Positions 1-33,102 of a stretch of 33,102 nucleotides of DNA are shown here, one piece after another. The position numbers and the translations under genes were made by a program. Source of the stretch: Candidatus Uhrbacteria bacterium (GTDB lineage: Bacteria > Patescibacteriota > Patescibacteriia > JACQRZ01). The notes under the pieces were generated by a model. That model was given only the letters and a program-made list of their open reading frames with translations, made no database searches and had not been told where the DNA came from. The stretch spans positions 21,590 through 54,691 of the forward strand of contig JAHFHK010000002.1 in the NCBI GenBank assembly GCA_023246955.1, read 5' to 3'. How positions within the stretch are numbered: position 1 is the stretch's first letter; each line of letters opens with the position of its first letter.

Positions 1-2
1 TG

Positions 3-35
3 CTTAGCGCCTTGGCGAAGGCGGGAGCGACGTAG
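3..35 (+). CDS. Possible 3' end of a gene entering from the left
   Basis: One plus-strand frame reads LSALAKAGAT and then a TAG stop at 33-35. It is followed 21 bases later by a bidirectional terminator, which fits a gene ending here and converging on the minus-strand gene at 127-492. Ten residues are too few to assign a family, and the frame could be open by chance. Confidence 0.25.
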   Translation, partial: LSALAKAGAT

Positions 36-56
36 GGACGGGGGGTGTATACGTAC

Positions 57-88
57 AAAAAAATCCGTAGTGATACGGATTTTTTTTT
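57..88. terminator. Bidirectional intrinsic terminator
   Basis: A-rich 57-69 pairs with T-rich 74-86 around a GTGA loop (ATCCGTA/TACGGAT core). There is an A run on the left and a T run on the right, so it can end transcripts from both directions. It lies 39 bases beyond the stop of the minus-strand coiled-coil gene. Confidence 0.85.
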
Positions 89-126
89 GCGGCTCTGTTG
101 GGTACACGAGCTGTTGGCTTTGGCGG

Positions 127-492
127 TTATTTCATGTTGAGCGCTTCTTTGATCTGATTCATGTCTATTTGTAGTTTTGATACCTGTTCTCGAACATCGA
201 GTTTTTGTTCGAGGTGGACTTGCATGGCCTTGAACCCTTCGCTGAATCTTTGTTCGATGTATGTTCGTTCTCCGGCAAACCCTTCCTGGACCATGCGTCC
301 CATCTCGTCGTGCTTCACGTCGACGTAGGCTTTTAACTCGGTATACTTTATGTCGACGTAGGCTTTGAGGTCGTCGTGTTTTATGTCGACGTAGGCTTTG
401 AGGTCGTCGTGTTTTATGTCGACGTAGGCTTTTAACTCGGTGGTTTGTTTTTGTAGTAGATCTACTAAGAACTCTTGTGTTATTTCTGGCAT
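127..492 (-). CDS. Small coiled-coil protein with 11-residue repeats
   Basis: A 121-residue protein starting MPEITQEF. An upstream in-frame extension is rejected because the predicted promoter (521-548) lies inside it. Residues about 18-62 are four consecutive units of the type LKAYVDIKHDD. This 11-residue (hendecad) periodicity favours a long right-handed coiled coil. The rest is also charged and helical, ending in heptad-like QVSKLQIDMNQIKEALNMK. No signal peptide or membrane segment is visible, so it is probably cytoplasmic. Short coiled-coil proteins of this kind are common in CPR genomes and have no assigned role. It is divergent from the pilin-like operon and followed by a terminator at 57-88. 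Confidence 0.7.
   Translation of the reverse strand: MPEITQEFLVDLLQKQTTELKAYVDIKHDDLKAYVDIKHDDLKAYVDIKYTELKAYVDVKHDEMGRMVQEGFAGERTYIEQRFSEGFKAMQVHLEQKLDVREQVSKLQIDMNQIKEALNMK
319..447. repeat. 33-bp in-frame tandem repeat, four units
   Basis: Units begin at 319, 352, 385 and 418, each with GTCGACGTAGGCTTT on the plus strand. Units 352-384 and 385-417 are identical at the base level. The outer two differ and share the CTTTTAACTCGG variant, and the last is cut short. Each unit encodes eleven residues of the coiled-coil gene. Identity of the inner units suggests a recent duplication or slippage. Confidence 0.9.
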
Positions 493-520
493 ATACTTAT
501 TTGAAGATGAATGTATTGGT

Positions 521-548
521 ATCGTAGCAGATGTGCCAGAGGTGTAAA
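521..548 (-). promoter_or_regulatory. Promoter of the coiled-coil gene
   Basis: On the minus strand, TTTACA (548-543) is separated by 16 bases from TACGAT (526-521), which is preceded by TGC (extended -10). Transcription should start near 514, about 22 bases before the ATG at 492. This excludes the longer open frame as the true gene. Confidence 0.6.
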
Positions 549-604
549 GGTCTTTATTTCGAGTCCATAGGCATACAATAGAGGGCAGTATGGCAGCGGG
601 CGGG

Positions 605-648
605 GTGGATGTCGGGACTTTTCCCCTGTTTTTTGTCTCGACATCCAC
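605..648. promoter_or_regulatory. 14-bp inverted repeat beside the pilin promoter
   Basis: 605-618 (GTGGATGTCGGGAC) is the inverse of 635-648 (GTCTCGACATCCAC) with one mismatch, separated by 16 bases. The right arm lies just upstream of the -10 box of the pilin operon, over the -35 region, so it would not be transcribed from that promoter. This position suits an operator for a dimeric regulator. No binding protein can be named. Confidence 0.55.
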
Positions 649-663
649 GGAGTGTGATATACT
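633..663 (+). promoter_or_regulatory. Promoter of the pilin-like operon
   Basis: An extended -10 TGA-TATACT lies at 655-663. A weak TTGTCT at 633-638 (spacer 19) is the only -35 candidate. The predicted start near 670 leaves a leader of about 37 bases before the ATG at 707. Confidence 0.6.
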
Positions 664-706
664 AAAGAAAAGCGTATCTATTTCCTTATTAATATTTCCG
701 ACGAAT

Positions 707-1129
707 ATGACGAAGTTTCGTGCGATTATTGCAAGTTTTTTCCTTGCGTTTAGTATGTTTTCTTTTGCGGCTATGGCTGCGCCGAGTGCGTTTGCGGCAC
801 CGTTAGCAGTGCCTACGCTGGACGCAAACACACTCGGTGTTCCTAAGGCCCCTAATTCCAGCGGAAATGGTGTGGATGACTTGAATACTTTTTTTAAAAA
901 GGCTGTTCAGATCGTAATGGGCTTTCTCGGAATGATCGCGGTTGGTATTATTCTCTTCGCGGGATTTAAGTGGATGACGGCAGGAGGTAACGATGAAGCA
1001 GTGGAGGGTGCTCAGAAGATGCTTATTCAAGGAGTTGTTGGGTTAGTGATAATTATTGCCGCATATTTAATAGCAGGAGTAGTGATCAATATTATAGTCG
1101 GTTTTGTTAATGGCCCAGTCAGTGGCTAG
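707..1129 (+). CDS. T4SS pilin-like membrane protein 1
   Basis: 140 residues. The start MTKFRAII is chosen because the promoter -10 (658-663) lies upstream and the open frame before it has no coding character. An N-terminal signal peptide (about residues 5-30, ending near AFAA) is followed by a short linker. Two hydrophobic helices come next: MGFLGMIAVGIILFAGF, the polar turn KWMTAGGNDEAVEGAQK, then a second helix to the C terminus. This matches the small VirB2/TrbC-like T4SS_pilin family, often found in CPR and mollicutes. The family link is inferred from topology and the W-M-x-A-x-G turn. It is the first of five tandem paralogues. No secretion ATPase lies in the window, so a role in conjugation, DNA uptake or attachment is open. 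Confidence 0.8.
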   Translation: MTKFRAIIASFFLAFSMFSFAAMAAPSAFAAPLAVPTLDANTLGVPKAPNSSGNGVDDLNTFFKKAVQIVMGFLGMIAVGIILFAGFKWMTAGGNDEAVEGAQKMLIQGVVGLVIIIAAYLIAGVVINIIVGFVNGPVSG

Positions 1130-1157
1130 GGCCCCTGCCTATTAATCACAGAAACCC

Positions 1158-1601
1158 ATGAAGAACTTTTCTTCACGAATCATGGCTTTTTTCGCAGCAC
1201 TCCTCATCGTGGGGAGTGCTTGCGTGTTTAGTTTTGGGATGATGGGGATGCCTGTGGCGCACGCAGCTACTCCCGATCCCGCAGACAAGACATATGGAAA
1301 TTATGGGCTCGATGCCTCTGCTGCTCAGTTTACTGATAAGCAAAAAGATCCAGATGCTCTCCCGAAACTTATTGGAGGCGTTATCTCTGTCGTACTGCAG
1401 CTCCTCGGTGTGGTGTTTGTTATTATTGTCGTCTACGCGGGGTTCCAGTGGATGATTGCGGAGGGGGACTCTGGTAAGATTGGTGAGGCGCGCGGGATGA
1501 TATTTCACGCTATCGTGGGACTCATCATCACGATGAGCGCATACGCGATCACACAGTTTGTGATTTCGAATATAGCGGCAAAAACTATTGGTCCTGGGTA
1601 A
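1158..1601 (+). CDS. T4SS pilin-like membrane protein 2
   Basis: 147 residues. Signal peptide with a cleavage-like VAHAA near residue 37, a hydrophilic linker of about 35 residues, then two membrane helices (VVLQLLGVVFVIIVVYAGF and a C-terminal one) separated by QWMIAEGDSGKIGEARG. It has the same fold plan as its four neighbours. It follows the first pilin-like gene after 28 bases, so probably shares its transcript. There is no Shine-Dalgarno motif before the ATG (AGAAACCC-ATG). Its function as a pilus or channel subunit is inferred from family resemblance. Confidence 0.8.
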   Translation: MKNFSSRIMAFFAALLIVGSACVFSFGMMGMPVAHAATPDPADKTYGNYGLDASAAQFTDKQKDPDALPKLIGGVISVVLQLLGVVFVIIVVYAGFQWMIAEGDSGKIGEARGMIFHAIVGLIITMSAYAITQFVISNIAAKTIGPG

Positions 1602-1609
1602 ATTTCTCT

Positions 1610-2029
1610 ATGAAAACATATTTGAGGTGGTGGTATAACAACATAAAGAATACTGCTGTGGCAATAGTTATGGCTTTGTTTCTTTTTTCGCCATGTATTG
1701 GGGTCTACGCTGCAGGCGCAGATACTTTGAATGGCCTCAATAAAAATCTTGGTAACGTGAAATCAAGCGCGGGATTTGGAAGTACTAGTGCTGTTGACAT
1801 TGTTGCAGGGATTGTTCAGGTTGTTTTGGGATTACTCGGTGTCTTCTTTCTTGTTCTCCTGATCTGGGCGGGTTTTATTTGGATGAACGCACAGGGTGAA
1901 GAATCGAAGGTTGAGGAAGCGAAGAATCGTATTACTCAGTCAATCATTGGGCTTCTCATCGTTCTGGCTTCGTATGCTATTTCCTACTTTGTAGTGAGTA
2001 GTATTCAGAAGGCGGTAGGCGCTGGGTAG
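1610..2029 (+). CDS. T4SS pilin-like membrane protein 3
   Basis: 139 residues. The N terminus is basic (MKTYLRWWYNNIKN), then a signal sequence ending near GVYAA and a linker. The paired helices are VLGLLGVFFLVLLIWAGF and IIGLLIVLASYAISYFVV, around IWMNAQGEESKVEEAKNR. The turn is nearly identical in pattern to that of protein 4 (WMNAQGE). It starts 8 bases after the previous stop, which suggests co-translation. Assignment to the VirB2/T4SS_pilin-like group rests on this topology. Confidence 0.8.
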   Translation: MKTYLRWWYNNIKNTAVAIVMALFLFSPCIGVYAAGADTLNGLNKNLGNVKSSAGFGSTSAVDIVAGIVQVVLGLLGVFFLVLLIWAGFIWMNAQGEESKVEEAKNRITQSIIGLLIVLASYAISYFVVSSIQKAVGAG

Positions 2030-2046
2030 GAATTGTTTCAAATACT

Positions 2047-2874
2047 ATGCCTCGTACCGTACGTTCTAACAATAAAAAAAAGACGTCCGTTCCTCGCTCC
2101 AAAGCAGGGGAACGGATTGTTTCGCGTCATGCAGTAATCAAAAAAAATGAACCATCGGCTCGTTCTCGTGTTGTATCTAAGAAAGCAGTGCCGAATGTTT
2201 CACGATCGGTGAAACAAACAGTGGCTACAAAAAAAACTCGTTCGAATACAGCGCCAGCGCGCGCGGAGAAGAAATCTTCTGGGCCCGAGATATGGGGGAC
2301 ATTGACGGTGGGGTTTTTACGATGTGCTGAGCATAAGACGGTGCAGCGGTTTGTGACAGTTGTTGAAAAGGGAGTTGTTGTTGGAGGGATGTTGCTATTT
2401 CTGAGTAGTGTGCTTTTTGGTGCGTATGCGGTGACGCGGGCGGCAACTCCGGGAAGTGAGGCTGTGGCGGGACGAGTGAGTCCGAGTGCAGTGGCAGTTC
2501 AATTGGCGGCTTGCCCAGACGCAACGAATCCTCAGTGCGCAGAGGCTCCCGCAGTAGGAAATTCTAATGCAATAACAAATCTCAATAAGTTTGCCCCCTC
2601 CAAGTCAGGAAGTGGAGGTGCCGCTCCTTCGCTTTCGGGCATTATCATGGGGATTATTAGTGTTTTGTTGGGACTGCTAGGGACGTATTTTTTTGGTCTT
2701 ATGTTGTATGCGGGGTGGCTATGGATGAATGCGCAAGGTGAGAGCGATCCAGTGGAAAAGGCCAAGAAGATATTTACTGAGTCGGCGATTGGGCTTCTTA
2801 TCATCTTGTCCGCACAGTTTGTTTCTTTCTTTGTTCTCAACCAGCTTATTCAGGTGGTTACTGGGCAACCGTAA
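2047..2874 (+). CDS. Pilin-like protein 4 with long basic N-terminal tail
   Basis: 275 residues, about twice the length of its paralogues. Residues 1-80 are rich in Lys, Arg and Ser (about 23 basic, 3 acidic) and have no hydrophobic stretch. A membrane segment follows at about 110-132 (VVVGGMLLFLSSVLFGAYAV), then the usual linker and two-helix pilin-like module with WMNAQGESDPVEKAKK. The tail would be cytoplasmic before the first membrane segment. Its composition suggests nucleic-acid or acidic-surface binding, but no domain is recognised. Three runs of eight A occur in the tail coding sequence. It is 17 bases from the upstream gene and 7 from the downstream gene. Confidence 0.75.
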   Translation: MPRTVRSNNKKKTSVPRSKAGERIVSRHAVIKKNEPSARSRVVSKKAVPNVSRSVKQTVATKKTRSNTAPARAEKKSSGPEIWGTLTVGFLRCAEHKTVQRFVTVVEKGVVVGGMLLFLSSVLFGAYAVTRAATPGSEAVAGRVSPSAVAVQLAACPDATNPQCAEAPAVGNSNAITNLNKFAPSKSGSGGAAPSLSGIIMGIISVLLGLLGTYFFGLMLYAGWLWMNAQGESDPVEKAKKIFTESAIGLLIILSAQFVSFFVLNQLIQVVTGQP

Positions 2875-2881
2875 TATTTGT

Positions 2882-3418
2882 ATGAATATAGTGTGGAAAA
2901 AAATATTTCTTTCGTGCTCACTGTTTGCGGTGAGTGTTATGGGGTTTGCATCGATGATCGTTACTGTGCCCGTGTATGCTGCTGGGCCAACGGATCTGAA
3001 GACCCAGGTGCTTGGGAATGACACGGAGACAGGAAAGCTCTATGCGGGCTATCAGATAACCGGAGATGCGACATCGAGTCGCGAAAAGGTTATGTCGATC
3101 ATACAGCAGATCTTGAACTTTATTTATGGTATTCTCGGGATGATTATGGTGGGGTATACGCTGTATGGGGGGTGGCTGTATATGACGGCAGCGGGCAATG
3201 ATGAGCAGGTGTCGGATGCGTTGACGATTATAAAAAATGCAATTATTGGACTCGCTATTATTGTCGGTGCTGCGCTCATCACGGGTATCGTGGTGAATAT
3301 TATTGTGTGTTGGGTGACGGGCGGAAGCGCGCAAAACTGTGCCTCATCGGGCAGCTCTGGAGGCTTTACTGGTCACACTGATCCTGCTTCTGTTGGTGCG
3401 TCTCCTCAGGGTCGGTGA
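2882..3418 (+). CDS. T4SS pilin-like membrane protein 5
   Basis: 178 residues from MNIVWKKIF. A longer open frame begins inside the previous gene but would overlap it by about 150 bases, so the ATG 7 bases after that stop is preferred. Signal peptide ends near VYAAG. A linker is followed by helices ILNFIYGILGMIMVGYTLYGG and IIGLAIIVGAALITGIVVNII around WLYMTAAGNDEQVSDALT. It is closest in pattern to protein 1 (shared AAGNDE/AGGNDE turn). Unlike the others it has a C-terminal tail of about 35 Gly/Ser-rich residues with two cysteines. It is the last gene of the array, followed by a terminator. Confidence 0.78.
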   Translation: MNIVWKKIFLSCSLFAVSVMGFASMIVTVPVYAAGPTDLKTQVLGNDTETGKLYAGYQITGDATSSREKVMSIIQQILNFIYGILGMIMVGYTLYGGWLYMTAAGNDEQVSDALTIIKNAIIGLAIIVGAALITGIVVNIIVCWVTGGSAQNCASSGSSGGFTGHTDPASVGASPQGR

Positions 3419-3467
3419 GTTATGTAGTAAGGGACGCTATTTGGTGCGTAGGCATACCTTGATATGC

Positions 3468-3496
3468 AAAAACAGCCTTACGGTTGTTTTGTTTTT
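3468..3496 (+). terminator. Terminator after the pilin array
   Basis: 3468-3477 (A-rich, then CAGCC) pairs with 3482-3490 (GGTTGTTTT) around a TTAC loop, including one G-U pair, followed by GTTTTTCC. It closes the pilin-like operon. The A-rich left arm may also let it serve the minus-strand isomerase gene. Confidence 0.7.
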
Positions 3497-3549
3497 CCTG
3501 GTAATCAGGGAGTTGGATTCTTGAGGCCATTATTCAATGCTGCGTGGCT

Positions 3550-4704
3550 CTACAACTGCTTTTTCGTCCACTCAATTGTTGTCACGGGCGTGGGGTCGAC
3601 TTTGTTGAGGATGGCGAGGTAGTAGGTGACGTAGTCGCCGATGAGGATGGTACACAGCTTTTGAGTCCAAACGTCGTCGCCGGGGGCTTCGATGCTTTCA
3701 TAGACGATACCGTGTTCTTCGAGGAGTTTTTTGAAGATGTCGATGCGTTTTTGGGTTTGGGGATGGTCGAAGGAGTTCTCGAGGAGGAATACGCAGGCGT
3801 CTTCGCGGATACGATCGGGGTAGGTGACCCCCTCGGCGGTATTGTGATTGAGCTCGGGGAAGGTATCCCAGAAGGCAAAGCTCTTGGCGTTTTCGTTGAA
3901 TTGTGTTTTGAAACGTTTTGCGACAGAGGTGAGAATCCCTGCGCCAAATACTATAGGGAGGCGGTCGTAGCAGAGATAGGCGAGGTACTTTGCATTGTTG
4001 TCTTGGGTTGTGCAGGTGGGGTCGAGATGGGGGATGAGATCCCTGAGGGCTTGGACGGCATTGCTGAGGGGTTCTTTTTTATTCTTCCCTTCGTTGATGA
4101 GTGCCCCTGTTTCGTAGAGTGTCCACAGAACGGCGGTAAAGAGGTAGCCGAGTGCGGCACGGGGCATTGCCTTGTAGGTAAATTGAAACATCGGTACGTC
4201 TTTTTTGGTTGCCCATGCTTTGAGCTTGCCTCCTGAGCAGATACAGAATACTTTTGCGCCTTTTTTGCGTGCTTGTTCTGTTGCGCTCAATACTTCTTCG
4301 GTACCTCCTGAATAGCTGACGGAAATGAAGAGTGTATCTTTGTCGACACATCCTGGGACATCATAGTCGCGTAGGGTCGTGATGGGGATGCGCTTTTGTC
4401 CCGGTAACGCTTCGGATGCAAGGTCGTTGCCGATACCAGAGCCGCCCATACCGACAATCACGATGTTTTTCGCTTTTTTGTAGGAGGCGGGTAGTTTGAA
4501 AGTGGAAATCTCTTTCCAGCAGTTTTCTATTTGATTCGGGAGGTCGGCGATGGCGTGCGCCATGTTACCGACATCGATTCCTGCCATGTGTTCATGGTCG
4601 TCGAGGGGACCGTTCGGATGAGGGGTGTGCGACGGCGTGGAAGACTTTGGGGAAGGGGATGATTTTTTGGAGCTTGGTTTCTTGGCGGGTGATGTTTTGG
4701 GCAT
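3550..4704 (-). CDS. Bifunctional phosphoglucose/phosphomannose isomerase
   Basis: 384 residues. Expected to interconvert glucose-6-phosphate or mannose-6-phosphate with fructose-6-phosphate in the cytoplasm. Two SIS (sugar isomerase) domains are visible. The first contains IVIVGMGGSGIGND (about 81-94), SYSGGTEEVL for phosphate binding, and a conserved RAALGYLF. The second has the ELNHN segment, carrying the glutamate/asparagine/histidine signature of the archaeal-type bifunctional family, and ends with a C-terminal PGI helix region. About 30 residues of Lys/Ser/Pro-rich sequence precede the conserved start. The first ATG is still favoured because the predicted -10 (4739-4744) gives a normal leader to 4704. 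It is downstream of the Cys/His-rich gene on the same strand but has its own promoter. Confidence 0.9.
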   Translation of the reverse strand: MPKTSPAKKPSSKKSSPSPKSSTPSHTPHPNGPLDDHEHMAGIDVGNMAHAIADLPNQIENCWKEISTFKLPASYKKAKNIVIVGMGGSGIGNDLASEALPGQKRIPITTLRDYDVPGCVDKDTLFISVSYSGGTEEVLSATEQARKKGAKVFCICSGGKLKAWATKKDVPMFQFTYKAMPRAALGYLFTAVLWTLYETGALINEGKNKKEPLSNAVQALRDLIPHLDPTCTTQDNNAKYLAYLCYDRLPIVFGAGILTSVAKRFKTQFNENAKSFAFWDTFPELNHNTAEGVTYPDRIREDACVFLLENSFDHPQTQKRIDIFKKLLEEHGIVYESIEAPGDDVWTQKLCTILIGDYVTYYLAILNKVDPTPVTTIEWTKKQL

Positions 4705-4738
4705 ATATGGTGGTTATTCACGAGATATTGATAGGAGT

Positions 4739-4747
4739 ATCATAGCA
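4739..4747 (-). promoter_or_regulatory. Extended -10 of the isomerase gene
   Basis: The minus strand reads TGC-TATGAT with the hexamer at 4744-4739, giving a start near 4732 and a leader of about 28 bases. No convincing -35 is visible. Confidence 0.5.
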
Positions 4748-4783
4748 TTCTGGGGGGTTTTGAGGAAAAAAGGAAGCGTTGGA

Positions 4784-5824
4784 CTACTTTGTAAACAGCT
4801 GGTAGTAGTTTGCACCCGTAGATGCGCAGAGGGATTTGTTCTCTTCGTTGAGGATGGCGCAGAACTCGTTTGATTCTTTGTCGGAGTGGTAGAAGGAGAT
4901 GAATTCTTTTACCGCGCCGGTGATGCAGTTATTGCGATCATTGGGGTCGGTAGGGATATAGCAGGTGTTTTTTGTGGTGCTTGCATCGTGTCGTGCTTGG
5001 TTTGCGGCGTCTCTGCCGAGGCTTTGGTTACATATATCTCGGTATGTTCCTTTGACGGTGGCGCAGAGGTCGGATACTGTTTTGAAATTATACCCCGCAG
5101 CCTTGAGGGCAAAGGATGTTTGACCGAGGTAGCATTGGTATTTGTATTCTTCCTTTACTGCGGTACAAGGGTAGAGGGGGTCGCTGGGTTTCAGATATTC
5201 TGACGTGCCATAGCGTTCGTAGAGCATGACGTTCTCCATAAAAACACCTCCTTGGCATGATTGCTTTTCCCATGCGCCGGTAAGGTTGTCACATATTCCG
5301 AGAGAGGTGAAGACATCGTCTCCTTTGAGCTCCATGATGCCGTGACCGAGTCCGTGTACGCAGTTATAGTAGTCAAAGCCATACTTTGCTCTGTCGGGGA
5401 TGTTTGCGCAGATCGTGTTGAGTTCTTTGGGGAGGTTGTCTGCACCGATTCTTTCGGCGATTCCTTCGATGACTCCGTGGTAGTATCCACTCCAACAGTA
5501 GGGATCACCTTGCATGTATGCAGATGAGACGTCTTTGAATTGTTCTGAAGCAGCTTGGCCTATGGCGTGCGCGAGGGGATGACACTGTGCTGAAACGGTT
5601 GCGTTCTCGCCGGCGCGTTTTTTCAGATCACTGATGGCGGTGGGGATGCCGTATTTTTTTACGAGGCCTTTGTAGAATGTGGAGAGGCAGGTGTTTTTGG
5701 CGTCATTTTTGTCTGTGCATATTTTTGTGTCGTATGCGTAGGTGTTCTTTACTTTTGCGTAGATATAGGTGCCTGTTGCTGCGAGGATGGCGAGTGCGAG
5801 GAGGGTGATGGTGAATTTTTTCAT
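4784..5824 (-). CDS. Secreted or membrane-anchored Cys/His-rich protein, unrecognised
   Basis: 346 residues. One N-terminal hydrophobic segment (about 4-23) could be an uncleaved anchor or a signal peptide, so the rest is extracytoplasmic. It contains 16 cysteines, and conserved-looking histidine motifs CHPLAHAIG, YCWSGYYHGVIEG and NCVHGLGHG, then CQGGVFMEN. The even cysteine number and the repeated C-x(1-4)-H-G pattern suggest disulfides plus a metal or heme site, but no known family can be named. Similar G-H-G / H-G-x-x-E-G spacing occurs several times, so the body may be built of internal repeats. It has its own strong promoter at 5847-5874. No redox partner is seen nearby. Confidence 0.75.
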   Translation of the reverse strand: MKKFTITLLALAILAATGTYIYAKVKNTYAYDTKICTDKNDAKNTCLSTFYKGLVKKYGIPTAISDLKKRAGENATVSAQCHPLAHAIGQAASEQFKDVSSAYMQGDPYCWSGYYHGVIEGIAERIGADNLPKELNTICANIPDRAKYGFDYYNCVHGLGHGIMELKGDDVFTSLGICDNLTGAWEKQSCQGGVFMENVMLYERYGTSEYLKPSDPLYPCTAVKEEYKYQCYLGQTSFALKAAGYNFKTVSDLCATVKGTYRDICNQSLGRDAANQARHDASTTKNTCYIPTDPNDRNNCITGAVKEFISFYHSDKESNEFCAILNEENKSLCASTGANYYQLFTK

Positions 5825-5846
5825 AAAGAGGGGGTTGTGTGTGGGT

Positions 5847-5874
5847 ATTGTAGCAGGGAGGGGGGTGTTTTCAA
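5847..5874 (-). promoter_or_regulatory. Promoter of the Cys/His-rich gene
   Basis: On the minus strand, TTGAAA (5874-5869), a 16-base spacer and TACAAT (5852-5847) preceded by TGC. The start is near 5840, about 16 bases before the ATG at 5824. Confidence 0.65.
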
Positions 5875-5910
5875 AATCGTGTACTTTATATGTCGGTGTT
5901 GTGGTAGGTG

Positions 5911-5919
5911 TGGTATACT
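5911..5919 (+). promoter_or_regulatory. Extended -10 of the large Gly-rich surface gene
   Basis: TGG-TATACT, 30 bases before the ATG at 5949, with no clear -35. The same nine bases precede the other two plus-strand surface genes and, inverted, three of the minus-strand partners. Confidence 0.6.
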
Positions 5920-5948
5920 TTACTGTATATTATATTTTCATTCCTGAT

Positions 5949-7682
5949 ATGCCGCATACCAGCTCAACTCGTTACGCTACTCGTAAAAAAAATCCTGCCG
6001 CAACCTCACTCGGTATGCGCACAGGGAAGACTCGTGAACGATATGTCTTGCCGTGGCGTAATCACAAGACTTCGTTGTTTGCCCTTGGGGTAATGGCGGT
6101 ATTGGTATTCACTGGCTTGGTTGCGGGAGGAACGAAGGCGCAACAGATTATTGTCCCGCGCGACCTTCCTGCAGCAGGAACACGTGGAGGGTTGGGGTAT
6201 GGGCAGGGGACGACGGTTATTAATAATACGACTGCTGGCGGCGCGGGACAAAAAGTCATTTTTGTTACCTCGGGGAGTAGCTGGATGGTCCCTGCTGATT
6301 GGAGCTCCTTGAATAATTCTATTGAAGTTATTGGTGCGGGCGGTACTGGTGGTGGTGGCGGTGAGGGGGGTACCCCTAATTATCGTGGTACTGGTGGTGG
6401 TGGCGGTGGTGGTGCAGGAGGAGGAGGAGGGTATGCTAAAAAAACGAACGTAGTGCTCACACCGGGTTCGACGGTTCCTATTGCTGTTACTACTGCCAAC
6501 ACGTTGTTTGGCGGGACTAGTACTGCGAATGCAACGGTATGGGCTACCGCAGGCGGCACAGGAGCAGGCGGCACAGGCGGCGGTCCTGGTAGTTTTAGTA
6601 GTGAAGCCCCTGGCGGTGCGGGAGGAGTAGGGGGAGCGGGAGGAGTAGGGGGCGGTGCAGGAGCAGTCACCTATACTGGTGGTACTGGTGGCTATGGTGG
6701 TACTGGTGGTGGTGCGGTTGGTTATAGTGGTACTCAAGGAGCTGGAGCGGGAGGTGGCGGTGGTGGCAGTGCCGCTGGTCCGCATAGTCTCGGAAGTGCT
6801 CCTGCTGCGGGTACAAATGGTGATACTGGTGGCGGCGGTGGGCATGGTGAGATGAGCTATGATAGTTATACTGCTCCCCCTGCTGTTGCGGGTTACGGTG
6901 GTTTTGGCGCTCCTGGTGGCGGTAATATCGGTGGTCCTAGTCAGGTGTGGGTGCAGACATCGGATGGTGTAGTGGGAGGAACTGGTAACGGGAGGAGTGG
7001 CGCTGGTAACGGTGTGAGTGGCACGAGTGGCGGGTATTCTGGTCAAGGAGGTGGTAATTATGGTGGAGGTGGAGGTGGGTATTCTGGTCAAGGAGGTGCT
7101 GGGTATAGTCCTAGTGGTGGGAGTTATGGTGCTACTGGTTCTGCCGGTTCTGGATATCCTGGCGCTCCTGGTGTGATTGTCATTACCTACTTAGGGGCTG
7201 CAGCAAATATCGATGGAGGCACTATACAAGATGGAACGGTTTCTTTTTCTAAACTTACACCCTGCGCTACGAATGGACAGGTGCTGAAGATGTCTGGAGG
7301 TTCTTGGGGGTGTGGGACTGATAACGTAGGGAGTAGTTCTCCTGCACCTGCTCCGGCGCCTGCGCCAGCACCACCCCCTCCGCCTACTCCTATCCGTATA
7401 GATCAGGGCGCATTCACTGTTAATGATTATAACTTTGGCCTCCTTAGCCCAATGTGGTACTATGGCAGCCTTATTAATGGAAGTATTTCGAGGAGCTGTC
7501 CTGCGGGGTACACGCCTCGTACCATGGCGACAAACTTTTGGGGCGACTATACGACCGTTGGCTGTACCACTGCGAATGGTGACGGGTATGACCTTAGCGT
7601 TTGTACTGCGCCAAATATGGTAGGTGGTAGACCGAGCTTTGGTTGTGCTAGCAATACTCATGGTTGCACTATTTGTCAGTAA
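5949..7682 (+). CDS. Large glycine-rich surface protein with Cys-rich tail
   Basis: 577 residues from MPHTSSTRY; the ATG 30 bases after the -10 is chosen over an upstream frame. A basic cytoplasmic N terminus (about 1-40) is followed by a membrane segment (SLFALGVMAVLVFTGLVAGG). Next is a short segment shared with the gene at 8449, then a Gly-rich domain opening with SSWMVPADWSSLNNSIEVIGAGG, the hallmark of Gly-rich domains in bacterial surface and phage tail proteins. Residues about 420-460 hold the module IQDGTVSFSKL...CATNGQVLKMSGGSWGCG. A Pro-Ala linker then leads to a C-terminal domain of about 100 residues with six cysteines, ending CTIC. It is probably an anchored adhesin. Paralogues lie at 8449 and 9721. 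The host or ligand is unknown. Confidence 0.75.
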   Translation: MPHTSSTRYATRKKNPAATSLGMRTGKTRERYVLPWRNHKTSLFALGVMAVLVFTGLVAGGTKAQQIIVPRDLPAAGTRGGLGYGQGTTVINNTTAGGAGQKVIFVTSGSSWMVPADWSSLNNSIEVIGAGGTGGGGGEGGTPNYRGTGGGGGGGAGGGGGYAKKTNVVLTPGSTVPIAVTTANTLFGGTSTANATVWATAGGTGAGGTGGGPGSFSSEAPGGAGGVGGAGGVGGGAGAVTYTGGTGGYGGTGGGAVGYSGTQGAGAGGGGGGSAAGPHSLGSAPAAGTNGDTGGGGGHGEMSYDSYTAPPAVAGYGGFGAPGGGNIGGPSQVWVQTSDGVVGGTGNGRSGAGNGVSGTSGGYSGQGGGNYGGGGGGYSGQGGAGYSPSGGSYGATGSAGSGYPGAPGVIVITYLGAAANIDGGTIQDGTVSFSKLTPCATNGQVLKMSGGSWGCGTDNVGSSSPAPAPAPAPAPPPPPTPIRIDQGAFTVNDYNFGLLSPMWYYGSLINGSISRSCPAGYTPRTMATNFWGDYTTVGCTTANGDGYDLSVCTAPNMVGGRPSFGCASNTHGCTICQ

Positions 7683-7711
7683 TTATTAGGACTACTTCCA
7701 GAACTAAGAAT

Positions 7712-7753
7712 AAAAAATACTCGTATAGACCAAATCTATACGAGTATTTTTTT
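7712..7753. terminator. Bidirectional terminator, cassette 1
   Basis: A perfect stem of about 18 bp (7712-7729 with 7735-7752) has A and T runs at its ends. It sits between the convergent surface gene and the minus-strand gene at 7771. Confidence 0.9.
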
Positions 7754-7770
7754 TGGGTAGGCATTGGATA

Positions 7771-8259
7771 TTATTTTTTCTGTATCGGGATACTGAGATC
7801 GGTTTTTGAATAGGTTACATTTAATGCTATCACCGAAGCAGCTTTTGCTTCACCGAGATAGGATACCTGTACATAGTAGCCCGCTTTTATGTCGTTTGCG
7901 GATCCAGTTGTCGGGGTCTTTCGATCGGTGAGTGGGTATGCCTGGAGGAAGGACGTGAGTGAATCGAACGCTACGGTAATTTTTTCTACACTATTTGTTT
8001 TGCCTGTGGTGGGATCGATGTCTGGTATTGTTACTATGAATGAATTCTTGTTTACCTCCGAGATTGTACCGGATAGTGATATGAGCGAAGGTTTTGCTGT
8101 AGGTTTTGATGCTGTGCCCGCCTGCTGCTGAGGATTGGCGGGCGATGTTGGTGTGGTATTTTTGTGCCATGAAGATTGTATATATCTTCCTCCATATCCT
8201 GCGGCAAAGCTCAGAACTATAGTTATGGCCATAAGTATGGCGAGTTGTTTTTTTGGCAT
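7771..8259 (-). CDS. Membrane-anchored small beta-domain protein A
   Basis: 162 residues. One N-terminal membrane helix (about 6-25, ending AAGYGGRYIQS), a Thr/Pro/Gln-rich linker to about 60, then a compact beta-strand domain. The domain starts SLSGTISEVNKNSFIVTIP, continues through KITVAFDSLTSFLQ and ends in IKAGYYVQVSYLGEAKAASVIALNVTYS. The pattern G-x-I-x-x-I-x-x-x-x-[IF]-x-V, then hxVxxxT, then I-K-x-G-x-x-V-x-V resembles small OB-like extracytoplasmic domains such as DUF5666; this is inference. The closest paralogue is protein C at 11435 (shared KKQL/SKQQL start, GYGGxYIQS, TDRKTP/VDKKTP, GYYVQ). It converges on the Gly-rich surface gene. Confidence 0.72.
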   Translation of the reverse strand: MPKKQLAILMAITIVLSFAAGYGGRYIQSSWHKNTTPTSPANPQQQAGTASKPTAKPSLISLSGTISEVNKNSFIVTIPDIDPTTGKTNSVEKITVAFDSLTSFLQAYPLTDRKTPTTGSANDIKAGYYVQVSYLGEAKAASVIALNVTYSKTDLSIPIQKK

Positions 8260-8293
8260 AGGAAGGTGAGGGGTTTATCGTTTAGGTGGATAT

Positions 8294-8302
8294 AGTATAC
8301 CA
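8294..8302 (-). promoter_or_regulatory. Extended -10 of membrane-anchored protein A gene
   Basis: Minus strand TGG-TATACT (8302-8294). The hexamer edge is 35 bases before the ATG at 8259, a spacing close to those of the paralogues (31 and 34 bases). Confidence 0.6.
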
Positions 8303-8390
8303 CGATCGATATTTTTTGGGTGTAGACGTATTACTGGGGGCTTATTGCACTATCCCGTGGTGTGGTTACTGTTAGTCTTGTTGGTAATTG

Positions 8391-8399
8391 TGGTATACT
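8391..8399 (+). promoter_or_regulatory. Extended -10 of the short surface gene
   Basis: TGG-TATACT followed by GTCTTTTGG, closely matching the sequence at 9682 (TGG-TATACT-ATCTTTTGA). It is 50 bases before the ATG at 8449. Confidence 0.6.
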
Positions 8400-8448
8400 G
8401 TCTTTTGGAATACACATTTGTTTTTCCTTCTTTTTCCTCCTCTTTTGT

Positions 8449-8850
8449 ATGCGAAGTACTCATACCACTGGACGCGCGCTTCATAAAAAAAATCCTATTG
8501 CAACTTCTTCAAGCGGGTGCGTAAGGGAACGTTTTGGGGCATATTTTTCGCCTTGGCATAAGCGTACTTTTTTTATTCTGGGAGTCATTGCCGTATTAGC
8601 TTCTACAGGACTTCTTGTGGGGTGGAGTAGGGCGGCTGCTATACTCCCTGCTGCAGGAGATCGCGGAGGACTGGGCTATGGGTCTGGTTCGACGACGGTT
8701 AATAATACTGTATCCTCGGGAGGTGGTACCTTTGGCGGAAGTACTATCCAGGACGGAACTCTTCGTTTTTCCGGGCTTCCACACTGCGCTGAAGGGCAGG
8801 TGCTAAAGACGGTTTCCGGTGCCTGGGCGTGCGGAGACGATAGCCTATAG
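8449..8850 (+). CDS. Short surface protein, core paralogue of the Gly-rich protein
   Basis: 133 residues from MRSTHTTGR. The N terminus aligns along its length with the gene at 5949: KKNP-ATS, a Trp-containing basic stretch, a membrane segment FFILGVIAVLASTGLLVGW, then LPAAGDRGGLGYGSGSTTVNN. It then goes straight to the module GSTIQDGTLRFSGLPHC...GQVLKTVSGAWACGDD and stops. The Gly-rich body, Pro-Ala linker and six-Cys tail of its paralogue are missing. No remnant of the tail is seen in the 108 bases before the terminator, so it looks like a natural minimal form rather than a fresh frameshift. It could be a stalk or modulatory subunit. Confidence 0.72.
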   Translation: MRSTHTTGRALHKKNPIATSSSGCVRERFGAYFSPWHKRTFFILGVIAVLASTGLLVGWSRAAAILPAAGDRGGLGYGSGSTTVNNTVSSGGGTFGGSTIQDGTLRFSGLPHCAEGQVLKTVSGAWACGDDSL

Positions 8851-8958
8851 GCTGGACTGTATTTGTATCTCCCTGGTTGATGCTAGAAACCCAAGAATGA
8901 TCTGTTGGTATCACTAACTCGGATGAGTGCTCGTGGCAAATCCGGGTTTTGCCCATTT

Positions 8959-8991
8959 AAAAAGAACCTCGCATACTGAGGTTCTTTTTTT
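8959..8991. terminator. Bidirectional terminator, cassette 2
   Basis: A perfect 12-bp stem, 8959-8970 with 8978-8989 (AAGAACCTC/GAGGTTCTT core) and a 7-base loop, with A and T runs flanking. It lies between the short surface gene and the minus-strand gene at 9010. Confidence 0.9.
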
Positions 8992-9009
8992 GTCTATGTG
9001 TATTCCGAA

Positions 9010-9525
9010 CTATAGTTCATCGGGTGTAATGTAGATTGCTTCTGCTTCACCGGTCAGTGCTTTCTCGTCTTGGTTTTTAAAGAAGATCTGAAGATAGCTT
9101 CCTTTTTTTATATCTTCCTTCTTTGCTTTGACGGGAGGGAGGACTGGAGGGGCGCCGAGAGTTTTTGAGGTATTTTTAACGAGCTTTTCAATTACTGTGT
9201 CTTTGAGGAGTGTGATGGTGTAGGTGGGTCCGTCAATAACCTTGCTTCCTTTTGTTTCGGACTGGAGGGTGATGGTGTCTGTGTCTATGGCATCGACTCT
9301 TCCGAAAATAGTCTTTGGGGTAATCGGGGAAGGTTGTGGATTACCCGATAGAGGTGGGGTTTTTGGTGTATTATTTTGCGGGGTCGTTTTTGACTCGGCA
9401 CTATTTTCTTGCGAGAGGATCGACGTGTTCTTTTTTGTGGAAGAATAGTAGAGGTAGCTTCCGGTGCCGGCAATTACGAGAACGACAATTGCAATTATAA
9501 CGGGGGATAGTTTTTTGATGTCCAT
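9010..9525 (-). CDS. Membrane-anchored small beta-domain protein B
   Basis: 171 residues. An N-terminal membrane helix (LSPVIIAIVVLVIAGTGSYLYY) is followed by a Ser/Thr/Pro/Asn-rich linker to about 70. The beta domain begins TIFGRVDAIDTDTITLQSE, continues with TYTITLLKDTVIEKL and KKEDIKKGSYLQIFFKN, and ends EAEAIYITPDEL. It has the same strand plan as A, C and D (opening G-x-V-x-x-I, TITLLKDT strand, IKKGSYLQI) but is more divergent in sequence. It converges on the short surface gene across a perfect terminator. Function unknown; the domain is probably outside the membrane. Confidence 0.7.
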   Translation of the reverse strand: MDIKKLSPVIIAIVVLVIAGTGSYLYYSSTKKNTSILSQENSAESKTTPQNNTPKTPPLSGNPQPSPITPKTIFGRVDAIDTDTITLQSETKGSKVIDGPTYTITLLKDTVIEKLVKNTSKTLGAPPVLPPVKAKKEDIKKGSYLQIFFKNQDEKALTGEAEAIYITPDEL

Positions 9526-9555
9526 AAGGGCTGTGTGTTATCGAATGATAGATGT

Positions 9556-9564
9556 AGTATACCA
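9556..9564 (-). promoter_or_regulatory. Extended -10 of membrane-anchored protein B gene
   Basis: Minus strand TGG-TATACT (9564-9556), 31 bases before the ATG at 9525. A weak CAGACA lies 16 bases upstream. Confidence 0.6.
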
Positions 9565-9681
9565 TGGTTGATGCTTTTGTCTGGTGATATCTGTGCTACT
9601 CGGTGTTGAAACTATACCCACGGTATTCTGTGTCGGTACGACACAGAGCGGTGTAATGGTTGTTGGTCTTGCTGGGGATTA

Positions 9682-9690
9682 TGGTATACT
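9682..9690 (+). promoter_or_regulatory. Extended -10 of the third surface gene
   Basis: TGG-TATACT, 31 bases before the ATG at 9721. TTGGTC at 9663-9668 is a weak -35 with a 16-base spacer. Confidence 0.6.
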
Positions 9691-9720
9691 ATCTTTTGAA
9701 GATATATTTTGTTTTTTCTT

Positions 9721-11358
9721 ATGATACAGTTTCGTCAATTCAAGGGTCATACTCTCGCGCTTTCGTTTGCTGTTTTTGCCGTAGCGGTACTCGGCATTGT
9801 TTCGTATCAATATTCTTTTGCGCAGTGGCAGGAGCCAACCCTTCCTCCTCCACAAGGACAGCCAGGAACGGGAGGCGGTGTGTCGACGTTTTTGGGATCT
9901 TTACAAAATGGTTCCGATGCAAGTGCGTATACTGCGGATACGAAAGTGGGAGGGAATTTTTATGCGAGTAATCTTTGTTCGGGGTCAACATGTATATCGA
10001 TGGCAGATGTGGTTGCCGGTACGGGGACAGGCGGGGGAACTGTGGCGGTGGGGGCGGCGAATTACTATCGTGTTACTCGAGGCGTTTTGACCGACGCTTC
10101 TGGGCCTGGGGTTACTCTTGCTGCAAAGGATGCGCTCTGTACTTCTGAATTTGGTTCTAGCTATACAACGGCAACAAAACCAGAGGCGGTTGGTTTTGCA
10201 AAAATCGGTCTTGGTGGGGAGAATCTATGGACCACACAATATTGGTTCGTAACCACGAGTGCCGCTGGTGGTACTCTTGGTCTTCAGGATGCTAGTACGG
10301 GTGGCACTGGCCAATCAGCAAAGGTCCTTTGTATTAATAAGAGTATTGGTAGCTCTGGGGCTGCTGGTTCGGGTGGTGGGGCTTCAACTACGCTCTACCA
10401 AGATCGTGTTTCCATCCCCCCAAGCTATGATGTAACAACACCTTATGCGACTGTAACTGGTGCCAGCCTTACCGGTACGACAGATACTGATCGAGTGATG
10501 CTCTCGTATACGGGAGAAGTGTGGGTGCCTGCAGGATGTTCGGTGTGGCTTCGATTTAAGGTGGATGGAACTGCGCTCGGTGGGTGGCCTTATGGAGTTC
10601 CCGGGACGCAAAGTGCCACTATATCGTATTTGACGAACGCACTCAACGCTGCATCGCATACCTTTACTGTCGAGGCGACACAGACAGGGTCATGCGGAGG
10701 GACCCAGGGAGCAGTGAATTATAATTCCAATGGAGAATTTCAGGCGTTCGAGCTCCCCGCTAATTCATCGACAGGTGGCGGAGGAAGCGGAGGCGCGGTG
10801 AATGCGAATACACTAACAATTACGAATAACGGCTCCGTGGGAGGTACTTTGACAGTGAATAACTTGGCGGTGACTGGAACTACTAGTTTTTCTGCTGGGA
10901 GTATATCTCCTAGTGCGTTAGGGGGAGGTTGTGCGAATGGACAGATCTTGAAGATGCTTTCTGGTTCGTGGCAATGTGCGGCGGATGATGTTGCGAGCAG
11001 TTCACCTGCGCCTGCGCCGGCACCTGCTCCGGCACCTGCTCCGGCACCTGCTCCGGCACCTGCTCCAAACCTTCGCCTTGATCACGGACCAAACATTAAT
11101 GACGTTGGTTCAGTTGGCACCACCCATGGCTCAGGTAAGAGTTGCCTTCCCAATATGAGATTGCATGTTTTTGGCTCTGACCCCAATGGAGCTGTGACAA
11201 TTGGCTGTATGTACTCCCCTAATTACGGCGATTTATATATTCCTGTTGGCGACGCGACGTGTGGTGCACCAAATGGTGGTTGGACAGGGGGTGGCGCTCG
11301 ATATGTTGAATATTGTAGCTTACCTTCAAACTCGTGTTCTATTTGTGAGACATATTAA
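9721..11358 (+). CDS. Large modular surface protein with Cys-rich tail
   Basis: 545 residues from MIQFRQFKG; the ATG is preferred to a TTG 12 bases upstream. A signal or anchor helix (LALSFAVFAVAVLGIVSY, ending SFAQ) leads into a Pro/Gly segment. A domain at about 115-205 has two cysteines (DALCTSEFG ... KVLCINKS). A predicted beta-rich domain follows at about 225-345 (ATVTGASLTGTTDTDRV, with GCSVWLRFKVDG). Then comes ITNNGSVGGTLTVNNLAVTGTTSF, a pattern common in tail-fibre-like proteins, and the shared module CANGQILKMLSGSWQCAADD. A Pro-Ala linker and a six-Cys C-terminal domain ending CSICETY complete it. The linker and tail match the gene at 5949 while the middle differs, so modules have been swapped. 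Probably an anchored adhesin. Confidence 0.75.
   Translation: MIQFRQFKGHTLALSFAVFAVAVLGIVSYQYSFAQWQEPTLPPPQGQPGTGGGVSTFLGSLQNGSDASAYTADTKVGGNFYASNLCSGSTCISMADVVAGTGTGGGTVAVGAANYYRVTRGVLTDASGPGVTLAAKDALCTSEFGSSYTTATKPEAVGFAKIGLGGENLWTTQYWFVTTSAAGGTLGLQDASTGGTGQSAKVLCINKSIGSSGAAGSGGGASTTLYQDRVSIPPSYDVTTPYATVTGASLTGTTDTDRVMLSYTGEVWVPAGCSVWLRFKVDGTALGGWPYGVPGTQSATISYLTNALNAASHTFTVEATQTGSCGGTQGAVNYNSNGEFQAFELPANSSTGGGGSGGAVNANTLTITNNGSVGGTLTVNNLAVTGTTSFSAGSISPSALGGGCANGQILKMLSGSWQCAADDVASSSPAPAPAPAPAPAPAPAPAPAPNLRLDHGPNINDVGSVGTTHGSGKSCLPNMRLHVFGSDPNGAVTIGCMYSPNYGDLYIPVGDATCGAPNGGWTGGGARYVEYCSLPSNSCSICETY
11017..11064. repeat. 12-bp tandem repeat in the Pro-Ala linker
   Basis: Four perfect copies of CCGGCACCTGCT encode Ala-Pro pairs in the linker before the six-Cys domain. 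Perfect short repeats are prone to slippage in units of four residues, which would change linker length without breaking the frame. Confidence 0.9.
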
Positions 11359-11384
11359 GAAGATTTAAGACTCACTGTTTTATA

Positions 11385-11420
11385 ACACTAAAAAACTCCT
11401 ATAGGGGAGTTTTTTAGTGT
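11385..11420. terminator. Bidirectional terminator, cassette 3
   Basis: A perfect 15-bp stem, 11385-11399 with 11406-11420 (AAACTCC/GGAGTTT core). It contains internal A/T runs rather than a long external T tail. It lies between the convergent genes ending at 11358 and 11435. Confidence 0.85.
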
Positions 11421-11434
11421 GTCCTTTTTGATTA

Positions 11435-11926
11435 CTATTTTTTCAACCCAGAGGAGAGTGGATCTAGCTCTGAGTATGTTATTCTTGTTGCTACTATTGA
11501 TGATGCACTTTTTGGAGCATAAGTTTGGATTTGTACATAGTAGCCTGTTTTTATTTTTTCCATAGAGCTGGGTACTGGGGGTTTTATAGGGGTTTTTTTG
11601 TCGACAAGGTTATAGGTTTCAAAAAATATTGTTGCAGTGTTGAGTGTTACGGTGATTTTTTTTGTGGTATTGGGTGTATCACTGGGAGATATATGGCCGA
11701 TATCTTCGACAACCATTGAGCCCTTTTGTATATCCAGAACCTTTCCTGATATCCATCTCGGCGCTAGGGGTTGTTGTGCTATGGTGGGTGCCGGTACTGT
11801 GTTTGTTGTTGATGCTGGTGTGGCACTTTTCTGTCGTAAAGATTGGATATATCCGCCCCCGTATCCTGCACCAAGACTAATGATTATTGTCATGGTTATG
11901 ATTAGAGTAAGTTGTTGTTTTGACAT
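11435..11926 (-). CDS. Membrane-anchored small beta-domain protein C
   Basis: 163 residues. A membrane helix (LTLIITMTIIISLGAGYGGGYIQS) is followed by an Ala/Thr/Pro linker, then a beta domain from WISGKVLDIQKGSMVVEDI through KKITVTLNTATIFFETYNL to MEKIKTGYYVQIQT and SIVATRITYSELDPL. It is similar along its full length to protein A at 7771, making the A and C cassettes the closest pair. It converges on the large modular surface gene. The function of the domain is not known. The repeated pairing with surface proteins suggests a role in their export, anchoring or assembly, which is inference from position only. Confidence 0.72.
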   Translation of the reverse strand: MSKQQLTLIITMTIIISLGAGYGGGYIQSLRQKSATPASTTNTVPAPTIAQQPLAPRWISGKVLDIQKGSMVVEDIGHISPSDTPNTTKKITVTLNTATIFFETYNLVDKKTPIKPPVPSSMEKIKTGYYVQIQTYAPKSASSIVATRITYSELDPLSSGLKK

Positions 11927-11959
11927 AGGGTTTGAGGGTGCTTAACTATTAGTGTTTAT

Positions 11960-11968
11960 AGTATACCA
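11960..11968 (-). promoter_or_regulatory. Extended -10 of membrane-anchored protein C gene
   Basis: Minus strand TGG-TATACT (11968-11960), 34 bases before the ATG at 11926. Confidence 0.6.
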
Positions 11969-11989
11969 CGGTGTATGTTCTGCGAATAC

Positions 11990-12020
11990 AAAAAGAATAC
12001 TCTTTCGTGGGAGTATTTTT
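11990..12020. terminator. Terminator after protein D gene
   Basis: AATACTC (11996-12002) pairs with GAGTATT (12011-12017) around an 8-base loop, with A and T runs outside. It would end the minus-strand transcript of the gene at 12034 before the next promoter. Confidence 0.8.
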
Positions 12021-12033
12021 GCTGACAGGGTTT

Positions 12034-12603
12034 TTACGGCAATAGGGGATTGAACTCGGAATAGTCGATGCTTTCTGCGTTGACGGTGGTTTGGGAGAGG
12101 ATGTCGTCTTTTGTCTTCACTTGGACGAAGTCACCTTTTTGGATATTCTTATAGCTTCCTTTTTTTGAAATAAAAACTGCCTGTCCACCTTCATCCTCTT
12201 TCTTTTCTTGGTGGGTTACCGTCGTATCTTTAGTGATAGTGATTGAGAAGTCTTTTTCGGTGTCTATGCCACCCACGGGTGCGATGGTGGTCACCATGAG
12301 AGTTTGAGGGGTGACTTCTTTGACTTCGCCCAGGAGGACTACTGCTGATCGCGACGGGACTTCCTTTGACTCTGCGGGAGGGGCGGGGGCCGCTTTCTTG
12401 CTTTCTATTGTTTTTTGGGGAATAGTCGGTGTTTCTTCTTTTTTGCTCTGCTTGGCTTGGCTTGAGAATGCAAAGAAGCCAACGAATCCCGCTACAGCAA
12501 GGACGAGGATGATGCCGGCGAGGGGGCTATTCGCTTTGCGGTCTTCGGATGTGAGCTTTCTATGGTATTGGCGTTTAGGTTTTTGGGTGAAGGGGAATGG
12601 CAT
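12034..12603 (-). CDS. Membrane-anchored small beta-domain protein D
   Basis: 189 residues from MPFPFTQKPKRQ. A start eight codons upstream is rejected because those codons overlap the promoter -10. The cytoplasmic N terminus is basic (KPKRQYHRKLTSEDRK), followed by a membrane helix (AGIILVLAVAGFVGFFAFSS) and a Lys/Pro/Glu-rich linker. The beta domain begins VVLLGEVKEVTPQTLMVTT, continues with KDFSITITKDTTVTHQ and YKNIQKGDFVQVKTK, and ends VNAESIDYSEFNPLLP. Its final YSEFNPL resembles YSELDPL of protein C. It is the only family member without a convergent surface-protein partner. It is divergent from ileS. Confidence 0.72.
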   Translation of the reverse strand: MPFPFTQKPKRQYHRKLTSEDRKANSPLAGIILVLAVAGFVGFFAFSSQAKQSKKEETPTIPQKTIESKKAAPAPPAESKEVPSRSAVVLLGEVKEVTPQTLMVTTIAPVGGIDTEKDFSITITKDTTVTHQEKKEDEGGQAVFISKKGSYKNIQKGDFVQVKTKDDILSQTTVNAESIDYSEFNPLLP

Positions 12604-12611
12604 ATATGAAT

Positions 12612-12620
12612 AGTATATCA
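12612..12620 (-). promoter_or_regulatory. Extended -10 of protein D gene, near-leaderless
   Basis: Minus strand TGA-TATACT (12620-12612). Transcription would begin near 12605, only about two bases before the ATG at 12603, so the mRNA is predicted to be leaderless or nearly so. Confidence 0.5.
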
Positions 12621-12695
12621 TACGCATCGGGCCTAGACTTGAGTATTTTGTCTTATTTTGATACGGTATAAGCGGAAGAATACCATGAATACCCT

Positions 12696-15611
12696 ATGAA
12701 TTTTGCTCAACGAGAGGAGAAAACGCTTCGCTTTTGGAAAGAGAAGAATATTTTTAAAAAAACCCTCGACGCTACTCTGGGTAAGCCGGAGTACGTTTTT
12801 TATGATGGGCCGCCGTTTGCGACGGGGTTGCCTCATTATGGGCATCTTGTGCCGAGTGTGTTCAAGGATGTCATCCCTCGCTACAAAACTATGCGCGGGT
12901 ATCATGTACCCCGACGTTGGGGCTGGGATTGCCATGGGCTCCCTATTGAGAATATTGTAGAAAAAGAGCTCGGATTTTCTTCAAAGAAGGACATCCTAGA
13001 TTATGGTGTAGATAAATTCAATGAGCAGTGTCGCTCCAAGGTGTTGACCTATGCAGATGCCTGGAAAGCATATATAGATCGCTACGGTCGCTGGGTGGAT
13101 ATGGAACATGATTACAAGACTATGGATCTTCCATTCATGGAGTCTGTCTGGTGGGTGTTCAAACAGCTATGGGAGAAGGGGTTGGTGTATGAAGGGTACA
13201 AGACGATGCATATCTGTCCTCGCTGTGAGACGACCTTGTCACAGTCGGAGGTGGCGGAAGGATACGAGACGATAAAAGATATTTCTGTCACTGCGAAATT
13301 CGCTCTCGTGGATGAACCCGGCACGTTCGTTCTTGCATGGACGACGACACCCTGGACCTTGCCGGGGAACGTGGCGTTGGCGGTGAATCCTGATATTAGC
13401 TATAGTCGTGTTCGTTTTGAGGATAGTGATTATATTCTTGCTTCGGTTTTGGTTGAGAAGGTGTTTGCGGGTAAGGAGTATGTCGTGAAGCAAGAGGCTA
13501 TCGATATCACTGAATATATTGGTAATAAATACGCGCCGCTGTTTTCTTTTTTTGAAGGGAAGGATTTGAAGAATAGCGAACGACTCTATACTATTCAGGC
13601 TGCTTCGTTTGTGACGGATACTGATGGTACTGGAGTGGTGCATATTGCACCGGCATTCGGTGAAGATGATTATCGCCTAGGGCTCGAAAAGGAATTGCCA
13701 TTCATTCAGCATGTCGGGATGGACGGACGATTCACTGCCGATGTTACGGAATGGGCGGGCAGGGTTGTGAAGTCAAAAGAGGACCACCAGGCGACCGATG
13801 TCGAGATCATTAAATACTTGGCGGGTAGGGGGCTTCTTTTTTCGAAGGAAAAATTCGAGCATGCCTACCCACATTGTTGGCGATGCCATACGCCACTGTT
13901 GAATTACGCAAAGTCATCGTGGTTCGTGAAGGTGACGGCGGTCAAGGATGTTATGCTCGCCAATAATCAGCAGACGTATTGGTTTCCGTCGCATTTGAAA
14001 GATGGTCGTGCGGGGCAATGGCTCGAGGGCGCACGCGATTGGGCGGTCTCTCGTGAGCGTTTTTGGGCATCGGTGATGCCGGTTTGGAAATGTGGTTCCT
14101 GCGACAATGTGGTTGTGATCGGATCGTTGGCGGAGTTGAAAACTGCTTCCGGAAAAGAAGTTGCTGATCTCCATAAGCATATTGTCGATGAAATTATCTT
14201 CCCTTGTTCTTGTGGTGGTGAAATGCATCGAATTCCAGAAGTACTCGATACGTGGTTTGATTCTGGCTCAATGCCGTTCGCTCAAGCGCATTATCTCGGT
14301 GAACCTATAGAAGGGTTTGACCCTGTGAAGGGTGTCGGTATCCCTGCCGACTTTATCGGTGAGGCAGTCGATCAGACGCGGTGCTGGTTTTATTATTTGA
14401 ATGTTATTGCATCGGCACTCACCGGTGGTCCTGCGTTCAAGAATGTTCTGGTTAACGGGATTGTTTTAGCGGAAGATGGCCAGAAGATGAGCAAGCACCT
14501 CAAGAATTACCCTGATGTTTCGACTATCATGGATACGTATGGGGCTGATGCGCTTCGTTTTTATCTTTTGCTGTCACCTGTGGTGAAAGCCGATGATCTG
14601 AACTTTGCCGAAGGGGGTGTACGTGAGGCGTATAACAAGGTAGTGAATACGCTGTGGAATGTTTTTGCATTCTATTCCTTGTATTTTCCTACCTCCGAGG
14701 CGGTGGAGGGATATAATCTGTCTGCTCTTCATAATCCGCTTGATCGCTGGATTATCTCGAAGCAGCAACTCGTAATACAAGCGGTGACAGAAAAACTCGA
14801 GGCATATGACCTCTCTGCTGCTACACGGATGATACTGGAGTTCATTACTGAGCTATCACAGTGGTATGTTCGTCGTACGCGAGACCGTATCAAGGATGAG
14901 GCGTCGAGTGATCGTACTGAGGCGGGTGCTACGCTGTTCTTTGTGCTGCGCACTACCACGCAGCTGCTGGCACCGTTCTGTCCGTTCCTCGCTGAGGAGA
15001 TATATCACGGTTTGGGGGTTTGGGATGGGAAAAAAGAATCTGTCCATCTTGAAACATGGCCCGTATTCGCTCCTGAGCTCGTGCATCATGAGGGTATCGA
15101 GCAGATGGAGATGGTGCGTATATTGATCGAGCGGGCGCTCGCGATTCGTGCTAAGACGGGTATCAAGGTGCGACAGCCACTCGCCGCACTGTATATCACC
15201 AAGACGTCCATTGCCGTTGAGTTGTATTATCTTCTGGCTGATGAAGTGAATGTGAAGGAAGTTGTCCTTGTTGAGCAGTTTCCTGAAACGGCGAATATTG
15301 TCGTCGGCGATGATACGAATTATCATGTTGCGCTTGAAACAGAGATTTCTGACGTGCTTAGATTGGAAGGGCATGCGAGAGAGCTCATTCGTCAGATAAA
15401 CGCGATGCGGAAGGATCAGGGGATGACTATCTCTGATGTTGCTGAAGTACATTTCAAGACAGAAGAGCAAGAGCTTCTGCATGCAATTGACGCGCATATC
15501 GATGAAATAAAGAAAAGCGTGCTTGCGTCAGAATGTATCTTTGGCGATGGCGACACTTCTTTTTCAATTAATGGAAAAGAGATTGCGATCACAGTAACAA
15601 AAATCTCATGA
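12696..15611 (+). CDS. ileS: Isoleucyl-tRNA synthetase, type 2-like
   Basis: 971 residues, class Ia synthetase that charges tRNA-Ile and edits misactivated valine. HIGH-type motif HYGH at 47-50 within PPFATGLPHYGHL. The editing domain contains AWTTTPWTLPGN. The catalytic loop KMSKH is at about 597-601, followed by LKNYPDVSTIMDTYGADALRFYLL. Cys pairs CPRC and CWRC and the segment CGSC...CSCGG suggest zinc sites inside the catalytic region. The sequence RRWGWDCHGLPIE and the absence of the usual type 1 C-terminal zinc finger point to the eukaryote-like IleRS2 group. Its ATGA overlap with ruvA suggests coupled translation. No tRNA-type T-box leader is visible upstream. Confidence 0.97.
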   Translation: MNFAQREEKTLRFWKEKNIFKKTLDATLGKPEYVFYDGPPFATGLPHYGHLVPSVFKDVIPRYKTMRGYHVPRRWGWDCHGLPIENIVEKELGFSSKKDILDYGVDKFNEQCRSKVLTYADAWKAYIDRYGRWVDMEHDYKTMDLPFMESVWWVFKQLWEKGLVYEGYKTMHICPRCETTLSQSEVAEGYETIKDISVTAKFALVDEPGTFVLAWTTTPWTLPGNVALAVNPDISYSRVRFEDSDYILASVLVEKVFAGKEYVVKQEAIDITEYIGNKYAPLFSFFEGKDLKNSERLYTIQAASFVTDTDGTGVVHIAPAFGEDDYRLGLEKELPFIQHVGMDGRFTADVTEWAGRVVKSKEDHQATDVEIIKYLAGRGLLFSKEKFEHAYPHCWRCHTPLLNYAKSSWFVKVTAVKDVMLANNQQTYWFPSHLKDGRAGQWLEGARDWAVSRERFWASVMPVWKCGSCDNVVVIGSLAELKTASGKEVADLHKHIVDEIIFPCSCGGEMHRIPEVLDTWFDSGSMPFAQAHYLGEPIEGFDPVKGVGIPADFIGEAVDQTRCWFYYLNVIASALTGGPAFKNVLVNGIVLAEDGQKMSKHLKNYPDVSTIMDTYGADALRFYLLLSPVVKADDLNFAEGGVREAYNKVVNTLWNVFAFYSLYFPTSEAVEGYNLSALHNPLDRWIISKQQLVIQAVTEKLEAYDLSAATRMILEFITELSQWYVRRTRDRIKDEASSDRTEAGATLFFVLRTTTQLLAPFCPFLAEEIYHGLGVWDGKKESVHLETWPVFAPELVHHEGIEQMEMVRILIERALAIRAKTGIKVRQPLAALYITKTSIAVELYYLLADEVNVKEVVLVEQFPETANIVVGDDTNYHVALETEISDVLRLEGHARELIRQINAMRKDQGMTISDVAEVHFKTEEQELLHAIDAHIDEIKKSVLASECIFGDGDTSFSINGKEIAITVTKIS

Positions 15612-16174
15612 TCGGCTTTTTACATGGACACGTAATGTCACATACCGGAGGGGAGTGTTTGTTGCGCGTGGGTGACGTAGGGTATCGCGTGTGGATACCG
15701 GAAGGGCTATCGCATGCACATCCCAAAGGCGCTGAGCTTGATATTTACGTTCACCATCATTTTCGTGAAGCTGAGCAGGAGTTGTATGGATTTGCGACGC
15801 TCGATGAACTCGATTTATTTGAGAAGCTCATTAGTGTTTCGGGCATTGGGCCCAAGATTGGACTTGCGGCATTATCTACTAGTTCATTGGATCGATTGCG
15901 TAATGCTATCGCGACGGGGGAGCCTGCGTATCTCACCTCTATCAGTGGTATTGGTGCAAAGACTGCGCAGCGTATGATTCTTGAATTGAAGGGGAAGGTA
16001 TTTTCTTCATCTCCTTCTGGGATGGTCGTCTCCGGTGATGACGAGGTGGTGCAGGCACTCATAGGGTTGGGCTACAGTACACAGGAGGCGCGGACTATTG
16101 TTGCGAAAATTCCAGAATCTGCACAGACCATGGAGGCGCGACTCAAGGAAGCGCTGAAGCTTATGGCGCGATAA
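15608..16174 (+). CDS. ruvA: Holliday junction branch-migration protein RuvA
   Basis: 188 residues. It binds four-way junctions as a tetramer and loads the RuvB helicase. An N-terminal OB-fold (MIGFLHGHV ... YRVWIPEG ... ELYGFATLDE) is followed by two helix-hairpin-helix motifs, LISVSGIGPKIGLAAL (about 74-90) and LTSISGIGAKTAQRMILELKGK. A flexible linker and the C-terminal RuvB-contact domain (VVQALIGLGYSTQEA) complete it. Length is close to the usual 190-200. The start codon overlaps the ileS stop (ATGA). RuvB and RuvC are not in this window. Confidence 0.97.
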   Translation: MIGFLHGHVMSHTGGECLLRVGDVGYRVWIPEGLSHAHPKGAELDIYVHHHFREAEQELYGFATLDELDLFEKLISVSGIGPKIGLAALSTSSLDRLRNAIATGEPAYLTSISGIGAKTAQRMILELKGKVFSSSPSGMVVSGDDEVVQALIGLGYSTQEARTIVAKIPESAQTMEARLKEALKLMAR

Positions 16175-16180
16175 TTTTGT

Positions 16181-17134
16181 ATGTTTAAAGAATTTCAAGG
16201 AACTCCTCAACAATGGGACGCGATGGTTGGCAAAGCTGACTATGCGCCGTTTTTGCAATCGTATGCATGGGGAGAATTTCAAAAAAGTGTTGGTCGTCGC
16301 GTGTGGCGTTTTGTGGATGAAAAAAATGAAGCTTGTGTCCAGGTGATTGCGAACGATATTCGATACGGTATTTGGTATGCGTATGTGCCATTCGGTCCGA
16401 CTGGGGTGTTGTCATCCGATGAAATCGAATCGCTCACTGAATATTTTCGGAAGGAAGGTGCGTTATTCTTGCGGTATGATAATCCTTCTCGGCCCGTTGA
16501 GGGAGTGCGCAAGACCAAAGGCATGCAACCCGAGGCAACGATCTTGATTGATTGCGCGCATAATGAGGAGATGCTTTTGTCTGCAATGCACTCCAAGACG
16601 CGGTATAATATTCGCCTTGCGGAGAAGAAGGGTGTGGCGGCAAAGTCGTATTTTGACGAAGCGTTCACTGATGCGGTGTTTGATGAGTGGTATGCACTTT
16701 TAAAAAATACTGCTGAGCGCGATGCATTTTCTTTGCATTCGGCCAGCTACTATCGATTAATGCGCGGGGCACTTCCTGGACTGGGCTTGATCGGGGCGTA
16801 TCATGAAGGGGTGATGATCGCGGGTGTGCTCTTGTTGAAATTTGGAGATACGGTTACGTACTTGCATGGGAGTAGTGATTATGCGCATCGTGCGTTGATG
16901 GCGCCGTATCTTTTGCAATGGGAGGCGATACGGCATGCAAAGAGCTGTAGTGCGCATTGGTATGATATGTGGGGGATTGCTCCAGCGGGTGCGAGTCCTG
17001 GTCATCCTCTCACGGGGGTTACGCGGTTCAAAGAGGGGTTTGGTGGGACGTATATTGTGCATAGTGGTGCGTATGACGCGCCTTTGTCGTCTGTGGGGTA
17101 TTGGGTGTATACTGTTTTGCGAAGAATCCTATGA
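16181..17134 (+). CDS. FemX/FemAB-like peptidyltransferase
   Basis: 317 residues. It belongs to the Fem family of GNAT-fold enzymes that add amino acids from aminoacyl-tRNA to the peptidoglycan stem peptide. Visible signatures are FLQSYAWGEFQKSVGRRVWR near the N terminus, MHSKTRYNIRLAEKKGV (about 138-154, the conserved K-x-R-x-N-I-R-x-A), a second GNAT half with GVMIAGVLLLKFGDTVTYLHG and YDMWGIAPAGASPGHPLTGV, and the family's closing FKEGFGG. It has no long coiled-coil insertion, so it is more FemX-like than FemA/B-like. It lies six bases after ruvA and upstream of a Mur ligase, which supports a cell-wall role. Which residue it adds cannot be told from sequence. Confidence 0.88.
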   Translation: MFKEFQGTPQQWDAMVGKADYAPFLQSYAWGEFQKSVGRRVWRFVDEKNEACVQVIANDIRYGIWYAYVPFGPTGVLSSDEIESLTEYFRKEGALFLRYDNPSRPVEGVRKTKGMQPEATILIDCAHNEEMLLSAMHSKTRYNIRLAEKKGVAAKSYFDEAFTDAVFDEWYALLKNTAERDAFSLHSASYYRLMRGALPGLGLIGAYHEGVMIAGVLLLKFGDTVTYLHGSSDYAHRALMAPYLLQWEAIRHAKSCSAHWYDMWGIAPAGASPGHPLTGVTRFKEGFGGTYIVHSGAYDAPLSSVGYWVYTVLRRIL

Positions 17135-17685
17135 CGTCTAATGATACAATTATCGCTCTTTGCAAACAGCACCCGGTGGTGTTTGTCGATATAGAGACGA
17201 ATGGGCTCAAGACGGATACTAATATACTTGAGGTGGGTTGTGTTTCTTTTGCTCCCGGAGAGCTCTTATCGAGCGAAGAGGGGACTCCTTATGAATCGCT
17301 GGTATATTTTGATGGAGAACCGAATTGGGGGGCGTTTTCGGTGAATAAACTCGATCCGGAGGAATTGCGTCTTAGCGGGCGCCCTTTGGCGACGGTGATG
17401 AAGGAATATTTTGATATTTCTCAGGATGCAATCGTGGTGGGGCAGAATGTTATCGGTTTTGATCTTCGTATTCTGTCGTATCACGCGCTGAAATGTGGAT
17501 ATGCTCTCCAGCATAGGGGGGTGCTCGACACGCAGCTTCTCTCTCGTGCGCGACTATGGCTGCCATCGTATAGCCTCTCTGCTCTTTCGCAGCATTTTGC
17601 GATTGAGAGTATGCCTACCCATCGTGCTCTTGCAGATGTGCGGGCCACCGTATCGGTATTTCGTCATTTAATCGGCATGGCATGA
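17131..17685 (+). CDS. DEDDh 3'-5' exonuclease, DnaQ-like
   Basis: 184 residues. Start MTSND is chosen because its ATG overlaps the FemX-like stop (ATGA). Exo I motif FVDIETNGL (about 18-26, Asp and Glu metal ligands), Exo II in VVGQNVIGFDLRIL, and Exo III in HRALADVRATVSVF with the DEDDh histidine and final aspartate. The fold matches DNA polymerase III epsilon-like or RNase T-like single-domain nucleases. No polymerase or helicase domain is attached. It could proofread, or trim DNA or RNA ends. It also overlaps the next gene by ATGA, so it is translated within the cell-wall/recombination run. Confidence 0.9.
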   Translation: MTSNDTIIALCKQHPVVFVDIETNGLKTDTNILEVGCVSFAPGELLSSEEGTPYESLVYFDGEPNWGAFSVNKLDPEELRLSGRPLATVMKEYFDISQDAIVVGQNVIGFDLRILSYHALKCGYALQHRGVLDTQLLSRARLWLPSYSLSALSQHFAIESMPTHRALADVRATVSVFRHLIGMA

Positions 17686-19013
17686 AAAAGATAATAAAGA
17701 AATTGTTTCCCAGAAAATATATCGCTTTTGCGCATGGAGTTCTTTCCTGGGTGAGTGCGTTGTGGTACCAGTTTCCTTCTCGCCGTATGGTTGTTGTGGG
17801 AGTAACAGGAACGAACGGAAAATCCACCACCGTGCATATGATCGGTGAATTATTGCGAATTTTGGGACAAACAGTGGGGTATACGAGCACGGTGGAATTC
17901 CGGGTAGGGGAGAAGCATTGGATCAATAACCAGAAGATGACGATGCTGGGGCGGTGGCAGCTTCAGAAACTCTTGGCTGATATGGTGCGTGTGGGGTGCG
18001 GTGTTGCTGTCGTAGAGACCTCTTCGGAGGGGTTGGCACAGAATCGACACTGGGGGATCGATTATGATGTAGCGTTGTGTACTAATCTTACCCCTGAGCA
18101 TATCGAATCGCATGGGAGTTTTGAAAAGTATAGGCAAGCGAAGGGGAAGCTCTTTGAGAGTCTTGTTCGAAGTGTGGCTAAAAAGGGACTGGGGCTCGTG
18201 GTGCCGAAGACGAGTATCGTGAATATTGATGACGTGATGACCCATTCATATAGCGAGTATTGGGCGGAAAAAAAGGCGGGGTTTGGTACCGGCGTGGTTC
18301 GGGACGGTGCGCCGCTCATTGAGTCAACAATAGGTACAGCAGAGGAATTGCATCCGCAAAAAAGCGGGTTTGTGGTTGAAGGGGTGCGCTTTGAGATTCC
18401 TTTTGAAGGGAAACATAACGTTGCTAATGCTCTTGCTGCGATTGCTGTCTGTCGGACCATGGGGTATCCACTGGGAGATATTTCAAAGGCTTTTACTTCT
18501 GTCCCTGCCGTTCCTGGGCGCCTCGAAGTTATTGAGGCTACTCGGGGATTCACTATTCTTATTGATTATGCCCCCGAACCCGCATCATTGGCGGCGCTTT
18601 ATGAGACGGTTGATGAGCTCTATCGGTCTACTCACCAGAGGATTATCCATGTTCTGGGGTCATGTGGAGGGGGTCGCGACAGGGCACGCCGTCCGGTCCT
18701 TGGTGCTATGGCGGGAAGGAATGCTGATGTGGTTGTGGTGACGAATGAGGATCCTTACGATGAGGACCCTCAGGAGATTATTGACGTAGTATTTCAAGGG
18801 GCGCTTTCTGTGGGAAAGAAAGAGGATGAAAATGTGTTCAGGGTTTTGGATCGAAGAGAGGCTATTGCTAAGGCGTTTTCGTTGGCCAGAGAAGGAGATC
18901 TTGTTATTTTATCAGGAAAAGGAGCTGAACAAGCAATTGCCGGACCTAACGGCACATATACCCCCTGGAATGAGCGCGAAGTGGCGCTTACCCTGTTGAA
19001 AACTTTTTCTTAG
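17682..19013 (+). CDS. Mur ligase, MurE-like, lacking N-terminal domain
   Basis: 443 residues. An ATP-dependent amide ligase expected to add an amino acid to UDP-MurNAc-peptide. The P-loop VVGVTGTNGKSTT lies at about 38-50, against about residue 110 in typical MurE, so the UDP-MurNAc-binding domain 1 is replaced by some 35 residues with a hydrophobic helix (YIAFAHGVLSWVSALWYQF). NLTPEHIESHGSFEKYRQAKGKLF holds the central-domain signature, and GRLEVIE and IDYAPEPASL mark the third domain. The amino-acid-selecting loop reads TNEDPYDEDP where meso-DAP enzymes have DNPR, so the added residue is not predictable. The start overlaps the exonuclease stop (ATGA). Confidence 0.88.
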   Translation: MKKIIKKLFPRKYIAFAHGVLSWVSALWYQFPSRRMVVVGVTGTNGKSTTVHMIGELLRILGQTVGYTSTVEFRVGEKHWINNQKMTMLGRWQLQKLLADMVRVGCGVAVVETSSEGLAQNRHWGIDYDVALCTNLTPEHIESHGSFEKYRQAKGKLFESLVRSVAKKGLGLVVPKTSIVNIDDVMTHSYSEYWAEKKAGFGTGVVRDGAPLIESTIGTAEELHPQKSGFVVEGVRFEIPFEGKHNVANALAAIAVCRTMGYPLGDISKAFTSVPAVPGRLEVIEATRGFTILIDYAPEPASLAALYETVDELYRSTHQRIIHVLGSCGGGRDRARRPVLGAMAGRNADVVVVTNEDPYDEDPQEIIDVVFQGALSVGKKEDENVFRVLDRREAIAKAFSLAREGDLVILSGKGAEQAIAGPNGTYTPWNEREVALTLLKTFS

Positions 19014-19195
19014 GACTACTATTTCAACAAAAAATCTGTGCATAAACTGTTGATGAATGGCCTTTTCTGTTGATACATTTTAGTGAACACGATGTCAAAA
19101 ACCATTATAAAAATAATAAAAATGTGCTTAAACGGGCGTAAATATTTTGACAAAGTGCGTTTATGGGCAAAAATAACCGCTTGACATTCCTGATC

Positions 19196-19223
19196 TTGAC
19201 AAAATCCGAAAAAGTGGTATGAT
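19196..19223 (+). promoter_or_regulatory. Main rpoB promoter
   Basis: TTGACA (19196-19201), a 16-base spacer and TATGAT (19218-19223) preceded by TGG, with A/T-rich DNA upstream that may act as an UP element. The predicted start near 19230 gives a leader of about 230 bases. Confidence 0.75.
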
Positions 19224-19378
19224 AGGTAATACGAAATAAGCACGACACTTTTCTCCGTGAAATAGGGGCTGTTATGGGCAAACGCCTTTTGTTTACGGAT
19301 ACTATGTGTACTTCTTAGGCCTAAACTACTCTCCCGTGCACGACCGCGCTCACCATCACTGGCAGGCAGCGTAGGAAA

Positions 19379-19415
19379 CTCACTGCAGGATTTTTTCCTG
19401 GTGAGGATTTTTTTG
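19379..19415 (+). terminator. Attenuator-like terminator in the rpoB leader
   Basis: CTCAC (19379-19383) pairs with GTGAG (19401-19405), and CAGGA (19386-19390) with TCCTG (19396-19400), with a two-base bulge and a T5 loop, followed by GA and seven T. It lies 49 bases before the rpoB ATG and after the main promoter. It would end a transcript of about 185 nt unless read through. Confidence 0.65.
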
Positions 19416-19463
19416 TTTCTAAGCCCCACCCCTAACTCTTGGTATAGGAATTAACGCTTTGGT

Positions 19464-22400
19464 ATGCCGATATCTACTCCCCGACAGTTTTTTACCAAGG
19501 AGCATAATGTGCTCCCTCTGCCGGACCTTATTGAGGTTCAGAGAAATTCATATAAGTGGTTTCTCGACATCGGTCTTCGAGAACTTTTTGATGAAGTATC
19601 GCCGATTAGAGATTTTATTGGTCGTGATCTTGAGTTGTCGTTTCTTGACTACTACCTCGACGAGCCAAAATTTGACGAAAAGACGAGTCGCGCGAAGAAC
19701 CTTACGTTCGAGAGTGCGCTGTGGGTTCGTGCAAAACTGGTAAACAAGCGTTCCGGCGATGAAAAGGAACAGGATGTCTATTTGGGTGATTTCCCTCTCA
19801 TGACTGACCGGGGTACGTTTGTTATTAATGGTGTTGAGCGCGTTGTTGTGTCACAGCTCATTCGTTCTGCGGGGGTATTTTTTACTTCAGAATTCCGCAA
19901 GGGGAGCGACAAGCGTCTCTATGGCGCAAAGGTTATTCCAAATCGTGGGGCATGGCTTGAATTTGAAACCGACGAGAACAATGTTATCTGGGTGAAGATC
20001 GATCGAAAGAGAAAGGTAGCGGTTTCTGCGCTCTTGCGTGCATTTGGGTATGAGACCGATGAGGAGATTGCAAAGCTTTTTGCTCATGTGGATACGAATC
20101 CCGAGCAGACGCACATTCCCGGAACATTTCTCAAGGATGCATCCACTGATCAGGCAACAGGACTTGTGGAGGTGTACAAGCGTATTCGTCCAGGAGATCT
20201 CGCCACATCCGATAATGCAAAGTCACTCATCAATGACATGTTCTTCCGTTTTGACCGCTATGATCTCGGATCAGTGGGGCGTCACAAGATGAATATTCGT
20301 TTTGAAGAAGACATCCCTCCTCGCACAAAAGATGGGCGTGTTTTGCGTCCTATCGACATTGTCAACGTTATCTCGGAAATTATTCGCTACAACAATACGC
20401 AGGTTCCTCCTGATGATATCGACCATCTTGGTAATCGTCGTATTCGTGCTATCGGAGAGCTCGTGCAGAATAAGTTCCGTATCGGGCTTATGCGTATGGA
20501 GCGTATCGTCAAGGATCGCATGAGCACGCTTGATATTCAAACTATTACCCCTAACAAGCTCATCAATGCTCGTCCGGTTATCGGTGTGGTGAAAGAATTT
20601 TTCATGTCTTCGCAGCTCTCTCAGTTCATGGACCAAACAAATCCTTTGGCAGAACTTGAGCACAAGCGCCGTCTCTCTGCGTTAGGTCCTGGAGGTTTGA
20701 GTCGTGAGCGTGCAGGGTTTGAAGTACGTGACGTACACCAAACTCACTATGGACGTATTTGTCCTATTGCTACTCCTGAAGGGCCAAATATCGGACTCGT
20801 GGGACATTTGGCAGCGTATGCTCGCTTGAATGAGTTCGGATTTATTGAAACTCCATTTCGTAGAGTTATTTCTTTGCTTGAGAACAAAGCAGAGCTCACC
20901 GAGGGAGAGATTCTTCGGGGAGATGTTACTGATTCTAAGACAGAAAAAGTCATAGCAAGGGGCGGAGAAACGATTACTCCGAAACTCGCAAAGGAGCTCG
21001 CTGCGTTTGCCTCTGCAATACCTATGATTCCCGTTAAGGCGCGTGCAACAAATGAGGTGGTATACCTGGACGCTTTTACTGAGGAGAAATATACTACAAC
21101 TGCCGCCACGACTGCGCTGGATGAAAAGGGATATTTCGTACATGAAAAGGCAGACGTTCGTAAAAAAGGCCAACCATCCATGAACCATGTTCACAATATT
21201 GATTTCATGGACGTTGCACCGAATCAAATCGTGAGTATTTCTACGTCACTCATTCCTTTTCTGGAGCACGACGATGCGGTGCGTGCATTGATGGGAACGA
21301 ATATGCAGCGTCAGGCGGTATCTCTCGTGCGCCCTCAGGCACCTATCGTAGGTACCGGAGTTGAGGCGCGTGCAGCATACGACTCTGGACATCTCATTGT
21401 CGCCGATGAAGCGGGTACTATTATCGGTGTAGAGGCAGACCAAATCACTCTTCAGGCAGACAATAGTGAGGTATATACCTATGCTCTCACGAAATTCAAT
21501 CGCTCGAATGCTTCAACCTGTATCAACCAAAAGCCTCTCGTTAATAAAGGAGAGCAGGTAGCGAAGGGTGCGGTGCTTGCCGACGGTCCTGCGACTGATG
21601 GCGGCGATCTCGCGCTGGGGCAAAACATTCTCGTTGCCTTTATGTCTTGGGACGGAGGCAACTACGAAGACGCTATCTTGCTTTCGGAACGACTTGTTCA
21701 CGATGATCGATTCTCTTCGATTCATATTGAGCACTATCAGCTCGCGGTACGTGATACGAAGCTGGGGCCCGAAGTAGTAACTCGTGATATCCCTAACGTC
21801 AGTGAAGAAAAACTCAAGGATCTTGATGATGATGGTGTTGTTCGTATCGGTGCGGAAGTCTCTTCTGGCGATATCCTTGTGGGAAAGATAACTCCTAAGG
21901 GCGAAACAGAACTTTCTCCTGAAGAAAAACTTCTCCGCGCAATTTTTGGAGAAAAGGCAAAAGACGTTCGTGACTCTTCTCTCTATCTTGAGCACGGTGA
22001 GCATGGAAAGGTTATCGACGTAAAGACATTCTCTCGTGAAGGAGGGGACAAGCTTACCTCTGGTGTTATTAAGACTGTACAGGTGACGGTTGCGCATCTC
22101 AGAAAGATTCAGGTAGGAGACAAGATGGCAGGACGTCACGGAAATAAGGGGGTTATCTCTCGTATTGTTCCTATTGCCGATATGCCATTCCTCGAAGATG
22201 GAACACCGATCGACGTTATGTTGAGTCCTCTCGGTGTTGTGTCTCGTATGAATCTCGGGCAGCTTCTCGAAACGCATCTTGGACTTGCTGCGCGCAAGCT
22301 TGGTTTCAAAGTTGCCACGCCTCCTCTTGATGGTATTGCTGATGAAGTGATTATGGATCTCCTTGTTAAGGCGGGGTATCCGGCCGAAGGGAAATTGCAG

Positions 22401-22823
22401 TTGTACGATGGGCGTACGGGTATGCCATTTGATAAGAAGACGGTGGTGGGATACAAATATATGCTCAAGCTGATCCATATGGTGGAGGATAAGATTCATC
22501 AGCGTTCTATTGGTCCGTACTCACTCATCACCCAGCAGCCTTTGGGAGGAAAAGCGCAGCAAGGTGGACAGCGTTTTGGAGAAATGGAAGTGTGGGCACT
22601 GGAAGCGTATGGTGCCGCACATACGTTGCAGGAAATTTTGACGATTAAATCTGACGACGTACCCGGACGGTCGAAGGCGTACGAGGCAATCATCAAAGGG
22701 GAAAAGATTATCAAGCAAAATGTTCCAGAAGCATTTAATGTTTTGGTTCGTGAGCTCAAGGGACTCGGTCTTGATGTAGAGCTCATCAAGAATAACGCGG
22801 TCGAAAGAGAAGACGCTTCTTAA
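19464..22823 (+). CDS. rpoB: RNA polymerase beta subunit
   Basis: 1119 residues, within the usual range for bacterial beta subunits without large lineage insertions. Protrusion and lobe regions are recognisable from [16 protein letters not shown] and [24 protein letters not shown]. The rifampicin region (about 380-415) reads [18 protein letters not shown] and then [12 protein letters not shown]. The residues matching E. coli D516, H526 and S531 are kept, while S522 is alanine. [22 protein letters not shown] and the C-terminal [20 protein letters not shown] are intact. It is not preceded by rplJ or rplL as in most bacteria. rpoC follows after 24 bases, so the two are co-transcribed. Confidence 0.99.
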   Translation: [1119 protein letters not shown]

Positions 22824-22847
22824 TTCCTTCGCATTGTAATTGTTCAT

Positions 22848-25800
22848 ATGCATAACGACTATCAAGATTCAGTGCAGTCACTTGACTTCGATGCGATTCG
22901 ATTACGCGTTGCATCTCCTGATGATATTCATCACTGGTCACACGGAGAGGTCACACGTCCTGAGACTATTAACTATCGTACTCAAAAACCGGAAAAGGAC
23001 GGTCTTTTTTCGGAACGTATTTTTGGTCCCACCAAAGACTGGGAGTGTTATTGCGGTAAGTATAAAAAAGTTCGCTATAAGGGAATCGTATGTGATAAAT
23101 GTGGTGTTGAGGTAACGCGCTCTATCGTTCGTCGTGAACGTATGGGACATATTGATTTGGCGGCTCCCGTGTCGCATATTTGGTTCCTGCGTGGTGTTCC
23201 TTCTAAGATTGGAACCGTTCTCGATATGTCAGTTATGGCGCTCGAGAAGGTTATGTATTTTGCGAATTTTATCGTTACTGATGTACAGGAAGAGTCCCGC
23301 CAGGAAGCCATAGATCAGCTTCGTAACGAATATAAACAACAGAAAAAGCAGATTGATGAAGAGGCGATTCGTCAGATTGAGCAGGTTCGTAAAGATATCG
23401 AGACAAAAGAAGGGTCGGAAAGCGCTAAAGAAAAAGAACTAGAAAAAGCACTTCAGGATATTCAAACACTGAAAGAGCAGACACTGCTTGTTCTCGATGA
23501 GAAGGTAAAAATGGAAGAAGAAGAGCTCAAGACACTCAAGGTGTTGCGCACTATGAGTGAAGAGACGTATCGCGAGCTTTCTTTGAAGTATGGACATCTT
23601 TTCGAGGCAGGTATCGGTGCCGAAGCTATCCACAAGCTTCTTGGTCGTGTAGATCTCGAAAAACTTGCAACCGTTCTTGATGAAGAAATAGAAGATTCGC
23701 AAGGAGTAAAGCGAGAAAAGCTCATCCGACGATCAAAGCTGGTGCGTAGTTTGGTGCAGAATGGTATTCGTCCTGAATGGATGGTGATGACGGTTGTTCC
23801 TATCATTCCTCCTGATCTTCGTCCTATGGTGGCGCTCGATGGAGGACGCTTTGCCACCTCTGACTTGAACGATCTCTATCGTCGTGTCATTAACCGCAAT
23901 AACCGTCTCAAGCAGCTCGTGGAACTGAAGGCGCCTGAGGTTATCTGTCGTAACGAAAAGCGCATGCTTCAAGAAGCGGTAGACGCTCTTATCGATAACT
24001 CGGCACGTCACGGAAAAACGGTGGTGGCTTCTACGGGTCAAAAGCGCATGTTGAAGTCTTTGGCGGATATGTTGAAGGGAAAGCGCGGACGTTTTCGTCA
24101 GAATCTGCTCGGAAAACGTATCGACTATTCTGGTCGTAGCGTTATTGTTGTGGGGCCTACGCTCAAGTTGCATCAATGCGGTCTTCCTAAGACTATGGCA
24201 CTCGAGCTTTTTAAGCCATTTGTTATTAGTCAGCTTATTAAGCGTGAGTATGTTTACAACGTTCGTAGTGCGTCGCGTTTTATTGAGAGTGGTCGTACTG
24301 AAGTGTGGGATATTCTTGAAGAGATTGTAAAAGATTCTTATGTACTCCTCAATCGTGCTCCTACCCTTCACCGACTCGGTATTCAGGCGTTTAAGCCGGT
24401 TTTGATCGAAGGAAAAGCTATCCAGATTCATCCTTTGGTATGTTCTGCATATAATGCTGACTTTGATGGAGACCAAATGGCGGTGCATGTTCCACTCTCC
24501 GATGAGGCAAAGGCGGAAGCAGAAGGGATCATGCTTGCCAGTCGTAATATCTTGAAGCCCGCGACGGGAGATCCTATTGCAAACCCTAACCAAGATATTG
24601 TGTGGGGTGCGTTTTATATGACGTTCATGCCCCCCGAAGAGGAGGAAAAGAAAACGGAAGCGTTGAAGTATTTTTCTGATGATAGCGAGGCACTTCTTGC
24701 ATATTCCACTGGTTTCGTTGGATTACAGCAAAAGATTCGCGTAAGAACTTCTGGCCTCAATCCTGAGAAAGTACACACCGATGAAACATATATCGAAACT
24801 ACTTCCGGACGTCTTCTCTTTAATCGTCTTCTTCCTAATGTCATTCCTTTTCAGAATGTTACTCTTGCAAAGAAGAACTTAGGGGAAATTATTTCTCTTA
24901 TTCTCGATAAGGAGGGGATAGAAAACACTGCCGAGGTTCTCGACGCTATTAAAGAAACGTGCTTTAAGTATTTGACGCGCTCTGGACTCTCATTTGGTAT
25001 GGGCGATGTGCCGGTTCTTCCGGGCAAGGCGATTCTTATTGCAGAAGCAGAAGATCGTATCAGCGAAACTGAAGAGCAGTATCTTATGGGTCTTCTTACG
25101 CATCAAGAGCGTAAGAGTCGTATTATTACGATTTGGAGCGAAGCGCGTGACAAGATCTATGCGCAGTGTCGTAATCTTCTCGGTAAAGATAACTCTATCT
25201 ATTCGATTATTGAGTCCGGCGCTCGTGGTACATGGGCACAGCTGAACCAGGTTATTGGTATGAAGGGATTGATGGCGAGCCCTTCTGGAGAAATCATTGA
25301 ACTTGCGGTTAAGAGCAGCTTTAAGGAGGGTTTGACGGTGTTGGAATTCTTTATCTCTACTCATGGAGCACGTAAGGGACTCTCCGATACTGCATTGCGT
25401 ACCTCAAATGCTGGATATCTTACTCGTCGTCTCGTTGACGTCGCGCAAGATATTGTCATTATGGGTCTTGATTGTAAGGATACGGAGGGGGTGCTCTTTA
25501 CTAAAAAAGGGAGCGATGCTATCGATGTTGACTTCTATACTCGTCTTATCGGGCGTATTCCTTTGAAGAATATTGAGAATACAGCTGGTGACGTTATTGC
25601 CAAGAAAAACGAGATTATTTTGCGCCCCGAAATGCAGGATATCAAAGATGCGCGTATCGAAGAGGTGGTGTTGAGATCTCCGCTCACCTGTAGAGAAATA
25701 CATGGAATTTGTCGTAAGTGTTACGGTCTCGACCTTGCGCGCAATGGTGATGTTGAGCTGGGAACTGCCGTAGGGATTATCGCTGCACAAAGTTTGGGTG

Positions 25801-26852
25801 AGCCATGTACGCAGCTTACTATGAGAACCTTTCATACTGGTGGTGTGGCGGGTGTGAGCGATATTACGCAGGGGCTTCCTCGCGTGGAAGAGTTATTCGA
25901 AACGCGTCCTCCGAAAGCAAAAGCAGTTATGGCTGAAGTTTCCGGACGAGTGTCTATTACCCACAAGCAGAAGACGGTTGTTGCGGGGGGCAAAGAGGTT
26001 ATGCAGACGCAGCAAGGACAAAAAACTGTCTCTATCGCGTATGATGACACTAAAGAAGACGTATATAAGTTCATGGTAAAGGGTGAAAAGAAGGTAGAAG
26101 ATGAAGGGGGTGAAGGAAAGAAGAAAAAGAAGCGTGGCACCATTGATGTGAAGGTAGATGACAAGCAGCATGTCATGGAAGGGGATGTGCTCTTTGTTAC
26201 AGATGATGGACTGGAGATTGCGGCAAAACATGCAGGTACTGCTCACGTAGAGAAGCAAGGTATTCGCGTACTTGCGACCATTGAGGCAATCAAGGAGTAC
26301 GTCGTACCACAGCATGCTATCCTTTGGGTCAAAGATGGTGATATGATAGAAGCGGGAGATCAGATTACTGAAGGAAGTCTTGACTTGCAGATGCTGTTCC
26401 GCTACAAGGGTCGCAATGCAGCACAGAAATATATCATCGATGAAATTCAGCACATCTACTCTTCCCAGGGTCAAAAGATTAATGACAAGCATATCGAGGT
26501 AATTGTACGCCAGATGTTCTCTCGTACCTATATTACGGAGACAGGAGATACTGAACTGTTGCCTGGTGAAATTATTGAACGCTCCGAGTTCCTCGATGCT
26601 AATAAAGCTGCAGAAGGAAAGGGTGGGGCCGCTGCGCAGGGCGAAGAGCTTTTGATGGGCATTACTAAGGCGTCACTCTCGACGCGAAGCTGGCTCTCCG
26701 CTGCTTCTTTTCAGGAGACAGCACGTATCCTCATTAATGCCGCAGTAACCGGGAAGATCGATCATCTCGAGGGATTAAAAGAAAACGTTATTATTGGTCG
26801 TCTCATTCCTGTAGGGACGGGGTATGGGGCCCGCCCTCCCCGCATCCAATAA
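22848..26852 (+). CDS. rpoC: RNA polymerase beta' subunit
   Basis: 1334 residues. The N-terminal zinc ribbon uses C67, C69, C82 and C85. A charged coiled-coil stretch lies at about 160-225 in the clamp. The active-site loop NADFDGDQMAVH has its three metal aspartates at about 538, 540 and 542. The second zinc site includes CREIHGICRKCYG, and the trigger-loop region LGEPCTQLTMRTFHTGG is followed by GLPRVEELFE. Around residues 1080-1100 there is a Glu/Gly- and Lys-rich insertion (GGEGKKKKKRG) within the C-terminal hybrid-motif region. The gene ends in TAA, directly followed by the structured element at 26854. Confidence 0.99.
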   Translation: MHNDYQDSVQSLDFDAIRLRVASPDDIHHWSHGEVTRPETINYRTQKPEKDGLFSERIFGPTKDWECYCGKYKKVRYKGIVCDKCGVEVTRSIVRRERMGHIDLAAPVSHIWFLRGVPSKIGTVLDMSVMALEKVMYFANFIVTDVQEESRQEAIDQLRNEYKQQKKQIDEEAIRQIEQVRKDIETKEGSESAKEKELEKALQDIQTLKEQTLLVLDEKVKMEEEELKTLKVLRTMSEETYRELSLKYGHLFEAGIGAEAIHKLLGRVDLEKLATVLDEEIEDSQGVKREKLIRRSKLVRSLVQNGIRPEWMVMTVVPIIPPDLRPMVALDGGRFATSDLNDLYRRVINRNNRLKQLVELKAPEVICRNEKRMLQEAVDALIDNSARHGKTVVASTGQKRMLKSLADMLKGKRGRFRQNLLGKRIDYSGRSVIVVGPTLKLHQCGLPKTMALELFKPFVISQLIKREYVYNVRSASRFIESGRTEVWDILEEIVKDSYVLLNRAPTLHRLGIQAFKPVLIEGKAIQIHPLVCSAYNADFDGDQMAVHVPLSDEAKAEAEGIMLASRNILKPATGDPIANPNQDIVWGAFYMTFMPPEEEEKKTEALKYFSDDSEALLAYSTGFVGLQQKIRVRTSGLNPEKVHTDETYIETTSGRLLFNRLLPNVIPFQNVTLAKKNLGEIISLILDKEGIENTAEVLDAIKETCFKYLTRSGLSFGMGDVPVLPGKAILIAEAEDRISETEEQYLMGLLTHQERKSRIITIWSEARDKIYAQCRNLLGKDNSIYSIIESGARGTWAQLNQVIGMKGLMASPSGEIIELAVKSSFKEGLTVLEFFISTHGARKGLSDTALRTSNAGYLTRRLVDVAQDIVIMGLDCKDTEGVLFTKKGSDAIDVDFYTRLIGRIPLKNIENTAGDVIAKKNEIILRPEMQDIKDARIEEVVLRSPLTCREIHGICRKCYGLDLARNGDVELGTAVGIIAAQSLGEPCTQLTMRTFHTGGVAGVSDITQGLPRVEELFETRPPKAKAVMAEVSGRVSITHKQKTVVAGGKEVMQTQQGQKTVSIAYDDTKEDVYKFMVKGEKKVEDEGGEGKKKKKRGTIDVKVDDKQHVMEGDVLFVTDDGLEIAAKHAGTAHVEKQGIRVLATIEAIKEYVVPQHAILWVKDGDMIEAGDQITEGSLDLQMLFRYKGRNAAQKYIIDEIQHIYSSQGQKINDKHIEVIVRQMFSRTYITETGDTELLPGEIIERSEFLDANKAAEGKGGAAAQGEELLMGITKASLSTRSWLSAASFQETARILINAAVTGKIDHLEGLKENVIIGRLIPVGTGYGARPPRIQ

Positions 26853-26853
26853 C

Positions 26854-26977
26854 GGGCTTTGTAAAATCGCGCCTTTTTGCTTCACGGGCACCCGTCGAAT
26901 CCACTCAACGTATAGCCCATACGTTTCCTGGATTCGACAGCCCGTTCAACAAAAATTCATCGATTTTCCAAGAGCCC
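26854..26977 (+). ncRNA. Structured intergenic element, copy A
   Basis: It starts two bases after the rpoC stop and is clearly homologous to 30281-30399. Helices: P1 26854-26860/26971-26977 continued by AAAATCG 26863-26869/26961-26967; P2 ACGGGC 26884-26889/26940-26945; P3 GTCGAATCCA 26894-26903/26929-26938, perfect; P4 AACGTAT 26907-26913/26919-26925. Loops such as CCACTCAACGTAT are shared with copy B. Base differences in P2 and most of P3 preserve pairing, which supports a selected RNA (or DNA) structure. It may be a 3'-UTR element, a processed RNA or a mobile palindromic repeat. No strong T run follows, so a simple terminator is less likely. Confidence 0.75.
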
Positions 26978-27012
26978 TTGGTGAAATTTCTTGAACATAA
27001 ACTCCTTATTCC

Positions 27013-27789
27013 ATGGAGGAGGTACTTCATAACTTAGGTTTTAGCGATAAGGAAGCGCGGGTCTACATTGCATTTCTTGCTGTAGGTCCCGCTTCGGTGC
27101 AGGATATCGCCAGCAAGACTGGTATACAGCGCGCAACACTGTATGGCGTTTTGGAATCTCTCAAGAAAAGAGGCGTGCTCCGCGCCCTCTATCAGTCACA
27201 TCGCAAGGTTTTTTCCGTTGCTTCCCCTGATGTTCTTGCGCGTACTTTGGCTGATGAAAAGAAGCGTCTTGAAGCGCAAGAGGTATCGCTTTTGACGATT
27301 ATGCCTATGTTACAGGCACTTGAGAAGCAGGAGCAGAGTCAAGGGGAGCGGGTGATGCTCGGAGAGGGTGAGTATTCGATACGTAATGCGTGGGGAGATA
27401 TAGGGAAGCGTGCAGAAAAAGCCGTGATGGAGGTTATTGTCCCGTCTCGTGGCATGCAAGAGGCTTTTTTTGCTGATAGGCAGAGTGTTATTGGGTATAC
27501 CTCGCGTATTCAGGTTCGTCGTATGTATATCGCTCCCCGTGAATCGCCCTTTATGCCTCGCAAAGATGATACACAGGAAGTCCGTCTCTACGATACAGAG
27601 GCACAGTTTCCCTTGGGCACCGAATGGGTACTCGGAGAGGGCTTTTTGGTGAGTATTATCCACGAACCATTTCCTCGCGTATATTGGCATGAGGATTCTA
27701 TTTTTGCAGGGGGAATACGGGGAATGTTTGAGGTTTTGTGGAGAGCTTCATTGACCGCATCAGACAGCATACCCCTTGACAAACACTAG
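27013..27789 (+). CDS. TrmB-like transcriptional regulator
   Basis: 258 residues. The N-terminal winged helix (about 1-75) reads LGFSDKEARVYIAFLAVGPASVQDIASKTGIQRATLYGVLESLKKRG (split here across its helices), the typical TrmB-family DNA-binding domain. Next come a charged helix (about 80-110) suited to dimerisation and a C-terminal domain with VMEVIVPSRGMQEAFF and a final GGIRGMFEVLW. TrmB proteins in archaea sense sugars. CPR members of this family are common and mostly unassigned, so the ligand is unknown. It sits between structured element A and the predicted small RNA. The stop codon TAG (27787-27789) lies in the spacer of that RNA's promoter. Confidence 0.85.
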   Translation: MEEVLHNLGFSDKEARVYIAFLAVGPASVQDIASKTGIQRATLYGVLESLKKRGVLRALYQSHRKVFSVASPDVLARTLADEKKRLEAQEVSLLTIMPMLQALEKQEQSQGERVMLGEGEYSIRNAWGDIGKRAEKAVMEVIVPSRGMQEAFFADRQSVIGYTSRIQVRRMYIAPRESPFMPRKDDTQEVRLYDTEAQFPLGTEWVLGEGFLVSIIHEPFPRVYWHEDSIFAGGIRGMFEVLWRASLTASDSIPLDKH

Positions 27790-27804
27790 AAAGTGTGGTA
27801 TAGT
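27776..27804 (+). promoter_or_regulatory. Consensus promoter of the predicted small RNA
   Basis: TTGACA (27776-27781), a 17-base spacer and TATAGT (27799-27804) preceded by TGG. It is the best-matched promoter in the window. The start is predicted near 27811. Confidence 0.8.
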
Positions 27805-27810
27805 GTCATC

Positions 27811-27900
27811 ATAAAGCGCTTCATTCTTGGTAGGACTATCTCTCTCCTCGTGTCTTTTTCACAAAAGACATTGGTCCTATCGAGAACGGGGCGTTTTTTG
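27811..27900 (+). ncRNA. Predicted ~90-nt structured small RNA
   Basis: The predicted transcript starts at the base of a long stem. 27813-27836 pairs with 27874-27897 in about 24 consecutive positions with one A-C mismatch and several G-U pairs. Inside lies an unpaired pyrimidine-rich stretch (27837-27850, TATCTCTCTCCTCG) and an 8-bp hairpin, TGTCTTTT 27851-27858 with AAAAGACA 27863-27870, loop TCAC. The 3' arm ends in a T6 run (27894-27899), so the same stem acts as terminator. ftsK has a separate promoter downstream, so this is likely an independent RNA. It has no signal recognition particle RNA signature and is about half the size of 6S RNA. Confidence 0.65.
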
Positions 27901-27911
27901 CTTTTGTGCTC

Positions 27912-27941
27912 TTGCCTATAGATGTGTAAAAACGCTATACT
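27912..27941 (+). promoter_or_regulatory. Promoter of ftsK
   Basis: TTGCCT (27912-27917), an 18-base spacer and TATACT (27936-27941), without the usual TG extension. It lies after the small-RNA terminator and 58 bases before the ftsK ATG. Confidence 0.5.
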
Positions 27942-27998
27942 TACCTTTCGATCAGTACGTATTGTGGTGTGTGCTTTTATAGATTTTTATCGCTTGTC

Positions 27999-30278
27999 AT
28001 GAAAGAACCTTCCAAAAAACAATGGTCACGAAAGAAGGAGAGTGTCGATGTGCCTAATACTGGCTTTCGCGAGGTGGTGCGTACTTCGGTAGAGAGCATC
28101 CATCCAGAAACAAAGCGGACAATTGGGGTTATCTTTTTGTTTGCGCTTGGGGGTGTTGCCCTTCTGAGCCTTGCTCATTTAGCAGGGGCGCTTGGGGAAG
28201 CCTTTTTGTGGCTTTTGGGCATATTATTTGGGAGGACCCGATTCATTTTCCCTCTTGTGGTGGTTTCGCTTGCGTATCTTTTTTTGCGAAAGGGAAAATA
28301 TGATGTTAAGGCAGTCCACGTTATTGGCCTTTTCTCCACCCTTATTACCTTTACTGCATTTTGGCACTTGGGCTATGAACCCGGGGAATCATGGGTGGTG
28401 GCAACTTCAGGTGGTGGCGGTGGTGTTATTGGCTATTTTTTGGGATATTCTCTTCGTGTAGTGCTGGGGTTCTGGGGTGCGCTTATTACTCTCATTGCAC
28501 TTTTTTTGAGTTCGATAGTGATATTTTTTAATACGTCTATTGAAGCGATGCAGGAGTCTGCCGAGCGCGGGAAGACTCTATTTGGTATGTTTCGGGATGC
28601 CATGGTGCGATTTCGGAATTTGTTTATCACTGAAGAAGAGGTGGTAGTGATGCAAGGAGAAGAGGCTACCCCTATACCCGAGTTTGCACACAAAACTTTT
28701 GGAGCGTCTGATGACGAAGCAATAGAAGAAGAGGGTGAAGAATCCGTAGGCGAGACTTTCGAGGAGGATGGTGCTCTCGAGGAAGGGGCTCCTACAATAG
28801 AGCCAATTGTAGTTCCTAAACGTCCTCGGCGTAAAGTACAGCTTGCTCTTGATTTGCTTGATAAGAAGACGTATCAACCACAAGGCATTGATATTGTCAA
28901 AACGAAGCTTGCAATCCAAAAGACGCTGGAGAGCTTTGGTATTTCTGTCGAAATGGGTGAGGCAAATGTTGGTCCTACGGTGACGCAATTCACATTTAAG
29001 CCTGCTGAGGGTGTTAAGCTTGCATCCATTACCGCTCTTCATAATGATCTCGCGCTCGCGCTTGCTGCACATCCTATTCGTATTGAGGCACCGATCCCCG
29101 GAAAGCCTTTGGTGGGTGTTGAAGTACCGAACCAGAAAGCTGCTACTGTGACGATGTATGAGATCCTCTCTTCTGATATATTCAAAAAGCGAAAGCACAA
29201 TATGTTTGCTTCGCTCGGGAAGGATGTTTCGGGGTTGCCCCATCTTTTGAGTGTGATCGGTGCTCCCCATATGCTTATTGCTGGGGCCACTGGATCCGGA
29301 AAGAGTGTCTGCGTGAACTCTATCATCATCAGTCTTCTGTATCAGAATGGCCCTGATGAACTGCGCTTTATCATGGTAGACCCCAAGCGCGTTGAGTTGA
29401 CGGGGTACAACAACATTCCTCACCTTCTTACTCCGGTAATTACCGATTCTCGAAAGGCGATCAATGCTTTGAAATGGACCGTAGGGGAGATGGATCGGCG
29501 TTTTGATACTCTTTCTGCTCATGGAAAACGTGACATTGTTTCTTTTAACAAGGAGGCGGCAGAAAAGCTTCCGTATATTGTGGTTATCATCGATGAGCTT
29601 GCTGATATTATGGTAACCTCAGGTCCCGAAGTTGAGAGCCTTATTATTCGTCTTGCCCAGATGGCACGTGCGGTGGGCATTCATCTTATTCTCGCGACAC
29701 AGCGTCCGTCGGTGGATGTTATTACGGGGCTTATTAAAGCAAATGTTACGACGCGTATCGCGTTCTCGGTTGCTTCGCAAATGGATTCTCGTACTATTCT
29801 TGATACGTCTGGTGCTGAAAAGCTTATAGGAAAGGGAGACATGCTCTATGTATCTGCTGAGCTTGCAAAACCTGTTCGTCTGCAGGGGGTATTTATCTCT
29901 GATGAAGAAATAAAGCGGGTGGTGGATATTTTGAAAGAATCGGGGGACCCTCAGTATGAAGAAGAAATTGTTCAAAAAATTACTACCGGCGGTGGCGGGG
30001 GGAGTGGCGCTGATGAAGATGATGATATGTTGCCACAAGCGAAAGAGGTGGTTATTCAAGCCAAAAAAGCTTCTGCTTCTCTTTTGCAGCGTCGATTACG
30101 GGTGGGATATGCTCGTGCCGCTCGCCTTCTTGACCTTCTTGAGGCTCAGGGTATTATCGGTCCTGGAGACGGAGCGAAGCCACGCGAAGTGCTTATCGGG
30201 AGTGCCGATGATCTCGATATGATGGAGGGACAGGAAGAGTTTCATGGAGGGGATGACGCATGGGGAAAATACAGTTGA
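27999..30278 (+). CDS. ftsK: DNA translocase FtsK/SpoIIIE
   Basis: 759 residues. The ATG (MKEPSKKQW) is preferred to a GTG ten codons upstream. The N-terminal part (about 45-185) has four hydrophobic segments that anchor it at the division site. An acidic linker follows (EEEGEESVGETFEEDGALEEG). The motor has an alpha domain (about 285-385) and a RecA-like beta domain with Walker A GATGSGKS (429-436), Walker B VVIIDELADIM and ATQRPSVDVITGLIKAN. A Gly-rich linker then leads to the C-terminal gamma winged helix (LLQRRLRVGYARAARLLDLLEAQGIIGP), which reads KOPS-like polarity sites. It pumps DNA through the septum during chromosome segregation. Followed directly by structured element B. Confidence 0.96.
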   Translation: MKEPSKKQWSRKKESVDVPNTGFREVVRTSVESIHPETKRTIGVIFLFALGGVALLSLAHLAGALGEAFLWLLGILFGRTRFIFPLVVVSLAYLFLRKGKYDVKAVHVIGLFSTLITFTAFWHLGYEPGESWVVATSGGGGGVIGYFLGYSLRVVLGFWGALITLIALFLSSIVIFFNTSIEAMQESAERGKTLFGMFRDAMVRFRNLFITEEEVVVMQGEEATPIPEFAHKTFGASDDEAIEEEGEESVGETFEEDGALEEGAPTIEPIVVPKRPRRKVQLALDLLDKKTYQPQGIDIVKTKLAIQKTLESFGISVEMGEANVGPTVTQFTFKPAEGVKLASITALHNDLALALAAHPIRIEAPIPGKPLVGVEVPNQKAATVTMYEILSSDIFKKRKHNMFASLGKDVSGLPHLLSVIGAPHMLIAGATGSGKSVCVNSIIISLLYQNGPDELRFIMVDPKRVELTGYNNIPHLLTPVITDSRKAINALKWTVGEMDRRFDTLSAHGKRDIVSFNKEAAEKLPYIVVIIDELADIMVTSGPEVESLIIRLAQMARAVGIHLILATQRPSVDVITGLIKANVTTRIAFSVASQMDSRTILDTSGAEKLIGKGDMLYVSAELAKPVRLQGVFISDEEIKRVVDILKESGDPQYEEEIVQKITTGGGGGSGADEDDDMLPQAKEVVIQAKKASASLLQRRLRVGYARAARLLDLLEAQGIIGPGDGAKPREVLIGSADDLDMMEGQEEFHGGDDAWGKYS

Positions 30279-30280
30279 TG

Positions 30281-30399
30281 CCTCTGTAAAACCGCGCCTT
30301 TTCATTTCATGGGCGCCCGCTGATCCCACTCAACGTATCAGTATACGTCTCCTTGGGCTCAGCAGCCCGTTCAACGAAAATGCATCGATTTTTCAGAGG
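30281..30399 (+). ncRNA. Structured intergenic element, copy B
   Basis: It begins three bases after the ftsK stop and ends 12 bases before the -35 of the next gene. Helices match copy A: P1 CCTCTG 30281-30286/30394-30399 then AAAA/TTTT; P2 ATGGGC 30309-30314/30365-30370; P3 GCTGATCCCA 30319-30328/30354-30363, nine of ten paired; P4 ACGTAT 30333-30338/30343-30348. Unpaired blocks CGCGCCTTTT, CCACTCAACGTAT, CCCGTTCAAC and CATCGATTTT are conserved with copy A. The orientation relative to the flanking genes is the same in both places. Confidence 0.75.
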
Positions 30400-30410
30400 T
30401 CTCAGCTCAG

Positions 30411-30439
30411 TTGAAATATATAGATGACAAGCGTATACT
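30411..30439 (+). promoter_or_regulatory. Promoter of the RodZ-like gene
   Basis: TTGAAA (30411-30416), a 17-base spacer and TATACT (30434-30439). It overlaps the first codons of the longest open frame, which therefore cannot be the real start. Confidence 0.65.
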
Positions 30440-30452
30440 AAATGGGCATTAT

Positions 30453-31160
30453 ATGGTACATGCTATGCTCGAAACTCCTATTCTTTCTATTGGTCAGCGT
30501 CTTGCCGAGACACGTGAAGAATTAGGGTATTCGGTTGATTCTATCGCAGAAAGGCTTCGTATTAGTAAGCGGTATTTGTCTTTTTTGGAGCATGATGAGT
30601 TTGAAAAAATACCTGCATTGGTGTACCGAGAGCAGTACCTCAAAACGTATGCATCATTTTTGGGGTTTCGGTGGGAGGAGATTCAGCCTTTTTACGAGGA
30701 GACACTGCGTGTTCGTTGTTGCAGTAAGGACGCCTCTAAGGCAATTGAAAAAGTTACTTCTTCACAGCTTTGGGTGGGTCCTCGCATTGTAAAATACGCA
30801 GGGATTACGCTGGTGTTCCTTGCGTGTCTTGGGTATCTGGGAGTGGTCACGTACCATTCTTTGCGATCTCCGGATCTTGTTATCGATGCACCGAGCGATC
30901 ATATTGCCAGTAACGAGTCGACGGTCATTGTGACGGGGAAGACGGAGAGTGCTGCCGAGCTTACTATTAACGAGCAGCCTATTGCGAAGCGACAGGACGG
31001 AACTTTTTCGCAGGAGGTGAGCTTGACAGGAGGGGTTAATCTTATCCGGGTTGCGGCAGCAAAGAAGTTTAGTCGTCCCACCGTCATGTATCGTACGATT
31101 ATTCGAGAAGATAACGGGGTTTCTCAGAATATTAACACAAACACCAATCATTCGTTATAG
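30453..31160 (+). CDS. RodZ-like membrane protein with HTH domain
   Basis: 235 residues from the ATG at 30453 (MVHAMLETP); the ATG at 30465 is an equally possible start, given a transcript beginning near 30446. An N-terminal Xre/RodZ-type HTH (about 10-75) reads IGQRLAETREELGYSVDSIA then RLRISKRYLSFLEHDEFEKIP. A membrane helix (about 112-135, GITLVFLACLGYLGVV) is followed by an extracytoplasmic Ig-like beta domain (STVIVTGKTESAAELTINEQ ... GVNLIRVAAAKKFSRPT). RodZ links MreB filaments to the wall in rods. No mreB is in the window, so the cell-shape role is inferred. It is 31 bases upstream of recA. Confidence 0.82.
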   Translation: MVHAMLETPILSIGQRLAETREELGYSVDSIAERLRISKRYLSFLEHDEFEKIPALVYREQYLKTYASFLGFRWEEIQPFYEETLRVRCCSKDASKAIEKVTSSQLWVGPRIVKYAGITLVFLACLGYLGVVTYHSLRSPDLVIDAPSDHIASNESTVIVTGKTESAAELTINEQPIAKRQDGTFSQEVSLTGGVNLIRVAAAKKFSRPTVMYRTIIREDNGVSQNINTNTNHSL

Positions 31161-31191
31161 GTAGTATTTTAATTACTAATATGTGTGAGGT

Positions 31192-32280
31192 ATGAGTACC
31201 GGAAATGCGAATAAAGAGAAGTTCCGGGCGATTGAGGAGGCAATCGACCAAATTAGGGATCGTTTTGGGGAAGGATCTATTATGAAGCTGGGACAGGCGA
31301 AGCGGATGAATGTGGAGGCGATTTCTACGGGCAGTATTTCGATGGATATTGCATTAGGGGTAGGTGGAGTACCTCGCGGGCGTATTATTGAGGTATATGG
31401 CCCAGAGGCTTCCGGAAAAACCACTCTTGCCCAACATATTATTGCGGAGGTGCAAAAGCAAGGGGGGCTTGCGGCATTCGTTGACGCTGAGCATGCACTG
31501 GATCCTGATTATGCACGAAAGATCGGTATCAATGTAGACGATATGTTCATCTCTCAGCCCGATACCGGAGAACAGGCACTGGAGATTGTAGAGACGCTGG
31601 TACGCTCCAATGCCGTTGATGTTATCGTGATCGACTCAGTTGCCGCCTTGACACCTCGCGCGGAAATCGAAGGGGATATGGGGGATTCTCATATGGGTCT
31701 TCAGGCACGTCTCATGTCCCAAGCGCTTCGTAAACTCACTGCTATTGTGAGTAAGACGAACACGGTTGTTATTTTTATCAATCAAATCCGCCTCAAGATC
31801 GGTGTGGTATTTGGTAATCCCGAGACCACCCCAGGAGGAACAGCGCTTAAGTTCTATTCTTCGGTGCGTATTGAGATCCGTCGTGCTGCACAGATTAAGC
31901 AAGGAGAGAAGATGGTAGGAAACCGTGTGAAGGTAAAGATTGTGAAGAATAAGGTTGCGCCTCCTTTTCAGACATGTGAATTTGATATCATGTACAACGA
32001 GGGTATTTCCCTTTCTGGTGATACACTCGATGTCGGCGTTGAGATGAAGATTATTCAGAAGGCAGGAAACTCCTACTCGTTCGAAAATGAGAAGTTGGGC
32101 GTTGGTCGCGAAGCAGCGAAGACATTTCTTCGCTCACGTCCCGATATGATGCAGGCGATACGCACTCGTGTTATGGACAAGATACATGCCGAACAAGACG
32201 CAGGGATCGTTCATCATACTAAGCCCAAAGATGCTGATGAGGATGAGGCGGCAGAGGCCCCTCTCGAAGAAGCGATGTAG
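31192..32280 (+). CDS. recA: Recombinase RecA
   Basis: 362 residues. It forms ATP-dependent filaments on single-stranded DNA for homologous recombination and repair. The P-loop GPEASGKTT is at 70-78, followed by [13 protein letters not shown], the Walker B segment [14 protein letters not shown], loop L1 around [21 protein letters not shown], and [22 protein letters not shown] leading into L2. The C terminus is acidic ([16 protein letters not shown]), as in other RecA proteins, where it tempers activity. No intein and no LexA-type box are seen in the 31 bases upstream. It ends before a bidirectional terminator shared with efp. Confidence 0.98.
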
Positions 32281-32299
32281 CAAGGTACTTTCTGTGCTA

Positions 32300-32328
32300 A
32301 AAAGAGAGCCGTGAGGGCTCTCTTTTTT
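32300..32328. terminator. Bidirectional terminator between recA and efp
   Basis: AAGAGAGCC (32302-32310) pairs with GGCTCTCTT (32316-32324) around a GTGAG loop, with A and T runs at the ends. It serves both converging genes. Confidence 0.9.
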
Positions 32329-32345
32329 CTTTGCTTCGATATGCA

Positions 32346-32912
32346 CTATACGCGCTCGACGTATTCGCCTGTTTCGGTATTTACTCGGATCATGTCTCCT
32401 TCGTTGATGAAGAGTGGTGCATTGACCGTGAGTCCTGTTTCGAGCGTGATAAGCTTTGTTACGTTGCCTGCGGTATCACCTTTTACTCCCGGAGGGGCAG
32501 TAGTGACTTTGAAGTCGATTTTGGGAGGGAGCCCTACGGTAATAGGGTTTCCATTGAAATACATGATATCAACAGTGATTCCTTCTTTGAGATAGTCGAC
32601 TTTGTTGCCAAGGCTATCAATGTCGATTTCTATCTGCTCAAAATCCTTGTTATCCATGAAGTAGGCGGCTCTCTCGTCTGTATAGAGGTAGTTCGCCTGT
32701 CTTCGCTCCATATCTGCCTCCTCGACTCGTTCTCCGGCCTTGAAGCTGTATTCGAGTACTTTTCCGTTAATGAGGTTTCTGAGCTTGGTTTGCATGACGG
32801 GCTTTCGTTGCTGCATGCGAACGAAGTTAGCGGTCATTACTTGATAGGGCTCACCCTCATAGAGGATGGCGGTACCGACACGAATTGAGTTGAGGGACGG
32901 GAGGACTGGCAT
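32346..32912 (-). CDS. efp: Elongation factor P with atypical tip loop
   Basis: 188 residues. It relieves ribosome stalling at polyproline. Three domains are visible: a KOW-like N-terminal domain (SIRVGTAILYEGEPYQVM), a central OB domain (EYSFKAGERVEEADM ... YFMDNKDFEQIEI) and a C-terminal OB domain ending GDMIRVNTETGEYVERV. The tip loop reads FVRMQQRKPVMQTKLRNL. Aligned without gaps to E. coli FVKPGKGQAF, the modified Lys34 position is Gln35, flanked by Arg36 and Lys37. EpmA-type lysylation at that site is therefore not possible. It lies 14 bases downstream of rpsR and is probably co-transcribed. Several Pro-Ala-rich proteins in this window are plausible clients. Confidence 0.95.
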   Translation of the reverse strand: MPVLPSLNSIRVGTAILYEGEPYQVMTANFVRMQQRKPVMQTKLRNLINGKVLEYSFKAGERVEEADMERRQANYLYTDERAAYFMDNKDFEQIEIDIDSLGNKVDYLKEGITVDIMYFNGNPITVGLPPKIDFKVTTAPPGVKGDTAGNVTKLITLETGLTVNAPLFINEGDMIRVNTETGEYVERV

Positions 32913-32926
32913 AGGGACGGGAGAGT

Positions 32927-33102
32927 TTAACGAACAATGTAGGGGAGGAGTGCCATAATTCGTGCGCGCTTAATGGAGATAGCGAGCTTACGTTGATGTT
33001 TGGCGCATACACCATTTCTTCGACGCGGGGTTACTTTTCCATATGAAGAAACAAATCGACGAAGAACCTGGGTGTGCTTGTAGTCAATGTCATTAATTGC
33101 TT
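32927..33102 (-). CDS. rpsR: Ribosomal protein bS18, partial
   Basis: The frame running off the right edge encodes about 58 C-terminal residues: [20 protein letters not shown], the signature [14 protein letters not shown], then [17 protein letters not shown] and a TAA stop (32929-32927). The pattern matches bS18 of the small subunit (Y-K-x-x-x-x-L-R-R-F, P-R-R, C-A-K-H-Q-R, I-K-R-A-R-x-M-A-L-L-P). The N terminus lies outside the window. rpsR upstream of efp is an uncommon but plausible translation gene pair. Confidence 0.95.

Follow-up and report, generated by a model that had tools for sequence, protein, structure and literature searches.

The DNA considered here is a 33,102-nucleotide window from a Candidatus Uhrbacteria genome of about 0.99 Mb, and a short stretch of it upstream of ftsK is predicted, from its sequence features, to be an independently transcribed small RNA gene. 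A sigma-70-type promoter with 11 of 12 matches, TTGACA-17-TATAGT, lies on the forward strand at 27776-27804. Its -35 box (27776-27781) lies within the final codons of the TrmB-like gene upstream, a 17-nt spacer follows, and the -10 box (27799-27804) is preceded by TG; the same arrangement stands before the homologs in two related genomes, G009 and G003. With the start placed from the -10 box and the end from a T run, and in agreement with the homologs, the RNA would extend over about 89 nt, from 27811 to 27899 on the same strand. Outside this gene, a second promoter-like site recognised by its motif, TTGCCT-18-TATACT (27912-27941, forward strand), precedes ftsK and has a counterpart before ftsK in G009 (TTGCCT-17-TATAAT), which bears out an earlier, sequence-only reading of this DNA in its claim that the element is not simply the ftsK leader.

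The region 27776-27900 folds at -47.5 kcal/mol (z -7.03), and none of 200 dinucleotide shuffles was equally stable. In the 89-nt RNA, a 5' arm at 27813-27838, supported by covariation as well as by folding, pairs with a 3' arm at 27872-27897 to form a 25-bp rod with one A-C mismatch. Between the arms lie an 11-nt single-stranded tract, UCUCUCUCCUC (27839-27849; mean unpaired probability 0.998), containing the family-wide core CUCUCUCCUC (27840-27849), and then a 9-bp apical hairpin with a UCAC loop (27850-27871), in which two of seven pairs show two-sided changes among three family copies. No base opposite the tract is unpaired in the fold of the 89-nt RNA, so the opening is one-sided. A T6 run (27894-27899) closes the 3' arm, and T runs are also found after family copies; the whole rod with its T6 is, on this model, likely to be the intrinsic terminator of the RNA. 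A terminator scan did not flag this end because it accepts loops of 3-8 bases only. The sequence-only reading had described a consensus promoter and a rod of about 90 nt ending in T6, and both descriptions proved accurate.

The stem alone is weak evidence, since equally stable hairpins are common in this genome: over the 805 kb scanned, a 95-nt window reaches -41 kcal/mol or lower at 28 intergenic loci, and many of these loci are copies of dispersed palindromic repeats. The case rests instead on conservation of the tract and of the structure. A dispersed palindromic repeat of about 85 nt, TTTTTGTTGAACGGGC...GGAAACGTA...TACGTTGAG...GGGTGCCCGTGAAGCAAAAA, occurs twice in the window, both times on the reverse strand (26866-26960 and 30291-30385); the same 805 kb holds 12 copies by a strict pattern and 14 by a loose one, and the searched part of G009 holds none. 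A second palindromic repeat, GGTCTTTACTGCATTCCCCTTCGGC...GGCGCCTCAGGAGAACACAGTAAAGACC, is found between genes at L351, L354, L361, L370 and L381 of the same genome.

Relatives were graded as same family, class or phylum by their kinship labels. A DNA similarity search found no homolog in 56 relatives, the window copy being the sole match in 57 genomes, and conservation was therefore sought through structure and gene order. When the rpoC-ftsK region was folded in same-family genomes, a copy emerged in G009 between rpoC and ftsK, with an identical 11-nt bulge and a different stem. A pattern search added the copy in G003, where the downstream gene is not ftsK. All three copies have a TTGAC-N17-TATAGT promoter, and 10 of 29 pairs show two-sided changes among them, a signal that is abolished by sliding the partners. 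In a fourth family member, G001, the tract is again part of a rod, whose hairpin lies on the opposite side. The sequence-only reading had made its case depend on the stem being conserved in close relatives, and this holds in part: a structured copy can be recognised in four of the 11 same-family genomes and in many families farther away, but in none of the other seven same-family genomes, so that the RNA is either dispensable or diverged there.

A model built from the three same-family sequences (R1) matched two further copies in other families, both in longer rods; its weak matches at L021, L022, L024 and L025 lack the tract and were dismissed as chance hairpins. Of 381 class genomes, 109 contain the exact 12-mer ATCTCTCTCCTC, many more than contain a reversed control. 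When 128 sites were folded, those with strong structure and a completely unpaired tract stood apart from random ones; roughly one in two exact pattern matches fell in unstructured or coding sequence and was set aside. In an alignment of 16 copies made with MAFFT, 24 of 39 pairs show two-sided changes, a level reached in none of 500 shuffles. A further model, R2, matches 63 of the 381 class genomes at E <= 0.01, and some 25 more genomes that escape R2 carry a structured tract, which brings the total to about 85-88, a figure that leaves a few weak R2 matches (G023, G030, G112) uninspected. When 41 sequences are aligned, two-sided changes affect every one of the 39 pairs (401 cells), and the covariation score is 0.694 versus 0.209 in shuffles (0 of 500), but because this alignment was fitted to the model, 24 of 39 is the more cautious figure.

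Many families more distant than that of the window genome carry the RNA. Beyond the class it is sparse: model R3 matches nine of 380 genomes in a phylum-wide sample, two of the nine lying outside the class, and all nine matches have CTCTCTCCTC. Among 106 tract matches in viral contigs, 80 were checked and none is in such a rod. Copies across the class usually measure 110-160 nt and usually occur once per genome, while those of the window's own type are near 90 nt; the earlier description of the RNA as half the size of 6S RNA thus fits the own type and fails for most relatives. The search for homologs and covariation that the sequence-only reading had proposed has, then, yielded copies in G009, in G003 and then across the class, with two-sided pair changes, and together with the promoters and T runs these homologs support its suggestion of a new small RNA having its own promoter and end. 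Judged from these comparisons, the locus appears to belong to an undescribed RNA family that is class-wide in ultra-small bacteria, probably the Paceibacteria among the Patescibacteria, and rare beyond the class.

The tract is the most constant part of the family. The core CTCTCTCCTC is nearly invariant, with only nine bases in one copy, and copies retrieved independently of the CUCUCUCCUC pattern still retain that sequence, in full or at least over its last nine bases. The R2 matches that lack the search pattern read GGCTCTCTCCTC, AAACTCTCTCCTC, GATTCTCTCTCCTC, AAAACTCTCTCCTC, TAAACTCTCTCCTC and AAATTCTCTCCTC, and the structure model places the tract in the pattern-free copies L165, L170, L172, L173, L177, L179 and L180; the models reward the tract, however, so copies lacking it would be missed. 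Two to four unpaired As usually stand 5' of CUCUCUCCUC: among 57 copies, an A occupies the second position before the T in 51, the third in 45 and the fourth in 38, an enrichment that the search pattern does not force. The helix on the 3' side usually begins directly after the last C of the tract. The one-sided pyrimidine bulge, which the sequence-only reading had singled out, is indeed the key feature, kept across copies whose stems compensate. In several copies (L121, L122, L135, L138) a DnaA-box-like sequence, TGTGGATAA, lies shortly 3' of the RNA.

The outline of the molecule is much less constant. In most copies the apical hairpin lies 5' of the tract; it lies 3' of the tract in the window copy, in G009 and G003, and in L020, L023, L064, L091, L092, L113 and L120. 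The last of these, from family f46, shares the GAGCA/TGCTC helix and the lower stem with its relatives, but its hairpin is on the opposite side. Hairpins flank the tract on both sides in L093 and, by inspection, in L094 and L110. Stem sequences vary freely, with compensation. Because the hairpin can occupy either side of the tract or both, the conserved element is a tract displayed between two helices, and no fixed outline is shared. A change of topology of this kind, about a single-stranded element that stays fixed, would be missed by sequence searches or by searches with a single model.

We also considered the identities of nearby genes, with representatives of each neighbour class confirmed by Pfam and the rest assigned by sequence resemblance. 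Copies adjoin rpoB (L152, L154, L156, L165, L170, L322), ftsK (L047, L168, L322), the HTH_25/Glucodextran_B gene that comes next after ftsK in the window (L039, L173, L177, L179, L318), recA (L170) and efp (L172). These neighbours fit the order seen in the window, rpoC-RNA-ftsK-HTH-recA-efp. Other neighbours are found at L043-L045, L059, L319 and L320, and copies differ in orientation with respect to the adjoining genes. Of 67 copies, 33 have a promoter in front of them (1.8% in shuffles) and 43 have a T run within the next 90 nt (22% in shuffles).

Comparison with described RNAs gave no counterpart. Neither the window nor 20 family loci match any Rfam 15 family at the gathering score, and a relaxed threshold yields chance matches only; the same scans recover rRNA, tRNA, LOOT RNA and a group I intron in these genomes. 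The 6S model (RF00013) does not match the window at either threshold and finds nothing in the window genome or in 56 relatives, while control genomes are positive, so the check for a canonical 6S RNA elsewhere in the genome, also proposed by the sequence-only reading, came back negative. The two RNAs have in common a rod, an unpaired middle region, an own promoter and, usually, a single copy per genome. They differ in that the bulge of the new family is one-sided and invariant in sequence, and its polarity is not fixed relative to the long arm. A 6S bubble is open on both strands, whereas the bases opposite the tract in the window copy are all paired, and with no covariance match either, kinship with 6S, of which the stem had loosely reminded the sequence-only reading, finds no support. 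The Ms1 RNA of Actinobacteria resembles 6S and was recognised by its gene order, being beyond the reach of sequence search [PMC9130861]; it belongs to another phylum and has other neighbours, and is likened here by description only, polymerase binding by the present RNA being hypothetical. Searches of the open literature, subscription papers being outside their scope, found no paper on such an RNA.

The Candidate Phyla bacteria are very diverse, and to our knowledge little has been learned of their regulatory RNAs. The rod holds the invariant single-stranded CUCUCUCCUC between two helices, and we propose that the RNA may act in trans, offering this tract to a single conserved partner, a protein or ribonucleoprotein, perhaps as a scaffold or sponge. 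Such a partner is suggested by exclusion, because the tract is invariant while no conserved complementary RNA was found. We give an even chance to this reading of the locus as an independent small RNA of an undescribed family, acting in trans on a conserved protein or ribonucleoprotein through its tract, and a protein or ribonucleoprotein partner seems to us about as probable as all other readings combined. Hfq (PF17209) and the RNA-binding domain of Rho (PF07497) were each found in none of 57 relatives, with positive controls, and this absence from the genomes searched rules both out as partners; with neither protein encoded, the RNA qualifies neither as an Hfq-dependent small RNA nor as a rut-like, Rho-binding one. 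The KH domain of KhpA-B occurs in 55 of the 57, and KhpA-type KH proteins might be one candidate, a guess from co-presence in genomes; KhpA is near-universal and present also in several genomes without a detected RNA, so that its presence does not discriminate. In our estimate it could equally well prove true or false that a family displaying a ten-base strand, with a hairpin that has moved several times, serves a core regulatory ribonucleoprotein in cells without Hfq, Rho or a recognisable 6S RNA.

UCCC-motif RNAs of Firmicutes are small RNAs with C/U-rich anti-Shine-Dalgarno seeds. Like them, the present RNA has a single-stranded pyrimidine tract able to pair with GAGGAG; unlike theirs, the tract is invariant across many families and lies within a rod, not in a loop or tail. 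The RNA might accordingly be a base-pairing regulator whose CUCCUC blocks translation at Shine-Dalgarno-like GAGGAG, as C/U-rich seeds do elsewhere in bacteria, and the window genome does use AAGGAG and AGGAGG ribosome sites. We consider this possible but rather unlikely, as target enrichment was not found in the tests run, which cover translation starts and parts of two genomes with approximate start calls. Against 800 start regions, shuffled pyrimidine seeds pair at least as well as the 11-mer, and 195 ortholog pairs between the window genome and G009 share seven sites at -9 kcal/mol, versus 10.4 for shuffled seeds. Family genomes show no conservation of the exact 10-nt complement GAGGAGAGAG at their start codons, and the extended complements GGAGAG and AGAGAG are not clearly enriched near starts; the pairing of CUCCUC with G/A-rich mRNA sites, as first suggested, is thus unsupported. 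Hfq is absent as well, though pairing is possible without it. As for rRNA, the 16S of the window genome and a 23S stretch of G009 contain no full complement of the tract, the best being 9 of 10 with G-U pairs, in 23S.

Less probable still is a functional stand-in for 6S or Ms1 that binds RNA polymerase. The rod, the length of 110-160 nt in most relatives, the usual single copy, the frequent position beside rpoB or rpoC and the failure to find 6S in the 57 genomes would all suit it, and Ms1 sets the precedent of a polymerase-binding RNA that escapes sequence search [PMC9130861]. Against this, the opening is one-sided, with nothing unpaired opposite the tract in the window copy, and copies with the hairpin 5' of the tract and those with it 3' have opposite tract polarity with respect to the long arm, which is a poor fit to a promoter mimic whose template strand is fixed; the rpoBC neighbourhood, moreover, may be plain synteny. 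A cis element, either the terminator of the upstream gene or an ftsK attenuator, would explain the location between the TrmB-like gene and ftsK and the T6 end, but we think it very improbable given a promoter before the stem, the further promoter-like site for ftsK after it, the different gene following the G003 copy and the varying orientation to neighbours. Long intergenic hairpins and palindromic repeats abound in this genome, yet the chance that the element is merely another of these is negligible: it is single-copy by DNA search and matches neither repeat, and family-wide covariation and the invariant tract exclude chance. The family offers a defined RNA with a ten-base element that does not vary, together with covariance alignments and gene neighbours that are known, and the expression, binding partner and function of the RNA are therefore directly testable.

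Other structured RNAs of the genome were compared as well. The apical domain of SRP RNA (GGAA loop, AGCA side) is absent from the window RNA, and a search of part of the genome did not turn up its own SRP RNA. LOOT RNA (RF03000, an Rfam family of unknown function) is likewise a structured RNA of this genome, but it occupies separate loci and has a separate Rfam model, which the window RNA does not match; two copies are found, at L347:2252-2372 and L369:5542-5660. A group I intron match is present at L360:1281-1466, adjoining a tRNA-like sequence.
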